A DNA stretch of 64,000 nt from Acidobacteriota bacterium (GTDB lineage: Bacteria > Acidobacteriota > Blastocatellia > RBC074). Positions 1-64,000 of the stretch are shown here, one piece after another. Every line of letters starts with the position of its first letter. Within the stretch, counting starts at the first letter, position 1. The notes beneath the pieces were generated by a model that saw nothing but the letters and a program-made list of their open reading frames with translations, made no database searches and had not been told where the DNA came from. The position numbers and the translations under genes were made by a program. The stretch is taken from assembly GCA_016196035.1 (NCBI GenBank), contig JACPYM010000064.1, forward strand, positions 62,001-126,000, written 5' to 3'.

Positions 1-645
1 GCCTGGGATTTGCGCTACCCCGACGCGACGACCTTTCCGGGCATGATCTTGTGGGCAGGCAATACGTCAGGCCCGCGCGCTGTGCCCGGCAATTACCAAG
101 TCAAACTGACTGTTGATGGCAAGACACTGACCGAGACGTTTGAGGTACGCAAAGACCCGCGCGTGCCGACGACGCTGGCCGAGTTTCAAAAACAATTCGA
201 TCTGCTCGTCAAAATCCGCGACAAGTTCTCTGAGACCAGCGAAGCCATCACCAACATCCGCGACATCAAGCGCCAAACCGACGAATACGCCAAACGCGTC
301 GCCGGTCAGGCCGAGCTGAAACCCATCGTAGACGCGGCCAAAGCGCTCAACGACAAACTCACTGCCGTTGAAGTCGAGTTGTATCAAGTCAAAAACCAAA
401 GCGGCCAAGACCCGCTCAATTACCCGATCAAACTCAACAACAAAATCGCCGCGCTTGGCGGCTCGGTCGCAGGCAGCGATACGCAACCGACTGACCAGCA
501 AGTCGCCGTTTACGAAGACCTCGTCGCCAGGATCAACACGCAACTCGACAAGTTGAAACAGGTGCTGGCGGCGGACGTGCCTGCCTTTAACAAGCTGGTG
601 CAGGAGAAACAGGTGCCAGCGGTGTTTGTGAAATCGGCAAAGTAG
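1..645 (+). CDS. C-terminal part of a BNR/VPS10-type exported protein (5' truncated by window edge)
   Basis: The frame is open from base 1 to the TAG at 643-645, so only the last 214 codons are present. The segment begins with a W-D-L-R-Y-P motif, followed by a [12 protein letters not shown] strand and a K-D-P-R-V motif, then a charged helical tail. This order is typical of the C-terminus of large VPS10/BNR-repeat 'glycosyl hydrolase' proteins of Acidobacteriota and Bacteroidota, which are secreted beta-propellers with a final Ig-like domain. The propeller lies outside the window. Substrate and function are unknown; sialidase-type names for this family come from the fold only. Family recognition is from memory of the motif pattern. 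Confidence 0.7.
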
Positions 646-780
646 GGCAACGATGAACTGTGGCAATGTGCGTTCGTATCGCGTTTAAGGCGGAACTACA
701 AACGCGGGCGCTGAATGCGAGCGACTAAACCGAAGCAACCGACCTTGGCACATTCAACTCAATCAAACCCCAGCCGGAGC

Positions 781-878
781 AAGCGTTCAGAGTTCCGCCT
801 TTAGGCGGCAGCGCGCCGCAGGCGCGTCATTCCGGCGCTCCGCGCCGCCGCCGCCTAAAGGCGGAACTCTGAACGCTT
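781..878. repeat. Perfect 28-bp inverted repeat with 42-nt spacer
   Basis: Arms 781-808 and 851-878 are perfect reverse complements; the core word is GTTCCGCCTTTAGGCGG. It fills the convergent gap between the BNR-type gene and hsdS (646-966), where I see no gene. Related words occur at 680-700 and 13213-13230, so this is one of several intergenic palindrome families in the window. It could form a bidirectional terminator-like hairpin, but neither side has a clear T-tract. Confidence 0.85.
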
Positions 879-966
879 GCGCGCCACGGTTCGCGTTTCA
901 ATGAATGTTCCAAATTCGGCTGTTTCGATTTAGCCGCCCAAGAGCGCGCGTTTGTGCGGGTTGCGT

Positions 967-2277
967 TCACGCCTGCAACGCTTCCTTCAGCGCCACTTGC
1001 AGCAGGCTTTCCGCGCGCGCTTTGCCTTGCCGGATGCGCGCTTCCAGTTCGTCGCAGAATGCGAGCAGCGTTTCCAGCTTCGCCACGATGCGTTTTTGCT
1101 CGGCGAGCGGCGGGAGGGCAATGAGAACTTCGACCAACTTGCTGGACTTGATTCCCAATGCTGTCACGCCTGTTGCCTTTTTGCGCAACTGCTCTTGGAC
1201 AACTTTGGAGAGAATGGCATTTAACAAGAACTTACTGCTAAAGCTGATTGGTTGAATATTTATGATCCTCTGTGCCAGCGCAAATGATCCTTCATAATTC
1301 AACAGGCAGGCATTGCCTAAAGGTGCTTCTGTCGTAAACAAAATGTCTCCACTTCTTGGAAATCCTCTTGTCATATGTTTCCGGTAATCCTGCTCTGAAA
1401 TAAATTCTTCCGGCTCGTTAGAGAACCTCCCGAACCTGACGTTCTTTGCTGTAATCAACTTTATTCCTTGCTCTATCTTTGTCGGAGTTTTGCCTCGGTA
1501 ATCAATAAAATTGGTGATCTCTCCCAATCTACACCACGCCCAATTGTCGGGAATCTCAAAGAGAACTTCATCAGAGTTAATGGGTGGCAGCAGCTTGCCC
1601 CGCTTCAACTTCTTTTCAGCGATGAGCTTTTCCTTTTCGGCTTTGATCTTTTGCAGCAACACGGCGGCAGGTTCATTCGCTGCGTCCTGCGCGACCAGCT
1701 TGCCCTGCATCGCTTCACTCAGGAACGCCTGCCGCAACCGGCGCACGATCTCAAGCTGGTGATCGAGTTCGGCGGCCAGCCGCTTGCTGCCGGTTTCGAC
1801 CTTCTGAAATTGTTCGAAGAGTTGTTTCTGTTCTTCAAGCGATGGCAGAAGAATTTCTATGTTGAAGAATTTATCGGCTTGCAGGCGCACCCGGTTCGTC
1901 GTGCCGTCGCTGGCTTTCTTACACAAGTCATCAAAGAAGGCGGTTGAGGTCAGCTTCAGAAAGAAATGCTTATCAATGACGTTCTCATCCAGATCGAGGC
2001 ACCAGAAATCATTTGAAACAACCGCTCCGCTCAACTCCTGCGGGACGATACCAAACGCGCCGTGTCTGGCATCAATCCCGGAAAGGGTGAACTCGCCGGC
2101 TGAAACCTGGTGCATCGCGTTTGAACTGAGTTCTTTTCCCAGCACCTCTTTTCTGAGCACGACGCCTTTGTGATAGAGCCGCACCGTCACGAGTTTGTAG
2201 GCCGCCTCGTTTTCGATTTCAACCAGGTTTTTGACTCTCCGCAGAAAATCACCGAGCTTCACTTTTTTCCAGGTCAT
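967..2277 (-). CDS. hsdS: Type I restriction-modification specificity subunit S
   Basis: 436 residues, the usual HsdS size. It has two target-recognition domains in tandem, each followed by a conserved helical spacer: a first P-S-L-E-E-Q-K-Q motif near residues 145-152, a long coiled coil of about 80 residues, and a second P-P-L-A-E-Q-K-R motif near residue 395. Each recognition domain contacts one half of a bipartite DNA target, and the subunit docks two HsdM and two HsdR. It is the last gene of an hsdR-hsdM-hsdS run on the minus strand, separated from hsdM by 376 bp of palindromic repeats instead of the usual overlap or short gap. It therefore may need read-through or its own promoter. The recognition sequence cannot be predicted from this. 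Confidence 0.93.
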   Translation of the reverse strand: MTWKKVKLGDFLRRVKNLVEIENEAAYKLVTVRLYHKGVVLRKEVLGKELSSNAMHQVSAGEFTLSGIDARHGAFGIVPQELSGAVVSNDFWCLDLDENVIDKHFFLKLTSTAFFDDLCKKASDGTTNRVRLQADKFFNIEILLPSLEEQKQLFEQFQKVETGSKRLAAELDHQLEIVRRLRQAFLSEAMQGKLVAQDAANEPAAVLLQKIKAEKEKLIAEKKLKRGKLLPPINSDEVLFEIPDNWAWCRLGEITNFIDYRGKTPTKIEQGIKLITAKNVRFGRFSNEPEEFISEQDYRKHMTRGFPRSGDILFTTEAPLGNACLLNYEGSFALAQRIINIQPISFSSKFLLNAILSKVVQEQLRKKATGVTALGIKSSKLVEVLIALPPLAEQKRIVAKLETLLAFCDELEARIRQGKARAESLLQVALKEALQA

Positions 2278-2335
2278 TTCCTTCTCTGTCTCTTTCGTGT
2301 GTGCAGGCTTCGAGCAAGCACAGTTTCCCGTCTTG

Positions 2336-2466
2336 GCTCCGTAGGAGCCGGATGTTTATAGCCGATGATCGAACCTGATCTGCAAGCTCCGTAGGAGCGG
2401 AATGTGACAGATGCCGCTCCTATGGAGCTTGGGAGAATCACTCGTCGCGTTTCTATAAACATTCCG
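2336..2466. repeat. Nested inverted repeat (GCTCCGTAGGAGC family)
   Basis: Outer arms 2349-2361 and 2453-2466 share CGGATGTTTATAG / CTATAAACATTCCG. An inner pair, 2384-2400 and 2413-2430, shares AGCTCCGTAGGAGCGG with one mismatch. The block lies between hsdM and hsdS, next to the compound element at 2478-2656. A 72-codon ORF reading through it on the minus strand is not believable as a gene. Confidence 0.7.
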
Positions 2467-2477
2467 TGCCACGGCAC

Positions 2478-2656
2478 TAGACCGGTTTGCAATTGCGTTT
2501 ACGGGAGCGCGTTGGGCGGGGACAGTACCGCGCGCGTGAGCAAGCGGAGCCTGGGCGGTTCAGCCAACGGCATAAACTCGACGCGCCGCTTGCTCACGCG
2601 CGCGGTACCGTCCCGCTGCGCAACTTTTCCCATCCACCGATGTGAAAACCGATCTA
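2478..2656. repeat. Compound palindromic element, copy A (TA-flanked, MITE-like)
   Basis: 179 bp. Outer ends are TAGACCGGTTTGC (from 2478) and GTGAAAACCGATCTA (to 2656), so the element reads TA-GAnCGGTTT...AAACCGATC-TA. Inside is a long hairpin with arms 2518-2547 and 2586-2614 (word GGTACCGCGCGCGTGAGCAA) that differ at one base. The same inner hairpin occurs at 26182-26272, 26849-27095, 31915-32010 and 63169-63264. The right end overlaps the hsdM stop codon, which is the CTA at 2654-2656 on the plus strand. TA at both ends resembles the target duplication of IS630/Tc1-type MITEs; this is inference. Confidence 0.8.
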
Positions 2657-4084
2657 ATTTCCGAGCTGGCTCTCAGCTTTCAATCGTTCCAGCAACGCGT
2701 GGCTTTGGGCAAAACTCGTTTCCAGCAACTCGATCAATTCACGGCTGGTGTGTTCGTGCGCCTCTTCCTGCCGGTTCGGATTCTTGATGTCCAGATCGTA
2801 ATTGCGCGCCTTGATCGTTTCTATGTGAACGCGCCAGCAGACCTCGCTTTCTTTGCGGTCATCCCACCATTCCCGGATCGGCGTGAACTCTTCCAGGCGG
2901 ATCGTTTTGGTTTTGCTGTAGCTCTTCTGGCCCGTGGGCAGGCGGTGTTCGTAATACCAGACTTCGCGCGTCGGCGTGCCTTTGTCGAAAAACAGCAGGT
3001 TCGTCGCCACCGTCGCGTAAGGCTGAAAGACCGAATTGGGCAGACGGATGATCGTGTGCAGATTGCATTCGTCGAGCAGCCGCTGGCGCACGCGCTGTTT
3101 GACGCCTTCGCCGGTCAGCGAACCGTCGGGCAGCACGATGCCGGCGCGGCCGCCCATCTTCAGCAGGTGAACCATCAGAATCAGAAACAGGTCGGCGCTC
3201 TCTTTGGTGCGGAAGTTCTGCGGGAAGTTGGTTTCGTTGTTGTTCGCCACGATGCCGCCGAAGGGCGGATTGGCCAGGATGGCGTGGACGCGCTCGCGTT
3301 CGACGTAGTTGGTCAGCGGCTGTTCCAGCGCGTCGCGGAAGGTGATGTTGGGCACTTCGATGTCGTGCAGGATCAGATTAGTCGTCGCCAGCAAAAACGG
3401 TAGCGGCTTGTACTCCCAACCGATCACGTCGTCCTGCAAGGCCTGGCGCGCTTCGACGCTGTTGGCCTGTTGTTTCAAATGCTCAAGCGCGGCAATCAGG
3501 AAGCCGCCGGTGCCGCAGGCCGGATCGAGCACGCGTTCGCCCAATCGCGGGTTGATGCGTTCGGTGATGAAGCGCGTGATGGCGCGCGGCGTATAAAATT
3601 CGCCGCTCTTGCCGGCGCTCTGCAATTCGCGCAGGAAGCTTTCGTAAATGTCGCCAAAGGCGTGGCGGTCGCGCGCGATGTTGAAATCCAGCTCGTTGAG
3701 TTTGTTGAGCACCTTGCGGATGTTGATGCCGCTCTTCATGTAGTTGTTGTTGCCCGCGAAGACTTCGCGCACGATCAACGCGCGTTTGTTATTGCCGACG
3801 ACCAGATTGCGCAACGCGGGGAAGAGCCGGCGATCAACAAAGTCGAGCAACGCATCGCCCGTCATCCCTTCGTCATCGCCCGCCCAGTTTTCCCAATGCA
3901 GTTCGTCGGGGATCGGCGATTTGTAACTGTCATCGGTGAGTTCAAGCTCCTTGTCCTTGTCGCTGAAGATTTTGAAAAAGAGCATCCAGCCGAGTTGCTC
4001 GATGCGTTGGGCGTCGCCGTTGAGGCCCGTGTCCTGCCACATAATGTCGCGGATGGATTTAACGATTCCTTGTAAGTTTGCCAT
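2654..4084 (-). CDS. hsdM: Type I restriction-modification DNA methyltransferase subunit M (N6-adenine)
   Basis: 476 residues. An N-terminal helical HsdM_N domain (about 1-150) precedes an N6_Mtase domain with the SAM-binding motif D-P-A-C-G-T-G-G-F at 187-195 and the catalytic N-P-P-F motif at 272-275. It methylates adenine in the host copy of the type I target, using S-adenosylmethionine, in complex with HsdS. It lies downstream of hsdR (139-bp gap filled by a 42-bp inverted repeat) and upstream of hsdS. Its TAG stop lies inside the terminus of the compound palindromic element (2478-2656), so the last codons may have been reshaped by that insertion. Start is ATG with the expected family N-terminus M-A-N-L-Q. 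Confidence 0.95.
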   Translation of the reverse strand: MANLQGIVKSIRDIMWQDTGLNGDAQRIEQLGWMLFFKIFSDKDKELELTDDSYKSPIPDELHWENWAGDDEGMTGDALLDFVDRRLFPALRNLVVGNNKRALIVREVFAGNNNYMKSGINIRKVLNKLNELDFNIARDRHAFGDIYESFLRELQSAGKSGEFYTPRAITRFITERINPRLGERVLDPACGTGGFLIAALEHLKQQANSVEARQALQDDVIGWEYKPLPFLLATTNLILHDIEVPNITFRDALEQPLTNYVERERVHAILANPPFGGIVANNNETNFPQNFRTKESADLFLILMVHLLKMGGRAGIVLPDGSLTGEGVKQRVRQRLLDECNLHTIIRLPNSVFQPYATVATNLLFFDKGTPTREVWYYEHRLPTGQKSYSKTKTIRLEEFTPIREWWDDRKESEVCWRVHIETIKARNYDLDIKNPNRQEEAHEHTSRELIELLETSFAQSHALLERLKAESQLGN

Positions 4085-4099
4085 TTGTGATTGTGCGCT

Positions 4100-4222
4100 C
4101 TGGGTACGCAGCGCTTCCAGCGTGCGGTCTCGGCAGCAGACTAACGAATGCCGGAGGGGTTTGCCTGCCGGTTCGATTCCGTCTGCTGCCGAGACCGCAC
4201 GCTGGAAGCGCTGCGTACCCAG
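4100..4222. repeat. Perfect 42-bp inverted repeat between hsdR and hsdM
   Basis: Arms 4100-4141 and 4181-4222 are perfect reverse complements around a 39-nt spacer; the word GTACGCAGCGCTTCCAGC is typical. It ends 1 bp before the last base of the hsdR stop codon. When transcribed it would form a very stable stem and may partly uncouple hsdM from hsdR. No T-tract follows, so it is probably a mobile-type repeat rather than an evolved terminator. Confidence 0.9.
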
Positions 4223-4223
4223 G

Positions 4224-6608
4224 TTATGCCGTTTTGTAAAGCTCGCTTTCCAGTTCGCGCACGGCAGCCAGGTATTGCTCGCGGCTGCCGAACTCGCGGA
4301 TGATTTCGAGGGGCGAGCCGATTTCGGTGAAGGGGCGGACGTTCAGGACTTTGATGTTTTCGATGTCTTCGATGCCCTCGTCGGCGTATTTGTCGAGCAG
4401 GGCTTCGAGCACCTGGCGCGCCTGGGCACCGTACTTGGTGAAGTAATCGCGCTTGCGCACGTTGTTGGCACGCTCGCGCCGGGTGAGCGGCGGTTGATCG
4501 TAAGCCACGTGGCAGATCAGGTCGAAGAGATCGAGCCGGCCGGCCACCGATTCGCGCAACGCTTCGATGGGCACGCCCTGTTCTTCCAATTCGCGGATCA
4601 AAACTTCTTTCCTGTCCGCCGCGTGCCATTTGTTCAGAAACTCGTTCAGCGTCGCAAACTGTTCGGTGACGACTTCGCGCGTGTAATCGGTCAGCTTGCG
4701 CGTAATCAGCTTGCCGTCGCGGTCGAACGACAATTCGCGCGCCACCAACACCGAAACATCCACGCCGCTGACATAAACCTTTTCGCGCGGCACCGACACC
4801 GCGCCGGAAAAAGGATTGCGGATTTGCGGCGGAACGAGCGTGATCTCTTCGCCGGATTCCGGGTCAATGAGCGGCGTCTGGTCGTGTTCCTCTTCGTCAA
4901 TGACCTTGCTCAAATCTTCATCTTCGCCGGCAGGCTTGATGCGGATGGGGTCGCCGTCAAAATCCTGATCGGCGAACAGGTCCGTGGCGTTCCTGAAATC
5001 CAGGATAGTGAAGTAAAACTTGTTGTGATCCGCGTCAATGCGTGTGCCGCGTCCGATGATCTGTTTGAACTTGGTCATGGACTTGATGTTGGAATCGAGC
5101 ACGATGACCTTGCAGGTGCGCGCGTCCACGCCGGTCGTCATCAATTCCGAAGTCGCCGCAATGACGGGGAACTTCTCTTCGGGGTTGGTGAAGTTTTCCA
5201 GTTCGCGTTTGCCTTCGTCGTTGTCGCCCGTGATCTGCATCACGTATTTGTAATTCGCGGCGGCGATGTCGGCGTTGGCATTGCGCAGTTCGCTGGTCAT
5301 GCCCTCGGCGTGTTCGATGTCGCAGCAAAAGGCGATGGTCTTGTCGTAACGATCCGTGCCTTTCAGAAACTCGGTGAGCTTGCGCGCGACCAGCTTGCGG
5401 CGCTCTTCGACGACCAGGTTTTTGTCGAAATCGGTGCGGTTGTAGATGCGGTCTTCGACCGGCTTGCCCGCTTTGTCTTTGAAACCTTGCGGCGGCCGCC
5501 AGCCTTCCAGATCAATGTCCAGCGCGACGCGCACGACGCGGTAGGGCGCGAGGAAGCCGTCGTCAATGCCCTGTTTGAGCGAATAGGTATAGATCGGGTC
5601 GCCGAAGTATTCGCTGTTGCTGGTCTCTTCTGTCTCTTTCGGCGTGGCGGTCAGGCCGATCTGCGTGGCTTTGTTGAAGTACCGCAAAATCTCCTGCCAG
5701 GCGCTGTCGTCGCGCGCGCTGCCACGATGGCACTCGTCCACGATGATCAGGTCAAAGAAGTCGCGCGAGAATTGTTTGTAGATGTTGCTCGCTTCTTCCG
5801 CGCCGGACAGCCCTTGATAAAGCGCCAGATAGATTTCGTAGGCCTTGTCCACCTGATGCTGTTTGACGACGGTCAGCTTGTCTTTGAAGTGTTTGAAATC
5901 GCCGCGCCGCGTCTGTTCGATCAGCGCGTTGCGGTCGGCCAGAAACAGGATGCGTTTGCGCGCGCCCGCCTTCCACAAGCGCCAGGCAATCTGAAAGGCT
6001 GTGTAAGTCTTGCCCGTGCCGGTAGCCATCACCAGCAGGATGCGCCGCTGCCCGGTGGCGATGGCTTCGACGGTGCGATTGACGGCGATCTGCTGGTAAT
6101 AGCGCGGCTGGCGTCCGCTGCCGTCGTCGTAATAACTCTGCGCGGCGATGGTCTCGGCGTCGGGCGTGGTGAGGCCGCGCTGGAGTTTGTACTTCGCCCA
6201 AAGTGCGGCGGGCGCAGGAAAGCTGTCGTTGTCGAGTTCCGTTTCGATGTTGCCCTCGGTCGCGGTCTTGTCGTGAAAGAGAAAGCCATCGCCGTTGCTG
6301 CTGAAGACAAACGGCAGGTCGAGGATGCGCGCATAGTCCAGCGCCTGTTGCAAGCCCGCGCGCAAGGTGTGCTTGTTGTCTTTGGCTTCGATGATAGCCA
6401 GCGGGATGTTGGGCTTGTAGTAAAGAATGTAATCGGCGCGCTTCGCCGTCCCGCGCGCGTGCAGCCTGCCGCGCACGATGATCTTGCCGTCGGTGAAAGA
6501 AACCTCTTCCAGGAACTGGGTGTGCCTGTCCCAGCCTGCTTTTTCAACTGCGGGAGTGATGTACTTCGTGCAGATGTCGCGTTCGGACAGGGACTTTTTA
6601 TCAATCAT
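4224..6608 (-). CDS. hsdR: Type I restriction endonuclease subunit R (EcoEI-like)
   Basis: 794 residues from the ATG at 6608 (M-I-D-K-K-S-L-S); an upstream in-frame ATG adds 32 residues of doubtful coding quality. The N-terminal HSDR_N nuclease has the PD-(D/E)xK residues D59 and E74-A-K76. The helicase motor has Walker A M-A-T-G-T-G-K-T at 194-201, a D-E-C-H box at 291-294 and a G-R-G-T-R motif VI, and the tail looks like EcoEI_R_C. It cleaves unmethylated DNA after ATP-driven translocation, with HsdM and HsdS. No frameshift or missing motif is seen, so the system looks intact. It is the first gene of the operon; no strong Shine-Dalgarno was found. Confidence 0.94.
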   Translation of the reverse strand: MIDKKSLSERDICTKYITPAVEKAGWDRHTQFLEEVSFTDGKIIVRGRLHARGTAKRADYILYYKPNIPLAIIEAKDNKHTLRAGLQQALDYARILDLPFVFSSNGDGFLFHDKTATEGNIETELDNDSFPAPAALWAKYKLQRGLTTPDAETIAAQSYYDDGSGRQPRYYQQIAVNRTVEAIATGQRRILLVMATGTGKTYTAFQIAWRLWKAGARKRILFLADRNALIEQTRRGDFKHFKDKLTVVKQHQVDKAYEIYLALYQGLSGAEEASNIYKQFSRDFFDLIIVDECHRGSARDDSAWQEILRYFNKATQIGLTATPKETEETSNSEYFGDPIYTYSLKQGIDDGFLAPYRVVRVALDIDLEGWRPPQGFKDKAGKPVEDRIYNRTDFDKNLVVEERRKLVARKLTEFLKGTDRYDKTIAFCCDIEHAEGMTSELRNANADIAAANYKYVMQITGDNDEGKRELENFTNPEEKFPVIAATSELMTTGVDARTCKVIVLDSNIKSMTKFKQIIGRGTRIDADHNKFYFTILDFRNATDLFADQDFDGDPIRIKPAGEDEDLSKVIDEEEHDQTPLIDPESGEEITLVPPQIRNPFSGAVSVPREKVYVSGVDVSVLVARELSFDRDGKLITRKLTDYTREVVTEQFATLNEFLNKWHAADRKEVLIRELEEQGVPIEALRESVAGRLDLFDLICHVAYDQPPLTRRERANNVRKRDYFTKYGAQARQVLEALLDKYADEGIEDIENIKVLNVRPFTEIGSPLEIIREFGSREQYLAAVRELESELYKTA

Positions 6609-7076
6609 AAGCGCTTGCCTGTAGTGAGGGGGGCGGCTGTTTTCCGTATCTTGATTCAGCGGACTAGCAGCACTCTGCCTGCTGATAAAAGCCCGTAGTG
6701 CCATAAAAGTAAAGATAAAGCTTGTTGAGCCGGGGGCAAATCAAGCCCGGCGACACCTTAACCGGCGCCAGCCGCGCGGCACTCGGATTATACCGATACA
6801 CCCGAATTATTGAACGCCCAGCGGTGAACAGGCAGCCTGGCCTGCTATAAAAATTGCCGCGGAGCGTTCCTATTCCGCGCTGGATAGAAACCCCAACACA
6901 GAAAAAGGAAGGCTGCGCGGCTTTTCTTTAAGCAGGCAGGGATGCCTGCGCTCCCAAGGAAGACATGTTTTTCCCGCCAGCTATGGTCACACGAGCCATA
7001 ACAGCGTAGACTGCCTGCGTCACCAATCAATTCCACACTCCACAAACTAAAAACCGCCGCTACAGAAAGGCTTTTT
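6609..7076. other. Divergent intergenic region between hsdR and the radical SAM gene
   Basis: 468 bp with no credible gene. It should hold the promoters of the hsd operon (minus) and the radical SAM gene (plus). I see a short repeat word GGCAGGGATGCCTGCGCTCCC near 6935-6955, common in repeat-rich genomes, and an AGAAAGG ribosome-binding site at 7064-7070 serving the gene at 7077. No -35/-10 pair could be assigned with confidence. Confidence 0.5.
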
Positions 7077-8639
7077 CTGAAAATACTCCTATACAACCCT
7101 GACAACGGGGTGACGCGCAATTTCATGCCGCACCTCTGGATGTTCCTGTTGCAATCGCTCACCCCGCCCGAGCACGAAGTCATCTTGATTGACGGCAACG
7201 CCCAGGCGATGGATGAAGCCGGACTCGCACGTTTTGTGCGCGAAAACAACATCGGCCTCGTCGGCATCGGCGCGATGACGCGGATGATTGCGAAGGCTTA
7301 CCGCATGGCCGATGCCGTGCGCGCCGTCGGTGTGCCCGTCGTGATGGGCGGGCCGCACATCACCGAAGTGCCCGATGAACCGTTAGGCCGCGACGGCGGG
7401 CCACAACACGCCGATGCCATCGCGCTGGGCGAAGCCGATGAGACCTGGGCGCAAATCGTGGCCGATGCGGCGCGCGGCGAGTTGAAAGACATCTACACGC
7501 CTGTGGATGCCAACGGCAAGGAGCGCAAGCCGAGCTTGCAGCCGTATCCGAAGATTCCGTGGGAAACGATGAATCTCGAACAGTTCGACATCATCCCCAA
7601 ATTCCTGAGTCCCTGGTTGAGCAAGATCGGCGGCGGCTGGGGCACGTTCCGCATCATCCCGCTCGAATCGGGACGCGGCTGTCCGTATGGCTGCGAGTTT
7701 TGCACGGTGACGGGTTTCTTTGGCGATTCGATCCGCTTCCGCAGCAATGAGTGCGTGGTAAACGAGTTGTTGCGTTTGAAAGCCCGCTCGAAAAGCGAGC
7801 ACGGACAGACGGCTGTCTTTTTTATTGACGACAACTTCGCGATCAACATCAAGCGGACGAAATCGCTGTTGCGCGACATCATCGCCGCCGAGGCGCAGGT
7901 TTTCTGGACGGCGCAGATCAGCGCCAACTTGCTCAAGGACGAAGAACTCGTTGACCTGATCGCCGCCGCCGGGGGCAAGTGGATTTTCATCGGCATGGAA
8001 TCCCTAGACCCGGCGAATCTGGCCGACGTGAATAAGAGCTTCAACAAGCCCGCCGATTACGCCGCCGTGCTGAATCGCTTGGCGCAACGCAACATCGTGG
8101 CGATCACGTCGTTCATCTTCGGGCTGGATAACGACACCGTGGGCGTGGCTGACCGCACGCTGGCCCAGATGCGCGATTGGCCGCCGGGCTTGCCGGTCTT
8201 CGGCCAATTGACGCCCTTTCCTTCGACGCCATTGTATGCGCGGCTGCTGGCGGCGGGCCGTTTGACGCGGCCCAAACACTGGCTGGATTTTGCGCCCTAC
8301 AAGATGGCGCATACGCCGCTGAAGATTTCGATTGACGATGCGCAGACCGAAGTGTTTCAAGCGTGGACAGACTCGTACAGCCCAGCCGCAATTGAACGCG
8401 CTGTTGATGCGTTGGCGGGCAAACCGATCTGGTTGCAAATCAGCATGTTCATCGGACGGCTGAGCTTTCGCGGGATTTACTTCCCGCAAATGGGGCGGCT
8501 GGCTTGGCTGAAAGTCGCTTGGCAAAACCGGCGCACGATTGCGAAGCTCGTGCGCGAAGGCTTCCGCAAAGGACTCAGAGAGCGCCCGGCCCCAGTCGTC
8601 ATTCCTGTGGTGGTCGCGCCGGAGCAGCAAAAGATATAG
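7077..8639 (+). CDS. B12-binding-domain radical SAM protein, probable CTG start
   Basis: 520 residues if started at CTG 7077. An N-terminal cobalamin-binding-like Rossmann domain (about 1-140, with M-G-G-P-H-I-T near 90) is followed by a radical SAM domain with the cluster motif C-P-Y-G-C-E-F-C at residues 202-209, then a C-terminal helical tail. Such proteins cleave SAM reductively; many methylate or rearrange lipids or cofactors. The actual substrate is unknown. The first ATG/GTG in frame (GTG 7110) lies inside the conserved N-terminus: K-I-L-L-Y-N-P-D-N-G precedes it in frame and matches my memory of relatives that begin M-K-I-L-L-Y. A ribosome-binding site AGAAAGG sits 6 nt before the CTG. 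The gene seems to stand alone; a long hairpin follows. Confidence 0.85.
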   Translation: MKILLYNPDNGVTRNFMPHLWMFLLQSLTPPEHEVILIDGNAQAMDEAGLARFVRENNIGLVGIGAMTRMIAKAYRMADAVRAVGVPVVMGGPHITEVPDEPLGRDGGPQHADAIALGEADETWAQIVADAARGELKDIYTPVDANGKERKPSLQPYPKIPWETMNLEQFDIIPKFLSPWLSKIGGGWGTFRIIPLESGRGCPYGCEFCTVTGFFGDSIRFRSNECVVNELLRLKARSKSEHGQTAVFFIDDNFAINIKRTKSLLRDIIAAEAQVFWTAQISANLLKDEELVDLIAAAGGKWIFIGMESLDPANLADVNKSFNKPADYAAVLNRLAQRNIVAITSFIFGLDNDTVGVADRTLAQMRDWPPGLPVFGQLTPFPSTPLYARLLAAGRLTRPKHWLDFAPYKMAHTPLKISIDDAQTEVFQAWTDSYSPAAIERAVDALAGKPIWLQISMFIGRLSFRGIYFPQMGRLAWLKVAWQNRRTIAKLVREGFRKGLRERPAPVVIPVVVAPEQQKI

Positions 8640-8665
8640 GTTGCGCGAGAGTTTAGACGATCAAC

Positions 8666-8747
8666 GCAAAAGAGCATGGAGTTCAGGCTTCAGCCTGTGT
8701 CGAAAATCTCGAACACAGGCTGAAGCCTGAACTCCATGCTCTTTTGC
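8666..8747. repeat. Perfect 35-bp inverted repeat, terminator-like
   Basis: Arms 8666-8700 and 8713-8747 are perfect complements around a 12-nt loop; the word GGAGTTCAGGCTTCAGCCTG is typical of repeat families in such genomes. The ends carry AAAA/TTTT, so on either strand the stem is followed by a short T-run. It lies between convergent genes and could terminate both. Confidence 0.85.
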
Positions 8748-8761
8748 ATAAGTCCTGTGGC

Positions 8762-11173
8762 TCAACGTGCAGGTTCTAGCGTCAAGCGTTGTTTGGCTTG
8801 CGCTTCAACTTTCGCCTTGCTGTACAGCAGCGGGAAGTAATCACCGCGCGCCCACAGCGGCAACAAATCGCCGTAATGCGCGCTGCCCGGCTGGCCCGAT
8901 TGGCCGGGCACGTTCGTCGCGACGGAGTTATCCCAGTTGCTCACATCGAGGATTTCCCGAAAAGACGCGCCGCTATTTTGGTGGAAGTTGGGGCCACCGG
9001 TGGCGAACACGGTGTTGGCGTCGCCGTCGCGTTCGACGGCGGGCAGGTTGAACAGGGCGCGCGTTTCATCATTCGCCGCCAGCGCGTGCGTGAACGGCGC
9101 GACGTGCAATTTGCCCCAACGCCATTGTTTGGGATCAGCGCCGAGTTTCGACTGCGCTTCGGCTACAGCTTCTTTCAGGCTCCAATACAAGGCGAGGTCA
9201 CGCGCGGCGCGGGCTTCTTTTGCTGACTTGCCCGGCGCGAACCAGCGTGGTTCGGCGGCTTTCAACGTTTCCAGCGTGCGCAGCAAACCGATGCGCGCGG
9301 CGACCAGCGGCCAGGCTTTGAGCGGGACGTGATTTTTGAAGACTTGCGCCGGCAGCTTTGGCACCCAGAATTCAAACAGCGCCGCCGCCGCCGAATCTTT
9401 GCTGAGCACCGCGTCCCAACTCGTCAGCAATTGCACGTAAGGCAGAATCGCGGCGTCTTCAAACTTGGCTTCTTTCAAGATGGCGATCAATGCGCGCGCG
9501 GGCAGCGAGACGGCGTCGTGTTGCAATTGCTCGAAATCAGCCACGCTGAATTTGCGTTGACTGCCGCGCAACACTTCATCAATACGCTCGAAGCGAATCG
9601 GGTTCGACCATTCATAACCCAACTCGCGTTTGTAGCCCGGCGGCAAGATGTTGTGGTTGGCCGTCGCCACGTAATGCTTCACTGGGTTATACGCTTGCGG
9701 CAAATCTTTGACCGGCAAAAAACCCTGCCATTCAAAGCGCCCATCGCCCGGCACCGGCAGCAAGCCCGACCATGTCTGCCCGGAAGGGCCTTTGCGCACA
9801 GGCGTCATGCCTGCCGCGACCCAGCCGATGTTGCCGTCTACGTCGGCGTAAACCAGATTTTCCGAAGGCACTTTCCAACGTTCCAGGCCTTTCAAAAACT
9901 CGTTCCAGTTCTGCACGCGGTTCAACGTCAACGAAGCGAGATAGCCCGCCGTGCCCGGTTCGCTGCCAACCCATTTCAACGCGTAGGCACGCTGCCGCGC
10001 GGCGTCTTCATAAACCACCGGCCCGTGCGCGGTGAATTTCAATTCGACGGTGACCGGCTCGGCTTTGCCTTTGACGTTGATCTGTTCGCGCTCGACGCGC
10101 ATTGGCTGCCACTTGCCGCGCTGTTTGTATTCGTTCGGATTGGCCGGGTTAATCTCTTCGACGTACAAATCCTGCTGGTCAATGCCGACGATGGTGAAGC
10201 CGAAGCCGACGCTTTCATTGTGCCCCGCCGCGACGCCCGGCAGCGCGGGTTCGCCTGAGCCGATCACGTTCCAGCCCGGCGCCACTAGATGAACCATGTA
10301 ACGCAAACTCGGCAGCGCAATCTGCCGGTGCGGATCGTTCGCCAGCAGCGGCTTGCCCGTCGCCGACATCGTCCCGTCAATCACCCAATTGTTGCTGCCA
10401 TCGTTCGGATTCGGCGCTGTTTGGCCGAAACTCACTGGGATGTTTGCGCCCGCCGCAATGGACAGAATCTTGTTGTCTATGCCTGCGAGATCGAGGCCCG
10501 TTGGAATTTCCAATTTGCGCGCAGGTTCGGCGGGCATCCATTCATCCACAAACGCCGCGCCGAATTCGCGCGCCAGTTGCGCCCGCGTAATTTCGGTCGC
10601 GGCGTTGCGCGTCATCACGTAACCGGCCATGCGCGTCAAACAAACTTCGGGCGTCCAGGGTTCGGGTTTGTAACCGGCGAGTTGAAATTCAATCGGCAGG
10701 TTGTCTTTGGTTTGTTCGATCCAGGCATTCACGCCGCGCACAAAGGACTCGATGATCGGCTTGGCATCGGGCGCATACGCCGCCCACTCGGCCTTCATAT
10801 CGCCGCGATAGCGCAACAGCCGCGCGAACTTGTCGCGTTCGAGCGCACCTTCACCCAGGATTTCAGCGAGCTTGCCTTCGCCCGTGCGCCGCCACAGATC
10901 GAGTTGCCAGAGGCGGTCTTGCGCGGCACTGAAGCCCTGCGCGAAAAACAAATCGTCTTGCGTCTCGGCGTAAATGTGCGCGATGCCCCAGTCGTCGCGC
11001 AGCACCCTGACCGGCTTTTGCAAGCCAGCCAACTTGAGCGTGCCGGAGGTCTGTGCAAGCGCGGCGCGGGCGCGTTGTTGTAAATCGGCCTGTTGGGCCT
11101 TGCTAGCAGGCGGCGCAGTAATGACAAGCTGGCAAGTGAAAACAACCAAGAACAGGATGGTCAGGGGTTTCAT
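8762..11173 (-). CDS. Penicillin acylase family protein (secreted Ntn hydrolase)
   Basis: 803 residues. A signal peptide of about 26 residues (hydrophobic I-L-F-L-V-V-F core) is followed by the alpha region ([11 protein letters not shown] near 59-69). The autoprocessing site and nucleophile lie in G-S-N-N-W at 259-263, so Ser260 should become the N-terminal nucleophile of the beta chain. The family hydrolyses N-acyl amides such as penicillins, acyl-homoserine lactones and other aliphatic amides; the substrate here cannot be read from sequence. The product is expected in the periplasm. The length matches the family, with no break seen. It is followed downstream by the hairpin at 8666-8747. Confidence 0.92.
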
Positions 11174-11323
11174 GGGTCAGTCTCCTCAGTGTGCGGTTGG
11201 TTCCGAATTGCGGCGGAGCTTAGCGCCTTGGTGAGAGGAAGAGCAATGGGCAACCTGGCTTCGTCAGAACGCCGCGCGAATTTATTGCGGCACAGCAGCA
11301 AAAGCGAAAAAAGGCGCTGGCTT

Positions 11324-13144
11324 TTATCCGCTAACTTTTGGCTTTGGCTTTTGCCTTACTGCTTCTTTCACGATCAGCACTTGATTGACGGCTTTGACCG
11401 CAATGGTCTCACGCGTGCCGCTCGGCCAGCGAATCTCCAACTTCTCAGCCGTTGTCGCCGCTCCCAATCCGAAATGCAAGCGCAGGTCGGATTGCGAACA
11501 ATAACTGCCGCCGCTGATGACATCGGCACGCTGGCGTTGGCCGTTCACCGTCAGCCAAGCGGTGGCGCCGATGGCGTCGCGTTTGCCAGTCAGCAATTTC
11601 AATGACAGCCAATGTCCGGCGGCCTGCGTTTCATTGTGCAAGACGGTCGGCGTGTCGTCGCAATTGTTGATGACTACGTCTACAAGGCCATCGTTGTCGA
11701 GATCGCCAAAAGCCGCGCCACGGGCGGCCTTCACCACGGCCAAGCCGCTGTTGCTCGCGGCGGGCAGCAACTCAAACGTCTTGCCGGATTTGTTTTTGAA
11801 CAGCAGTGGGCGCTGCGCCCAGGTTGTGCCCCAATCGTACTTGTCCACTTGCGGATAAACATGGCCGTTGGCGATGAACACGTCCCGCCAGCCGTCATTG
11901 TCGAAATCGAGAAAGCCTGTGCCCCAGCCCAGAAACGGAATCGTCGGCGTGCCGTGCCCGCTGGCGTAGGTCACATCGTTGAATTGCCCGTTGCCTTCAT
12001 TGTGATACAGCGTGTTCGTGTCGTCTGAGAAGTTCGTGAGGTAAACATCAGGCCGCCCATCGTTGTCATAATCGCCCACGGCCAAGCCCATTCCCGCTTG
12101 TTCGCGCCCGTCTTCATTGAGCGCGAAGCCCGACTCGTAGCTGGCGTCTGCAAACGTGCCGTTGCCTTTGTTCAGGTACAGGAAGTTCGGCGTCGAATCA
12201 TTGGCGACCAGCAGATCGAGTTTGCCGTCGTCATTCACGTCGCAAAAGGCTGCGCTGAATCCGTAATAGCCTTTCTCATCGGCGACGCCCGCCGCTTTGC
12301 TGACATCGGTGAATTTGCCGCCGTCGTTGCGCAACAGATGATCGGGCGCGCCTTTCAATCCGCGCGGGCCGCACATCACCGGCTGACCGCGAAAGAAGCA
12401 ATACTTCTGCCCGCCGCCAAGCGTGCTCGGTTCGGGCAGATGCGCCGGATCGAATTGCACGTAGCCCACGACGAACAGATCAAGATCGCCATCGCCGTCG
12501 TAATCGCCAAACGTCGCGCCGGTTGACCAACTGTTGATGGCCGCGCCCAGCTTCTCGGCCACATCGGTGAACGTGCCGTCTCCGTTGTTGCGATACAGGC
12601 GATTCTTGCCGAAGTTGGTGACGTACAAATCCGTCCAGCCGTCGTTGTCGAAATCGCCTGCCGCAACGCCAAAGCCCCAGCGTTCGTTGGCGACGCCTGC
12701 TTTGGCGGTGACATCGCTAAACGTGCCGTCTTGGTTGTTGTGAAAGAGCGCGGCGCGCGGCGCGGGTTCTTTGCCTTGCAACGCGGCGAAGGTCGAACCG
12801 TTGACCAGATACACGTCCAGCCAGCCGTCGTTGTCATAATCCAGCAACGCGATGCCGCCCGAAGGCGATTCGAGGATGTAGCGCTTGTCGGCAGTGCCGC
12901 CGGCGTGCCGGAATTTTTGCAGGCCCGTGCGCGCGGTGCTGTCGGCGAAATAGACGGGCGCGCCGTCTACGAACCCGCCCGCAGTGATGGGGCGATTGCG
13001 CTCATCCTTGATGGGCTTGAAGGCGCCAGCGGTGTTCGCGCCGCCCTGCGCCTGGTCTTGCGCCTGGGTTGGTGTTTGGGCGGGCCGCCAGAACAGCGCA
13101 ATGAAGAGGAAATACCAGAGCGCTTTTTGAAAGGTTCTATCCAT
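11324..13144 (-). CDS. FG-GAP/VCBS repeat protein with ASPIC/UnbV domain (CRTAC1-like)
   Basis: 606 residues. A hydrophobic N-terminus (about 8-28) is a likely signal peptide. It is followed by many repeats of the form G-D-x-D-x-D-G-x-x-D-L-x-x-x-N, including D-Y-D-N-D-G-W-L-D-V and G-D-Y-D-G-D-G-D-L-D. These build an integrin-alpha-like, calcium-binding beta-propeller. The last roughly 80 residues are an ASPIC/UnbV domain with R-W-P-S-G-T. Such proteins are abundant secreted proteins of Acidobacteriota and Planctomycetes with unknown ligands. A remnant of the compound-element terminus (TCGGTTTTCAC at 13184-13194) lies about 40 bp upstream of the start. The gap 11174-11323 to the next gene holds nothing recognisable. 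Confidence 0.9.
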   Translation of the reverse strand: MDRTFQKALWYFLFIALFWRPAQTPTQAQDQAQGGANTAGAFKPIKDERNRPITAGGFVDGAPVYFADSTARTGLQKFRHAGGTADKRYILESPSGGIALLDYDNDGWLDVYLVNGSTFAALQGKEPAPRAALFHNNQDGTFSDVTAKAGVANERWGFGVAAGDFDNDGWTDLYVTNFGKNRLYRNNGDGTFTDVAEKLGAAINSWSTGATFGDYDGDGDLDLFVVGYVQFDPAHLPEPSTLGGGQKYCFFRGQPVMCGPRGLKGAPDHLLRNDGGKFTDVSKAAGVADEKGYYGFSAAFCDVNDDGKLDLLVANDSTPNFLYLNKGNGTFADASYESGFALNEDGREQAGMGLAVGDYDNDGRPDVYLTNFSDDTNTLYHNEGNGQFNDVTYASGHGTPTIPFLGWGTGFLDFDNDGWRDVFIANGHVYPQVDKYDWGTTWAQRPLLFKNKSGKTFELLPAASNSGLAVVKAARGAAFGDLDNDGLVDVVINNCDDTPTVLHNETQAAGHWLSLKLLTGKRDAIGATAWLTVNGQRQRADVISGGSYCSQSDLRLHFGLGAATTAEKLEIRWPSGTRETIAVKAVNQVLIVKEAVRQKPKPKVSG

Positions 13145-13262
13145 TACCAGATGCCTGGGGAATCGGCGGTTGCCCCCTCAATCGGTTTTCACTTCGGGGT
13201 ACGGCACGCTTGTAGTTCCGCCTTCAGGCGGCTGAGCGCGGCGACGTCGCGACAACCGCCTG

Positions 13263-13533
13263 ATGGTCTTTGATAATTAAATCCAGCAACCGAGTTCGAA
13301 GCTCCGGTAGGGGCGGCCAGAGATTAGCCAAGGGTGAAGCGCAACGGAACCTCTGGAACACTGCGAAACCATGCGCAAGCCCCGGCAGGGCGACAGACCC
13401 GAGCGACGTCCCGCGCTCCTGCCGGGGCGCCACTCCGCTACGGCGTTGTCCGGGGGCTGCGCGGCACTTCGCACCCCCGGCTAATTTCCGTAGCCTCTGC
13501 GGGGCATTGCCGGATTTAATTATCAAAGACCAT
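13263..13533. repeat. 271-bp element with perfect 22-bp terminal inverted repeats
   Basis: Ends 13263-13284 (ATGGTCTTTGATAATTAAAT...) and 13512-13533 are perfect complements. The interior is GC-rich with its own stem (CCCCGGCAGG at 13380-13389 with CCTGCCGGGG at 13422-13431). A short unrelated ORF through it on the plus strand (13270-13722) is not a gene. No target duplication was recognised. Together with the next repeat it fills the 765-bp gap 13145-13909, in which I see no gene. Confidence 0.75.
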
Positions 13534-13595
13534 AAGTCGTTACTATCAGGTGGGGCTGTAACTGCCAAGAAACCTAGTTGCCGGTGTATTAAGGG

Positions 13596-13728
13596 CAGGA
13601 CTTACGCAAAACACGAGCGAGGTAGCCACAGAGGCACAGAGGCACAGAGCTTTGTTACAATTCTGCCGGAGATCGCGGTCTTTCTCTGTGTCTCCGTGCC
13701 TCTGTGGCAAATCTTGGCGTAAGTCCTG
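13596..13728. repeat. 133-bp inverted repeat (CACAGAGGCACAGAG family)
   Basis: Outer arms 13596-13607 (CAGGACTTACGC) and 13717-13728 are perfect complements. Inner arms 13625-13649 and 13684-13708 (GCCACAGAGGCACAGAGGCA...) pair with few mismatches. It is noncoding and lies about 180 bp past the end of the YCF48-like gene. Confidence 0.75.
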
Positions 13729-13909
13729 AAGGGGTTAGTTCGAGGAACAGCAGGAGTATAAGCTGCACAATACTACGTTACGATAATTTGAAGCAGTGCA
13801 GAGTCATCTCTTGCATCAGCTTAGCCCAATCATAGCCACTCAATTGGCATTGTTCGAGCTAACCATTTGATAAGCTTGATCGCTAAGCTCTATCGGTTGC
13901 AACATTTTG

Positions 13910-14863
13910 TTAATGGATTTCATAGCGCAAAACCAACCCTTCGGCGCCGACCACCCAAACCTTATTCTTTTTGACTGAGATGCCGTATAGGTTTTCCTGA
14001 GTGCCGCTTTCTTGCTCAACCCAAGTCTGTCCTCCGTTTTCTGTCCGCAGGATGGTTCCTTTCCAGCCAACAGCCCACCCCTGCCGGACGTTGGCGAAGG
14101 CAATATTGATGAGGCTTTGTTTCGTCGTCAGCGCCACTTTTTCCCAGCTTAACCCGGCATTTGAAGTACGCAGCAGCGTGCCATCATCGCCGACCACCCA
14201 GGCGTTATCTTTCCCTTGGGCTTCGATATGATAGAGGTGTTTTGTGGTATTGCTGGCCTGCAACTCCCAAGTTCGTCCGCCATCATCCGTAAACAAAATG
14301 GTTCCGCCGCCGCCGATAGCCCAACCGCGCTGATCACTGACGAATTTGACGTGTACGAGTTCTTCGGTCGTCCCGCTTTCCTGATTAGCCCAACTGCGAC
14401 CACCGTCTTGGGTGTGCAAGATGCGGCCATCGGTGCCGACGACCCAGCCCTTTTTCCCATTGGGAAAAGACAGGCTGTAAAGTTCGGGGGTATCTTCTTT
14501 TCGTTTACCCGGCGCTAGATGTATTTGGTAGACGAACTCCCACGTTTCGCCGGCATCCTGTGTTTTCAGGATTTGTGCACCACTGGCGATTAACCAGCCT
14601 TCGTTTTGATTGCGGAAAAAAACATCGCTCAAGTTTGAGCTAACGCGGGGATTGAGCGAGGTCCATTCCGTTCCACTGCTCTGCGTCGCGTGAATGATGC
14701 CGTTGTCCCCAATGATCCAGCCCCGGTTTTGGTCAATGAAGAAAACCCCATTCAGATCACGTTTCGAGCGTTCCTGAAAGGCGATCGTCCATTGCGCGTG
14801 GATTTCGAGCGAAAAAAGGATAACGAAAAAGGGCACGACAGCCCATTGGTGCTGATGTTTCAT
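13910..14863 (-). CDS. Exported YCF48-like beta-propeller protein
   Basis: 317 residues with a cleavable signal peptide (about 1-23, ending I-H-A-Q). The rest consists of repeated blades of the form G-W-x-V-G-x-x-G-x-I-L-x-T-x-D-G-G-x-x-W, for example G-W-V-V-G-T-D-G-R-I-L-H-T near 135 and T-D-D-G-G-R-T-W near 185. This is the YCF48/photosystem-II-assembly-like propeller, common in non-photosynthetic bacteria where its role is unknown. About seven blades are visible. It is the downstream partner of a small minus-strand group but is 37 bp from the S41 protease end, so it may be transcribed with that gene. Confidence 0.85.
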   Translation of the reverse strand: MKHQHQWAVVPFFVILFSLEIHAQWTIAFQERSKRDLNGVFFIDQNRGWIIGDNGIIHATQSSGTEWTSLNPRVSSNLSDVFFRNQNEGWLIASGAQILKTQDAGETWEFVYQIHLAPGKRKEDTPELYSLSFPNGKKGWVVGTDGRILHTQDGGRSWANQESGTTEELVHVKFVSDQRGWAIGGGGTILFTDDGGRTWELQASNTTKHLYHIEAQGKDNAWVVGDDGTLLRTSNAGLSWEKVALTTKQSLINIAFANVRQGWAVGWKGTILRTENGGQTWVEQESGTQENLYGISVKKNKVWVVGAEGLVLRYEIH

Positions 14864-14900
14864 GGTCGCTTCTCCTGTGGGGATTGGGGATGCGCGCAGT

Positions 14901-16295
14901 CTATCGGTTGAGATTAGACGCTGGCAAGTGACGTGCGCTGGACTGGAAGACCAGTTGCGGAATTTTCAATTTGAATTCCACCTCGGTGTTGCGCGCGCCA
15001 AAAACGAAGTTGCGGCTGAGTTGATCTACGGATGATTCCAAGACGCTATCTCTGCCCGCCAGCAAATCGGTAATGCGCATATCAATCCGCTGATCCGGTT
15101 GAATGCCCACCCCTTCAATGCGTTTACCATAGGCCGTGCGGTAATCGGTGTCGCTGATATTCAGCTTACCGCCATCATCCAACCGCAAGGTCCGGCTCAC
15201 GCCGAGCAAACAACCGCAGGTCGCCGGATTGCTGCCGACGATCAAGCCCCGCTTGCGCTCCTGCATAGCCGCCGCGAGAATTTCGGAGCCGCTGGCCGAA
15301 CGGTTACTGACCAACACCACCAGCGGGGCGCGATAGGCAAGGCGCGCTTTCCAGGTTTTGCGCCGGCTGGAACGGCCTTGGCGCGTGATGAATTCACCGA
15401 GATCGGTCTCTTCCGGGAAAAAGTAACTGGCGATCCAGGCAACCGTGCTTACAAACCCGCCGCCGTTATTGCGCAAATCCAGCACCAGCCCGCGCGTCCA
15501 TTGCAGGGTTTGCATGGCCTTATCAAAATCGCGTTCGATTTCGGGGCCAAAGCCCGTCAATTCGATATACCCAATGTTGTAAGGTAAGACGCGCGTCGTA
15601 ACACGGCGTTGGAACTCGACATAGCGCCGCGTGAGGTTCAGCGTGCGCACTTGCTGGTCGTCATTATTTAGTAAACTGACACCGACCTGAGTATCGCGTT
15701 GACCATAAAAGAGCCGGTCAAGGCTTTGCAAATCGCGCGCGGTCGGCGTTGAACTCGTACCCAACTCATCTAGCAAGCGTAACAACATCTTTTCGACGGG
15801 GATGCCGTCCACCTGCGCCACAATCTGGCCTGGCCTAACCCCCAGCCGTGCCGCTTCAGAACCTGGTTCGACCGCGGTGATTACAGCTTGGCCTTCAATC
15901 CGCCGGACGGTCAGTCCCACTGTAGTTCCGGCGGGGCGATACCGATCAAAACCATCTTCAGGTGCATAAACACGCGTGTGGGCGTCGCCCAGTTTCCCAA
16001 TCATGCCGCGCAGGACACGGTAAAACTCGGCATTGTCCCGCGCCGCCTCGACCTGCGGACGATATTGCTGGCGTTGCCCCAGCCAATCCAGGCCGTGAAA
16101 ATTGCGGTCGTAATAGCTCTCGTTGATGGCGCGCCACACCTGATCAAAGACTTTCAAGCGCATATCGCGCGCGGCGGGCGTGTTTTCCGCATTCGGCAAC
16201 GAGGCTTCCTGCGCGCGCACTGCCAACACCGGCGCGAGAAAGAGGCACAACAACAAAAAGGAAGCGCGCCAGAGCTGTAACCCGCCAAACTTCAT
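14901..16295 (-). CDS. S41-family (C-terminal-processing type) serine protease
   Basis: 464 residues from ATG 16295 (M-K-F-G-G), chosen because it gives a normal signal peptide (hydrophobic S-F-L-L-L-C-L-F-L-A-P-V) and has AAAGG about 7 nt upstream. An alternative ATG at 16337 has an AGAGGT site and adds 14 residues. It has a tail-specific-protease N-terminal region, a PDZ domain (G-L-T-V-R-R-I-E-G-Q to G-I-P-V-E-K), and an S41 core with L-D-L-R-N-N-G-G-G and S-A-S-G-S-E, the latter carrying the nucleophilic serine. It acts outside the cytoplasmic membrane on protein C-termini. A YCF48-like gene follows 37 bp later. Confidence 0.88.
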   Translation of the reverse strand: MKFGGLQLWRASFLLLCLFLAPVLAVRAQEASLPNAENTPAARDMRLKVFDQVWRAINESYYDRNFHGLDWLGQRQQYRPQVEAARDNAEFYRVLRGMIGKLGDAHTRVYAPEDGFDRYRPAGTTVGLTVRRIEGQAVITAVEPGSEAARLGVRPGQIVAQVDGIPVEKMLLRLLDELGTSSTPTARDLQSLDRLFYGQRDTQVGVSLLNNDDQQVRTLNLTRRYVEFQRRVTTRVLPYNIGYIELTGFGPEIERDFDKAMQTLQWTRGLVLDLRNNGGGFVSTVAWIASYFFPEETDLGEFITRQGRSSRRKTWKARLAYRAPLVVLVSNRSASGSEILAAAMQERKRGLIVGSNPATCGCLLGVSRTLRLDDGGKLNISDTDYRTAYGKRIEGVGIQPDQRIDMRITDLLAGRDSVLESSVDQLSRNFVFGARNTEVEFKLKIPQLVFQSSARHLPASNLNR

Positions 16296-16501
16296 TTCGA
16301 CCTTTCCCCTAACCTTTACAAAGCTCTCAAAGCTCATGGTTGTGACCTCTACAAAGCCGTTTGCTATTCGCGAATTGTGATGGTTCCGTTTATGCGGCGT
16401 GAAGCAAATGAATGAATCGCCACACCTAACACCTGACTCGGCACCAGATTCAGCACCTGACATGGCTGCGCCAAAACTGAAGAAACTTTCCAAACAAGAC
16501 T

Positions 16502-17467
16502 TCAGGGATGAGGCAGCGGGCTTTTAATCACGGGGCTTGTCAGCTCGCGCAGGCTGCGTTTGAGTCGCTCCGCTTCTTCCAGACGCTCAGCCATCGCGGG
16601 TGGACGGCGGAAATTATAGCGTACCAAGCCGCGAATCGTGACCTCTTTTTCGGCCTGACGCGCAGGTTTGAAGCGCAATTTCTTCACTGTCTTGATAGCC
16701 GACTCGTCAAGACCGAATCCCGCCCAGCGCACCACCGTCACTTCCCCGATGTTGCCATCGGCTTGAAACACCGCTTCGAGTTCGACCGTGGCTGTGACGC
16801 CTGCGGCTTCAGCCGCTGACGTGTATTCGGGCTTCAAACGCTGATAAAAAATCGGCTGCTGTCCTTGCTGTCCAAGTTGGTCATCATTGAGCACTTCGAT
16901 GACGGCCAACGGCGTGCGGCCAACTTCGGCAATTTCAGTTAGGTGCCGGTTATAAGTCAACCACAGCGCCTTATCCAAGCGCTGCCAAACCTCTGGCAAC
17001 ACGAGCGCCAGCTTCTTTTGCACGGTGTCTTCCTGCGGCGCTTGCTCGCGGGCAAATCCAAAGAAAGCCAAGTCTCCGGTTCGTGTTTCGACGAGAAACA
17101 AGCCCGTCCAGGCTTCGTAATACGGCTGATTGTCGGCGCCCAAACGCCGCCCGCTTTGGACGCGGCCAAGTAAATAGAATTCGCAGCCGAGGCTCAGGCC
17201 TAACGTGCGCGCTTCTTCACGGCGCAGGTTCAAGCTGCCGCTATAACCCGCGCCTTGGGCGGCAACCCGTATCAGCGCTGGGTCGAGCAATTCAAATCGG
17301 CCTTTCGCCAACTCACGCAATTGTGCGGTCACCGCGCCGGCTTCATCACCACTCAAATCAACCACAGCCAGGCGCAACGGTGTTTGTGCAGCGGCCAACG
17401 TACCCGCCAGCAGCCAAAACGAACACGCCCCAAACAGAATTTTGAGAACCTCGCGTCGCTGTTTCAT
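16502..17467 (-). CDS. Exported protein with C-terminal TonB-like domain
   Basis: 321 residues. An N-terminal twin-basic signal or anchor ([10 protein letters not shown], hydrophobic to about 27) precedes a domain that looks like a penicillin-binding-lipoprotein-type nucleotide fold ([23 protein letters not shown]). A TonB_C-like domain follows near 205-285 ([21 protein letters not shown]). In Acidobacteriota, lone TonB_C domains are common in envelope proteins; no energising role is proven. The start overlaps the stop of the HD gene by 4 bp (ATGA), so both are co-transcribed. Confidence 0.8.
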
Positions 17468-18729
17468 CGCTTTAATTGCTCAACTGCCCCGCTCACTTCC
17501 GGCGGGTAGCAGATGCGGTGGATTTCGTAACCGCGCATGCCCCGGATCACGGTCGAGACTTCCGCAATATCGCAGAGTTCACGGCTGCCCGTGCTGCGCT
17601 CCACGATCAGCCGCGACTTGCCGTCCGGGCGGTAATAACCGTAATAAGGAATATCTGCCGCGCGATCTTCGACCAGATAATATGCCGGATCAAAACCGCC
17701 CGCCGTCACGCAGTTGCGCGCAGCAGCTACAAATTCGGCACGCGCCTCGGCGGCCATTTCCAGATCGAGCGCCTTGAACAAACGCCGTTTGATAAAGCGC
17801 TCGGCCAGATCGCTGAGCACGGCATCCGGCTCACGCATCCATTGTTTCAGATGAAACATCACGTCGTGATCATCGAAGTTCAAATAATCGCTGACCGCCA
17901 ATTCCTCGCCGCGCAAGACCCGCTCTATCACCGAACCGGCTACGACGAATTGCAGTTCCCCGGCGCACATCAATTCCACCGCGCGTCGCAGAATGCTCAC
18001 CAGGATGCCTTCCGCCGAACGCAAGGTGCGATGAAAGTACACTTGGCGGAACATATAAAACCGCGCTTGCAAATACTCTTCGACCGCGTAAAGACCATTG
18101 GCGGCAACATAGATGCGATCATTCACTTCATCAATTTCCAGCGCGTGCAGAATCCATTCCAGATCATAGTTGCCATACTTCACACCCGTCATCAAACTGT
18201 CGCGTAAGAGGTAATCCAGCCGATCAACATCCAACTGCGACGAAACCAAATGACCGATAAACGCCGGTTGAAAGCGGTGCTCAATGGCGGCGATCACCTT
18301 CTCAGGCAGAGCCGCATCCACCTCTGTCAGACATTGATGCACGACCGTGTTTGGCTCAGCAATGATCCGCGCCGTCCAGTTTTCGTGGTGCTGCCGTAAA
18401 ATCTTTTCGATGACATGCGAAAACGGCCCATGACCAATGTCGTGCAACATCGCCGCCACGCGCGCCACCAGCCGCGCTTCACTGCTAATGCGGTACTTCT
18501 TGCTCAGGTGATCCAGTACGCGCGTCATCACGTGCATCACGCCCAGCGAATGAGTGAACCGCGAATGCTCAGCGCCTTGAAAGGTGTAAAGCGCCAGCCC
18601 CAACTGTTTGATGTACCGCAAGCGCTGAAATTCCGGCGTGTCAATTAGCCGAATGAGCAAAGCGTCATCCGTCCGCGCGGTCGAGAGCGCGATGATGTTA
18701 TGTACCGGATCGCGGTAAATACGTTCCAT
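17464..18729 (-). CDS. HD-domain phosphohydrolase (COG1078/dNTPase-like)
   Basis: 421 residues. The family N-terminus [10 protein letters not shown] is present, with the HD metal site formed by H60 (R-F-T-H-S-L-G), H96-D97 ([12 protein letters not shown]) and a later aspartate in [11 protein letters not shown]. Relatives include SAMHD1-like dNTP triphosphohydrolases; the substrate here is not known. The translation start abuts a tandem GTCAGTG repeat, leaving no Shine-Dalgarno; only one base separates the repeat from the ATG. The gene is translationally coupled to the TonB-domain gene downstream. Confidence 0.9.
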
Positions 18730-18730
18730 A

Positions 18731-18804
18731 GTCAGTGGTCAGTGGTCAGTGGTCAGTGGTCAGTGGGTCTTTGCTAACCACTGACCACTGACCACTGACC
18801 ACTG
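18731..18804. repeat. 7-bp tandem repeat forming an inverted pair
   Basis: GTCAGTG units repeat from 18731 to about 18765, and their complement CACTGAC repeats from 18778 to 18804, giving a stem of about 27-30 bp with a short loop. It occupies the whole gap between the M20 peptidase stop and the HD gene start. The 7-bp periodicity can slip, so copy number probably varies between strains. Confidence 0.85.
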
Positions 18805-18806
18805 TT

Positions 18807-19949
18807 TCAAACCGTTTGCAACAAGCGTGTCAGTAATGCGGCGCGCCGGGGGATGTCGCTGACGATGATGTGCTCGTGATCGGCGTGCGCGCCCGCGCCA
18901 TCCACGCCTAGCCCGTCCAGCGTCGGCACCCCCAGCGCCGCCGTAAAATTGCCGTCTGAGCCGCCACCGACGACACCATCTTTCAACTCGAACCCAAGCT
19001 CGCCAGCCAGGCCGCGTGCGTGTTCAAACAGGGCTAAATTTTGCGGCGAACGCGGCATGGGCGGACGATTGATGCCGCCACCGATCTCAAGCTGCGCTTC
19101 AGGCAGAATCGGTTTAAGGCTGCGGATCGCGTTTTCCAGATATGCTCCATCGGCCTGCGTCCAAAAACGCACGTCAATGCTGGCCGTCGCTTCCGCTGGC
19201 ACGACATTGGTCGTCGTGCCGCCGTTAAAAACGCCGACATTGACCGTCGTGCCGCGCTCGTAATCATTCAGTGCGGCCAGTTGCAATGTCTGCTGCGCCA
19301 ACTCAACGATGGCGTTGACGCCTTTGCTGGGGTCAAGCCCCGCATGCGCCGCCCGGCCCAGGGCACGCAAGGAAAACACGCCTATCCCTTTACGACCTGT
19401 TTTGACGATGCCGCCGGGAATGGGCGGTTCCAGCACTAAGGCCGCCGCCGCATGCACGGCCTCCGCTTCGACCAAACTGCGTGAGGTGCGACTGCCGATC
19501 TCTTCATCGCAAGTCAGCAAGATGGTCAGGGGCCGTTGCGTAGCCAGACCTTGCGTTTTGATCGTGCGCAGGGCCTCGATCAGACAGGCGATGCCGGATT
19601 TCATATCAAAAATGCCTGGCCCATGTGCCGCGCCGTCAGCGGTGTACCGGAAAGGCATTCGTTGTAGTGTGCCGACCGGCCAGACTGTGTCCAGATGACC
19701 AATCACCAACACGTGTTGCGCATCCGCTGCGTGGCCGAACCCGCAGCGAACGCGCACATGCGTGCCATATCCCGCTTGTGGAAAGGGTTCGACTATCGCG
19801 CCTAATTCCTGAAAAAGAGCGGCAACAAAGGAGGCGATTTCGTTCAACCGCGCTTCTTCACGCGAGGTCGTTTCGCGTTCGACCAGGAGTCGGGTCAATT
19901 CGAGAATGGCGGATTGGCGGTCAGTAAAATGTGTAAGCAAGGATGACAT
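18807..19949 (-). CDS. M20-family metallopeptidase (carboxypeptidase G2/ArgE-like)
   Basis: 380 residues from the ATG at 19949 (M-S-S-L-L-T-H); the frame extends 26 codons upstream with no family similarity. Zinc ligands are visible in V-I-G-H-L-D-T-V-W, the bridging aspartate in [10 protein letters not shown], the catalytic pair in C-D-E-E-I-G-S, and a late histidine in H-A-D-H-E-H. The lid/dimerisation domain (about 165-280) includes G-R-A-A-H-A-G. The family removes C-terminal glutamate or deacylates amino acids in the cytoplasm or periplasm; no signal peptide is present. It is transcribed towards the HD gene's region in the same direction but is separated by the GTCAGTG repeat. Confidence 0.9.
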
Positions 19950-20449
19950 AGGAAATGCAGGCCGGGCCTGGTGACTGAATATGGGAGGTGTTGCAAGATC
20001 ACCCCGTTGCGGCCGTTCTTGCAACACCCTGAAAAGCGATGATTCGCCAGTGATTTCGCGGTTTCCCGCAAGTTTGACAAAGCATTTGAATCATGCACAA
20101 TACTCGAAACTCTGACAAGTTCTAACTAGAACCGTTTGCGCAAGCATCAGTATATCAAGCTGCTCCGTCATAGATTCCGTCGTCTCGGCATTTCATCCGT
20201 CGTTCCGCCAAAGACTGTCTCCTGCGAGTTTTGGCTAGCGTCGGCGGCGCGCCGAAGGGTGTGATCGTAATGACTTCCTTGCGGTTGGGGCGAACTGGCT
20301 GCCCAACTCGCACAAGTCAAAACGGGCAAGTTCAACCAGGCGATGCCGCTGCGCTGGCGTAACGTGGGAACATAGGATTCGCCGTCAGAGTCATATATCA
20401 CACCAATTCAAGACACCGATCCGAGGATGAAATGGAGGACCTTTTCAAT
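19950..20449. other. Divergent intergenic region, no gene seen
   Basis: 500 bp between the minus-strand M20 gene and the plus-strand gene at 20450. It is expected to hold both promoters. A single terminus resembling the compound palindromic element (CTAGAACCGTTTGC, from 20126) is present without a partner. A GGAGG at 20434-20438 serves the downstream gene. No RNA or other feature was recognised. Confidence 0.45.
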
Positions 20450-21619
20450 ATGAAGAAGTTGAGCCTTTTGCTAGTGCAGGCGCTGTTGTGGGGCGCGTTT
20501 GCATTTTTGCCGAGCAGCGCCAAGGCGCAGGACAATCCGCAAGCGGAATTTGAACGAACTTGGTATGCGACCTGTTATCCGAAGCCAAAGGATGAGTCGC
20601 CTGAGTGCTATCAAATGTCCAAAGAGCTACGGGCGAAATTCCCGGGCAGTACTTATGTCAAAAATGCCAATGGAATAATTGAGAAAAAAGACTTTGGTGA
20701 GCTTTGGGAAAAGTTCAAAGCAGCGCTTGCCGAATACTATGCCGGGCCGGATAGCCCGAAACTTGAAAAGCTTCTTGGCGCGGGCGACGCCTTCTTAGCC
20801 AAACAACCGGATTACCCTTACGTGGTAGCGCAGCAAGCTTTGGCTGGTAGCAGCGCGGCATTAGGAGAAATGTACAAGGATAAAGAAAAAGCCAAGAGCT
20901 ATATGGAAAAAGCGCTCAAGCTTTTTGATCCTTCGGCTCCTGCGCCAGCCGATGAAGAAGCAAAGAAGCAAACTGCGCAATTCCGTGAGGACATTCAGGC
21001 TCTCGGCAATCAATACCTGGGCTGGTACGTCATCCAAACCAACGGCGACCCGCAGCAGGCGTTGGCCTATTTAGGTAAATCCATCGCGGTCAAAGGCAAA
21101 GACAATATCGGGGTGAAAGACCCGAATAATTATTGGCTGCGTTCCACGATCTACAATGCTGAATACGGAAAACTGAGCAAACAGTATCAAGCCCTGCCCG
21201 ATGACCAAAAAACGGGTGACGCAGGCAAGGAAGTACTCAAACAGATCAACACCGTCGTTGATAAGCTGATCGCGGAATATGCGCGCGTGATTGCCGTGGC
21301 GACCGCGCCATCAGCAAAACCCTTGTTGGATGCGGCCCGCGAATCCTTTAACTCGCTCTGGAAATACCGCACGGATGCACCAGAAAAGGGCGCGGCTTAT
21401 CTGAAAAACTACCAAGCCGACCCGGCGATTCCCGACGTGGAAGTGCCCGCGAAGGCAGAAACTTCGATGGCGCCTCCCACGGGCCCACCGACGACTGGCG
21501 GCCCCGTGAAGCTGAATGCGGGGGCTGGTGGTGCGCCCGGCGGCAGTGGCGCGGTCAATGGGACGAAAGCGGCCCCGGCCAAAGGCAAAGCTGCTCCGGT
21601 CAAAAAGAAACGCCGTTAG
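20450..21619 (+). CDS. Exported TPR-like protein of unknown function
   Basis: 389 residues from ATG 20450 (M-K-K-L-S-L-L-L-V-Q), preferred over ATG 20432 because it gives a compact signal peptide (to about A-K-A-Q) and follows GGAGG. The body is helical with tetratricopeptide-like pairs (Y-P-Y-V-V-A-Q-Q-A-L-A-G; K-A-K-S-Y-M-E-K-A-L-K-L-F; D-P-Q-Q-A-L-A-Y-L-G-K-S-I). It ends in a low-complexity P/G/A/K tail (about 330-389) with a basic K-K-K-R-R terminus. No enzymatic motif is visible. A 14-bp stem follows at 21662-21699, before rnc. Confidence 0.7.
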   Translation: MKKLSLLLVQALLWGAFAFLPSSAKAQDNPQAEFERTWYATCYPKPKDESPECYQMSKELRAKFPGSTYVKNANGIIEKKDFGELWEKFKAALAEYYAGPDSPKLEKLLGAGDAFLAKQPDYPYVVAQQALAGSSAALGEMYKDKEKAKSYMEKALKLFDPSAPAPADEEAKKQTAQFREDIQALGNQYLGWYVIQTNGDPQQALAYLGKSIAVKGKDNIGVKDPNNYWLRSTIYNAEYGKLSKQYQALPDDQKTGDAGKEVLKQINTVVDKLIAEYARVIAVATAPSAKPLLDAARESFNSLWKYRTDAPEKGAAYLKNYQADPAIPDVEVPAKAETSMAPPTGPPTTGGPVKLNAGAGGAPGGSGAVNGTKAAPAKGKAAPVKKKRR

Positions 21620-21661
21620 CCCGGCAACTTTTGCGTGGCGGCTCCCGCGCAAGTAACCTTT

Positions 21662-21699
21662 GCTAAAGCCAGCTCGCCAACGCGGGAGCTGGCTTTAGC
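21662..21699. repeat. 14-bp perfect hairpin upstream of rnc
   Basis: GCTAAAGCCAGCTC at 21662-21675 pairs with 21686-21699 around a 10-nt loop. It sits between the TPR-like gene and the first ATG of the RNase III frame (21701). It may be a terminator or a processing/autoregulatory stem; RNase III in other bacteria cleaves a stem in its own leader. That link is inference only. Confidence 0.6.
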
Positions 21700-21700
21700 T

Positions 21701-22726
21701 ATGATCTCCCCCGGCATTAAAGATTGTGTGATTAACGAAGTAAGCGAAGAAATTGCATTGCCTGCTGGCTCCCTGCCAGCCTCTTTGACAGCCACTCCAG
21801 CGGCCGCTTCATCAGAAGCCGCGACTGATGCGATGGTCAACGAGGTCGGTCTGGAAGTTGCGCCTACCTCTGCTGTCGGCGATGAGGGTGAAGCGATCAC
21901 CTTAACCAGCAAAACCTTTGAAGACTTGCTCACGCAACTCGAAGGGCTGATCCATTACACCTTCCGTGATCGCAACCTGTTACGCCGCTCCTTGACCCAT
22001 CGCTCCTTTGCCAACGAACAAGCAGAACCGCGTCCACCCCATAACGAAGCGTTGGAATTCCTCGGCGATGCCGTGTTGGAATTCCTGATTAGCGCTTGGC
22101 TGTTGGAACTCTACCCGACGCAAAATGAAGGCACATTGTCCAAGCTGCGCGCTTACGCCGTCAGCGCCGTCAATCTGCAAAAACACGCGGTGCGTTTGGG
22201 GTTGGGTGGCTATCTGCTCATCAACCGTGGCGAAGAGAAAACCGGTGGCCGCCACAAGATGGCGTTGCAGGTAGACGCTTACGAAGCGCTGATCGCGGCC
22301 ATCTATCTCGACGGCGGCATCGAAGCCGCGAAAGTATTCATCCGCCGCGAATTCGCCCTGACGTTTTCCATCGTTGACCCGCAAAACCTGGCGATGGCCG
22401 ATTACAAAACGGCCTTGCAAGAGCGCTTGCAATCGCTGGGGCTGCCAACGCCGCAATACGCCATCGTCGAGAGCCTGGGGCCGGATCATCACCGCGTCTT
22501 CCAGATCGAACTGCGCGTCAGCGGCAAATGCATCGCCACCGGCCAAGGCACAACCATCAAAGGCGCGCATCAGGCCGCAGCGCGTTCGGCGCTGGATAAC
22601 CTGACCCAGGAATTGGAGCGCGTGAATTTAATGCCGGAAACACTTGCATCGGCAGAGGACGCCGCACCAGCAGTGCTGGAAGCAGTGATCTTGCCGCTTG
22701 AACCGGAAGCTACGCTAACCGACTAA
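21701..22726 (+). CDS. rnc: Ribonuclease III
   Basis: 341 residues from ATG 21701. The catalytic domain carries the signature [11 protein letters not shown] (about 115-125) and the second acidic motif [14 protein letters not shown]-terminal double-stranded-RNA-binding domain follows ([11 protein letters not shown] to K-G-A-H-Q-A-A-A). It cleaves double-stranded RNA in rRNA and mRNA processing. The N-terminal extension of roughly 70 residues, rich in Ala/Glu/Thr, is longer than usual, so the true start is uncertain: GTG 21635 would read through a hairpin, and ATG 21833 would remove most of the extension. lepB follows 67 bp later, a pairing also known elsewhere. Confidence 0.92.
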
Positions 22727-22793
22727 CTCACTTTTGCGGTGAACCAGGCGGTGCGCCGGTTCGCCAGCAAAGCCTCGAACGTTGCCCAGGATT

Positions 22794-23618
22794 ATGACCG
22801 AACAGGAAACTATCAATGTCACGCCCGCAGGCCAGCCAATGGTCTCGCCCTATTTGCCGTTCGTCTCGAACGCACCGCCCAAATCAGTGTTGCGTGAGTA
22901 TGTCGAACAAGGTTTGATTACCGTCGTCATGGCGCTCTTTCTGATGACCTTCATCGCGCAAGCCGTGCAAGTGCCGACCGGTTCGATGCAAAACAACATC
23001 CACATCGGCGATCACTTCTTCGTCAATAAGTTTCTCTTTGGACGCCCCACACCTATTTTGGGCAAGCTCTTGCCGACGCGCGAGATCAAACGCGGCGACA
23101 TCATCGTCTTCAAATTTCCGCAAGACCCCAAGGTGAATTACGTCAAGCGCGTGGTCGGATTGCCCGGCGACAAAGTCGAAGTCAAAGGCACGCACGTTTT
23201 CGTCAACGGCCAGGAGTTGCCCGAACAGCGCGTCACCATCAACCTGCTCGACACACGCTATTCGTCGCATCCGGAAATCAAGACCGAACCCGCCCCGCCC
23301 GGGGCGCACTATCGCGTCTATTACGACGACCGCGATCACGAACCATCCGAATTCAACGCCGATTCGCAACTGCGTTTCGCTGTGAATGAACCCGCCATCG
23401 TGCCGCCCGACAGTTATTTTGCGATGGGCGACAACCGCGACAACAGTTTGGACAGCCGCTATTGGGGCTTCGTCCCACGCAGCAACATCATCGGTCACGC
23501 GCTCTATGTGTATTGGTCGTTCAATCCAAGCGACCCCGAAACGCCCACGACCGGCAACCGGCTGACCGACATCTTCACGCGCTCGAACTGGCGGCGCACC
23601 GGCACGGCGATCAAATAG
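22794..23618 (+). CDS. lepB: Signal peptidase I
   Basis: 274 residues from ATG 22794; TTG 22782 is a weaker alternative. One N-terminal transmembrane helix (I-T-V-V-M-A-L-F-L-M-T-F-I) leads to box B, P-T-G-S-M, with the nucleophile Ser64. The general base Lys118 is in Y-V-K-R-V-V-G-L-P-G-D, and box E, G-D-N-R-D-N-S-x-D-S-R, is present. It cleaves signal peptides from exported proteins at the outer face of the inner membrane. It is probably co-transcribed with rnc. A 21-bp inverted repeat follows. Confidence 0.95.
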   Translation: MTEQETINVTPAGQPMVSPYLPFVSNAPPKSVLREYVEQGLITVVMALFLMTFIAQAVQVPTGSMQNNIHIGDHFFVNKFLFGRPTPILGKLLPTREIKRGDIIVFKFPQDPKVNYVKRVVGLPGDKVEVKGTHVFVNGQELPEQRVTINLLDTRYSSHPEIKTEPAPPGAHYRVYYDDRDHEPSEFNADSQLRFAVNEPAIVPPDSYFAMGDNRDNSLDSRYWGFVPRSNIIGHALYVYWSFNPSDPETPTTGNRLTDIFTRSNWRRTGTAIK

Positions 23619-23621
23619 AAG

Positions 23622-23702
23622 TACAGCAACCTTTCCAGGTTGCTGTGGGCTTCCGCTAAGAGCAACCAGCGAGGAACCCAACAACCTGGAAAGGTTGCTG
23701 TA
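23622..23702. repeat. Perfect 21-bp inverted repeat after lepB
   Basis: Arms 23622-23642 (TACAGCAACCTTTCCAGGTT...) and 23682-23702 are exact complements with a 39-nt spacer. It occupies most of the gap between lepB and the next plus-strand gene. It is another member of the palindrome-rich intergenic class; no T-tract follows. Confidence 0.85.
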
Positions 23703-23767
23703 CCGTGTTGCGCTCTTCTCATTTGATTGCGCCGCTTTCCAAAGTACCTCAAGCGGGCTTGTTTGCA

Positions 23768-25069
23768 ATGAGCCAACCATCCAACGATCCAAAAGCTTCC
23801 ACTTCCCTGCCGCTCATTCTGGTGGCGGGGATTTTTCTCATCTACTACCTTTCCAATCCGCTCACCGGCGAGTTTTACGATTACACGCTGCGCATCGCCT
23901 CCGCCCTGCTACAAGGCCGCCTGGGCGAAACCGAAGCGCCGCCGACGTGGCTGAGCGAGATGATCCCGCACAACGGCCAGTATTATTCGGCCTTCCCGCT
24001 CGGCAGTGTCTTGACGATGCTGCCGCTCGCGTTGCTAAAAAAACTGCACCTCGTTCAAGCCTTTCCCGGCGTTACGCTCGCGGCCCTAACGGCCAGCGTG
24101 TCCGCCTACTTCCTCTATCTGCTTTCCGCCAAGTATCAAGACGCCGGGCCGCGCCGCCTCGTGTTGATCCTCTTTCCGCTGCTGGGCACCTGGATGTGGG
24201 CGAACCTGGCGTTTGCGGGCGCGTGGCATATTGCGCTTGGCGTAGCGGTCGCTGCCCAACTGGGCGCGCTCTATTTCACGCTCATCCGTTTCAACCCGCT
24301 GGCTGCCGGCTTTTGCTTCGCCCTCGCCTTTGGCAACCGCACTGAAATCCTGCTGCTCGCGCCACTGTTCTATTACCTGCTGTATCGCCACCAACGACAG
24401 CCAGAAAGGCACCCGCGAAGAAATGAAGAACACGAAGGCTCCGCATACACGCCTTCTTTCTCTTCCTTCCTTTCTTCGTTTACTTCGTTTCTTCGTGGCG
24501 AACGTTTTGTCAGCGCCGCCATTGTCTTCTCGCTTTTCCCTTTCCTGCTCGGCGTCGCCACGCTGGCTTACAACTACGCGCGGTTCGGTTCATTGCTGGA
24601 TTTCGGCTATGCCCGCATCCCGAAAGTGCTGGAAGAACCTTGGTATCGGTACGGCATCTTTTCGCTGCACGCCATCCCGCTCAACTTTCAGGAAATGCTG
24701 CTGACACCGTGGCGGCGCCTCCCGACGTATCCCTATCTCGTCCCGACCGGCTTCGGCGGTTCGATCCTGCTCAGCAGCCCGTACCTGCTCTTTCTCTTTC
24801 GCTGCGGATCCAAAGACGCGACGTTGAAATGGCTGGCGTGGGCGGCCATCGCGGTGCTGACCTTTGTGCTCTGGTGCCACGGCAATCCGGGCGGCTGGCA
24901 GTTCTCTTACCGTTACGCGATGGTGCTGTTGCCGTGGATGTTTGTGGTCTTGCTGGAAAGCAGCCCAAAGAAAGTCTCATGGCTTGAAGCGCTGCTGTTC
25001 GTGGCGTCGGTGGCGATCAGTGGCTGGGGGACGTATTTGTTTTTGCGGACGGAATATATGCGCCCGTAA
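23768..25069 (+). CDS. Polytopic membrane protein, possibly a GT-C-type glycosyltransferase
   Basis: 433 residues from ATG 23768 (M-S-Q-P-S-N). There are about nine hydrophobic segments, beginning [14 protein letters not shown], with acidic residues in the first outer loop (G-E-F-Y-D-Y-T-L-R). This pattern recalls lipid-linked-sugar GT-C transferases, but no family signature is certain. Residues of about 216-245 are encoded by a palindromic repeat inserted in frame (24414-24500), giving a polar Arg/Glu/Ser-rich loop between membrane segments. The Rpn-like gene starts 25 bp downstream. Confidence 0.6.
24414..24500. repeat. Palindromic repeat inserted in frame within a coding region
   Basis: Left arm 24414-24438 (CGCGAAGAAATGAAGAACAC...) and right arm 24474-24498 (ends TTCTTCGTGG) pair imperfectly. 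The CTTCGTTTACTTCGTTTCTT word is typical of an intergenic repeat family. Here it lies inside the membrane-protein gene and keeps the frame, coding for a polar loop. Confidence 0.65.
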
Positions 25070-25093
25070 CAGCCTTACACAGCGGAGCAAGCC

Positions 25094-26176
25094 ATGTCTC
25101 AACTCAACAACCCGCACGACAAATTTTTCAAAGCCACCTTTGGACGGCCTGAAGTCGCGGCTGAGGTGCTCGCGCATTACCTGCCCGCCGCAACGGCGGC
25201 GGCGCTGGAATTGCGCGCACCCGCATTGGTCAAAGACTCGTTCGTGGATGACGAGTTGCAGGAACATTACTCCGACCTGCTTTACCGCGTGCGGCTCAAA
25301 CGCGGCGGCGCGGCTTATGTCTATTTGCTCTTCGAGCACAAGAGCGCACCGGATGAACTGGTCGCCTTTCAAGTGCTGCGTTACAAAGTGCGGATTTGGG
25401 AACGGTTGGCGCGCGCCAAGCCACGCAAGCTGCCGCTGATCGTGCCGCTCGTGTTTTACCACGGGCGCAAACGTTGGCGCGTCCCGCGCAGTTTCGGCGC
25501 GCTGTTGGAAGGCGGCGAACTCGCCGGGCTGCGCCAATACGTGGACGAATCGGAATATCTGCTGCTCGACCTCTCAGCCTTCAGCGCGGCGGAGCTGGTC
25601 GGCGCGGCGTTCACCCGCGTCGCCTTGCTGGTGTTGAAATACGCTTTTGAAGACCAGTTGCTCGCGCGGCTGCCAGAGATCGTGCGGCTCTTGCCCATCT
25701 GGGAGCAGAGTGCGTTAGAATACTTTGCCACCGTGCTCCGCTACGTTTCGGAGATCACGCGCCCCTTGACCAGACACGAATTTGAGGAACTGAAAACAGC
25801 GTTCCCCACAGAAACCGGAGAGATTATGGAAACAATGGCTTCCGCTTGGGTCAAAGAAGGTTTGCAAAAGGGCCGGCAAGAAGGCTTGCAACAAGGCCGG
25901 CAAGAAGGTCGGCAGGAAGGCCGGCAGGAAGGCCGGCAGGAAGGTCGGCAAGAAGGTTGGCAGGAGGGCTTGCAACAAGGCCGGCAAGAGGCGGCGCTCA
26001 CCTTCACGTTGCGTTTACTGGAACATCAAATCGGCGCGGTGGGCGCGCGCACGGCCGCGCGTTTGCGCAAGCTTTCCTTTGAGCAACTGATGGAACTCGG
26101 CGAGGCGCTGCTGGAATTCAAGTCGGCCAAAGACCTGTCCGCCTGGCTACGGGCGAAGGCGGAAAAAACTGCGTGA
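25094..26176 (+). CDS. Rpn-family recombination-promoting nuclease/putative transposase
   Basis: 360 residues. The N-terminus H-D-K-F-F-K-A-T-F-G is the Rpn/YhgA (transposase_31) hallmark. PD-(D/E)xK nuclease residues are seen in H-Y-S-D-L-L-Y and L-F-E-H-K-S. A flexible G-R-Q-E-G repeat region (about 260-299) joins it to a C-terminal DUF4351-like helical domain (L-L-E-H-Q-I-G-A-V). E. coli RpnA-type proteins are DNA endonucleases linked to RecA-independent recombination; recent work links them to phage defence. It sits directly beside a palindrome of the RAYT family, at the border of the accessory region. Confidence 0.88.
   Translation: MSQLNNPHDKFFKATFGRPEVAAEVLAHYLPAATAAALELRAPALVKDSFVDDELQEHYSDLLYRVRLKRGGAAYVYLLFEHKSAPDELVAFQVLRYKVRIWERLARAKPRKLPLIVPLVFYHGRKRWRVPRSFGALLEGGELAGLRQYVDESEYLLLDLSAFSAAELVGAAFTRVALLVLKYAFEDQLLARLPEIVRLLPIWEQSALEYFATVLRYVSEITRPLTRHEFEELKTAFPTETGEIMETMASAWVKEGLQKGRQEGLQQGRQEGRQEGRQEGRQEGRQEGWQEGLQQGRQEAALTFTLRLLEHQIGAVGARTAARLRKLSFEQLMELGEALLEFKSAKDLSAWLRAKAEKTA
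25870..25989 (+). repeat. 12-bp tandem repeat coding for G-R-Q-E / G-x-Q-x
   Basis: About ten units of the type GGCCGGCAAGAA (Gly-Arg-Gln-Glu) run through the linker of the Rpn-like gene. Unit length is a multiple of three, so copy-number change would keep the frame and alter linker length. This is common in Rpn proteins. Confidence 0.85.
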
Positions 26177-26181
26177 TCCTT

Positions 26182-26272
26182 GCGGTACCGCGCGCGTGAG
26201 CAAGCGGCACCTGCATCATTGAACCAATGTGCCGTACTTGACGAACCGCTTGCTGACGCGCGCGGTACCGTT
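26182..26272. repeat. RAYT-family palindrome, copy B (downstream of the RAYT gene)
   Basis: Arms 26182-26207 and 26246-26272 (word GGTACCGCGCGCGTGAGCAA) pair with one central mismatch (GAGC vs GACG side). It lies 6 bp past the stop of the tyrosine transposase gene and 5 bp past the end of the Rpn-like gene. It lacks the outer TA-flanked ends found in copies A and E. Confidence 0.85.
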
Positions 26273-26278
26273 CCGGCA

Positions 26279-26818
26279 TCAGTCTTCTTCTTTTTCCCAC
26301 GCGGCAAAATTCGGCAACTCATCGCCCTGGCAATTGAGCACGTAGTCTATGGCGCAAGCCAAGCTGTGTGGCGTCCAGAGCCAGCGGGTGCTGCCGTGGC
26401 GCGACCACGGTTTTTGATCGGGCGGCAACACACCGGCCTCGCGCATGCGCCGAGTGGCGTAGGCTTTCAGGTCGTTCATCGCGTCTTCAGGTTCGCGGCC
26501 TGCCGTGATTACGCTGTGGACGTGATTGGTGCGCACATTGAGCGCGTGCAACAACCACTGGCGCTGCTGGCAGACTTCGCGCACCGTCTGCTCAACCACC
26601 GTGCGACGTGCCGTGTCGAGCGTCACCGGCGCGCGGTTAAGCCGCTGGAACTCTTCGTATTCACGCAACTCATCGTGGGAAAGAAAGGGCGTGCCGTAGC
26701 GATTGTGCGACCGGTCTACTGACCCGCGCGCATCACCGTGCAGCCAGGTGCCATAACAACGGAAGGAGATAAAGTAGGCCAAGGGCCGAGCAGCTTCGTC
26801 AAACTCACGTTTGGGCAT
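26279..26818 (-). CDS. REP-associated tyrosine transposase (RAYT, Y1_Tnp/IS200-like)
   Basis: 179 residues from ATG 26818, which has GGGAGGTC 5-12 nt upstream; longer in-frame starts run into the palindrome. Domain Y1_Tnp: an HUH metal site H-V-H in the context T-N-H-V-H-S-V, and the probable catalytic tyrosine in A-I-D-Y-V-L-N-C-Q. The N-terminus Y-F-I-S-F-R-C-Y-G-T-W-L-H-G matches the family. RAYTs are single-copy, domesticated relatives of IS200/IS605 transposases that act on palindromic REP sequences as single-stranded DNA. The gene is flanked on both sides by the same long palindrome (26182-26272 and 26849-27095), as expected for a RAYT with its cognate REPs. It appears intact. Confidence 0.88.
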   Translation of the reverse strand: MPKREFDEAARPLAYFISFRCYGTWLHGDARGSVDRSHNRYGTPFLSHDELREYEEFQRLNRAPVTLDTARRTVVEQTVREVCQQRQWLLHALNVRTNHVHSVITAGREPEDAMNDLKAYATRRMREAGVLPPDQKPWSRHGSTRWLWTPHSLACAIDYVLNCQGDELPNFAAWEKEED

Positions 26819-26848
26819 GTATGACCTCCCTGCAAAGCGGGACAGCGC

Positions 26849-27095
26849 GGGGACGGTACCGCGCGAGGACGGTACCGCGCACGTGAGCAAGCGGCCTCTG
26901 ACAAGCAAACCCACTGGCCGCAAGCCGGGCCAACAGCGGCGCCATCAAATCACACCTACTGGCCGACGGCCAAGCCTCAGCAGTAGCCCTATCACTCCAC
27001 TCGCAGGTGGAGCAGGCCAATCACCCTCACTATCTGAGTAGCCAAGGTGCCGCTTGCTGACGCGCGCGGTACCGTCCCCGCGCGGTACCGTCCCC
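26849..27095. repeat. RAYT-family palindrome, copy C (upstream of the RAYT gene), with duplicated arm ends
   Basis: Left arm 26849-26894 and right arm 27050-27095 pair over about 46 bp with few mismatches. Each arm carries the unit GGGGACGGTACCGCGCG twice in tandem or near-tandem. The 155-bp centre is longer than in other copies (about 38-46 bp). It lies 30 bp upstream of the RAYT start and ends exactly where the avd-like fragment ends. The RAYT promoter may lie inside it. Confidence 0.85.
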
Positions 27096-27096
27096 A

Positions 27097-27237
27097 TCAG
27101 ACTCTGGTAATGATGCGTTCGCCCAGCGTGTAGCGATGATCACGCGGCGGGTGGTTGAGCAGGGGCACATACCACAACACCAAGTCGCGCGTTTGTTCGA
27201 TTAGGGGCAATTCTCCGGGTGGAGTTTTCTTTTTCAA
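27097..27237 (-). pseudogene. avd: Truncated avd-like gene (diversity-generating retroelement accessory protein)
   Basis: 46 codons from a TTG at 27237, preceded by GAGGGGGTG, to a TGA at 27097-27099. The product contains [19 protein letters not shown] and [12 protein letters not shown]. This is the hallmark of the four-helix-bundle Avd family, usually about 120 residues, so only the first helix and a half remain. The fragment breaks off at the edge of palindrome copy C. Avd normally binds the DGR reverse transcriptase and is required for mutagenic retrohoming. Its position directly after the FGE-fold target gene is the standard DGR order. Recognition is by motif memory, without alignment. 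Confidence 0.75.
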
Positions 27238-27262
27238 TTCTTGCCACCCCCTCAAAAAATTT

Positions 27263-27283
27263 CATGCGTGCTTCGCACGCATG
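27263..27283 (-). other. GC-rich hairpin downstream of the DGR-type variable region
   Basis: A perfect 9-bp stem (CATGCGTGC / GCACGCATG) with a GAA loop on the minus strand, i.e. a GCGAAGC-type very stable turn. It lies about 35 nt after the stop codon of the FGE-fold gene. DGR variable regions are followed by a short GC-rich hairpin/cruciform needed for target recognition, so position and form fit. It could instead be a plain terminator, but no T-tract follows. Confidence 0.65.
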
Positions 27284-27317
27284 GTAAAAGCGTAAAAAGG
27301 GTAAAAAGTGCAGAGGG

Positions 27318-30300
27318 TTACTGAGTCCTCGCAGAGACAACGACACGAAAACCGAGGTCGTTGACGATGGCGGGGAGATTGAAGACGCGGAAAGCAGAAC
27401 GGCAGTAGTCCGCATCGTAGCCCCACGAGCCGCCCCGCAGCACCCGGCGACCTGAGTCTCCGCCACTCAACCAAGCTGAGCCATTCACCGGCGCGCCTTC
27501 GTAGTTGTCATGCCACACATCTTGCACCCATTCCCAAACATTGCCGTACATATCGTACAAGCCAAATTGATTGCGTTGCTTCTGCCCGACTGTATGTGTC
27601 TGGTTGCCGGAATTGCTACTGAACCACGCATACTGATCAAGCAGTTTTTCATCATCGCCAAAGCTGTATTCAGTCGTCTTGCCCGCGCGCGCGGCATATT
27701 CCCATTCGGCTTCGGTCGGCAATCGGAATTGCTTGCCGGTCATTTGTGACAGTCGTTGACAAAATTGCTGTGCGTCATTCCACGACACGCGCTCCACCGG
27801 ACGGTCAGCGCCTTTGAAGACGACATTTGGCAAGCTGCCTATCACCGCCTCCCACTGCGCCTGTGTGACCTCGTACTTGCCCATCGCAAAGCCCGCCACG
27901 CGTACCTGATGCGGTGGCTTTTCATCATCTGTGATTTTGTCCGAACCCATCGTGAATTCGCCGCCGGGCAGGGCGACCAAATCCAGCACCACATCAGCGC
28001 CCATCCTGACACGGTAGCCACCCTCGCTGGGCATAAGCTCCCAGAGGCCTTTCCCTTCCATCCCCAGCAACGGCCTGTCAGGGTCTTGCACTTCGCCCGG
28101 TCCGCCCGCCAAAGGGCCAGGGGAACCCGTCGGCGAAACTGTTGGCGTCACCGTTGGTGTCGGTGTCGGCACAGGTGTCGGCGTAGGCGTCAACGACACG
28201 CGCGGGTCAAACGTCGGGCGCGTCACCGGCGGCGCGCCGATGGGCAAGGGATCAGGCAACCGCCACATCGGCTCCGCATAAAACCGCCAGAAACAAAACG
28301 CCGCCAACGCCAGCGCCGCCACGCCCCACGTCAACGGATGCATGCCCAAGGCGCGCTGTCCGTCTTCAAACAACAACCGCTCCCACCAACGCGGCGCTTG
28401 CACGCTGAGCGGTTTGATGTGCCGCCCGGCCAGAAAGCTGAGCAGCACGTAATCGCGCAAACGGCTCTCTGGCGCTTGCCCTTGCAACAACCGGTAAAGC
28501 GCGCGCCGCCGCCGCCAACGCCGCAGCGGTTCGGCCACGGCGTTGAACCAGCGCCGCCACCAGCGCGGCTCAGCGTCTTCATCAGCAGCGGGCCGCGTTG
28601 CCACTTCCAGCGGAATGGCCGCGCCCGGTTTGGTCAACACGTGTTGCAACAGGTCTTCGATCACGCCACGCACGCGCGTGTGTTCCGTCGGCGTGAAGCG
28701 CGCCACCAATTCGCCGCGCAACCAATCGGGCATCGTCCCGTAGCGGAACCACGGCAGCCGCACCAGCCGCAACACCTGTTCGGCCCGTTCGGTGTCTTGC
28801 CCCACCAGGCGCGCGCCCAGATACAGCGTCAATTCCCAGGTCACTTGCGGATAAACCGCGCAGGCCCGCAACCAGAGCCAGCCCGCGTCGCCCAGATACG
28901 TTTCGAGGTGTTGCAACAACTGCGTGATCTCGGCGGGCGGCGGGGCTGACGTTTCCAACCAGCGTTTCAGACGCTCGGCGATAAAGGCGGGCAAGGTTGC
29001 GGCGGCGGCGCGGCGCGCCTCGGTTTGCAGTTCAAGGTTGAGGCCCGTGTTGAGCCAGGCGGTCAACGCCTCGAAACCCGCTTCATCGGCGGGCAACACC
29101 AACAGCTCGTGCGCGCGCAAAGCCTCAGTGCGGTAATCATTGGCAGAGGCCGCGACGGGCGTGAGGATGGCGCGTTCGGGCCAGTGCGCAAACTCTTCCA
29201 ACCAACGCTGGGCCGCGCCCGTGAAGGGATCAAAGAATTCCACGCCAGCGCCGAAGATCAACAAGCGATGCTCAGGGTAACGCGACGCCAATTCATTGAG
29301 CGACACACTCGGCGCAAACGGCGCGGGCCGCAGCGTGGCGCGCGCCTCGCCTTCGAAGGCATAAGGACGGCAAGCGCGCGCGTCGCCCTGGAAGTAATAC
29401 GGCTCGACGCCGATGTCACTGGCCTTCAAGCGTTCGGCCAGCGCCTCGCCCACGCGCGCCCGTTCGTCGTGGGCGCTGGCGCGCTCGATCAACAACAGAT
29501 ATTCGGGCAACGCGCGCCGCCTGCCCCAACTGGGCGTAAACAAACCGCCGCGCCGAATCGTCGCGCGAATCGTCGCGGGCACATCCAGGTCTGTGGCCGC
29601 TACGTGGCGATGGCGGCGCAAATCCACCAACGCGCGGCGCAAGGCGGGCGAATCGAAAAGCCTCACGCCATCCGCTTGCAACTTGAGCTGCCGCAACCTC
29701 GGCGTCCCGCTGGTTTGGAAGCGTTGCGCAATCAGCGTGCGCCAATACCAGCGCCAGAGAAACCAGAGCGCATAAAGCAGCAAGGGGATGAAGGTGGGCC
29801 AGAGGATTTTGTTGACCGGCTCGATGTCGCACGGAGGATTTGGGCACGGCGTCGGCGTTGCATCCGCCAAGTCAAATTTTGGTGCTGGAATGTGCGAATA
29901 GCGTTTCAGCACGATGGTTTGCCGCGTGGGCTGATGCAACAGCACGGGCTGTGAAACCGCCGGTTCGTAACTGTTGTTTGAAGCCAGCGCGCGGTCAGTG
30001 CGCCGCCGCCAAAGCCAATCGAAATTACGCGCGTGATAGGCCAATTCAAATTCGCCTTGCCGATTGGTATAGGCCATCCCATCGGCAAAGATGACATTGG
30101 CAAAGGCGACAGGCGTGCGCGTCTCGCTGTCAAGCACCTTGCCTGGGAGCGTCTGTGTGGTCTTGGCGCTGAGATAAGCAATTACACCGGCCAACAGCAA
30201 CACCGCCAACAGCGCGGCTTTCACCGGCGGACGCTGCCACGCTTGCCGCATCCACGTGCGCAATTCCGCCAACCGCTTGAACGCAGAGCGGCGAGCTTCA

Positions 30301-30611
30301 GGCAGCGGCGTCACGCTTGTTTCGTCAGGCGCTGCCACCTCAACCGCCGCTTGCAGCAAGCGTGGCCGCCGCTGCAACCACGCCTGAAAATGCGCGGCAA
30401 ACTCCTGCTGCTCGCGTTTAGACGAACAGAACAGCGGCCCCAGCAACGTGCGCCACTGTTGCGGGTCGGCGGGCAATTGCTTGGCGGCGGCCAGCCTGTC
30501 CAACAACTCGTGCGCGGTGATGTAGTGCTGCGCGCTGATGGCAAAGCCCGCGCCGCGCAATGTTTCGGCCAGGGCCAGCAGGTCTTCGAGTTGGAGGTTG
30601 GGTGCGGGCAT
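27318..30611 (-). CDS. Large membrane protein with degenerate vWA-like region and C-terminal FGE-sulfatase fold; probable DGR target
   Basis: 1097 residues from ATG 30611 (M-P-A-P-N-L-Q); an ATG 18 codons upstream lies in a palindromic repeat and is doubted. A helical N-terminus (about 1-80, like the front of CoxE/vWA proteins) precedes a transmembrane helix near 132-148. A carboxypeptidase-regulatory-like beta domain (about 154-236) and a second membrane helix (about 270-290) follow. A region resembling a vWA fold without MIDAS (from Y-L-L-L-I-E-R-A-S) comes next, then a third membrane helix and a Thr/Pro linker. The FGE domain (about 876-1097) has L-P-G-G-E-F-T-M-G-S and N-V-W-E-W-V. FGE folds are a classic DGR target scaffold. 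It is the last gene after TIR-iSTAND and MoxR. Domain limits are estimates. Confidence 0.8.
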   Translation of the reverse strand: MPAPNLQLEDLLALAETLRGAGFAISAQHYITAHELLDRLAAAKQLPADPQQWRTLLGPLFCSSKREQQEFAAHFQAWLQRRPRLLQAAVEVAAPDETSVTPLPEARRSAFKRLAELRTWMRQAWQRPPVKAALLAVLLLAGVIAYLSAKTTQTLPGKVLDSETRTPVAFANVIFADGMAYTNRQGEFELAYHARNFDWLWRRRTDRALASNNSYEPAVSQPVLLHQPTRQTIVLKRYSHIPAPKFDLADATPTPCPNPPCDIEPVNKILWPTFIPLLLYALWFLWRWYWRTLIAQRFQTSGTPRLRQLKLQADGVRLFDSPALRRALVDLRRHRHVAATDLDVPATIRATIRRGGLFTPSWGRRRALPEYLLLIERASAHDERARVGEALAERLKASDIGVEPYYFQGDARACRPYAFEGEARATLRPAPFAPSVSLNELASRYPEHRLLIFGAGVEFFDPFTGAAQRWLEEFAHWPERAILTPVAASANDYRTEALRAHELLVLPADEAGFEALTAWLNTGLNLELQTEARRAAAATLPAFIAERLKRWLETSAPPPAEITQLLQHLETYLGDAGWLWLRACAVYPQVTWELTLYLGARLVGQDTERAEQVLRLVRLPWFRYGTMPDWLRGELVARFTPTEHTRVRGVIEDLLQHVLTKPGAAIPLEVATRPAADEDAEPRWWRRWFNAVAEPLRRWRRRRALYRLLQGQAPESRLRDYVLLSFLAGRHIKPLSVQAPRWWERLLFEDGQRALGMHPLTWGVAALALAAFCFWRFYAEPMWRLPDPLPIGAPPVTRPTFDPRVSLTPTPTPVPTPTPTVTPTVSPTGSPGPLAGGPGEVQDPDRPLLGMEGKGLWELMPSEGGYRVRMGADVVLDLVALPGGEFTMGSDKITDDEKPPHQVRVAGFAMGKYEVTQAQWEAVIGSLPNVVFKGADRPVERVSWNDAQQFCQRLSQMTGKQFRLPTEAEWEYAARAGKTTEYSFGDDEKLLDQYAWFSSNSGNQTHTVGQKQRNQFGLYDMYGNVWEWVQDVWHDNYEGAPVNGSAWLSGGDSGRRVLRGGSWGYDADYCRSAFRVFNLPAIVNDLGFRVVVSARTQ
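27348..27434 (-). other. Putative DGR variable region (VR)
   Basis: The last coding segment reads G-G-S-W-G-Y-D-A-D-Y-C-R-S-A-F-R-V-F-N, then L-P-A-I-V-N-D-L-G-F. In DGR-diversified FGE proteins the template often has AAY codons at the positions after G-S-W, after S-A, and between R and G-F. Here those codons are GGC TAC GAT / GAC TAC / TTC / GTC TTC AAT CTC / ATC GTC AAC GAC: all end in C or T, as adenine-only mutagenesis of AAY would leave. The framework codons between them are typical. No template repeat is in the window, so this is inference. Confidence 0.65.
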
Positions 30612-30642
30612 AAACAATGCGAATTTGCCGACGAGTTCCCCA

Positions 30643-30820
30643 AGCCCTGAAAGGGCATAATTCAATAGCCGTGGGCAACGCCCACGGCGTGAGCAGCGGC
30701 CATTCCCGGCCCTGACAGGGCCGCATTTGAAAGCAGATTCGACCCCTTCAGGGTCGTGAACTCCTACGCGCCGTTCCGTGGGCGTGGCCCACGGCTATTG
30801 AATTACGCCCTTTCAGGGTT
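30643..30820. repeat. 178-bp inverted repeat with nested hairpins upstream of the FGE-fold gene
   Basis: Arms 30643-30687 and 30776-30820 pair over about 45 bp with a few mismatches (words CCTGAAAGGGC, TTCAATAGCCGTGGGC). Inside are further stems, for example CGGCCCTGACAGGGCCG at 30708-30724. It separates the MoxR gene from the FGE-fold gene and overlaps the doubtful upstream start of the latter. Nothing else is seen in the 269-bp gap. Confidence 0.8.
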
Positions 30821-30880
30821 GTTAATCCAACCTGACGAATTCGCCAACAGCATCTTCCAACTGCGTTCTCAGGAACGACA

Positions 30881-31849
30881 TCACCATTCTTTGGCGATGC
30901 GGTGCGCGGCTTCCTGATCCTCTTTGATCTTGATGAGCGCGCTCAGACTTCGCTGCAACAACTTGCGTTGCGCGCGCAGCGGCTGCTCGAAATCCGCGCC
31001 CATTTCGCGCAGCGCGGTCAGCCAATCAATCAACTCGGCGGTCGCGGGCCGCTTACGCAAACCGCTGTCGCGCAAGTGTTCAAACAACGCCAGCGCCTCG
31101 GTCAACATGGGCGGCAGCCCGTTGGCGTAACTGGCGACACGGCTGGTCACGATCTGCACCAGCCGTGTGTCCTTGGGAAATTCGATGTCGTAATAGATGC
31201 AGCGGCGCAGGAAGGCTTCGGGCAGATGCTTTTCGGAATTGCTGGTCAGCACCAGGATCGGGCGCAGTTGCGGATTGGCTTCGATCCGGTCGTTGTTGAG
31301 TTCGGGCACGCGGAAGTAATGATGCTCGACCTCGTTGAGCAGATCATTCGGGAAATCGCGCGGCGCTTTGTCTATCTCGTCAATCAGCACGACCGCACGT
31401 TGCGCGCCCGTGTGCTCAAAGCCCGGCGTGCGCCAGCGCTCTGCGATGCTTGCGCGCGAACGCAGAATGGCTTCGCCCAATGCGTTCCAACGCAGGTAGC
31501 TGAGCACAGCGGCGCTCGCCCCGGTGTCTTTGGCGCGAAAGTGGCCGACCGCGTCGTAGCTGTAAAACAAATCGCGCGCCGTGCTGTTGGACTTGGTCTC
31601 GAATTTGAGCGGCACGCCCAGCCCCAACGTGTGCGCCAGATGTCGCGCCAATTCGGTCTTGCCGGTGCCCGGTTCGCCCGTCAGCAAAAGCGGCTGGCTC
31701 AGCAGCAGCGCGACATTCACGGCATCCACCAGACCGTCATCGGGCAGATAGCCCGCCGGATCGGTTTGGCGGGCGCGGCTGAATTCGGGCAAGGCCACCG
31801 TGCCGTCAGTCTCGCGGTGTGTGGGATTCGGGTAAAAAGGATAGGGCAT
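30881..31849 (-). CDS. MoxR-family AAA+ ATPase
   Basis: 322 residues from ATG 31849 (M-P-Y-P-F-Y), with AGGAG 6-7 nt upstream; the longer frame runs into palindrome copy D. Walker A G-E-P-G-T-G-K-T is at 58-65, Walker B V-V-L-I-D-E-I-D-K-A-P is mid-protein, sensor 1 is in L-T-S-N-S-E-K, and the arginine-finger region is F-L-R-R-C. MoxR ATPases remodel or activate partner proteins, usually with a vWA protein. Here the neighbours are a TIR-iSTAND-like protein upstream and a membrane protein with a vWA-like region downstream. This matches the published class of NTP-dependent MoxR/vWA/TIR conflict systems. Cytoplasmic. Confidence 0.9.
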   Translation of the reverse strand: MPYPFYPNPTHRETDGTVALPEFSRARQTDPAGYLPDDGLVDAVNVALLLSQPLLLTGEPGTGKTELARHLAHTLGLGVPLKFETKSNSTARDLFYSYDAVGHFRAKDTGASAAVLSYLRWNALGEAILRSRASIAERWRTPGFEHTGAQRAVVLIDEIDKAPRDFPNDLLNEVEHHYFRVPELNNDRIEANPQLRPILVLTSNSEKHLPEAFLRRCIYYDIEFPKDTRLVQIVTSRVASYANGLPPMLTEALALFEHLRDSGLRKRPATAELIDWLTALREMGADFEQPLRAQRKLLQRSLSALIKIKEDQEAAHRIAKEW

Positions 31850-31872
31850 GGTGAACTCCTCAAATAAAGATT

Positions 31873-32010
31873 TAGAGCCGTTTGCAATGGCGTTTACGAG
31901 AGTCAGTTGACGCCGGGACAGTACCGCGCGCGTGAGCAAGCGGCGCGTCAAGCTACCCGCATTGGCTGAATTGCCAAGGTGCCGCTTGCTCACGCGCGCG
32001 GTACTGTCCC
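31873..32010. repeat. RAYT-family palindrome, copy D (left outer end only)
   Basis: Starts with TAGAGCCGTTTGCAATGGCG (from 31873), the outer end shared with copies A and E. Then come inner arms 31915-31943 and 31982-32010, which are perfect complements. The right outer end is missing: the element stops 7 bp from the TIR gene stop codon. It occupies almost the whole gap between the TIR and MoxR genes, so it is transcribed within the operon. Confidence 0.85.
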
Positions 32011-32017
32011 ACAAAGA

Positions 32018-33418
32018 TCAGGAAGACCGCTGTTCCAACAGGGCTTCGAGTTTCATTTCAAAGGCGCGCATGGAAATTTGCTCGGCCTCGCTAAACAAAT
32101 CGTCAATCCACTGTTTGCTAATGCGGAAACGCTCGCCGATTTGATGAATGCGGTACCAGGCTCTGACATCGTCTTGCGTCAACGCGGGCAATTCGGGCAA
32201 GGCCACGCCGCAACATTGCGGGTAAGCTGAAAAATCCTGCTCAAGTTCCCGCAACAAGACTTGCAACTGCTGCTCCCAGGCCTGCCGCTGTTTGAGTTTG
32301 AAGTCGAACCAGCGTGGCTGCGGCTGCTCTTCAAAGCGGAAGCAGAGGCAGAGCAGCACGACGCGATTGAGCGGCAAGTCTTCCCACGCCGCGCAAAATT
32401 GCAAAAACGCAGGCAACAAGTCAGCGCCGGGCTGTTTGAATAGCTTGGTCGAAAGGTCGAGCGTGACGATCAGCGGGTCTTCGCTCTGTTTCAACAATTC
32501 ATAAACCGCCTGCTGCGGCTCCTGGTCGGCGTCACTGACTTCCAAGGCGACGGCCAGCTCCCACCAAAATCCGGCGGGGCTTTCAAACGCCGTGTGTGCC
32601 GCGCGCAACGGAATCTCGCGTGGCCCGGCGGCCTTGCTCGTGCGGGTCAACAACTTTTTCAACGGGCCTTTGTACATGCGTTCTAAAAACTCGACGTGGC
32701 TCTCGAATCTGTGGCCGTGCAACAGGCAAACGACCGGACGGCGCGACTGGCTTTGGCGATGTTGTTTGAGCGCTTGCACAAGAGCCGCTTCCTGTTTGCC
32801 GCGGTCGCACAGATGCGGCAGCAACGCGGGCAACGCGGTGACGACGGTTTGGGCGGCGGACGGTTCGGTTTGGGCGGCGGACGGTTCGGTTTGGGCGGAT
32901 GGAGTGGTCTGCGTGGCGGCTTCAGGCGCAGCGGCAGGCGCGCTCGCAGGCGGCTGTTGTTTGGCTTGCAACTGTTCGATAGCGCGGCGCATGCCTTCTT
33001 CCACGTCCAACCAGGCTTCATCGCGATTGGCCCAACTGGTGACGGGTTTGGCGTCTTTGGGCAGCGCCTGTAATTTGCCGAAGGGCGCACTTTGCCAGCG
33101 GCAGGGACGCAGGATGATGGGAATCACCAGCGCCGGGTCAGCCTGGCTGGCGTGCCGTTCGAGCGCGCGCTTCATTTCGATGTCGTAACAGTAGTCCGAC
33201 GCGATGAAATCTGAACTGACGAGTAACAGGATGATCCGCGCGCTTTCCAGGTGCTCGTCAATCGCGTTCTTCCATTCTTCGCCCGCGCCGATTTGGCGGT
33301 CGTGCCAGGGTTCAATCACGCCTGCGCGCACGAGAATTTTCAGGTGCCGGTCGAGTTCGTTGCGCAGCGTTTCATCCAGATGCGCGTATGAGTAAAAGAC
33401 TTTGATGGGGGATGCCAT
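32018..33418 (-). CDS. TIR-domain protein with C-terminal iSTAND-like domain
   Basis: 466 residues from ATG 33418 (M-A-S-P-I-K-V-F-Y-S-Y), preceded by GAGG. The TIR domain (about 1-150) shows F-Y-S-Y-A-H-L-D, W-H-D-R-Q-I-G-A-G-E and S-D-Y-C-Y-D-I-E-M, with Glu81 in the position of the NAD-cleaving glutamate. A linker has repeats of E-P-S-A-A-Q-T. The C-terminal half (about 210-400) begins L-C-D-R-G-K-Q-E and has V-V-C-L-L-H-G-H, the look of the inactive STAND (iSTAND) domain described in bacterial conflict systems. The likely role is an NADase effector, triggered with MoxR and the FGE-fold protein encoded next. iSTAND assignment is less certain than TIR. Confidence 0.88.
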   Translation of the reverse strand: MASPIKVFYSYAHLDETLRNELDRHLKILVRAGVIEPWHDRQIGAGEEWKNAIDEHLESARIILLLVSSDFIASDYCYDIEMKRALERHASQADPALVIPIILRPCRWQSAPFGKLQALPKDAKPVTSWANRDEAWLDVEEGMRRAIEQLQAKQQPPASAPAAAPEAATQTTPSAQTEPSAAQTEPSAAQTVVTALPALLPHLCDRGKQEAALVQALKQHRQSQSRRPVVCLLHGHRFESHVEFLERMYKGPLKKLLTRTSKAAGPREIPLRAAHTAFESPAGFWWELAVALEVSDADQEPQQAVYELLKQSEDPLIVTLDLSTKLFKQPGADLLPAFLQFCAAWEDLPLNRVVLLCLCFRFEEQPQPRWFDFKLKQRQAWEQQLQVLLRELEQDFSAYPQCCGVALPELPALTQDDVRAWYRIHQIGERFRISKQWIDDLFSEAEQISMRAFEMKLEALLEQRSS

Positions 33419-34038
33419 ACACACCTCGTTGCAACCAATGTTCGCCCACTGCCTGAGCACTGCTTGTTTGAAGGACGGCCTGTGAATTGAGCCGAATATA
33501 CTGGGGCGCGCTGAACCTGCTGAAAACGGGCGCAGGTATAGCACTGCGGGGCGCGGCTTGGCAATGTGCGCGGCAACGGGGCACAGCCGTTTTGCAAAGT
33601 CAGCGGGCGCGCCGACCGAGCGGCATAAGACTGAATCCCGATTCCTGACTCCTGATTTCGTAAAAATCAGGAGTCAGGAATCGGGATTCGGGATTCGGGA
33701 TTCAGTGTCGCGTGTTGTTTGCCAAACAATTCACCTGCGTAAAAACCTGCCAGGCGGTAAGGCAGAACAGGTGTTGCCATTTTTCGTTTGACCACGGCAC
33801 CGTTTTCATAGACGGCTAATGTCTGGTCGCGCCTCCGGGGCAAAAACGCAAAAGTTTGGGCAACGACAAGGCCAGCAACGGCGTCGCTTTCATTCTTACC
33901 CCGAAGGCCTATAATGCGGCGCGTTCGTTGCCCAAACCAATCTGCATTCAGCAGACAGACGGAAGCCCGGCGGCTTCTGTTTCTTGCAACACCGAGCATC
34001 GCCACCGCCGCATCCGTTTCAATTCAAGGAGGTCAAGC
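33419..34038. other. Divergent intergenic region between the TIR operon and the endolysin-like gene
   Basis: 620 bp. It should hold the operon promoter on the minus strand. The hairpin at 33631-33704 is the only structure seen. In-frame extension of the plus-strand muramidase ORF to 33856 has no family similarity and is rejected. AAGGAGGTC at 34027-34035 marks the downstream start. Confidence 0.5.
33631..33704. repeat. Long hairpin with extra tandem arm units
   Basis: Left arm 33631-33658 (CTGAATCCCGATTCCTGACT...) pairs with 33663-33690, leaving a 4-nt turn. The right side then carries additional GGGATTC units to 33704. The imbalance suggests 7-bp slippage on one arm. Confidence 0.8.
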
Positions 34039-34827
34039 ATGACACTAGAGTTTCAAGGAACCGCAATGCCGCTCGACATCAATGGCATTGAAGAAGCAAC
34101 GCAACTGTTACAGGTCGGCGTCCCCGAGTTGGTCGCTGTCGGCACGGTCGAGACGCGCGGGTTCGGGTATCTGCCCGACCGCCGGCCGCTCATTTTATTC
34201 GAGCGCCATATTTTCAGCCGCGAGACCAGCCATCGGTTCGACGGCGTGGATTCCAACATCAGCAATCGGCAGCCCGGCGGCTACGGCCCTGGCGGCGCGC
34301 AGCAATATGACCGGCTGCTGCGTGCGGTGGCGTTGGATCGCGAGGCAGCCTTGCGCAGCGCGTCCTGGGGCTTGGGGCAGGTGATGGGGTTCAATGCCCA
34401 GGCCGCCGGGTATGCCGATACCGAAACGATGGTGGTGGAAATGATGGAAAGCGAGAATGCTCAATTGCTGGCGATGGCCCATTTCATCAACAGCCAGCCT
34501 AAAGCCGCCGCTGCGTTGCGCGCCCACGATTGGGCCGGGTTTGCGCGCGTCTACAACGGAGCGGATTTCGCCATCAACAAATACGACAAAAAATTGGCGG
34601 CAGCCTTTCAAGCCTTTCAGGCGGGCACCCTGCCCGATTTGAACGTGCGCACCGCGCAAGCCTTTCTGACCTATCTGGGCTTTTCGCCCGGAACCGTGGA
34701 TGGCTTGACGGGCCGGTTGACGCGCTCAGCGTTGAATGAATTTCGAGAGCAAAACGGGCTACCCATTGCTGCCGAGGTTACTGAAGAAGATTTGGCGGCA
34801 CTTCAGCAAGCGGCGATTGTTGGCTAG
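34039..34827 (+). CDS. N-acetylmuramidase (endolysin type) with C-terminal peptidoglycan-binding domain
   Basis: 262 residues from ATG 34039, preceded by AAGGAGGTC. The catalytic domain (DUF3380/muramidase, about 15-195) has the family motif I-L-F-E-R-H-I-F with Glu55 as the likely acid, and A-S-W-G-L-G-Q-V-M-G. The C-terminus (about 200-262) is a peptidoglycan_binding_1 domain with L-G-F-S-P-G-T-V-D-G-L-T-G. The family hydrolyses the glycan strands of murein and is typical of phage endolysins, but it is also found as lone chromosomal genes. No signal peptide and no holin or other phage gene are nearby, so export route and role are open. Confidence 0.88.
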   Translation: MTLEFQGTAMPLDINGIEEATQLLQVGVPELVAVGTVETRGFGYLPDRRPLILFERHIFSRETSHRFDGVDSNISNRQPGGYGPGGAQQYDRLLRAVALDREAALRSASWGLGQVMGFNAQAAGYADTETMVVEMMESENAQLLAMAHFINSQPKAAAALRAHDWAGFARVYNGADFAINKYDKKLAAAFQAFQAGTLPDLNVRTAQAFLTYLGFSPGTVDGLTGRLTRSALNEFREQNGLPIAAEVTEEDLAALQQAAIVG

Positions 34828-34888
34828 AGTGTGAGACAGGGGAGGAAGGTAAAGACAAAGGTAGTGGGTCAATGGGGAGAGAACCAAG

Positions 34889-34981
34889 CCGCAGATCAAC
34901 GCCGATCCACGCAGACCAACGCCGATCAATGGAATGGCTAACAGGTTTGATCCGCGTTTTTCTGCGGCCATCTGCGGCCAG
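34889..34981. repeat. Imperfect inverted repeat (GCCGCAGATCAACGC family)
   Basis: The left part (from 34889: GCCGCAGATCAACGCCGATC) and the right part (GATCCGCGTTTTTCTGCGGC, to about 34968, and CATCTGCGGCC) pair imperfectly. It lies in the convergent gap between the muramidase gene and guaB, where it may act as a two-way terminator. Nothing else is seen in 34828-35054. Confidence 0.6.
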
Positions 34982-35054
34982 ACCTCCCCGCTTTGAGCCA
35001 CTACCAAGATAAAAAGGCAGGTCGTGTCTCCCCCTCCCTCCGTCCCCCAGTCGC

Positions 35055-36539
<1,485 letters not shown>

Positions 36540-36556
36540 CTAGGAAGGTTTGAGAA

Positions 36557-36588
36557 ACAAAAACCGCGCAGCCAGAGGGCTGCGCGGT
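36557..36588 (-). terminator. Rho-independent terminator of the RodZ-like gene
   Basis: On the minus strand an 11-bp perfect GC-rich stem (ACCGCGCAGCC, loop CTCT, GGCTGCGCGGT) is followed directly by TTTTTGTTTC. The stem spans 36563-36588 and the T-run continues to 36557. This is the best intrinsic terminator in the window. Confidence 0.88.
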
Positions 36589-36690
36589 GCGGAATCGTTT
36601 CGAGTTTAGGGAACTTGGTCAGGGCGCGCGCATTGGTCAGGCCATTTGCGAACGGGTTTCGGCCTGCGCTGCGCTGCCGGGCTTTTCGCT

Positions 36691-37530
36691 TTAATCGAAG
36701 AAGCCCTGGAAATTGTCCTTGGTGATAACGACATTCTTGACGATCACACTGGTGCGATTGGGCGCGAGTTTTTCGGGATTGACCGTGCGCCCATTGACCT
36801 TGATGTTGAGCGCCGGGTAATTCCCCAGGTTCATCAAGACCTTTTCATACGCCGTGACCTCTTTGGTCTCGCCCGCTTTCAGCAACGCCTGTTGCGTATT
36901 TAAGCCATCCGGTTTGACGCTGATCCAGCACTCACCGCTGGTCGCCGTCAATTGCACGATCATTCCGCCAGGCGGGGGCGTCAAGGCCGGTGCAGCACCC
37001 GGACTCGGCGAGGCCTCGGGCGTTGGTGAAGCACCCGGACTGGGTGACACCTCGGGCGTCGGCGAAGCCGCCGCATCCGGCGTCGCGGTCGGCGTCACCT
37101 CTGGCGTCGGCGAGGCGGCGGCAACTTTTTCTTCAGCAGGTTTTTGTTGTCCTTTGAAGTACTGCGCCGCGGCATAGGCCCCGGCACACAGCAGCAAAAA
37201 CATAATCGCCGACAACAACCAGCTATTGCCGGGCTGCTTCTCTTCAAATTCGCCCGCGCGCAAATAATTGCTGCGCGGCGCTTCCTCGCCGCCCATTTCT
37301 TCGAGTTGCCGCTCGTACAGCGCCAGCGCCTGCTCCTCGTCCATGCCGACGTATTTGGCGAATTTGCGCACGAAGGCGCGATTGAAAATCCCTCCCGGCA
37401 AAATGTCGTAGGTGTCGCTTTCAATCGCTTGTAAGAAGCGCACGCCGATGTGCGTAGCGTCAGCAATCTGATGCAGATTGATGCCCCGCTCATTGCGTAA
37501 ACGTTGTAATTCCTGGCCTAATGTTGGCAT
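36691..37530 (-). CDS. RodZ-like protein: HTH_25 domain, membrane helix, DUF4115
   Basis: 279 residues. The N-terminal helix-turn-helix (L-G-Q-E-L-Q-R-L-R-N-E-R-G-I-N-L-H-Q-I-A, about 4-70) has the RodZ-type P-G-G-I-F-N-R-A-F-V-R-K-F-A motif. One transmembrane helix follows (W-L-L-S-A-I-M-F-L-L-L-C-A-G-A-Y, about 104-122), then a P/T/S/A-rich spacer with repeated S-P-T-P-E. The C-terminal DUF4115 (about 195-279) is predicted outside the membrane. RodZ links the MreB cytoskeleton to cell-wall synthesis; whether this one is the cell-shape RodZ is not shown by context. The gene is followed by a strong terminator. Confidence 0.85.
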   Translation of the reverse strand: MPTLGQELQRLRNERGINLHQIADATHIGVRFLQAIESDTYDILPGGIFNRAFVRKFAKYVGMDEEQALALYERQLEEMGGEEAPRSNYLRAGEFEEKQPGNSWLLSAIMFLLLCAGAYAAAQYFKGQQKPAEEKVAAASPTPEVTPTATPDAAASPTPEVSPSPGASPTPEASPSPGAAPALTPPPGGMIVQLTATSGECWISVKPDGLNTQQALLKAGETKEVTAYEKVLMNLGNYPALNIKVNGRTVNPEKLAPNRTSVIVKNVVITKDNFQGFFD

Positions 37531-37673
37531 TTTATTTTATTTTCTCTCAGCACTTTTGTGTGGGTGAGACACCATGCCGCCGGCAACATTGCCGATAACC
37601 GCCCAAATTTAAGGGCGCATCTTAAGGGACAACTCCAAAGACTGTCAATTTTGCGAACAGCGTTGAAGCCAGC

Positions 37674-39746
37674 TTATTGCAGCAGGGCTTCCAACTCCGC
37701 CATCGCCGTCACTGGGGCAGCGCAAATGAAATTTCGACAGACATAGGCGGTTGCTTTCCCGCCCACCGGCCCGCGTTGCGCCAGCAGCGGGATTGTTTGC
37801 CCAGCCGTGGCGTCCTCCGGCGCCGCCAGCGCCACCACTTTGTTTGGCAGATAGCGCTGGAAAATTGCGGCGATCAATTCCGCCGTCGCCGGGTCTGACC
37901 ACGAACCCACCAGCGCAATCTCGCGCGCTTCGGCTAGATAAAGATCGTGCGCGCAAAGCATGTGGCCGAAGCCATTCGGCATGCGCTGCACATCGTGCGA
38001 GGTCAGTTGCAAAATCTGCTCGGCCAGTTCGCGGTAGCGCGCCTCGCCCGTGAAAAGCGCCAACCGCAACAGCACGTGCGCGGCGATGGAGTTTCCGGCG
38101 GGTGTCGCGTTGTCATAAAAATCCTTGGTGCGGCTGATCAACGCTTCGTGGTCGGCGCTGGTGAAATAGAAGCCGCCGTTTTCCGCGTCCCAAAACTGCC
38201 CGATCATCGTGTCAGCCAGCGCCCGCGCTTCGACAAACCAGCGCGTGTCAAAGCTCGCTTCATAAAGCGCCAGCAGCCCGTCAATCAGGTAAGCGTAATC
38301 TTCCTGATAGGCGTTCAGCTTGCTGATGCCGTCCTTGTGCGTGCGCCACAACCGACCGTCGTGTTTCAAAGTCGTCAGCACAAACTCGGCATTGCGCACA
38401 GCGGTTTCCAGATAATCGGCGCGGCTCAGCACCTGGGCGGCTTCGGCGAAGCTGCGCAGCATCAGGCCATTCCAGGCCGTCAGCATCTTTTCGTCGCGGC
38501 CCGGTTTGATGCGCTGTTCGCGGGCCTCAAACAAAAGCTGTTTGCCGCGCGTGAGTGCCTCTTGCAAACGCTCCGGCGTGACGTTGAGCAGTTTGGCAAT
38601 CGTCTCGACCGATTCATCAACGTGCAAGATGTTGTGCCCTTCAAAATTGCCTGCGGCGGAAACATCGAAGTAGCGCTTGAATAGCTTGGCATCTTCTGCG
38701 CCCAACAGCGCTTCGACTTCGGGCGGCGTCCAAACGAAGAACTTCCCTTCTTCGCCCTCGCTGTCGGCGTCTTGTGACGAATAGAAACCGCCGCTGGCAT
38801 CCGTCATTTCGCGCCGCACGTAATCCAGCGTTTCAGTCGCAACCTGCTGATAAAACTCATTGCCGGTGACCAGATAAGCATCCAGATAGATGCGCGCCAG
38901 TAGCGCGTTGTCATAGAGCATCTTTTCAAAGTGCGGCACCAGCCATTTTTCGTCCACCGAATAGCGGTGAAAGCCGCCGCCCAGCTGGTCATACATCCCG
39001 CCGCGCGCCATCTTGTCGAGCGTCAGTTCGACCGCCGCCAACAACGCCGGGGCGCTTGTCCGTTGAGATTGCCGCAACAAAAACGACAGCGTCATCGAAG
39101 GCGGAAATTTCGGCGCGCGTCCAAATCCGCCTTCGACCGGATCGAAGGCCCGCATGATTTGCTGCGCGGCCTGCTCCAGCACGGCGGTTGTCAGTGCGCC
39201 GTCCGCCGGTATGACTTCATTGATCCGTTGCAACTCACTCAGCAACCCGCTCGCACTCTGTTCAACCTCAGCGCGGCGGTTTTGAAAGGCATCGGCAATT
39301 CCCAGCAACAAGCGCGGGAAGCCAGGCAGGCCGTGCCGATCAACCGGCGGGAAGTAAGTGCCGCCATAAAACGGCACGCAATCCGGCGTCAGAAAGACCG
39401 TCAGCGGCCAGCCCCCCCGCTGCCCCATCATCTGCACCGCATTCATATAAATCGTGTCGAGGTCGGGACGCTCTTCGCGGTCAATTTTGATGTTGACGAA
39501 ATGGTCGTTCATCACTTTGGCGATGGCTTCATTCTCGAACGACTCGTGTTCCATCACGTGACACCAATGACAAGCCGAATACCCAATCGAAACCAGGAGC
39601 GGTTTATTTTCGGCTTTCGCTTTGGCTAACGCTTCAGCGCCCCAAGGGTACCAATCCACCGGATTGTGCGCGTGTTGCAGCAAATAGGGACTGGTTTCGT
39701 GAATCAGCCGATTGGTATGTCTCGGTGCAGCGCTTAGTTCTGACAT
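37674..39746 (-). CDS. DUF255/thioredoxin-domain protein (YyaL/SPATA20 family)
   Basis: 690 residues from ATG 39746 (M-S-E-L-S-A), with AAGGAG 3-8 nt upstream; the frame extends 38 codons further without similarity. The N-terminal thioredoxin-like domain has the family motif H-N-P-V-D-W-Y-P-W and the C-H-W-C active-site-like pair in [10 protein letters not shown]. The rest is an (alpha/alpha)6 barrel like those of N-acylglucosamine epimerases and glycosidases ([14 protein letters not shown]). The function is unproven in bacteria. Cytoplasmic. Confidence 0.92.
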
Positions 39747-39869
39747 GGCTCCTTGTTCCAGCTTGTTCGTTTGCTTGGTTTGGGGAATTGTTGATGAACC
39801 GATACTATGCCTTACCTGCCGCCAATGCCCAAATGCAGACCGGCAGCATTTTTCACTCAAGCGAGGTTT

Positions 39870-40529
39870 ATGAAGTTTCGTTGTTTGCTTTTTGATCTGG
39901 ACGGCACGCTGGTGGATTCGCGCGCGGACATCACCAATTCACTCAATCTGACGTTAGCTGAACTAGGCCGCCCAACCTTGCCCGCAGAAACTGTGCGCCT
40001 CTTCATCGGCGAAGGCGTGCGGCTTTTGCTCGAGCGCGCCTTGCGGGCGACGCAATCTGCTGAGGTGCAATCCTCTGAAGTAGAGCATGCGCTGAAAATT
40101 TATCAGCGCCATTATCACGCCCACCTGCTCGACCAAACCAAGCTTTACCCCGAAGTCACCGAAACATTGGCAAGTCTCAACGCTTTGCCCAAAGCCATTG
40201 TCACCAACAAACCATTTGCGTTTACACAACCCTTGCTCGACGGCCTGGGTATTGCCCAATACTTCCGCGTTGTCTTCGGCGGCGACAGTCTGCCTGAACG
40301 CAAACCTTCGCCGCTCATGCTGTTGGAAGCCGCGCGACATTGCGAAGTCGAACCAGCGGAATGCTTGATGATTGGCGATAGTTGGATAGACGTAGAGGCC
40401 GGACGAAAGGCTGGGATGAAAACGGCGGGCTATGTCAGCGGCTTTCGCGGCCGCACCGAACTGGAAGCGGCAGGCGCAAATTATTTAATCGAACGCTTCA
40501 GCGAAATAACCGCGCTGGTCTTGGGCTAA
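39870..40529 (+). CDS. gph: HAD-family phosphatase, probable phosphoglycolate phosphatase
   Basis: 219 residues from ATG 39870 ([14 protein letters not shown]), with GAGG upstream. HAD motif I is D-L-D-G-T-L-V-D, motif II V-T-N-K, motif III the lysine in R-K-P-S-P, and motif [13 protein letters not shown] helical C1 cap lies between. It removes phosphate from small metabolites, typically 2-phosphoglycolate from DNA-repair or photorespiratory origin. It is divergent from the DUF255 gene with a 123-bp gap. The exact substrate is inferred from overall resemblance only. Confidence 0.85.
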
Positions 40530-40534
40530 AAAAA

Positions 40535-40632
40535 ACGCGCGCCCCAAGCGGGTTTGACTGACCAGCGAAAGGATCACCTTTCAGGAGCCATTTGGAGACA
40601 GACCAGTCAAATCCGGTTGTGACGCGCCAGTC
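40535..40632. repeat. Nested inverted repeat after gph
   Basis: Outer arms around 40548-40565 (GCGGGTTTGACTGACCAG) and 40600-40616 (AGACCAGTCAAATCCGG) pair. An inner stem GAAAGG-ATCA-CCTTTC lies at 40567-40582. It sits in the convergent gap and could terminate transcription from both sides. Nothing else is seen in 40530-40680. Confidence 0.7.
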
Positions 40633-40680
40633 GTATCACACTGTCACTACACTAGAGGACCCACTACAAGAAACTCACAA

Positions 40681-40890
40681 CTAGAACGCTTCCTTTCGTT
40701 TGAAGACTTTGCAAAAGATCGCCCAGCCCAAATAAATCAGCCCGCCGAAGACAGCCAGCTTAACCAGCAAGCCGAAGACACCCAAGAATAGGCCGAACAA
40801 AGCCAGCACGAAAAAGATCACTTTGAGCGCGATGCTCAACGCTACGATCACGAGCACAATTGCAATGATGTTTCCGATAACTTCGCCCAT
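40681..40890 (-). CDS. Small membrane protein
   Basis: 69 residues from ATG 40890 (M-G-E-V-I-G-N), with GGGAG upstream; the longer frame lacks support. It is almost entirely hydrophobic, with two predicted transmembrane segments (I-I-A-I-V-L-V-I-V-A-L and V-F-F..L-F-L-G-V-F-G), and ends in a basic C-terminal tail. No family was recognised. It is 114 bp from the DUF4177-like gene upstream and may share its transcript. Confidence 0.6.
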   Translation of the reverse strand: MGEVIGNIIAIVLVIVALSIALKVIFFVLALFGLFLGVFGLLVKLAVFGGLIYLGWAIFCKVFKRKEAF

Positions 40891-41004
40891 AACATTCACT
40901 CCCTTTTTGCGGTTGGAAAGGACATTGTGACTTTCAAGCGCGCTCACATCGCTCCCCGTCACAGCGCCTCATACGGCGCACAATTCAGCGATGTTTCGGA
41001 AATT

Positions 41005-41346
41005 TCAGGGCCGCTCTTTCAAGCGTTTGAAATAGTAAACCGGATTGTTCGGCGCGCCGTGCACCGCCACCATCTGCCAGCCTTGCGCACCGAGCTTATC
41101 GAAGTTACGTTCCAACCCATAGGCCTCTTGCGCAAAAGAATCATCGGGTTGTTTGCGCATTCGGCTGCTGCCCAATCCCTCAGAAGTGAGATTGACCGAA
41201 CCACCCGCAACGACCAGATATTCCCATTGCGTTTCGGCAACGGGTTCTTTGCTGGAACTGCTGGAACGCTGTGCGATCACCCCGGCCACCAGGCACAAGA
41301 CAACCACTGCGGCGCTGAAAATAGCGAGCAAGCTTCTACGTTTCAT
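41005..41346 (-). CDS. Exported DUF4177-like protein
   Basis: 113 residues. A signal peptide or single anchor (L-L-A-I-F-S-A-A-V-V-V-L-C-L-V-A-G) is followed by a Ser-rich spacer. Then comes a small domain with W-E-Y-L-V-V near 42, L-G-A-Q-G-W-Q-M-V-A-V near 84 and Y-Y-F-K-R-L at the end. This W-E-Y...G-W-x-x-V...F-K-R pattern is that of DUF4177, a short beta-alpha domain of unknown function. The ATG is followed by the basic M-K-R-R of a normal signal. Confidence 0.75.
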   Translation of the reverse strand: MKRRSLLAIFSAAVVVLCLVAGVIAQRSSSSSKEPVAETQWEYLVVAGGSVNLTSEGLGSSRMRKQPDDSFAQEAYGLERNFDKLGAQGWQMVAVHGAPNNPVYYFKRLKERP

Positions 41347-41502
41347 AGCGACTCCTTTGGCGTTCTAGGTTTGTGAAATGGTGCTGAAAAGCCCATGAAC
41401 ATTCACGCGGCGTGCAATTGTAACATAGCGAAACGGCCTGCTTGACATGGCGTAGGCGGGCCGCTACCATTCGCCTTCGTTTTTTGGCGCGCCCTTCCGG
41501 TT

Positions 41503-42012
41503 ATGTCAAAACAACCCGCGAAAAAGCAGGTTTCCAACCTGTCTGAATTGAAAATTAGCGACGAATTTTTCATGGCTTGCGCCTTGGCGGAAGCGCGGCA
41601 GGCTTATGCCCTTGCTGAAGTCCCCGTTGGCGCCGTGATCGTGCTTGAAAACCAAATCATCGGACGTGGTTATAACCAACCGATTGGCCGCTGCGATCCG
41701 ATAGCGCACGCCGAAATTCTGGCCTTGCGCGAGGCGTCTCAACACATCAGCAACTATCGGCTGGTCGAAGCTACGTTGTACGTCACGATTGAACCGTGTG
41801 TGATGTGCGCCGGCGCGCTGATCAATGCGCGTGTTAAACGGCTGGTTTACGGCGCCGCCGAAGAGCGCTTTGGCGCGGTGGATTCGCTGTTACAACTTTG
41901 CACCCACAGTTCTTTGAATCATCGGATGGGAGTTACTTCAGGCATTCTTGCTGAGGAGTGCCGGGGACTGATGCAAAACTTTTTTAAGCAACGCCGGAGT
42001 AACAATCAGTAA
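41503..42012 (+). CDS. tadA: tRNA-specific adenosine deaminase
   Basis: 169 residues. Zinc and catalytic residues of the cytidine-deaminase fold are H69-A-E71 ([10 protein letters not shown]) and P-C99-V-M-C102. It converts adenosine 34 of tRNA-Arg(ACG) to inosine and is essential in most bacteria. The N-terminal roughly 20 residues are extra and low in similarity, but ATG 41503 is the only good upstream start. It is followed by two tRNA genes and ffs, a cluster often seen near dnaX. Confidence 0.93.
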
Positions 42013-42049
42013 CTTCCTTTTGTTGCAGGTAGACCGAGGTTTTTTATGC

Positions 42050-42140
<91 letters not shown>

Positions 42141-42180
42141 TTATTTCCCAATCTCAGATTTCAAATTTGAGATTGGGCAA

Positions 42181-42267
<87 letters not shown>

Positions 42268-42280
42268 GTTGCCAAAACGT

Positions 42281-42322
42281 AAAGGCGGAAGGGTGAAACA
42301 TAACTCTCACCCTTCCGCCTTT
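42281..42322 (+). terminator. 16-bp hairpin between tRNA-Ser and ffs
   Basis: AAAGGCGGAAGGGTGA (42281-42296) pairs perfectly with 42307-42322, loop 10 nt, ending in CCTTT. It is well placed to terminate the tadA-tRNA transcript, but it also resembles the palindromic repeat families of the window. Confidence 0.6.
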
Positions 42323-42334
42323 AGCTTGTCTTAT

Positions 42335-42438
<104 letters not shown>

Positions 42439-42456
42439 TCCCATTTCTCAAGCAAT

Positions 42457-42789
42457 TTAGGCGGCCTTGGCTTTTTCGGTTTTAGCCTTTTCAGCCCTGG
42501 CTTTGGCCCAACGCGCTTTGGCCGCTTCTTTCAATTTCTTTTTGGTCTCCGCAGAAAAAACCCGTTTCTTTCCGGCTTTGGCCACCGCTTTCTTAGTAAC
42601 ATTCCGGCTCCCTTTGGGACGCCCACGCCGTTTTTCATTGGCCGCCGCCGCCCCAAACAATGAAAGCAACGCGGCTTTCTTATCTTCCAGTTTCCCAATC
42701 TGCGCATCAATATCAGCAATGACGCCCTGAATTTTTGCATCAATTTCCGCCACCATATCAGCACTCTGCTTCGTCGCCTTTTTAGGCAT
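42457..42789 (-). CDS. Small basic protein with AT-hook-like motif
   Basis: 110 residues, with AAGGAG upstream of the ATG. An N-terminal acidic coiled coil (about 8-45, A-E-I-D-A-K-I-Q-G-V-I-A-D-I-D) is followed by R-R-G-R-P-K-G-S, an AT-hook-like DNA-binding motif near 55. A Lys/Ala-rich tail (K-K-L-K-E-A-A-K-A-R-W-A-K) resembles histone H1-like bacterial proteins. It is probably a nucleoid-associated protein; no direct evidence. It is convergent with ffs, 18 bp apart. Confidence 0.72.
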   Translation of the reverse strand: MPKKATKQSADMVAEIDAKIQGVIADIDAQIGKLEDKKAALLSLFGAAAANEKRRGRPKGSRNVTKKAVAKAGKKRVFSAETKKKLKEAAKARWAKARAEKAKTEKAKAA

Positions 42790-43143
42790 ATCATTTTCTC
42801 CTTAGCAATTTAATTTCTGGTTTGAGCCTTTACCGTAAGTAACCGGCCTGCATTAAAGCTCTTTTCCTAAAGATGGGTTGTCGTTCGTAAAGCACCCGCC
42901 GGTAACAACCACCGAACAATCTTAGTTAGACTGCACGCATTGTAGGCATCAGTTCGCAAAAAATCCAAGCCTTCACTCACAATAAAGCAAACTTTTTACG
43001 CCGATGTCTCTAAATTATTTATCGTTACACCAAACGTCGAGGCGTCCGCTTGAGCCGCTCAGCGCAACAAGCTATGCTTGCCGGGCTGACAAGTCAGACA
43101 GGTAATTACGTCTTTATCCGCCGATTTTTTGTAGGAGTGTCAT
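42790..43143. other. Intergenic region upstream of dnaX
   Basis: 354 bp, more AT-rich than its surroundings, between divergent genes. It should carry promoters for the basic protein and dnaX. GTAGGAGTG at 43131-43139 is the ribosome-binding site for the TTG start of dnaX. No repeat or RNA was recognised. Confidence 0.5.
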
Positions 43144-45027
43144 TTGAGTTATCAGGTCATTGCGCGCAAATATCGCCCACAAACCTTCGCCGATCTTACC
43201 GGCCAGGAACATATTTCCCGCACCTTAGGCCACGCCCTAGACAATCAGCGCCTGCATCATGCCTATTTATTTTCCGGTGTGCGCGGCACCGGCAAAACAA
43301 CCTCGGCACGCATCCTGGCCAAAGGACTCAATTGTCATCAAGGTGTTACCAGCCGGCCTTGCCTGCATTGCCCCTCTTGTTTGGAAATTGCGACGGGGAA
43401 CTCACTCGATGTGCTCGAGATTGATGCGGCTTCAAACACGGGTGTAGACAATGTACGCGATGTCATCATCAATAACATCGCCCTGGCGCCGGCGCGGGAT
43501 CGTTATAAGGTTTTCGTCATTGACGAAGTGCACATGCTTTCTAACAGTGCGTTTAATGCCTTGCTAAAAACCTTAGAGGAGCCACCAGCGCATGTTGTCT
43601 TCATTATGGCAACGACCGAGTTACATAAGGTGCCAGACACAATCCTTTCGCGTTGCCAGCAATTTGAGTTTCGCCAAATTCCCGCTGAAAAAATCTTTCA
43701 ACGCCTGCGCAGCATCGCGAATAACGAGCAGGTTAGCATCAATGACGCAGCCTTGCGGGAAATCGCTCGCGCAGGCGCGGGCAGCTTGCGCGATGCACAA
43801 TCGGCCTTTGATCAAGTTATTGCATTCAGCGGCGCACAAATTACCGAGGAAGATGTTACTACTTCGTTAGGGCTGGTCAGCGTGCGCACGTTAGGTAAAT
43901 TCGCGGAAGCTATCGCCGCGCAAGATGTGGCGTCCCTGCTCAATTTGATTGAAGAAATTACGGCGCGCGGTTACGACTTACGTAACTTTGCTCGCGAGTT
44001 GATGGCTTATTGGCGGCACCTGCTCGTTATTCAAGCTGGTATCACGGATAGCCAAGTGCTTGGCGTCGCGGATGTCGAAGTAGCTCGCTTGCGCGAACTG
44101 GCTGGACAATTTTCTGAAGAGGATTTGGTGCGCGGCTTTCATTTTTTGGCTGAAACTGAAAAGCAAATCAAAGATTCGCCACATCCTCGCTTTCAACTGG
44201 AGATTGGCTTGGTCAAGCTGGCGCAATCTGCGCGCCTGCATTCTTTGACTGAGTTATTACAACGACTGGAGACCTTAGAAACTAATTTATTGAATACCGG
44301 CAGTGGCAAGGCTACGCCCGCACGCCCGGCTTCACGCGCCGAAACACCCGCGCGCAATAACAAAGAATTCACGCCACCGGCAACAACAGCGCCCCGCTCC
44401 CTTAGCATCACTCCCGCGCCATTGGCGCCCGCAAGTAAGCCGGTTTCTGCCGCCAGCGCACCGGCCTTTTCGGGAGAGCCGCCTGACTTTCCTGATTTCA
44501 ATTCCTTCGACGATCTGCCGCCGGACGATTTGAGCGAGTTGGATTTTGCGTCCGCTAAAACTTCCCGCAGCCGCAAACCGGCACCCGCGGCGAAACCTGT
44601 CGTGGCCGCTGCGCCAGCAGGTCAAATGGTGGCGGGTAACGAGGTAAGCGCGCTGCTGGCGGAACTGAATCGCATAAGCCGTTCGCCACTATTACCGCTG
44701 GCGTTTGAGGAAGCCCAAGTTAGTTATGCGAATGGTAAGCTGGTCTTTGTCTTTGCCAACGAAGATTTCAATGCCAAAAAAATACGGGAGAGCGCGGCGG
44801 TCTTTCGTGAACTCGGCGAAAAGCTATTTGGCCAACCGCTCAGCATTGAAGTCAGGATTAGCGGTGAGATTACGCAGATCGTGGACGAAGCTGCCCAGGC
44901 GCGCGCCGAACAATTCGCCCAGGCCAAGCAAAATCCGGCTGTCCGCTTGTTACTCGATAAATTCAAAGGGGAAATTCTCAGTGTGCGTCCCGCGCCCGCC
45001 GCTGCTACTGGCGGCAATCAGACTTGA
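43144..45027 (+). CDS. dnaX: DNA polymerase III subunits gamma/tau
   Basis: 627 residues from a TTG start supported by GTAGGAG. The clamp-loader AAA+ module has Walker A G-V-R-G-T-G-K-T (45-52), a zinc site from C64, C73, C76 and C79, and Walker B V-I-D-E-V-H-M-L. The C-terminal third is Pro/Ala-rich (about 380-500), then a tau-like domain. It loads the beta clamp and ties polymerase to helicase. It leads the conserved dnaX-ybaB-recR cluster. An A7 run at 44773-44781 exists, but I have no evidence that it is a frameshift site. Confidence 0.96.
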
Positions 45028-45124
45028 TTGAACCTTTGGCTGTATTGTTGACGGCTGCGTTCGTGTGTATGATGACCACGTTTGATTTATCGCGCAATCA
45101 TTTCAATCAGTAAGGAGAATATTT

Positions 45125-45436
45125 ATGAAATTTCCGGGCGGTATGAACATTCAGCAGATGATGAAGCAAGCCCAAAAGATGCAAGAGCAGATGGCCGCTG
45201 ATATGGACGCGCTACGCGTTGAAGCTAGCGCGGGCGGCGGTATTATCTCCGTGCAAATGAGTGGCAATAAAGAATTGCTCGCGATCAAAATTGATCCCGA
45301 AGCAGCCAGCGACGTCGAGATGCTGCAAGACCTGATTGTCGCCGCCGTCAACGAGGCGGGCCGCAAAGTGGACGAGGTTGTCCAATCGAAACTTGGCAAT
45401 GCCCTGGGCGGCATGCGCATCCCCGGCTTGATGTAA
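45125..45436 (+). CDS. ybaB: YbaB/EbfC-family nucleoid-associated protein
   Basis: 103 residues, AAGGAG upstream. The protein starts [20 protein letters not shown] and contains [11 protein letters not shown] and I-D-P-E-A; these are family hallmarks. It is a dimeric DNA-binding protein of the nucleoid, between dnaX and recR as in most bacteria. Confidence 0.96.
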
Positions 45437-45473
45437 GACATTCGCGGCGATACGGGTTGCGGGGATGACTTAC

Positions 45474-45530
45474 GTTCAATCCGCAATCCGCATTCGCAAT
45501 CCGCAATCCGCATCCGCCATCCGCAATCAC
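45474..45530 (+). repeat. Short tandem repeat (CCGCAATCCGCAT) immediately before recR
   Basis: Units of CGCAATC / CGCATTC / CGCATCC follow one another up to one base from the recR ATG at 45531. They replace any Shine-Dalgarno sequence. An upstream ATG (45465) reads through in frame and would add 22 residues of repeat-coded peptide. Confidence 0.75.
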
Positions 45531-46145
45531 ATGCTTGATTACGCAGAACCCGTCACACGGTTGATAGACGAATTCAAACGGCTGCCTGGCATCGGTCAGA
45601 AATCGGCGCAACGCCTGGCCTTTCATCTGCTGCGCATTCCGCTGGAAGAGGCCGAACGGCTGACCGAGGCCATTCGTGAGGTCAAAGAAAAGATCGTTTT
45701 CTGCACGCTCTGCAACAACCTAACCGACACCGATCCGTGCCGTTATTGCGCCAGTCCCGCGCGCGACCGCTCGATCATTTGCGTGGTCGAAGAGCCGTAT
45801 AACTTGGTCGCCATCGAAAAGACCCGCGAGTACCACGGCCTCTATCACGTGCTGCACGGCTCGCTCTCGCCCATTCGCGGCATCGGCCCCGAAGAGTTGC
45901 GGATCAAAAACCTAATTGAACGTCTGCGCCCGCAAGAAGACGGCTCGTCCGAAGTCAAAGAGATCATCCTCGCCACCAATCCGAACACTGAAGGCGAAGC
46001 GACGGCCAATTACCTGGCCCGGCTGCTTAAACCGCTGGGCGCGCGCGTCACCCGCATCGCGATGGGCTTGCCGGTCGGCAGCGACCTTGAATACGCTGAT
46101 GAAGTGACGATGCACAAAGCCCTGCTCCACCGCCACGAAATTTGA
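45531..46145 (+). CDS. recR: Recombination protein RecR
   Basis: 204 residues from ATG 45531 ([10 protein letters not shown]), the normal family start. The HhH motif [11 protein letters not shown] is near 18-28, the zinc finger is C58-x2-C61...C70-x2-C73, and the Toprim domain follows (V-V-E-E-P-Y-N-L and [11 protein letters not shown]). It acts with RecO/RecF in gap repair. The tandem repeat directly upstream leaves no ribosome-binding site, so translation may depend on ATG 45465 or coupling to ybaB. Confidence 0.95.
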
Positions 46146-46172
46146 GCTGACCTGTTTTAGCTTTTGCGAGAG

Positions 46173-46697
46173 ATGTTGACTGAAGACGCCGACAACAAGG
46201 ATTACGTCACCGAGTACCTGAAGCTCAAAACCGCCAACGACCAATTCCGCGAACGCGGCAAACAATGGTTGTGGGAGTTGCTGGAAAAACACTGCGCTGA
46301 AATCAACCGGCAACTGGCCTCCCCACCGGATGGCCAGCCCGATGGGCAAATACTGCAAAGTGGCCGTCAACCCTGGCAATTCGAAATTCAAACCGATGCG
46401 GGCAAGGCCACAATGGCGGGTGAACGCTTTGGCGTGCGTTATCGCGGGCAAACCTTCATCATCGAAGTCGGCTGGCCGCAACTGCCAGAGCACGGCTTTA
46501 TTCCCGCGGGCGGGTTGGCGCGCGGCCGCGTGCGATTCAGCCCGAACGTGATGCTGGAGCCACAGACAAAAGCTGAGTTGGTTTTGAAATGCAACGATAC
46601 GGGCGTTGTGTGGTACGAACTCAAATACAAACAACTCGGCCCGGCTGTCACTGAAGCCTATCTGCGCCAATACCTCGACCTGGTTTTGAAATTTTGA
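46173..46697 (+). CDS. Hypothetical protein downstream of recR
   Basis: 174 residues from ATG 46173; TTG 46164 is an alternative. The first 45 residues are helical and charged (E-Y-L-K-L-K-T-A-N-D-Q-F-R-E-R-G). The rest is mostly beta, with F-G-V-R-Y-R-G-Q-T-F-I-I-E-V-G-W-P near 90-106. No family was recognised. It is 27 bp from recR and probably in the same operon; it is convergent with fabI, 10 bp apart. Confidence 0.7.
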   Translation: MLTEDADNKDYVTEYLKLKTANDQFRERGKQWLWELLEKHCAEINRQLASPPDGQPDGQILQSGRQPWQFEIQTDAGKATMAGERFGVRYRGQTFIIEVGWPQLPEHGFIPAGGLARGRVRFSPNVMLEPQTKAELVLKCNDTGVVWYELKYKQLGPAVTEAYLRQYLDLVLKF

Positions 46698-46707
46698 CTA
46701 AATCCGC

Positions 46708-47496
46708 TTATGCGCCTTCCTCCATCGCAGCCAAGGTGCCCAAAATGTGATACCCGCCGTCCACATAGATCACCTCGCCGGTAATTCCCCGGCTCAATGA
46801 ACTCAATAGAAACAACGCCGTATCACCGACTTCTGCTTGTTCAGTGGCTTTGCGCAACGGCGCGACCTCGCGATGGTGCGCCACGCCTTTGGTGATGCCG
46901 GGGACGCCGCGCGCCGCCAGCGTGCGAATCGGCCCGGCGGAAATTGCATTGACGCGCACGCCACGCGGCCCCAGGTCATTCGCCAGATAGCGCACGGTAC
47001 ATTCCAAGGCTGCTTTGGCCACGCCCATCACTTTGTAATGCGGCACCACGCGTTCGGCGCCCAAATACGAAAGCGCCATGATCGAGCCGCCGTCTTTCAT
47101 CAGCGGCAGCGCCGCGCGCGACAAGGCAATCAGCGAATAGGCGCTCACATCCATGGCCGTCAAAAAGCCGCTCCGCGAAGTATTGAGGAACTCGCCCAGC
47201 AAATCTTCGCGCGGCGCATAGGCGATTGAATGCACCAGAAAATCCAACTGGCCGAATTCCGCTGCGACATTTTGCAGCAGCGCCGCGATCTGCGCGTCAT
47301 CGCCCGCGTCACACGGAAAGGCTTTTGCGCCCGGCAGGTCTTTGATCAACCCTGCGACGTTGTCCTTCAACCGTTCGTTCTGGTAATTGAATAGTAACTG
47401 TGCGCCCTCGCGCGCGGCGGCTTCGGCAATCGCCCACGCAATGCTGGCCTTGTTTGCCACGCCGACAATCAGGCCCTTTTTGCCTTCGAGTAACAT
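46708..47496 (-). CDS. fabI: Enoyl-[acyl-carrier-protein] reductase (NADH)
   Basis: 262 residues from ATG 47496 (M-L-L-E-G-K-K-G-L-I-V-G), preceded by GGGAGAAA. The short-chain dehydrogenase fold shows the FabI cofactor motif G-V-A-N-K-A-S-I-A-W, S-I-A-Y-A near 92, the Y-x6-K pair in P-H-Y-K-V-M-G-V-A-K, and A-G-P-I-R-T-L. It catalyses the last reduction of each fatty-acid elongation cycle and is the target of triclosan-type inhibitors in other bacteria. No neighbour belongs to the pathway. Confidence 0.95.
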   Translation of the reverse strand: MLLEGKKGLIVGVANKASIAWAIAEAAAREGAQLLFNYQNERLKDNVAGLIKDLPGAKAFPCDAGDDAQIAALLQNVAAEFGQLDFLVHSIAYAPREDLLGEFLNTSRSGFLTAMDVSAYSLIALSRAALPLMKDGGSIMALSYLGAERVVPHYKVMGVAKAALECTVRYLANDLGPRGVRVNAISAGPIRTLAARGVPGITKGVAHHREVAPLRKATEQAEVGDTALFLLSSLSRGITGEVIYVDGGYHILGTLAAMEEGA

Positions 47497-47671
47497 AAGT
47501 TGATTTCTCCCGTAGTGGTAAACCTTGAGGTGAATGCTTGTTGAATTGCCGGCACGATAGCACGTTTGCGGGCGTCTTGGCATCTGCGCGGAGGGCGCGG
47601 GGTAACTTTGAAATCCTGCCGGCCACGTGCTAGCATCGCCCCGCTTTTGAGACAGCGTTCATTGGCAATAT

Positions 47672-47756
<85 letters not shown>

Positions 47757-47840
47757 TCTTCCCTTCAAGCTCAGCCGAGTCCTTTCGATCACTTGCAACC
47801 CTGCTTCGACGGGATAATTTGCCGGGGTGCGAGACCCACT

Positions 47841-50800
47841 TCAACAGCTTGGTGGAAAGACTGGAATGGTCAACTGTGCAGCCGTGGTCAAAGTCAGTTT
47901 GTGTAGATTGTGACCTTGATTAAATGCGCTGGCGGCAGCCGCCGCATTCCGATTGGCATTGATGGCTGCTCCTAACAAGGCTCCCTCATTCGCTAACCAG
48001 AGTTTCAACCAGCCACTGCGGCCCGCCGGGATGATCTGCTCGAAGCGCGGCGCCGTGCGGGGAAAGTTGTTCGACAGGCTGGAAAGGAACTGACAGCCGC
48101 TGCCGTTAAAGCCAAAGCTGAAGCCCTTCTCCGCGTCGTCATAGAGCACGCCAGTGAGAGTCGAGAGGGTGCTGGCTCCGATGGCCAGATTTCCACCAAA
48201 GCGATTAAGGACGAGCAGCGTGTCGTTGCCGCTGGTGCGGTCGGCAATATTGTCGAGTGCCAAGACACGTGGCGCACGGGCATAACTCACCCCGTCGAAG
48301 TTGAGCACAGCCGCTGTCGCATTCGCATCACAAGGCGTTACACTGCCAGCCAGCGCGGAGAAGGCTTCAGCCCCTAGATTGGCTGCGTGGCCTGTGGTCA
48401 GTTTCACGTATTCATCACCAATCAAATAATTGAAATTGATCGGACAGCCTGTGCGATCAACCGCGACTGCCACCAGATAACCAGTCGTGCCCGGATCAAT
48501 ATCCGAGGCCAGAAAACTCGCTGTCTGGTTTGGAGTCAGACAGATGTACTTGTCAGCCACTGAACAGCCCGCACCATCCAGGAAGAACATATGCACATTG
48601 GCAGATAGCACTTGATGGATGTTCGTCAGATTGATGCGCGTGTTTTGCGCGGTTGCGCTGGTCGCGCTTGAGCTATAAAAATTGTAGACCAGCACACTGC
48701 CTGCCGTTTGATCACTGGCTAGCACAGGGGGCGTCAGCCCGGGGCCGACCGGCTGGCAGTTGACCATCGTACACGCTTGCACATTGGTGGGTGGCCCGCC
48801 GCTAAAGCTCACTGCTGAATTAACACACAATTGCGCGCCGGATGGCGTGCCGTCAGCCACTTGCGCTTGGTAGTTAATGGTCGCGGTCTGTCCGGCAGCA
48901 AGCGTGGCGCTAAAGGTCATGGTCGAAGCGTTGACCACCGTGCAGGTGCCAGCGGTGGCCGTGCAGGTACCGGGCAGTGCCAACAATTGCGCGGGCAATG
49001 AAGCAGTGAGGCTCACGCTTTGCGCTACCGCTGCGCCGTTGGTGACGGAGGCGGACACGCCCACGATGCCACCCGGCCCCAAACATTTGACCGGGTCGGT
49101 GATGCTGGCGGATAGATTGCCGACGTTGAGCGTCGCCGAGGCTGTGTTGCCCTGCCCCCCATTCGTCGAAGTGATATTGCTGGTCGTGTTGTTCTTGGTG
49201 CCGACGGTCGTGCCCGTGACATTGACGCTGATCGTGCACGAACTGTTGGCGGCAATCGTCCCGCCCGCCAAACTAATGGCGCCAGCGCCCGCATTGGCCG
49301 TGACGGCGCCACCACAAGCGCCGTTGAGATTAGCCGGGTTGGCAACCACCAAACCCGCTGGCAATGGATCGTTGAAGGCTACGCCAGTCAACGCCACGGT
49401 CGCATTCGGATTGGTCAGTGTGAAGCTCAAGCCGGTTGTCCCGTTAAGCAGGATGTTGGAACTGGCAAAGGCTTTCGCAATTGTCGAAGGCGCGACCACC
49501 GTTGTCGTCGCGGTGGCCGTGTTGCCCTGTCCACCATTCGTCGAAGTGACATTGCCGGTCGTGTTGTTCTTGATGCCTGCGGTCGTGCCGTTGACGTTGA
49601 CGCCAAAGGTGCAAGAGCTATTCACTCCCAGCGTTGCCCCTGCCAAGCTGATTGAGCCTGTCCCCGCCGTGGCCGTGATCGTGCCGCCACCGCAAGAGCC
49701 AGTTACGCCATTTGGCGTGGCGACGACCAAGCCTGTGGGCAGCGTATCGGTGAAGCCGACGCCCGTGAGCGCCACTGTGTTGGCCGCGGGATTGGTAAGG
49801 GTGAAGCTCAGACTTGTCGAACCGCCAAGCGGCAGGCTCGCTACGCCAAAGGCTTTGCTGATCGTGGGCGCAAGGATAATCACATTCGTATCGCTCGCGC
49901 TGTTATTGCTTGGCGTTGGATCGGTCGTGCCAATTGGTGGCGTAATCGTGGCCGTGTTGGTAAGGCTGCCGGTTGCCTTGTTGGAAACGGCCGCCGCCAC
50001 GGTAAAGGTCAAGGAAGCGCCTGCGGGCAGATTAAGGCTGATGCCGCTGCCTTGCAGGTTGGCAACTGTGACGCCGGAACCGGGACAAGCCGCGCCGCCG
50101 CTGGCGTTGGTGCAAGTCACATTCGTGACCGTCAAGTTGGTCACTACCGGATCGGTCAACGTTGCGCCCGTCACAGCGGAAGGCCCGGCATTGCTGATGA
50201 CCAGCGTATAGGTCGCCGCGCTGCCCGGAAGTACGCTGCTCACGCCGTCGGTCTTGGTGATGCTCAAATCTGCGAGCGAACCAATCACGTCGGTATCACT
50301 CGCCGTGTTGTTGCCGGGGGTCGGGTCAGTCGTCCCGCTCGGTGCGGCAATCGCTGTAGTGTTCGTGATGTTTCCCGTTGCGCTACTCGCAACAGTCGCC
50401 CCCACCGTAAAAGTCATAGAACTGTTGGCAGGCAGGTTCAAGCTGATACCGCTGCCTTGTAGATTGGCTACCGTCACACCGGAAGCCGGACAGACTGCGC
50501 CGCCTGTCACTGCGCCACAATTCACACTGGTCACGGTCAGATTCGTGACCGCTGGATCAGTCAACGCCGCGCCCGTCACCGCCGAAGGGCCAGCATTACT
50601 GACCACCAGCGTATAGGTCGTCGTGCCACCTGCGTTGATGCTGGTCACGCCATCGGTCTTGGTGATCGAGAGATCGGCGACGGGCGTGATGGTGTCAGTG
50701 TCGCTGGCGCTGTTATTGGCTGGCGTCGGATCAGTCGTCCCGACCGGCGCCGTGATGGTGGCGGTGTTGGTCACACTGCCCGTGGCGCTGCCAATCACCG

Positions 50801-53800
50801 TTGCCGTGACGGTGATTGGCAACGAACTGCCGGATGGCAGATTCACACTGATGCCACTGCCTTGCAGATTCGCGACCATCACACCAGAGGCTGGACAGCT
50901 TGCGCCGCCCGTACCGGTTGTGCAGGCCACGTTGGTCACCGTCAGCTTCGCCACCGCCGGATCGGTTAGCAACGCGCCCGTCGCCGTGGATGGCCCGGCA
51001 TTGCTGATGACCAACGTGTAGGTCGTCGTGCCGCCCGCGTTCACACTCGTGACGCCGTCCGTCTTCGTGATCGAGAGGTCGGCGACAGGAATAATGGTGT
51101 CGGTGTCGCTCGTGGTGTTGTTGCCGGGAGTCGGATCAGTTGTGCCGCTGGGAACGGTAATCGTGGCTGTGTTGGTGAGACTGCCAGTCGCACCGCCTGC
51201 CACATTCGCCGCCACGGTGAAGGTCAGTGAACTACCGGAAGGCAGATTCACACTGATGCCGCTGCCTTGCAGGGTGGCGACCGCTACGCCGGAACCAGGG
51301 CAAGCCGCGCCGCCACTGGCGTTGGTGCAATTCACACTCGTGACCGTTAAGTTAGTCACCGCTGGATCAGTCAACGTCGCACCGGTCACCGCCGAAGGCC
51401 CAGCGTTGCTGATGACGAGCGTATACGTCGTCGTCCCGCCCGCATTGACGCTGCTCACGCCATCGCTCTTGGTGATGCTCAAGTCCGCCACGGGGGTAAT
51501 CGTGTCAGTATCACTCGCCGTATTGTTGCCGGGAGTGGGATCGGTGGTTCCGCTGGGCGGCGTGATGGTGGCCGTGTTGGTCAGGCTGTCGGTCGCGCTG
51601 CCCGCGATGGTTGCGGCAACGGTGAAGGTCAGCGTGCCGCCCGACGGCAAATTCACGCTGATGCCACTGCCCTGTAGATTCGCGACCGTCACGCCGGAAG
51701 CCGGACAAGTTGCGCCGCCGGTTCCGCCCGTGCAGTTGACGCTCGTCACCGTCAAGCTGGTCACGGCGGGATCAGTCAACAACGCGCTCGTCACAGCGGA
51801 TGGCCCGCTGTTCTGGATGGTCAGCGTATACGTCGTGGTGCCGCCCGCGTTGACGCTTGTCACGCCGTCAGTCTTCGTCACACTTAAATCGGCGACGGGC
51901 GTCACCGTGTCAGTGTCGCTGGCCGTGTTATTGCCCGGCGTCGGATCAATTGTCCCGCTCGGCAGCGTGATGGTGGCCGTGTTGGTGATGCTGCCGGTGG
52001 CGCTGCCTGCCACCGCCGCTATCACCGTGAAGGTCAAGGAACTGCCCGCTGGCAGATTCACACCGATGCCGCTGCCTTGCAGATTCGCCACCGTGACACC
52101 AGAGGCGGGACAAGTCGCGCCGCCCGTGCCGCCGCTGCAATTCACAACGGTAACGGTCAGGTTGGTGACTGCCGGATCGGTCAGCGCCGCGTCCGTCACC
52201 GCCGAGGGGCCTGCATTGCTGATGACCAACGTGTAGGTTGTTGTGCCACCTGCATTGACGCTGGTTACGCCATCGGTCTTGGTGACGCTTAAATCCGCGA
52301 CGGGCGTCACCGTGTCCGTATCGCTCGCACTGTTGTTGCCTGGCGTCGGATCACTGGTGCCTGCGGGCGCGCTGATCGTGGCCGTGTTGGTGATACTGCC
52401 TGTTGCACTACCTGCCACGGTTGCGGTCACCGTAAAGGTCAAGGAGCCACCTGAAGGCAGATTCAAACTAATGCCGCTGCCTTGCAGATTCGCCACCGTG
52501 ACGCCACCGCCGGGACAAGCCGCGCCGCCGGTTCCGCCTGTGCAACTCACATTCGTTACGCTCAGGTTGGTCACGGCGGGGTCAGTCAGCAACGCGCCCG
52601 TCGCTGTGGACGGCCCCGCATTGCTGATGACCAACGTATAGGTCGTCGTGCCGCCCGCATTCACACTCGTAACGCCGTCTGTCTTGGTGATCGAGAGGTC
52701 GGCGACAGGAGTAATGGTGTCGGTGTCGCTGGCACTGTTATTCCCCGGCGTCGGATCAACGGTGCCACCGGGCACGGCGATCGTGGCGGTATTGATGATG
52801 CTGCCAGTGGCGCTGCCAGACACGGTGGCGGCCACGCTGAAGGTCAAGGAACTATTCGCAGGCAGGTTCACACTGATGCCGCTGCCTTGTAGGTTCGCGA
52901 CCGTGACGCCAGCACCGGGACAAGCCGCGCCGCCACTGGCGTTGGTGCAAGTCACGTTTGTCACGTTCAAGTTAGCCACTGCCGGATCGGTCAATAAGGC
53001 TCCGTTAGTCGCCGATGGCCCGGCGTTGCTAACGACGAGCGTATACGTCGTGGTACCACCCGCGTTGATGCTCGTCACGCCGTCCGTCTTCGTGATGCTC
53101 AAGTCTGCAACAGGAGTCACGGCGTCGGTATCGCTCGCGCTGTTATTGCCTGGCGTTGGATCGGTTGTCCCGCCCGGCGCGGTGAGCGTCGCCGTATTGG
53201 TAATACTGCCCGTTGCGCCGCTAGAGACGGTCGCCATCACGGTAAAGGTCATAGAACCGCCTGACGGTAAGCTCACACTGATGCCACTGCCTTGCAGGTT
53301 GGCGACCGTCACGCCGGAGCCTGGACAACTCGCGCCACCGCTGCCACCACTGCAACTCACCCCCGTCACCGTCAAATTGGCTACGGCGGGATCAGTCAAC
53401 AAGGCTCCGGCGACTGCCGAAGGCCCGCCGTTGCTGAGCGTGAGCGTGTAAGTGGTGCTGCCACCGGCATTGACGCTACTCACGCCATCCGTCTTGGTGA
53501 TCGAGAGGTCAGCTACTGGGTTAATCGTATCTGTATCGCTCGCCGTGTTATTACCTGCTGCGGGATCGCTGGTTCCGGCGGGCGGCGCAATGGTCGCGCT
53601 GTTGATAATGCTGCCCGTTGCGCCGCCTGCCACGGTCGCCGTCACAGTGAAGGTCAAGGAACCGCCCACGGGAAGATTCACAGCAATGCCGCTGCCTTGC
53701 AGGTTCGCCACTGTCACACCACTGCCTGGACAAGCTGCGCCGCCCGTGCCACCGCTACAATTCACGTTGGTCACGGTCAAATTGGCGACGGCGGGATCAG

Positions 53801-56800
53801 TCAGCAACGCGCCGGTTGTGACTGACGGCCCGGCATTGCTGATGACCAGCGTGTAAGTGGTCGTGCCGCCTGCATTCACACTCGTGACGCCATCCGTCTT
53901 CGTGATTGACAGGTCTGCCACGGGATTGACAGTGTCGGTGTCGCTGGCCGTGTTATTGCCTCCACTGGGATCGCTCGTTCCAGCGGGCGGCGTAATCGTA
54001 GCCGAGTTGATAATGCTGCCGGTCGCGCTGCCCGCGATGGTCGCGGCGACGGTGAACGTCAGCGTTCCGCCTGACGGCAAGTTCACGCTGATGCCACTGC
54101 CCTGCAAGTTAGCCACGGTGACGCCACCGCCGGGGCAAGCCGCGCCGCCGGTTCCGCCTGTGCAACTCACATTCGTTACGCTCAGGTTGGTCACGGCGGG
54201 GTCAGTCAACAACGCGCCCGTCGCCGTGGACGGCCCGGCATTGCTGATGACCAGCGTGTAAGTGGTCGTGCCGCCTGCATTCACACTCGTGACGCCATCC
54301 GTCTTCGTGATGCTCAAGTCCGCCACTGGCGTCACCGAATTGGTATCGCTCGCGCTGTTGTTGCCGCCGGCAGGGTCGGTGGTTCCACTCGGCGGCGTAA
54401 TCGTCGCCGTGTTAGTGATGTTGCCAGTCGCACTGCCCGCGATGGTCGCGGCGACGGTGAAGGTCAAGGAACCGCCTACGGGCAAGTCCATACTGATGCC
54501 GCTGCCTTGCAGATTCGCCACCGTCACGCCGGAACCAGGACAAGCCGCGCCGCCGCTGGCAGTGGTGCAAGCCACGTTCGTGACGGTCAAGTTGGTCACT
54601 GCCGGATCGGTCAGCAAGGCCCCGTTGGCCGCCGATGGCCCGGCGTTGCTGATCACCAAGGTGTAAGTCGTCGTGCCGCCCGCATTGACGCTGGCGACAC
54701 CGTCCGTCTTGGTGATGGAGAGATCAGCCGCTGACGAAGCGCTGCCGCCGTTGCCCGTCGAATCTGTGTTGTTCGTCGTGTTCGGATCGAATTCGACACC
54801 GGTTGCAGTGGCGCTGTTGTCAAACGCGCCAGCCGCGTTGATCGTTGCGGTGACGGTGATCGTCGTGTTCGCGCCTGAGGCCAGCGAAGCGATGGTGCAA
54901 GGGAGTGCCGCGCAGCCAGAGCCGCTTACATTCGTAATCGTCAGGTTGGTCGGTGTGTCGGTGACTTGGATGCTCGTCGCGGTGGATGGGCCAGCATTCG
55001 CCACGACCAGCGTGTAGCTGACGCTCTGACCAGTGGTGAATGGCCCACTGGTGGTCAATGTCTTGACCAGCGAAACATCGGCAGACGCGGACGCGGTGCC
55101 GCCATTGCCTGTGTTGTCAGTGTTGTTTGACGTGTTCGGATCGGACTCTGCGCCGTTTGCGCTGGCGCTGTTGTCGAATGCGCCAGCGGCATTGATCGTC
55201 GCTGTCACGGTGATCGTCGTGTTTGCACCCGAAGCCAGCGAGGCGATGGTGCACGGCAGCGCCGCGCAGCCGGAGCCGCTCACGTTTGTGATAGACAGGT
55301 TGGTCGGCGTGTCAGTGACCTGGATGCTCGTCGCCGTTGACGGCCCGCCGTTGGCAACGACCAGTGTGTAGCTGATTGACTGGCCGATGTGGTACGGGCC
55401 AGCGGTGGTCAACGTCTTGACGATTGAGACATCAGCCGACTGGCTGGCAGTGCCGCCGTTGCCGCTGTTGTCCGTATTGTTCGTGGTGTTCGGGTCGGGC
55501 TGCGACGCAGTGGCGGTGGCGCTGTTGTCGAAAGCGCCAGCCGCATTGATCGTTGCCGTCACGTTGATGGTCGTGTTCGCGCCCGAGGCCAGCGAAGCGA
55601 TGGTGCACGGCAGGGCCGCGCAGCCAGAGCCGCTGACATTCGTAATCGTCAGGTTGGTCGGCGTGTCAGTGACCTGGATGCTTGTTGCAGTGGACGGGCC
55701 CGCATTCGCCACGACGAGCGTGTAGCTGATGCTCTGACCAGCGGTGAACGGCCCGCTGGTGGTCAATGTCTTAACCAATGAAACGTCGGCGGAGCTTGAC
55801 AGCGGGACAGTCCGGCTGGCGCTGTTCGAGTTGACGCCGTCCGCCAAAGCGGTAGCAATGTTCGTCACCTGCGCGTTCGTCACGTCCGTGCCGGTGACGA
55901 CGTAGGTCGCAGTGCAGGTGAGCGATTCACCCGGATCAAGAAAGTTGTCGAGATCGCCGACAGTGCTCACCGCCGGACAGGTAACGGTCGCCTTGTTGTC
56001 CGCAACGCTCACCGGGCCAGCCAACGGCGCGAAACCGCTGTTGGTGACGAGATAGCTATAGTGGAGAACGTCGCCCGCCAGCGTATACGACGACTCGGTC
56101 ACGGACTTTGCCAGCGTCAAGCCGGTCGTGGCGTAGGTCGCTGAGGAGTTCGGCGAGGTGACCGGATTGCTATTGTATGTCGCGCTCACGTGCGCGGTGT
56201 TCGTATGCGAGCCGTTGGCGGCGCTGATCGGGCCAACCACGCAGCGGATGATGTGGTTTTCGTTCGCCGCGACGGCGACAGGCAGCGTGATTCCGCTCCA
56301 GCTCGCGTTGCAGGTAGCAACGTTGAGGGTGTTGTCGGTCAGTTGCGGCGCAAGCAGCGGGACGTCGCCCGTGTTCTCAACCGTGAACCGGTAGTAGACG
56401 GAGTTGTTGGTAGCGAGATACGTCAGCCACGGGCCGCTGGCACTCGCGCCGACCTCTTTCAGCAGATGAATTGCCGGATTCGGCGGATTGGCGGTGAGCG
56501 ACGCGCTGGCGGTGTTGCCGTTGATCGTCTGCGCATTGATGACGTGCGAGACGCTGCCGCTGGTGTTGTTGTACGTGCCGGTGGCCGGCACAGTGACATT
56601 GACACTCACCGTGCAAGTGCCGCCCGCCGCAACGGTGCCACCGGAAAAAGCGATTGATCCCGCACCAGCCGCTGGCGCAAACGTCGGCGAGCCGCAGCCT
56701 GAGGTCGAGGCATTCGGCGTCGCAGCCACCACCATCGCGCCGGGCGAAGTCGGGAACGTATCGCCAAAGGCGACGCCGGAGAGCGCATCGTTCTGATTCG

Positions 56801-59171
56801 GGTTGGTGATGGTGAAGGTCAGCGTCGAGACGCCGCCCGCGAGAATCGGATTCGGCGCGAAGAGCTTGCTGATGGACGGCGGCAGCACCGCCGTGAGCGA
56901 GGCGCTGGCGATGCTTGCCGTGTTCGTGCCGGACTCGGTCGTTGATAGTGTGCCGCTGACGTTTGAGTGACCGCCAGAGGTCGTCGCGGTCACGTTGACG
57001 CTGACCGTGCACGAGCCGGACGCGGGGATGGTGCCGCCGCTGAAGCTGAGCGTCGTCGCGCCAGCAGCAGGCGTCCACGTGCCGCCGCTACACGTCGTCG
57101 CGGCGGCGGGCGTGGCGGCGACCTGCACGCCCGTCGGCAGCGTATCGCTGAACGCCGCGCCGTGGAGCGCGGCACTGTTGGGGTTGGTCAGAGTGAAGGT
57201 CAGCGTCGAGACGCCGTTCAGCGCGATGGGGTTCGGCGCGAACGCCTTCGCGATGGTTGGCTGGGTCACGCTCGTGGTGCAGCCGGTGAAAACCATGTCG
57301 TCGTAGAGTAGCGAGGCGCCGCTGCTGTCATTATTCGCGCCAGTCGCGGCGAGGCGGATCAGCGTATTGCCGCTCGTGTTCGTGAGGCCGGTGAGGTCAA
57401 TCGTGTGTTGGGTGAACGCCAACGCCGGGCTGTTAATTGTCTGAACTGGCGCGCCAAAGCCGCCGCCGTTGTTGACGGTGACGGTGATCTGCGTCGGCCC
57501 GTTCGCCGGGCTTGGGTTCGCCACCCAGTAACTCATCTGCACGCCGGTGTAGTTGGTCGTGTCGAGCGTGAACTGGATATATTGACCGGCATTCTTGTAG
57601 CCATAGGTTGACCAGGAGGTCGTGTCGGTGTGGCCGTTGTTCGTGATGATGGAAGTACTGCCGGAAATGTTCGCGGCGAGCGTGGCGGTGGCGACATTCG
57701 CCGCCTTCACGGTCGGAACGCCACCCGTGAGGTCGGGCGGATTCGCGGTCGTGCCGTTCGGCACCGACCAGTTCGCGAGCGTAACGCCGCACAAGCCCGT
57801 ACCCGGCGGCGGCGCGCTGCTGACGGTCAGCGTTGCCGTAGCGTTGTGGCCGGTGTCGTTGCTGTCAATGAACAGATTATTCGTGGTGTTGACCAGGCTC
57901 CCCGTCGCCGACGGCGCGACATTCACCTTGACGATGCAGTTGCTGTTCGCGGCGAGCGTGCCATTCGAGAAGCTAATGGACGACGCGCCAGCATTCGCGG
58001 TAAGCGTCGGCGTGCCGCAACCGGTGGTCGTCGCTCCCGCGGGATTGGCAATGAGAAGGTTGGCCGGGAGGTTATCAACAAAGTTGTAGCCGGAGACGGT
58101 GCCGCCGGTGGGATTGCCCAAGGTGATGGTCAGAACGGAGACGCCGTTGATCGCCACCGGATTCGGACTGAACGACTTGCTGATCGTGGCGCTGGCCGGA
58201 TCAAGCACGTTCGCGATGCGCGCGCCGGTCGAGTAGTCGCCGTTGTAGTGAAAGCTGCTGCCCGAGAAGTCATAGAGCAGCGAACCGAGCGTCTGGCTGG
58301 TGCCACCGCCGCTGATGATCTTGATGGTGTAAGTTGTAACGACGAGGTTGCCGCCCGCCTTGAAGTCGCCGCCAACGCAGGAGCGGTAGGTCGGCGCGTT
58401 CGGATCGTTCTGCCATTGGCAGGCGTCGGCGTAGAGCTTGTTATTCGGATTAAGTACATACGGCGAGTCATCGGCAGAGTAGCTCGTCGAGACGCCAAGA
58501 ATCTGGAAGATGGTGTTCGGAAAATTGATGAACTCCTCGAACTGGTTGTAGCCCTGCGTCGCGGTGCCGCCGATGAGTTGGATAGTGTATGTATTGCCGA
58601 CGATGAGGTTCATCGCGCCGCCAGCGGGAACCGAGGTAAGGCTGCCGATGTTTGGCCCGACCTTGACGTCGGTGATCGAGTTGCGGTTTTGCGATATGAG
58701 GTGTTCGACATAGACCTCGCGTGGCGTCGGCGTACTCACCGTCCCAATGATGTCTGCCGTGGCAGTGATGTGATAGCGGCGCGTGGTGTCGTAGGCGGCC
58801 GCGTTCCGCGTCACCTCGACCTCGTAATAGAAGTCGTAGCACGCTCCGGGCGCCAGGCTCGGCACCGGGCTGGCATTGAAATTCATGAGCGAGCCGGGCC
58901 GCAGATTGACCAGGGCATTGGCCGAGTCCCAAACGAACGCTGAGGTGACGTTTGTCGCCGGAGCGTCGCCGGTGTTGCAGACGCGCGCGCCAATCGGGAA
59001 GTCGTTTGGCCCAACGTTGACGTTGTTGCTGTCCAGGCCAACGACATTCCAGGCAATCGGGGTGATCGACAGGCTGGCGGCAGCTTGCGCAGACCTGAGG
59101 GCAAAGTTCAAAGCCACGGCGCCTAATAACAGGCTGAAAACAACGACAGTAATGTATACAAACCGTTTCAT
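47841..59171 (-). CDS. Giant exported repeat protein (DUF11 and DUF7933-like repeats)
   Basis: 3776 residues. A signal peptide (V-Y-I-T-V-V-V-F-S-L-L-L-G-A-V-A) is followed by a unique N-terminal region of about 320 residues. Then come several I-S-K-S-F-S-P-N-P type domains and three DUF11 repeats of 118 residues (A-D-V-S-L-V-K-T-L-T-T). Twelve DUF11 repeats of 135 residues (A-D-L-S-I-T-K-T-D-G-V) follow, then two more T-I-x-K-A-F domains and a unique C-terminal domain of about 350 residues ending F-P-P-S-C. The repeats are Ig-like beta domains rich in Thr, Ala, Gly and Asn. The product is likely a secreted or surface stalk/adhesin; no sorting signal or anchor was recognised. No good Shine-Dalgarno precedes the ATG. 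Function is not established. Confidence 0.88.
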   Translation of the reverse strand: MKRFVYITVVVFSLLLGAVALNFALRSAQAAASLSITPIAWNVVGLDSNNVNVGPNDFPIGARVCNTGDAPATNVTSAFVWDSANALVNLRPGSLMNFNASPVPSLAPGACYDFYYEVEVTRNAAAYDTTRRYHITATADIIGTVSTPTPREVYVEHLISQNRNSITDVKVGPNIGSLTSVPAGGAMNLIVGNTYTIQLIGGTATQGYNQFEEFINFPNTIFQILGVSTSYSADDSPYVLNPNNKLYADACQWQNDPNAPTYRSCVGGDFKAGGNLVVTTYTIKIISGGGTSQTLGSLLYDFSGSSFHYNGDYSTGARIANVLDPASATISKSFSPNPVAINGVSVLTITLGNPTGGTVSGYNFVDNLPANLLIANPAGATTTGCGTPTLTANAGASSISFSNGTLAANSNCIVKVNVAPSATGSLVNTTNNLFIDSNDTGHNATATLTVSSAPPPGTGLCGVTLANWSVPNGTTANPPDLTGGVPTVKAANVATATLAANISGSTSIITNNGHTDTTSWSTYGYKNAGQYIQFTLDTTNYTGVQMSYWVANPSPANGPTQITVTVNNGGGFGAPVQTINSPALAFTQHTIDLTGLTNTSGNTLIRLAATGANNDSSGASLLYDDMVFTGCTTSVTQPTIAKAFAPNPIALNGVSTLTFTLTNPNSAALHGAAFSDTLPTGVQVAATPAAATTCSGGTWTPAAGATTLSFSGGTIPASGSCTVSVNVTATTSGGHSNVSGTLSTTESGTNTASIASASLTAVLPPSISKLFAPNPILAGGVSTLTFTITNPNQNDALSGVAFGDTFPTSPGAMVVAATPNASTSGCGSPTFAPAAGAGSIAFSGGTVAAGGTCTVSVNVTVPATGTYNNTSGSVSHVINAQTINGNTASASLTANPPNPAIHLLKEVGASASGPWLTYLATNNSVYYRFTVENTGDVPLLAPQLTDNTLNVATCNASWSGITLPVAVAANENHIIRCVVGPISAANGSHTNTAHVSATYNSNPVTSPNSSATYATTGLTLAKSVTESSYTLAGDVLHYSYLVTNSGFAPLAGPVSVADNKATVTCPAVSTVGDLDNFLDPGESLTCTATYVVTGTDVTNAQVTNIATALADGVNSNSASRTVPLSSSADVSLVKTLTTSGPFTAGQSISYTLVVANAGPSTATSIQVTDTPTNLTITNVSGSGCAALPCTIASLASGANTTINVTATINAAGAFDNSATATASQPDPNTTNNTDNSGNGGTASQSADVSIVKTLTTAGPYHIGQSISYTLVVANGGPSTATSIQVTDTPTNLSITNVSGSGCAALPCTIASLASGANTTITVTATINAAGAFDNSASANGAESDPNTSNNTDNTGNGGTASASADVSLVKTLTTSGPFTTGQSVSYTLVVANAGPSTATSIQVTDTPTNLTITNVSGSGCAALPCTIASLASGANTTITVTATINAAGAFDNSATATGVEFDPNTTNNTDSTGNGGSASSAADLSITKTDGVASVNAGGTTTYTLVISNAGPSAANGALLTDPAVTNLTVTNVACTTASGGAACPGSGVTVANLQGSGISMDLPVGGSLTFTVAATIAGSATGNITNTATITPPSGTTDPAGGNNSASDTNSVTPVADLSITKTDGVTSVNAGGTTTYTLVISNAGPSTATGALLTDPAVTNLSVTNVSCTGGTGGAACPGGGVTVANLQGSGISVNLPSGGTLTFTVAATIAGSATGSIINSATITPPAGTSDPSGGNNTASDTDTVNPVADLSITKTDGVTSVNAGGTTTYTLVISNAGPSVTTGALLTDPAVANLTVTNVNCSGGTGGAACPGSGVTVANLQGSGIAVNLPVGGSLTFTVTATVAGGATGSIINSATIAPPAGTSDPAAGNNTASDTDTINPVADLSITKTDGVSSVNAGGSTTYTLTLSNGGPSAVAGALLTDPAVANLTVTGVSCSGGSGGASCPGSGVTVANLQGSGISVSLPSGGSMTFTVMATVSSGATGSITNTATLTAPGGTTDPTPGNNSASDTDAVTPVADLSITKTDGVTSINAGGTTTYTLVVSNAGPSATNGALLTDPAVANLNVTNVTCTNASGGAACPGAGVTVANLQGSGISVNLPANSSLTFSVAATVSGSATGSIINTATIAVPGGTVDPTPGNNSASDTDTITPVADLSITKTDGVTSVNAGGTTTYTLVISNAGPSTATGALLTDPAVTNLSVTNVSCTGGTGGAACPGGGVTVANLQGSGISLNLPSGGSLTFTVTATVAGSATGSITNTATISAPAGTSDPTPGNNSASDTDTVTPVADLSVTKTDGVTSVNAGGTTTYTLVISNAGPSAVTDAALTDPAVTNLTVTVVNCSGGTGGATCPASGVTVANLQGSGIGVNLPAGSSLTFTVIAAVAGSATGSITNTATITLPSGTIDPTPGNNTASDTDTVTPVADLSVTKTDGVTSVNAGGTTTYTLTIQNSGPSAVTSALLTDPAVTSLTVTSVNCTGGTGGATCPASGVTVANLQGSGISVNLPSGGTLTFTVAATIAGSATDSLTNTATITPPSGTTDPTPGNNTASDTDTITPVADLSITKSDGVSSVNAGGTTTYTLVISNAGPSAVTGATLTDPAVTNLTVTSVNCTNASGGAACPGSGVAVATLQGSGISVNLPSGSSLTFTVAANVAGGATGSLTNTATITVPSGTTDPTPGNNTTSDTDTIIPVADLSITKTDGVTSVNAGGTTTYTLVISNAGPSTATGALLTDPAVAKLTVTNVACTTGTGGASCPASGVMVANLQGSGISVNLPSGSSLPITVTATVIGSATGSVTNTATITAPVGTTDPTPANNSASDTDTITPVADLSITKTDGVTSINAGGTTTYTLVVSNAGPSAVTGAALTDPAVTNLTVTSVNCGAVTGGAVCPASGVTVANLQGSGISLNLPANSSMTFTVGATVASSATGNITNTTAIAAPSGTTDPTPGNNTASDTDVIGSLADLSITKTDGVSSVLPGSAATYTLVISNAGPSAVTGATLTDPVVTNLTVTNVTCTNASGGAACPGSGVTVANLQGSGISLNLPAGASLTFTVAAAVSNKATGSLTNTATITPPIGTTDPTPSNNSASDTNVIILAPTISKAFGVASLPLGGSTSLSFTLTNPAANTVALTGVGFTDTLPTGLVVATPNGVTGSCGGGTITATAGTGSISLAGATLGVNSSCTFGVNVNGTTAGIKNNTTGNVTSTNGGQGNTATATTTVVAPSTIAKAFASSNILLNGTTGLSFTLTNPNATVALTGVAFNDPLPAGLVVANPANLNGACGGAVTANAGAGAISLAGGTIAANSSCTISVNVTGTTVGTKNNTTSNITSTNGGQGNTASATLNVGNLSASITDPVKCLGPGGIVGVSASVTNGAAVAQSVSLTASLPAQLLALPGTCTATAGTCTVVNASTMTFSATLAAGQTATINYQAQVADGTPSGAQLCVNSAVSFSGGPPTNVQACTMVNCQPVGPGLTPPVLASDQTAGSVLVYNFYSSSATSATAQNTRINLTNIHQVLSANVHMFFLDGAGCSVADKYICLTPNQTASFLASDIDPGTTGYLVAVAVDRTGCPINFNYLIGDEYVKLTTGHAANLGAEAFSALAGSVTPCDANATAAVLNFDGVSYARAPRVLALDNIADRTSGNDTLLVLNRFGGNLAIGASTLSTLTGVLYDDAEKGFSFGFNGSGCQFLSSLSNNFPRTAPRFEQIIPAGRSGWLKLWLANEGALLGAAINANRNAAAAASAFNQGHNLHKLTLTTAAQLTIPVFPPSC
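49869..54728 (-). repeat. Twelve 405-bp tandem repeats inside the giant gene
   Basis: The codon for the A in A-D-L-S lies at 54728, 54323, 53918, 53513, 53108, 52703, 52298, 51893, 51488, 51083, 50678 and 50273. Every interval is exactly 405 bp (135 codons), although the copies differ in sequence. Shared words such as GTGAACCTGCCG-like stretches run across many copies. Confidence 0.95.
54729..55790 (-). repeat. Three 354-bp tandem repeats inside the giant gene
   Basis: A-D-V-S units begin at 55790, 55436 and 55082, and the next unit (405-bp type) at 54728, so all intervals are exactly 354 bp (118 codons). These three copies are closer to each other than the 405-bp units are, suggesting recent duplication or conversion. 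Confidence 0.93.
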
Positions 59172-59567
59172 AAGGGGGGAATGATCCTATTTTTGACCTG
59201 GAATACAGCAAAGAAGCCAAGGCTAGTGCCAGTCTCCACTTGAGACACACCTCATCGTCTGACTCAGGAAGCGGCTTCAGGTGTGTACGAAATTGGAGAG
59301 CATCAGCGAGCGATCATAATGTAGCGCCAGTGATCGCATCCGCTCAGTGAGGCTCGGTTGAGTGACAAACAAACTAGCCGACTGCGCCATGAATGGGACG
59401 GTTAATTGGATTACCGCAGCCTAATGAGATGGGCATTCGCGTGAAAATAAGGGTACCCATCTTCGGCGGCGTAGTCTAAGGAGAGGACAGATAACTGTCA
59501 AACGTATTCTTTCGTCAGGCATTTCCGAAGAATCACTCCTAATAACATGAATAGGTGATGCGGCGCA
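59172..59567. other. Intergenic region upstream of the giant gene
   Basis: 396 bp, lower in GC than its surroundings. It must hold the promoter of the giant gene (minus strand). No ribosome-binding site (CCCCCCTT precedes the ATG), repeat or RNA was recognised. Confidence 0.45.
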
Positions 59568-59918
59568 TCAGCTTTTGCCGAAGTGGGCCACCAGTGTTTT
59601 CAATCGCCGCTGTTGGGTCTGATAGGCACGCAGGCCGGCGACTTTGACGTCACCCTGATATTTCGGCTGGGTAAGTTTGCGCTCCTCGTAAAGCTTGGCG
59701 AGGTCCCGGAAGAGCCTCTTGTCAGCGGTGATGATTTCTTCGCCGTGATCATCGAAATCGCGCAGGAGTTTCTTGAGCAGTTCTTTGGCTGCGGTTCGAT
59801 TCTATGCCTTGCGCTGTAGGATGCGGTTCTTGCCTTTCTCGTCTACATAGCTGATGCGTGCCCACCAGCCGGGCCGATCCTTCCGCTGAATTACACAACC
59901 GGTTCTTTGCCGCGGCAT
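59568..59918 (-). pseudogene. Phage-type integrase remnant (N-terminus only, internal amber stop)
   Basis: From ATG 59918 (AGGAG upstream) the frame reads M-P-R-Q-R-T-G-C-V, R-P-G-W-W-A-R-I-S-Y-V-D-E-K-G, then a TAG at 59802-59804. It continues in the same frame as A-A-K-E-L-L-K-K-L-L-R-D-F and F-R-D-L-A-K-L-Y-E-E-R to V-A-H-F-G-K-S and a TGA at 59568-59570. This is the arm-binding plus SAM-like N-terminal part of a tyrosine recombinase; the catalytic domain is absent. The amber codon could come from GAG by one change. A remnant of an integrated element. Confidence 0.75.
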
Positions 59919-60006
59919 CGTTGTTTTTCTCCTGGGTACGATTCCGGGTGCGGCGCGGGCGGCGATAAGCCCGCCACAGTCGCTCTGCGTTCCGCCGATG
60001 CCCCGA

Positions 60007-60204
60007 CTAAACCTTCACCGTAAATAAAGCGGCAAAGGCTGCGTGCGGATTCTGACTACGCGTTTGTTGGCGCGCTTCAAGCCACTGCCGCACCGTCTTT
60101 GACGAGAGCTTGGTTAGCGTTTCTGTTGATTGGCCGTCCGTTTGCTGGCCTGCCTGCGCTGGCGCAACGCGTTCGGTTTTTTTGACAAGTTTCGCTTTTT
60201 TCAT
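60007..60204 (-). CDS. Small protein of unknown function beside the integrase remnant
   Basis: 65 residues from ATG 60204 (M-K-K-A-K-L-V-K-K-T-E-R). The N-terminus is basic, the middle Gln/Thr-rich, and the end has K-T-V-R-Q-W-L-E-A-R. No family was recognised and no good ribosome-binding site is seen. It lies 88 bp upstream of the integrase remnant in the same direction, so it may be part of the same lost element. The region 60205-60375 behind it has no convincing gene; a 20-codon frame ending near 60227 is too short to call. Confidence 0.45.
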   Translation of the reverse strand: MKKAKLVKKTERVAPAQAGQQTDGQSTETLTKLSSKTVRQWLEARQQTRSQNPHAAFAALFTVKV

Positions 60205-60375
60205 TGTTTCATTGGAGCCGTCAGCGCTCCACCTCCTCACGCACAATGTAGCCGAGCCACTGACAAAGCCGTGTCAAACGCATCACTGCCAAGGTGTGAT
60301 GTTGGTGACAGGCTGCGCCCGCCGCGTTGCCGGCCCGCGTCAGAGGGCGCCGGATTGCCCGCGCGCTGCGCCTTT

Positions 60376-60657
60376 TCAATCCACCGTTGCCGCATTGACC
60401 TCTGCCATGAGGCCCGCCAGTAGCAAATTCGCCGCCAGCAATTCCGCTCCGTGGCGCTGCATCAGGCGCAACAACGCCCTGCCCTCATCGCTCACCCACG
60501 CCACTTCCGCCAGATCGAGGCGGATGGATTGCCCTCCCTCCATCCGCAACACCTGTTGCCAGCAACGCTGCAATTCGTGCACCCACGCGCCGGTCAGCTT
60601 GCCTTCGAGCTTCAAGGTCGTCACGCCGCCATCATTGTGATTCGTGATCTTCAACAT
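60376..60657 (-). CDS. STAS-domain protein
   Basis: 93 residues, one STAS fold: L-K-L-E-G-K-L-T-G-A-W-V-H-E-L, then I-R-L-D-L-A-E-V-A-W-V-S-D-E-G-R-A-L-L. The D-E-G replaces the usual D-S-S/D-S-A of anti-sigma-factor antagonists, so there is no obvious phosphorylatable serine except the one in V-S-D-E. It follows the membrane-protein gene by 6 bp and is the last gene of a four-gene operon. Role unknown. Confidence 0.8.
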   Translation of the reverse strand: MLKITNHNDGGVTTLKLEGKLTGAWVHELQRCWQQVLRMEGGQSIRLDLAEVAWVSDEGRALLRLMQRHGAELLAANLLLAGLMAEVNAATVD

Positions 60658-60663
60658 AACGTT

Positions 60664-61338
60664 TCAGCCCAACTGCCCCACCGCCAAATTCGACCGTGGC
60701 CTTTTTTGCGCGGCCTTCGCCAGTGCGATACCAACCCAGGCTTGCGCCACGCTGATGACGCCCAAAGCGGCAAGCCCCACCACGCGCGCCGGCAGCATTC
60801 CGGTTGAAACCAGCGCCCCCCCAACTAGCGCAATTCCCACCGCAATCACATGCAGGCACGCATTCCACGGCGAGATGACGCCCGCCTTGCCCAGCGCCAG
60901 CGCCAGCCAGCCACCGCCGAGAAAGAAACACGCGATCAGCGGCGCAAGTAGCCGCAACCCCGGCCCCTGCATAAACGCCATGACGCGCACCAAAGTCGCG
61001 CTGTCCAGGCCCGGCGCCGTCATGGCGTAGGCCAGCAGATGCAGAACCGCATCGGCTGCCGACCCCATGGCTCCGATGAGCAACAGCCCCGCCCCCCAGC
61101 GCACCGCTGGAATGTTGCCTAGCCGTGCGTCAGAGACGACGCCAAGCAGGGCGGGAACGTAAAGCACCGCCGACAGAAGCTGCACCACCACGGAGCAGGC
61201 GACCAACGAGCGCTGCGCCGCGACCAGCTTGAAGATCTGCTCCGCATCCGTCACACCCACCCCAGGCATCAACAGCCACGCGAACCAGAAGAGCGCCGCC
61301 GCCGCGACCAGTGAAATTCCCATCGTGCGCATATTCAT
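60664..61338 (-). CDS. Integral membrane protein of unknown function
   Basis: 224 residues, preceded by AGGAG. About six hydrophobic segments are visible: S-L-V-A-A-A-A-L-F-W-F-A-W-L-L, V-V-Q-L-L-S-A-V-L-Y-V-P-A-L-L, and pairs near 80-100, 135-150 and 160-200. No catalytic motif. The start overlaps the NDH-2 stop by 4 bp (ATGA), so it is translationally coupled; a link to respiration is conceivable but unproven. Confidence 0.7.
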   Translation of the reverse strand: MNMRTMGISLVAAAALFWFAWLLMPGVGVTDAEQIFKLVAAQRSLVACSVVVQLLSAVLYVPALLGVVSDARLGNIPAVRWGAGLLLIGAMGSAADAVLHLLAYAMTAPGLDSATLVRVMAFMQGPGLRLLAPLIACFFLGGGWLALALGKAGVISPWNACLHVIAVGIALVGGALVSTGMLPARVVGLAALGVISVAQAWVGIALAKAAQKRPRSNLAVGQLG

Positions 61339-62654
61339 CTTTCACTCCTATTGCTATGAGCCAGCCTTATTTCGTTGGATTTGCTGGTGGCCGTCACACG
61401 CAGCGCCTCGCCGGTGATGAGCAGCGCACTGCGTTCGTGCGTGAAATAGGCCAGCAGCCATTCCCGCACGACCTGCAAACGATGGCGCGGATCAAGCAGC
61501 ATCACGACGTGCACAAGCAGCCACAGCAGCCAGGCCACGTTGCCCGAAAAGCGCCAGCCGCCGATTTGGGCAATCGCACGGTTGCGGCCAATCGTCGCCA
61601 TGCTCCCTTTGTCTACGTACCTGAAGGTCGTCCGCGGCGCGCCGCGCATATCACTGAGAATATTTCCGACCGCGCATTCGGCCTGTTGCATGGCGGCGGG
61701 CGCGACACCCGGCACGACGCCGCGCTCGTCTTCAAAGAACGCCATGTCCCCGATCGCGAAAATATTTGGGTGCTTGACGATGGACAGGTCTGGCCGCACG
61801 CGCACCTTGCCGGCGCGATCCAGTTCCGCGCCCAGCGCTTTGCCCAAGGGCGAAGCGGCCACGCCCGTTCCCCACAGGGCCACATCGCACTTGATCCATT
61901 CGTCGCCGACCTTGATGCGCCCGGCTTCAACCTCCGTCACCAGACTGTGCGGAAAGACCTCGACGCCCAGTTCGCGCAAATGCCGCTCGGCGGCTTGCGA
62001 AAGCTCTGCGGCAAACGTCGCCAGAACGTGCGGCTTGTGTTCAAAGAGCAGGACGCGCGTCTGGCGGGTATCAATGAGTTTGAAATCATCGGCAAGCACG
62101 GTTTGCGCAACACCCGCAATCGCGCCCGCGAGTTCGACGCCGGTGGGGCCGCCCCCGATGACGGCGAAGACCACCGGTTCAGGCGCACCGGTCACGACGG
62201 CCTTGCGCTCGGCCAGTTCAAAGGCCAGCAAGACGCGGCGGCGGATTTCGACCGCGTCCTCGATGGTCTTCAGCCCCGGCGCGGCATGCTCCCATTCATC
62301 GCGTCCGAAGTAGGAGTGCCGCGCCCCCGCCGCCACGATCAAATAATCGTAGTCAACCTGTGCGCCGTCATTCAGCTTGACCGTCTGTTGATGATGGTCA
62401 AAGCCGACAACTTCGCCCAGCACGACCTTGATGTTTTTGTAACGGCGCAAAATATGGCGAATCGGCATGGCGATTTCGCCCGGCGACAACACCGCCGTCG
62501 CGACTTGATAAAGCAACGGCTGAAAGGTGTGGTGATTTTTGCGGTCAATCAGCGTGACCTCAACAGCCTGGTTGCCGAGCAAGCGCGCCGCGCGCAAGCC
62601 GCCGAAGCCACCGCCGATGATGACGACTTTTGGTTTGGTTCGTTTTTGATTCAT
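61335..62654 (-). CDS. Type II NADH dehydrogenase-like FAD oxidoreductase
   Basis: 439 residues from ATG 62654 (M-N-Q-K-R-T-K), AGGAG upstream. The FAD site is V-V-I-I-G-G-G-F-G-G-L-R, the NAD site A-V-I-G-G-G-P-T-G-V-E-L-A-G, and the late flavin motif A-I-G-D-M-A-F-F. A C-terminal amphipathic/hydrophobic segment W-L-L-W-L-L-V-H-V-V-M-L-L should hold it to the membrane, as in NDH-2. It passes electrons from NADH to quinone without pumping protons. It is the second gene of the operon, 28 bp after the thioesterase. Confidence 0.9.
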   Translation of the reverse strand: MNQKRTKPKVVIIGGGFGGLRAARLLGNQAVEVTLIDRKNHHTFQPLLYQVATAVLSPGEIAMPIRHILRRYKNIKVVLGEVVGFDHHQQTVKLNDGAQVDYDYLIVAAGARHSYFGRDEWEHAAPGLKTIEDAVEIRRRVLLAFELAERKAVVTGAPEPVVFAVIGGGPTGVELAGAIAGVAQTVLADDFKLIDTRQTRVLLFEHKPHVLATFAAELSQAAERHLRELGVEVFPHSLVTEVEAGRIKVGDEWIKCDVALWGTGVAASPLGKALGAELDRAGKVRVRPDLSIVKHPNIFAIGDMAFFEDERGVVPGVAPAAMQQAECAVGNILSDMRGAPRTTFRYVDKGSMATIGRNRAIAQIGGWRFSGNVAWLLWLLVHVVMLLDPRHRLQVVREWLLAYFTHERSALLITGEALRVTATSKSNEIRLAHSNRSER

Positions 62655-62682
62655 GCAATCTTCTCCTACTCCAATTGAAAAC

Positions 62683-63099
62683 TTATTTTTCCGGACAGCG
62701 GCGCGCGGCTCCGTTGAGCGGTCGCTCCGTCGCGACGATGGCGCGCTTGTGAAGGCCGCGCCCAATCTCGCCGCCTTCGTCTTCCGCCCACACTTCAAAC
62801 ACATAGACTTTCCCTTCCTGCCGCACAAAGCGCGCCCTCGTTTGCACGGTTGCGCCGAGCGGTGTCGCGGCGGAATGCGCCACGTCCACCGTCACGCCGA
62901 CAGAGAGTTCGCCGGCGGCCAGCAGTGGCCGCAACACACGCGCCGCCGCCACTTCCATCAACGCAATCATGCGCGCCGTGGCGAAAACGGCGGGGAAAGC
63001 GTCAGGCAACCCAACCGCAATGGCGCTGACCAGATCAGCTTCTGCGACGCGCCAGATGACACTGGCTTCCGCGCCGACTTCGAGTAGTGCTCTTTCCAT
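62683..63099 (-). CDS. Hot-dog-fold thioesterase (FlK-like)
   Basis: 138 residues, AAGGAG upstream. The motifs F-A-T-A-R-M-I-A-L-M-E-V-A-A, V-G-V-T-V-D-V-A-H-S-A-A-T-P-L-G and F-E-V-W-A-E-D-E-G are those of the fluoroacetyl-CoA-thioesterase-like hot-dog family. These hydrolyse small acyl-CoAs; the specific acyl group cannot be told. It is the first gene of the operon with NDH-2, the membrane protein and STAS. Confidence 0.85.
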   Translation of the reverse strand: MERALLEVGAEASVIWRVAEADLVSAIAVGLPDAFPAVFATARMIALMEVAAARVLRPLLAAGELSVGVTVDVAHSAATPLGATVQTRARFVRQEGKVYVFEVWAEDEGGEIGRGLHKRAIVATERPLNGAARRCPEK

Positions 63100-63135
63100 A
63101 GGTTTATCTCCTTACTTGATTGAAACAGGTAAAAC

Positions 63136-63289
63136 TAGAGCGGGTTGCAGTTGCGTTTACGGGACGCCGGGGCGGTACCGCGCGCGTGAGCAAGCGGAGA
63201 CTATGCCGCTGCACTAATCCGTCCTACGTGACGCGCCGCTTGCTCACGCGCGCGGTACCGTCCCATACACCGTAGTGAAAACCGATCTA
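63136..63289. repeat. Compound palindromic element, copy E (TA-flanked, MITE-like)
   Basis: 154 bp. It begins TAGAGCGGGTTGC (63136) and ends GTGAAAACCGATCTA (63289). The inner hairpin arms are 63169-63197 and 63236-63264, differing by one or two bases. Its last three bases (CTA) are the complement of the TAG stop codon of the TPR gene. It fills the gap between that gene and the thioesterase and leaves only about 36 bp for the thioesterase promoter. Confidence 0.85.
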
Positions 63290-64000
63290 AGTTGTGTTAG
63301 CCGCGCAGCCCCGCGTTTCCCAGCTTGCGGCTGGGTTGTTGGTTTGCTGAAGCAACGCGGCAAAGCGCGGCCCCAGGTGCGGATCGTTGCGCAAGCCGTC
63401 AAACGCTGGCTCAACGGCCAGCCAGACCAGCCACGCTTCGCGCTCGGTACAAGCGCGCTCCAAACATTCAAGCGTTTTTTCGTTGTTGCCCAGCAGGCAA
63501 TGAATCAGCGCCACCAAATAAAACGAGATGTAGCGTTCAGTGGCGATGCCCATGAGCTTGTCCAATATCGCTGCGGCTTCCTCGCGCAGGCCGGCAGCGG
63601 CCAGCGCCTGCCCATACAGCAGCAACACGAGCGGGCCTTCGTTGGAAAGCTCGACCCAGCGTTTGGCCTCGCTTAAAGCCTCTTCGCGCGCGCCCATCAA
63701 ACGCAGCGTCCAACTCAACCCGTAATGCGCCATCGGATAAAGCGGATGCGCGGCGATGACGCGGCGGTATTGCGCCACGCTCTCGTCAAAGCGGCGCGCG
63801 AAATACAAACACCAGCCCAGGTTGTGACCGTTGTAGGGCGTCAGCGGGTCGAGTTCGAGACCACGCCGGGCGTGCGCCAAGCCTTCTTCAAAACGGCCTT
63901 CCATCGTGAGTTGCAGCGAATAGCAGATGTGCGCGTGCGCGTTGTGCGGATTCAACTCGATGGCGCGGCGGCACGCCTCTTCACCGCGCGCCCAATCGTA
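63287..64000 (-). CDS. C-terminal part of a TPR-repeat protein (5' beyond window)
   Basis: 238 codons, open to the window end. Tetratricopeptide repeats are clear: A-C-R-R-A-I-E-L-N-P-H-N-A, G-L-A-H-A-R-R-G-L-E-L-D-P-L-T-P, Y-R-R-V-I-A-A-H-P-L-Y-P and A-K-R-W-V-E-L-S. The tail E-P-A-F-D-G-L-R-N-D-P-H-L-G-P-R-F is typical of the C-terminal sensor part of acidobacterial protein kinases or winged-helix regulators, whose N-terminal domain would lie outside the window. The stop codon TAG belongs to the end of compound element copy E. Confidence 0.85.
   Translation of the reverse strand, partial: YDWARGEEACRRAIELNPHNAHAHICYSLQLTMEGRFEEGLAHARRGLELDPLTPYNGHNLGWCLYFARRFDESVAQYRRVIAAHPLYPMAHYGLSWTLRLMGAREEALSEAKRWVELSNEGPLVLLLYGQALAAAGLREEAAAILDKLMGIATERYISFYLVALIHCLLGNNEKTLECLERACTEREAWLVWLAVEPAFDGLRNDPHLGPRFAALLQQTNNPAASWETRGCAANTT

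What the first reader, a model, noticed from the sequence alone, without database searches (positions are those of the whole stretch)
26182..27095. RAYT transposase bracketed by its probable cognate palindromes
The Y1_Tnp gene has copy B 6 bp after its stop and copy C 30 bp before its start, both with the GGTACCGCGCGCG hairpin word. Three more copies occur within 61 kb. RAYTs are usually tied to REP/REPIN sequences of 20-60 bp; hairpins with arms of 26-46 bp and (in some copies) TA-flanked outer ends are much longer than the well-studied enterobacterial and Pseudomonas forms.
Basis: partly seen in the sequence, partly recalled or inferred. Interest (0 to 1): 0.75.

Follow-up and report, generated by a model that had tools for sequence, protein, structure and literature searches.

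The report
RAYT hairpins that ride inside MITEs
The window holds a "class 3" REP-associated transposase gene bracketed by its own palindromic repeats (a known kind of REP/REPIN system), and in this genome more than half of the sampled dispersed copies sit inside a second, unrelated kind of small transposon, which probably explains why the repeat is so abundant here.

Summary
A 179-aa HUH transposase (26279-26818, -) is bracketed by two inverted-repeat elements built from GTACCGCGCGCGTNAGCAAGCGG, with three more copies in the window and 687 half-sites genome-wide. The "very long hairpin" is an ordinary REPIN: two inverted 20-nt REPs around a ~38-nt spacer (~84 bp). The protein matches class 3 TnpA_REP of Quentin et al. 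2018.

Comparison with 80 homologs gave a simple rule: class 3 genes are bracketed by inverted REPs made of a CNG(A/T)R foot plus an 8-GNNA-8 hairpin, with positions 5-6 usually mismatched. REP sequence tracks protein sequence, and the second class 3 gene of this genome has its own, different REP.

The unexpected part: 29 of 49 sampled REPINs, including three of the five in the window but not the two bracketing the RAYT, carry IS630-type ends and form the core of a ~180-bp MITE (TA ends, TAGATCGGTTTTCA inverted repeats). Relatives carry MITEs with these ends around other hairpins, and one has a 1-kb IS630 element with the same ends. REPIN abundance here therefore probably reflects hitchhiking on a MITE as well as any RAYT activity. 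Mobility was not tested experimentally.

The parts
26279..26818 (-). Class 3 TnpA_REP/RAYT gene (P0001, 179 aa; NHVH 98-101, catalytic Tyr159, Y....Q motif YVLNCQ)
26183..26270 (.). REPIN B just past the RAYT stop: REPs 26185-26207 (+) and 26246-26268 (-), 38-nt spacer; no IS630-type ends
26849..27095 (.). Compound REPIN C upstream of the RAYT start: REPs 26872-26894 (+) and 27050-27072 (-), doubled outer foot GGGGACGGTACCGCGCG, 155-nt spacer; no IS630-type ends
   Evidence: (L045 coordinates + 24781)
2478..2656 (.). REPIN-bearing IS630-type MITE, 179 bp, both TIRs and TA ends; REPIN core 2525-2608
31873..32004 (.). REPIN 31921-32004 with one IS630-type TIR starting at 31873; the other end is not recognisable
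63136..63289 (.). Short REPIN-bearing IS630-type MITE, 154 bp, both TIRs; REPIN core 63175-63258

Best explanation
The finding is a REPtron: a class 3 HUH (Y1) transposase gene bracketed by inverted copies of its own REP. By analogy with E. coli TnpA_REP, the protein would bind single-stranded REP (5' CNGTA foot plus a 20-nt hairpin with a GNNA loop and two mismatched positions) and cut and rejoin it. A pair of inverted REPs with a short spacer, the REPIN, would be the smallest mobile unit. Shown here: the bracket, the structural rule, the REP-protein covariation and the dispersal. Inferred: binding, cleavage and mobility. In this genome's lineage a REPIN became the core of an IS630-type MITE and the composite multiplied to roughly a hundred copies or more (inferred). 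The dispersed population is therefore a mixture of free REPINs and MITE-borne REPINs that probably moved with an IS630 transposase. The only related IS630 gene found here is broken.
For: HUH and Tyr residues are invariant in 46 homologs; the model matches RAYT 4er8 and IS200/IS605 transposases. REPs bracket 52 of 73 homologs on both sides, the outermost copies inverted relative to each other. Of foot+GNNA words within 400 bp, 62% are fully paired, against 5.8% at 1-2.5 kb; positions 5-6 stay at background. REP and protein distances correlate: Mantel r 0.47, 0 of 5000 permutations. The second class 3 gene, L048, has a different REP. 41 of 43 REPINs are intergenic, against 14% expected. MITE: 22 of 49 REPINs have both TIRs and 7 have one; 158 exact TIR+REP joins here and 0 in ten relatives; a 1019-bp IS630 with these ends in G010; REPIN-less 96-bp copies.
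Against: G008 and G010 carry the REP without a detectable class 3 RAYT. The RAYT has a single copy, so there is no sign that the REPtron itself moves. No orthologous empty site was found. The REPIN-less MITEs could be plain palindrome deletions (4-bp GCGG microhomology in L219). The IS630 relative here is frameshifted and has lost a catalytic Asp.
Confidence: 0.82

Rival explanations
1. All the hairpins were spread by the RAYT alone; the IS630-type ends are only a favoured target, so REPINs inserted repeatedly into pre-existing MITEs.
For: Free REPINs exist and REPIN-less 96-bp MITEs exist. MITEs with these ends in relatives carry other hairpin cores.
Against: The REPIN sits at a near-constant distance (about 46-50 bp) from both TA ends in most copies. 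MITE-borne spacers resemble each other more (66% identity) than free ones do (44%; shuffled about 26%), as expected of one captured copy that multiplied. No full REPIN-less pair of ends appeared in the first 439 kb sampled.
Confidence: 0.13
2. The hairpins are unrelated to the neighbouring transposase and bracket it by chance.
For: Some relatives have the hairpin but no such gene found.
Against: Of 14 Y1_Tnp loci in the genome only this class 3 gene is bracketed by this word. The same arrangement recurs in 52 of 73 homologs with covarying sequence.
Confidence: 0.03
3. The gene with its two outer REPs is an ordinary IS200-like insertion sequence, and REPINs are miniature deletion derivatives of that IS.
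For: Fold matches to IS608 and ISDra2 are as good as to the RAYT. The outermost REPs are inverted, like element ends.
Against: One gene copy per REP type in this genome against hundreds of REPs fits a REPtron better. Class 3 is described as resembling both IS and REPtrons (PMC6006769), so the distinction is partly one of naming.
Confidence: 0.2

Closest known systems
Class 3 TnpA_Y1/TnpA_REP (Quentin et al. 2018, PMC6006769)
   Same: NHVH motif, Y....Q motif, Acidobacteria/Planctomycetes, flanking atypical hairpins, CnGA-like foot in most homologs, high genomic copy number (about 600 in Solibacter usitatus).
   Different: The window's own foot is CGGTA/CAGTA (CnGT). A uniform 8-GNNA-8 rule and REP-protein covariation are shown here; the paper reports hairpins found by manual inspection.
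REPINs (Bertels and Rainey 2011, PMC3116915)
   Same: Inverted REP doublets, intergenic, arms far more conserved than the spacer, constant spacing.
   Different: Foot is not GTAG; many copies lie inside an IS630-type MITE.
TIRYT/TIRtron of Acidobacteria (Di Nocera et al. 2013, PMC3733652)
   Same: Tyrosine transposase genes flanked by inverted repeats, some of which form dispersed families, in Acidobacteria.
IS630-family MITEs (TA target)
   Same: Short, no gene, TIRs of about 25-30 bp, TA at both ends, autonomous DDE_3 partner with the same ends in a relative.
   Different: The core is a REPIN that belongs to an unrelated HUH transposase system.

Membership tests
Class 3 TnpA_REP / RAYT | HUH motif and single catalytic tyrosine in a Y1 fold | tested here: met
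   H99, H101, Y159 invariant in 46 proteins; AF2 mean pLDDT 82, top Foldseek hit 4er8
Class 3 TnpA_REP / RAYT | Class 3 signature NHVH and Y....Q | tested here: met
   NHVH and YVLNCQ in P0001; signature from PMC6006769
Class 3 TnpA_REP / RAYT | Placement by tree or HMM with published class 3 sequences | not tested
   Published reference sequences were not at hand
Class 3 TnpA_REP / RAYT | Flanking hairpins with a CnGA foot | tested here: inconclusive
   Homologs: CAGAA, CCGAG and CGGAA are common; the window gene has CGGTA/CAGTA (CnGT)
Canonical GTAG RAYT (NCBIfam NF047646) | Score over the curated cut-off and GTAG foot | tested here: not met
   25.5 bits against a cut-off of 80; foot is not GTAG
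REPIN | Two inverted REPs, conserved spacing, hairpin, dispersed in intergenic DNA | tested here: met
   49 pairs, 43 of 49 spacers 37-39 nt; 41 of 43 intergenic; ssDNA fold z-score -9.8
REPIN | Mobilised by the cognate RAYT | not testable with these tools
   Needs biochemistry or strain comparison
IS630-type MITE | TIRs with TA ends, no gene, autonomous DDE_3 partner with the same ends | tested here: met
   (the partner is in relative G010)
IS630-type MITE | TA target duplication shown by an empty site | tested here: inconclusive
   TA flanks every complete copy, but no orthologous empty site was found

The most novel reading that the evidence does not exclude
A composite of two unrelated transposition systems: a REPIN of a single-strand HUH transposase became the core of a double-strand IS630-type MITE, so one small element can in principle be moved or pruned by either enzyme. 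More generally, this MITE family may be a carrier that picks up different hairpin cores in different species.
Probability: 0.6. Interest if true: 0.6.

Novelty: new variant of a known kind. Interest (0 to 1): 0.5.

Why it matters
REPIN copy number is normally read as a measure of RAYT activity and of long-term REPIN-host coexistence. Here a large share of the copies ride on a different transposon, so copy number alone can mislead. The comparison also turns class 3 REPs, so far identified by manual inspection, into a simple searchable rule (CNG(A/T)R foot plus 8-GNNA-8 hairpin) with a specific REP per transposase, which makes recognition-specificity swaps testable.

Tried and rejected
Looking for an orthologous empty site in G003, G006, G009 and G010 with two 19-kb queries gave no clean junction. 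'Hairpin arms are unusually long' was rejected: it is the REPIN plus the inner arms of the MITE. Chance association with the gene was rejected. Pairing of outer flank positions -1, -3 and -4 across copies is above shuffle, but the copies are related, so it is not claimed as compensatory evolution. The hairpin search requires pairing, so the rule was judged only by features not selected for (foot, positions 5-6, near/far contrast). The PDB sequence search gave only weak IS200 matches.

Full report
Observation. In the 9.6-Mb genome there are 687 half-sites with up to 3 mismatches and 181 exact inverted pairs, with no hits for the reversed control pattern. The gene between copies B and C is 26279-26818 (-), 179 aa, Y1_Tnp. 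It is below the NCBIfam cut-off for canonical REP transposases, 25.5 against 80 bits.

What the hairpin is. Each half is a 20-nt hairpin CCGCGCGC-GTGA-GCAAGCGG behind a GTA foot, as predicted by folding. Two inverted halves with a spacer make an ~84-bp REPIN, with spacers of 37-39 nt in 43 of 49 sampled copies. The arms are nearly invariant (90 of 98 arms have no mismatch) while 38-nt spacers average 57% identity, as described for REPINs (PMC3116915). The variable base of the loop agrees between the two arms in 40 of 49 copies here and in 17 of 20 in relatives. 41 of 43 copies are intergenic by a simple codon-usage gene caller; a random 84-bp stretch would be intergenic about 14% of the time.

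The transposase. P0001 has NHVH and YVLNCQ, the signature given for class 3 TnpA_Y1. 246 relatives were found in one-per-species genomes, and the best 80, mostly Acidobacteriota and Planctomycetota, were fetched. An AlphaFold2 model (mean pLDDT 82) matches 4er8, the E. coli RAYT-REP complex, first by Foldseek, and IS200/IS605 transposases at Z about 12 (4er8 at Z 9.0).

Family-wide rule. A scan of the homolog flanks for 8-GNNA-8 hairpins gave 3.4 per kb within 400 bp and 0.26 per kb at 1-2.5 kb; CNNT and ANNG controls stayed at 0.1-0.25. Without asking for pairing, foot+GNNA words near the gene are fully paired at positions 1-4 and 7-8 in 62% of cases, against 5.8% far away, while positions 5-6 remain at background. 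Those positions are mostly GA/GA, CT/GG or GC/AA; CT/GG includes a T-G wobble and a C-G pair, so a mismatch is common but not universal. 61 of 73 homologs with enough flank have a REP and 52 have one on both sides, with the outermost copies inverted. REP and protein distances correlate (Mantel r 0.47, 0 of 5000 permutations), and nearest protein neighbours share a near-identical REP in 51 of 71 cases, against 11% of random pairs. In this genome the second class 3 gene (L048) is bracketed by another REP, ACGGGGAGCGTNAGCGACCTG, itself dispersed (85 hits). Of the 14 Y1_Tnp loci only the class 3 gene in the window carries the reported word within its locus.

Presence and absence. G003 (same genus, 73% complete) has neither palindrome nor class 3 gene. 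G006 has a 59% homolog with its own REP and 26 half-sites of this one. G009 has a 45% homolog with the HUH motif changed to NRAH. G008 and G010 have 139 and 53 half-sites and no class 3 gene found. Loss of the gene with persistence of the repeats is the simplest reading, but assembly gaps are possible, above all for G008.

The larger element. Extending the copies showed that many lie in the centre of a longer unit with ends TAGA(T/G)CGGTTT(T/G)CA. Of 49 copies, 22 have both ends, 7 have one and 20 have none; random 70-mers almost never match. In the window, 2478-2656 and 63136-63289 are complete, 31873-32004 keeps one end, and the two copies bracketing the RAYT have none. Genome-wide there are 321 such ends within 3 mismatches and 158 exact end+REP joins, with none of these joins in ten relatives. 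Two 96-bp copies lack exactly 84 bp relative to the 180-bp form; L219 has 4-bp GCGG microhomology at the junction and keeps the right foot, while L220 differs in its inner arms. Relatives have MITEs with these ends around other hairpins. G010 has a 1019-bp element with the same ends encoding HTH_23 and DDE_3 domains, that is an IS630-type transposase. The only IS630 relative found in this genome (C117) is frameshifted with DET changed to AET.

Interpretation. A class 3 REPtron is the likely source of the REPIN family (inferred from the family-wide linkage). A REPIN then became the core of an IS630-type MITE and spread with it (inferred from constant geometry, related spacers and restriction to this genome). 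The spacer of RAYT-bracketing copy B is distantly related to those of the MITE-borne copies (score 12.5 against a shuffled 95% level of 7.0), which ties the two populations together. No transposition, binding or cleavage was tested, and no orthologous empty site was found.

Known versus new. Class 3 genes with high-copy hairpins were described in 2018, and REPINs in 2011. The held literature gave no report of REPINs as cores of IS630-type MITEs, but only open-licence papers were searched, so novelty of that point is provisional.

Noticed in passing
window 25094-26176 (+): Rpn/YhgA-like putative transposase gene (Transposase_31 + DUF4351) with a repetitive Q-E-G-R stretch, convergent with the RAYT; copy B fills the gap between them.
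   Followed up: no
window 4100-4222, 779-880, 8666-8747, 23621-23703, 30645-30818: Other long near-perfect inverted repeats with short spacers, unrelated in sequence to the REPIN; possibly other MITE or hairpin families.
   Followed up: no
L192, L194, L200, L201, L213, L218, L197, L210, L215: MITE-like copies in relatives with the same IS630-type ends but different hairpin cores (e.g. CCACGGGGAACA..., GCGGATTACTAATCCGC), as if the ends were a general carrier.
   Followed up: partly
L047 (G009): Class 3 homolog whose HUH motif reads NRAH instead of NHVH, suggesting an inactive gene.
   Followed up: no
L170:9324-9602 and L234:8760-9063: Two own-genome MITE copies contain 4 and 5 REP half-sites (279 and 304 bp), i.e. 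tandem or nested REPs.
   Followed up: no

Follow-up and report, generated by a model that had tools for sequence, protein, structure and literature searches.

A probable stranded DGR target beside the remnant of its cassette in a MoxR/TIR operon of an acidobacterial genome

In the stretch of 64,000 nucleotides of Acidobacteriota DNA analysed here (the window), the 3' end of a long minus-strand gene encodes the C-terminus of an FGE-fold domain in codons that almost all end in C or T. One question then is whether this is the variable region (VR) of a DGR target, as a sequence-only reading had proposed, and, if so, whether a cassette is still writing it. The evidence leads us to conclude that the VR very probably belongs to a DGR target gene now severed from its own cassette and left as a stranded and frozen target. 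The DGR descent of the VR, as first proposed, has stood; of a cassette in cis there is a truncated avd gene, with RT and template (TR) missing. The main uncertainty of this verdict is the draft status of the assembly (139 contigs, 96.9% complete), in which templates were sought by blastn across the genome and by scripts run over the retrieved loci. The features of the locus are collected in the table.

Features of the locus in window coordinates
Feature	Position	Strand	Basis or remark
TIR + iSTAND protein, first gene of the operon	32018..33544	-	PF13676, PF19995; ThsB-like TIR
MoxR-like AAA ATPase, upstream of target, same operon	30881..32014	-	PF07728; weak bpMoxR
DGR target gene, 1115 aa (probable)	27318..30665	-	ORF; C-terminal FGE-sulfatase (C-type lectin) domain
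FGE-fold (C-type lectin) domain bearing the VR	27339..27983	-	Pfam; AlphaFold; PDB neighbours
VR	about 27321..27447	-	borders from homology to C91 and C104 VR/TR repeats
Constant 3' part of VR, IMH-like	27324..27353	-	identical in C35
Hairpin CATGCGTGC-GAA-GCACGCATG, putative target-recognition hairpin/cruciform	27263..27283	-	DNA fold
avd cut short after ~46 of ~130 codons	27097..27237	-	frame read; match to C91 Avd
REP-type inverted repeat pair, 47-nt arms	26849..27095	.	abuts avd break
RAYT-like (REP-associated tyrosine; Y1/RAYT-type) transposase	26279..26818	-	PF01797 above cut-off; NF047646 below its cut-off
Second REP inverted pair, far side of transposase	26183..26270	.	repeat analysis

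The target protein combines a long N-terminal region, for which the Pfam search returned no match, with a C-terminal PF03781 domain (aa 895-1109, E=5e-54). The AlphaFold model of this domain, built from 24 aligned homologues, has a pLDDT of 90.2 and finds its structural matches in PvdO, TvpA and FGE. Likewise, the top PDB sequence match of the target is Treponema denticola TvpA (2y3c, E=8e-37), in an alignment that spans the VR, and the two proteins share both the FGE-type C-type lectin fold and the C-terminal position of the VR. TvpA is part of a working DGR, and is not known to have an N-terminal region or an operon of the window type. On alignment with human FGE, the position of C336 is occupied by Tyr and the second active-site Cys is retained; since the first active-site Cys is thus replaced, enzymatic FGE activity of the target protein appears improbable. 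A contig scan of genomes found no close orthologue of the whole gene and returned FGE homologues from many phyla.

The C-terminus itself reads GGSW-GYDADYCRSAFRVFNLPAIVNDLGFRVVVSARTQ up to the stop codon, and re-reading of the minus-strand ORF bore out the codons that had been listed after GGSW. Of the 24 codons that follow GGSW, 23 end in C or T (NNY), compared with 45.7% across the remaining gene (binomial P about 2e-7). No other FGE C-terminus compared in this genome reaches this count: VRs with an identified TR score 19-22/24 and most template-free paralogues 8-18/24. The NNY pattern, earlier taken for the signature of a DGR, is not diagnostic alone, because the framework codons (TGC CGT TCT GCT) are NNY too and some paralogues with no assigned template (those on contigs C61, C109 and C99) also reach 19-22/24. 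We accordingly dropped NNY content by itself as proof of DGR origin; it supports a DGR VR without being decisive. The VR does lie where it had been placed, at 27318-27434, and turns out to be slightly longer. Its constant 3' part has the AGGACT form seen in VRs, whereas most TRs carry instead an AGC/AGT form.

What lies downstream of the stop codon had been overlooked in the sequence-only reading, and comprises a hairpin, a stump of avd and a mobile element at the end of the cassette. The hairpin starts 34 nt past the stop codon and is predicted to fold at -10.7 kcal/mol (z=-4.1); those of the DGR cassettes on contigs C91 and C104 are placed likewise, 34 and 35 bp past their stops. Relative to the window hairpin, two base pairs are altered on both sides in these stems, a covariation that is statistically weak (three sequences; 57/500 shuffles do as well). 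Homing in BPP-1 requires a hairpin/cruciform structure downstream of the VR (Guo et al. 2011, PMC3240598), and the window resembles it in having a GC-rich stem there; in BPP-1 the stem measures 7-10 bp, and its structure matters, not its sequence (PMC3240598). The window hairpin differs in combining a 9-bp stem with a GAA (or CGAAG) loop in place of the 4-nt GRNA loop of BPP-1, and in lying about 37 bp past the VR, slightly farther than the reference range of 4-34 bp.

The avd stump is 83% identical to the C91 Avd over 42 aa (E=3e-20). Its remaining part was sought elsewhere and not found, and no RT, TR or further avd was found within the window, so that all three components of a complete cis DGR, namely RT, TR and full-length Avd, are wanting here, while two features expected of a DGR target by descent, a C-terminal FGE VR with NNY codons and a downstream hairpin, are present. 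The stump ends at a REP/RAYT element, a RAYT-like transposase flanked by REP pairs, and the REP core has 664 matches with at most 2 mismatches in the 9.6-Mb genome (reversed control, 0). The genome matches listed for the REP-like palindrome GGTACCGCGCGCGTNAGCAAGCGG are mostly inverted pairs, and the FGE gene on contig C116 is likewise followed by a REP pair, at most about 100 bp past the stop codon. Beyond the element lies an Rpn/YhgA-like gene (25094-26176; PF04754 and DUF4351, with an internal QEGRQEG-type repeat); an Rpn-like gene seems also to lie close behind the C35 variable region.

The operon upstream of the break can be followed into relatives. The association of MoxR and target is retained in G005, G006, G008 and G002, and the TIR-iSTAND gene in the first three of these. 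G005 (locus L197) has kept the cassette intact, its genes following one another as TIR-iSTAND, MoxR, target, avd, RT, TR (identities to our queries: FGE 59%, MoxR 53%, RT 62%); its VR and TR differ, within the repeat, at template adenines and at one other site. The gene order of the window is the same as far as the avd break. In G006 (L199), TIR, MoxR and target are present, a TR comes directly downstream, and no RT was found in the 9 kb examined. The locus in G008 (L198, contig C57) has the TIR, MoxR and N-terminal region of the window operon, and its target is without an FGE domain. The annotated N-terminus of the window's MoxR may be overlong. The operon may belong to the MoxR-vWA ternary conflict systems, which combine a MoxR ATPase, a vWA protein and an effector/VMAP protein: a MoxR-like AAA and a TIR-iSTAND protein are there, and Pfam gave no match to vWA or VMAP. 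The target protein is probably the sensor of a MoxR/TIR conflict-type operon.

The genome itself holds three DGR RTs, on C104, C91 and C33, each adjoining FGE genes and each with a TR, so that the search advised earlier for such an enzyme succeeded. In both the C91 and the C104 cassette the target is followed by avd, RT and TR. The two are related, with RTs 71-73% and Avd proteins 87% identical; these Avd proteins are NF033474. Their 129-bp VR/TR repeats mismatch at template adenines only, bar one site close to the 3' end (AGG/AGC or AGG/AGT). Seven FGE VRs in all fit the three TRs with 1-4 non-adenine mismatches: the C91 VR its own TR (1/103), the C104 and the remote C7 VRs the C104 TR (1/105 each), and C33a, C33b and the remote C84 VRs (2/98 each) together with the remote C34 VR (4/98) the C33 TR. 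Since the three remote VRs fit the C104 and C33 TRs in this comparison, their writing in trans is strongly suggested. Most FGE-domain paralogues in the genome are without a fitting TR.

The same is true of the window VR, and the near-identical template with adenine-only mismatches for which a search had been advised is absent from the assembly. No fitting TR was found there, nor a better template in the loci of relatives, and the VRs of the window, C35 and C116 each show 26-33 non-adenine mismatches to the C91, C104 and C33 TRs, which are thereby ruled out as the window's template. The C35 VR, at 85% identity the closest to that of the window, was likewise rejected as a template: it is itself the C-terminus of an FGE gene and has five non-adenine differences in 86 bases.

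As a sister copy, however, it is informative. The two VRs are identical over 26 bases at the 5' end and over 46 across the 3' end, framework blocks with no second copy in the assembly besides the C35 gene. The similarity begins at the border of the C91/C104 repeats, and directly upstream only 24/60 bp are identical. Because the framework ends of the VR are exact in both although the upstream scaffold differs, the comparison suggests that both VRs were written from one shared template, since lost. Where the C91 template has adenine, the two VRs differ in 14 of 24 columns, versus 5 of 60 other columns (P=3e-6), which agrees with variation at template-adenine codons. By codon position 1/2/3 the differences within the VR number 8/8/3, against 73/73/116 in the upstream domain, so that the share of positions 1 and 2 is 16/19 versus 146/262 (Fisher P=0.016). 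Such biases in codon position and adenine columns are what one would expect if a single template had been copied twice, independently; a 3-bp length difference and three wobble-site differences, which one shared template does not readily account for, show later drift or a more complex history.

The history that we favour, that of a target cut off from its cassette, can be put together as follows. The ancestral order would have been that of G005 today: TIR-iSTAND and MoxR, then the target, made up of its N-terminal region and the VR-bearing FGE domain, and after it the hairpin, avd, RT and TR. The RT, together with Avd, would have reverse-transcribed the TR, putting random bases at adenines, and the resulting cDNA would have replaced the VR beside the hairpin, thereby changing a set of residues close to the C-terminal end of the FGE/C-type lectin fold. 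The REP/RAYT element now sits at the avd break, and with the remaining avd, RT and TR gone, the VR would be frozen at its last variant. We thus infer both past retrohoming at this VR and present inactivity of the DGR; the position of the REP/RAYT element suggests that it caused the loss. With a truncated avd, neither RT nor TR beside it and no fit to any TR identified in the genome, diversification in cis today is unlikely. That the VR belongs to a DGR on an FGE (C-type lectin) scaffold, as first proposed, is supported by the cassette remnant, by the genome's RTs, TRs and FGE targets and by the complete syntenic cassette. Against the stranded target we count the missing TR, the length and wobble differences from C35, a hairpin covariation drawn from three sequences and a cause of the loss read from position.

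Whatever its origin, the VR might still be diversified in trans by one of the three RTs, from a TR that the draft assembly lacks or that only part of the population carries. The incompleteness of the assembly, the indicated trans targeting of C7, C84 and C34, the intact hairpin and 3' constant region of the window and the broken variants beside intact ones at the DGR loci of Doré et al. (PMC10907252) are all in keeping with this, but the REP/RAYT element occupies the position of the cis TR and the framework blocks recur in the C35 gene only, and we hold continued writing in trans to be distinctly unlikely. If the VR had instead been written by one of the present TRs (C91, C104 or C33) and had then drifted, the relatedness of the C91 and C104 systems would be some encouragement; about 100 sites compared, it would nevertheless have to carry 27-32 non-adenine mismatches where real pairs have 1-4, and its 3' framework agrees exactly with C35 but with none of the three TRs, so that this origin fails on current data and is barely credible.

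A more radical alternative is that the gene is an ordinary FGE-fold paralogue which was never a DGR target and owes its NNY pattern to codon bias. It may appeal to the many FGE-domain paralogues of the genome without a fitting TR and to the frequency of NNY codons in template-free paralogues as well. It is contradicted by the avd stump, and the hairpin, the intact syntenic G005 cassette and the VR-bordered identity with C35 also speak against it; we consider it very improbable.

The stranded target is an object of an already known kind in another lineage, since transposon-broken DGRs at similar operons, their components replaced by mobile-element repeats, were reported in Thiohalocapsa PB-PSB1 (Doré et al. 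2024, PMC10907252). There, extended targets lie directly downstream of MoxR, with the variable domain proposed as an antigen sensor, and some VRs have no perfect template in the assembly (PMC10907252). The window shares with Thiohalocapsa DGRs 4, 5, 7 and 8 a putative DGR-diversified FGE/C-type lectin sensor beside MoxR ATPases and TIR-type effectors, and with that genome as a whole the presence of several DGRs, trans targets and replacement of RT/TR by mobile-element repeats (PMC10907252). It differs in that the break falls inside avd at a REP/RAYT element, both RT and TR are lost and a vWA domain did not turn up in the target. In cyanobacterial DGRs with remote variable proteins, one DGR genome similarly combines many C-type lectin paralogues, remote VRs and nearby transposases (Vallota-Eastman et al. 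2020, PMC7517822). Unlike the remote targets there, which were assigned by TR identity above 50% (PMC7517822), the window VR can be assigned to no TR and still has part of avd behind it, and for these reasons we take it for a former cis target rather than a remote one. Searching the literature for acidobacterial DGRs turned up one paper, with another focus.

With a cut-off cassette by a frozen hypervariable sensor, three other cassettes, remote targets that match their templates and an intact syntenic cassette in a relative, the locus offers a case in which DGR decay can be dissected, and it opens the question of whether a stranded target remains useful in fixed form as a sensor, decays, or comes under the control of a different template. 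Conceivably, orphan VRs are part of a standing repertoire, in which cassette-less targets keep a usable hairpin/IMH and stay open to capture by another template, an idea that we regard as unlikely. The C7 gene would then be an example of recapture: its scaffold immediately ahead of the VR is similar to that of the window gene, whereas its VR fits the C104 template. No RT on contig C84 emerged from the genome-wide RT search. At the C7 locus (L052, C7:66745-66944) the VR fits the C104 template at 104/105 non-adenine sites, and a 2-bp insertion in the VR gives a frameshifted C-terminus; on C84 (L008:2219-2323) a short second template-like sequence, HLRGGAWFNNNDNARAVNRNNNTGFRLVV, lies downstream of the FGE target.
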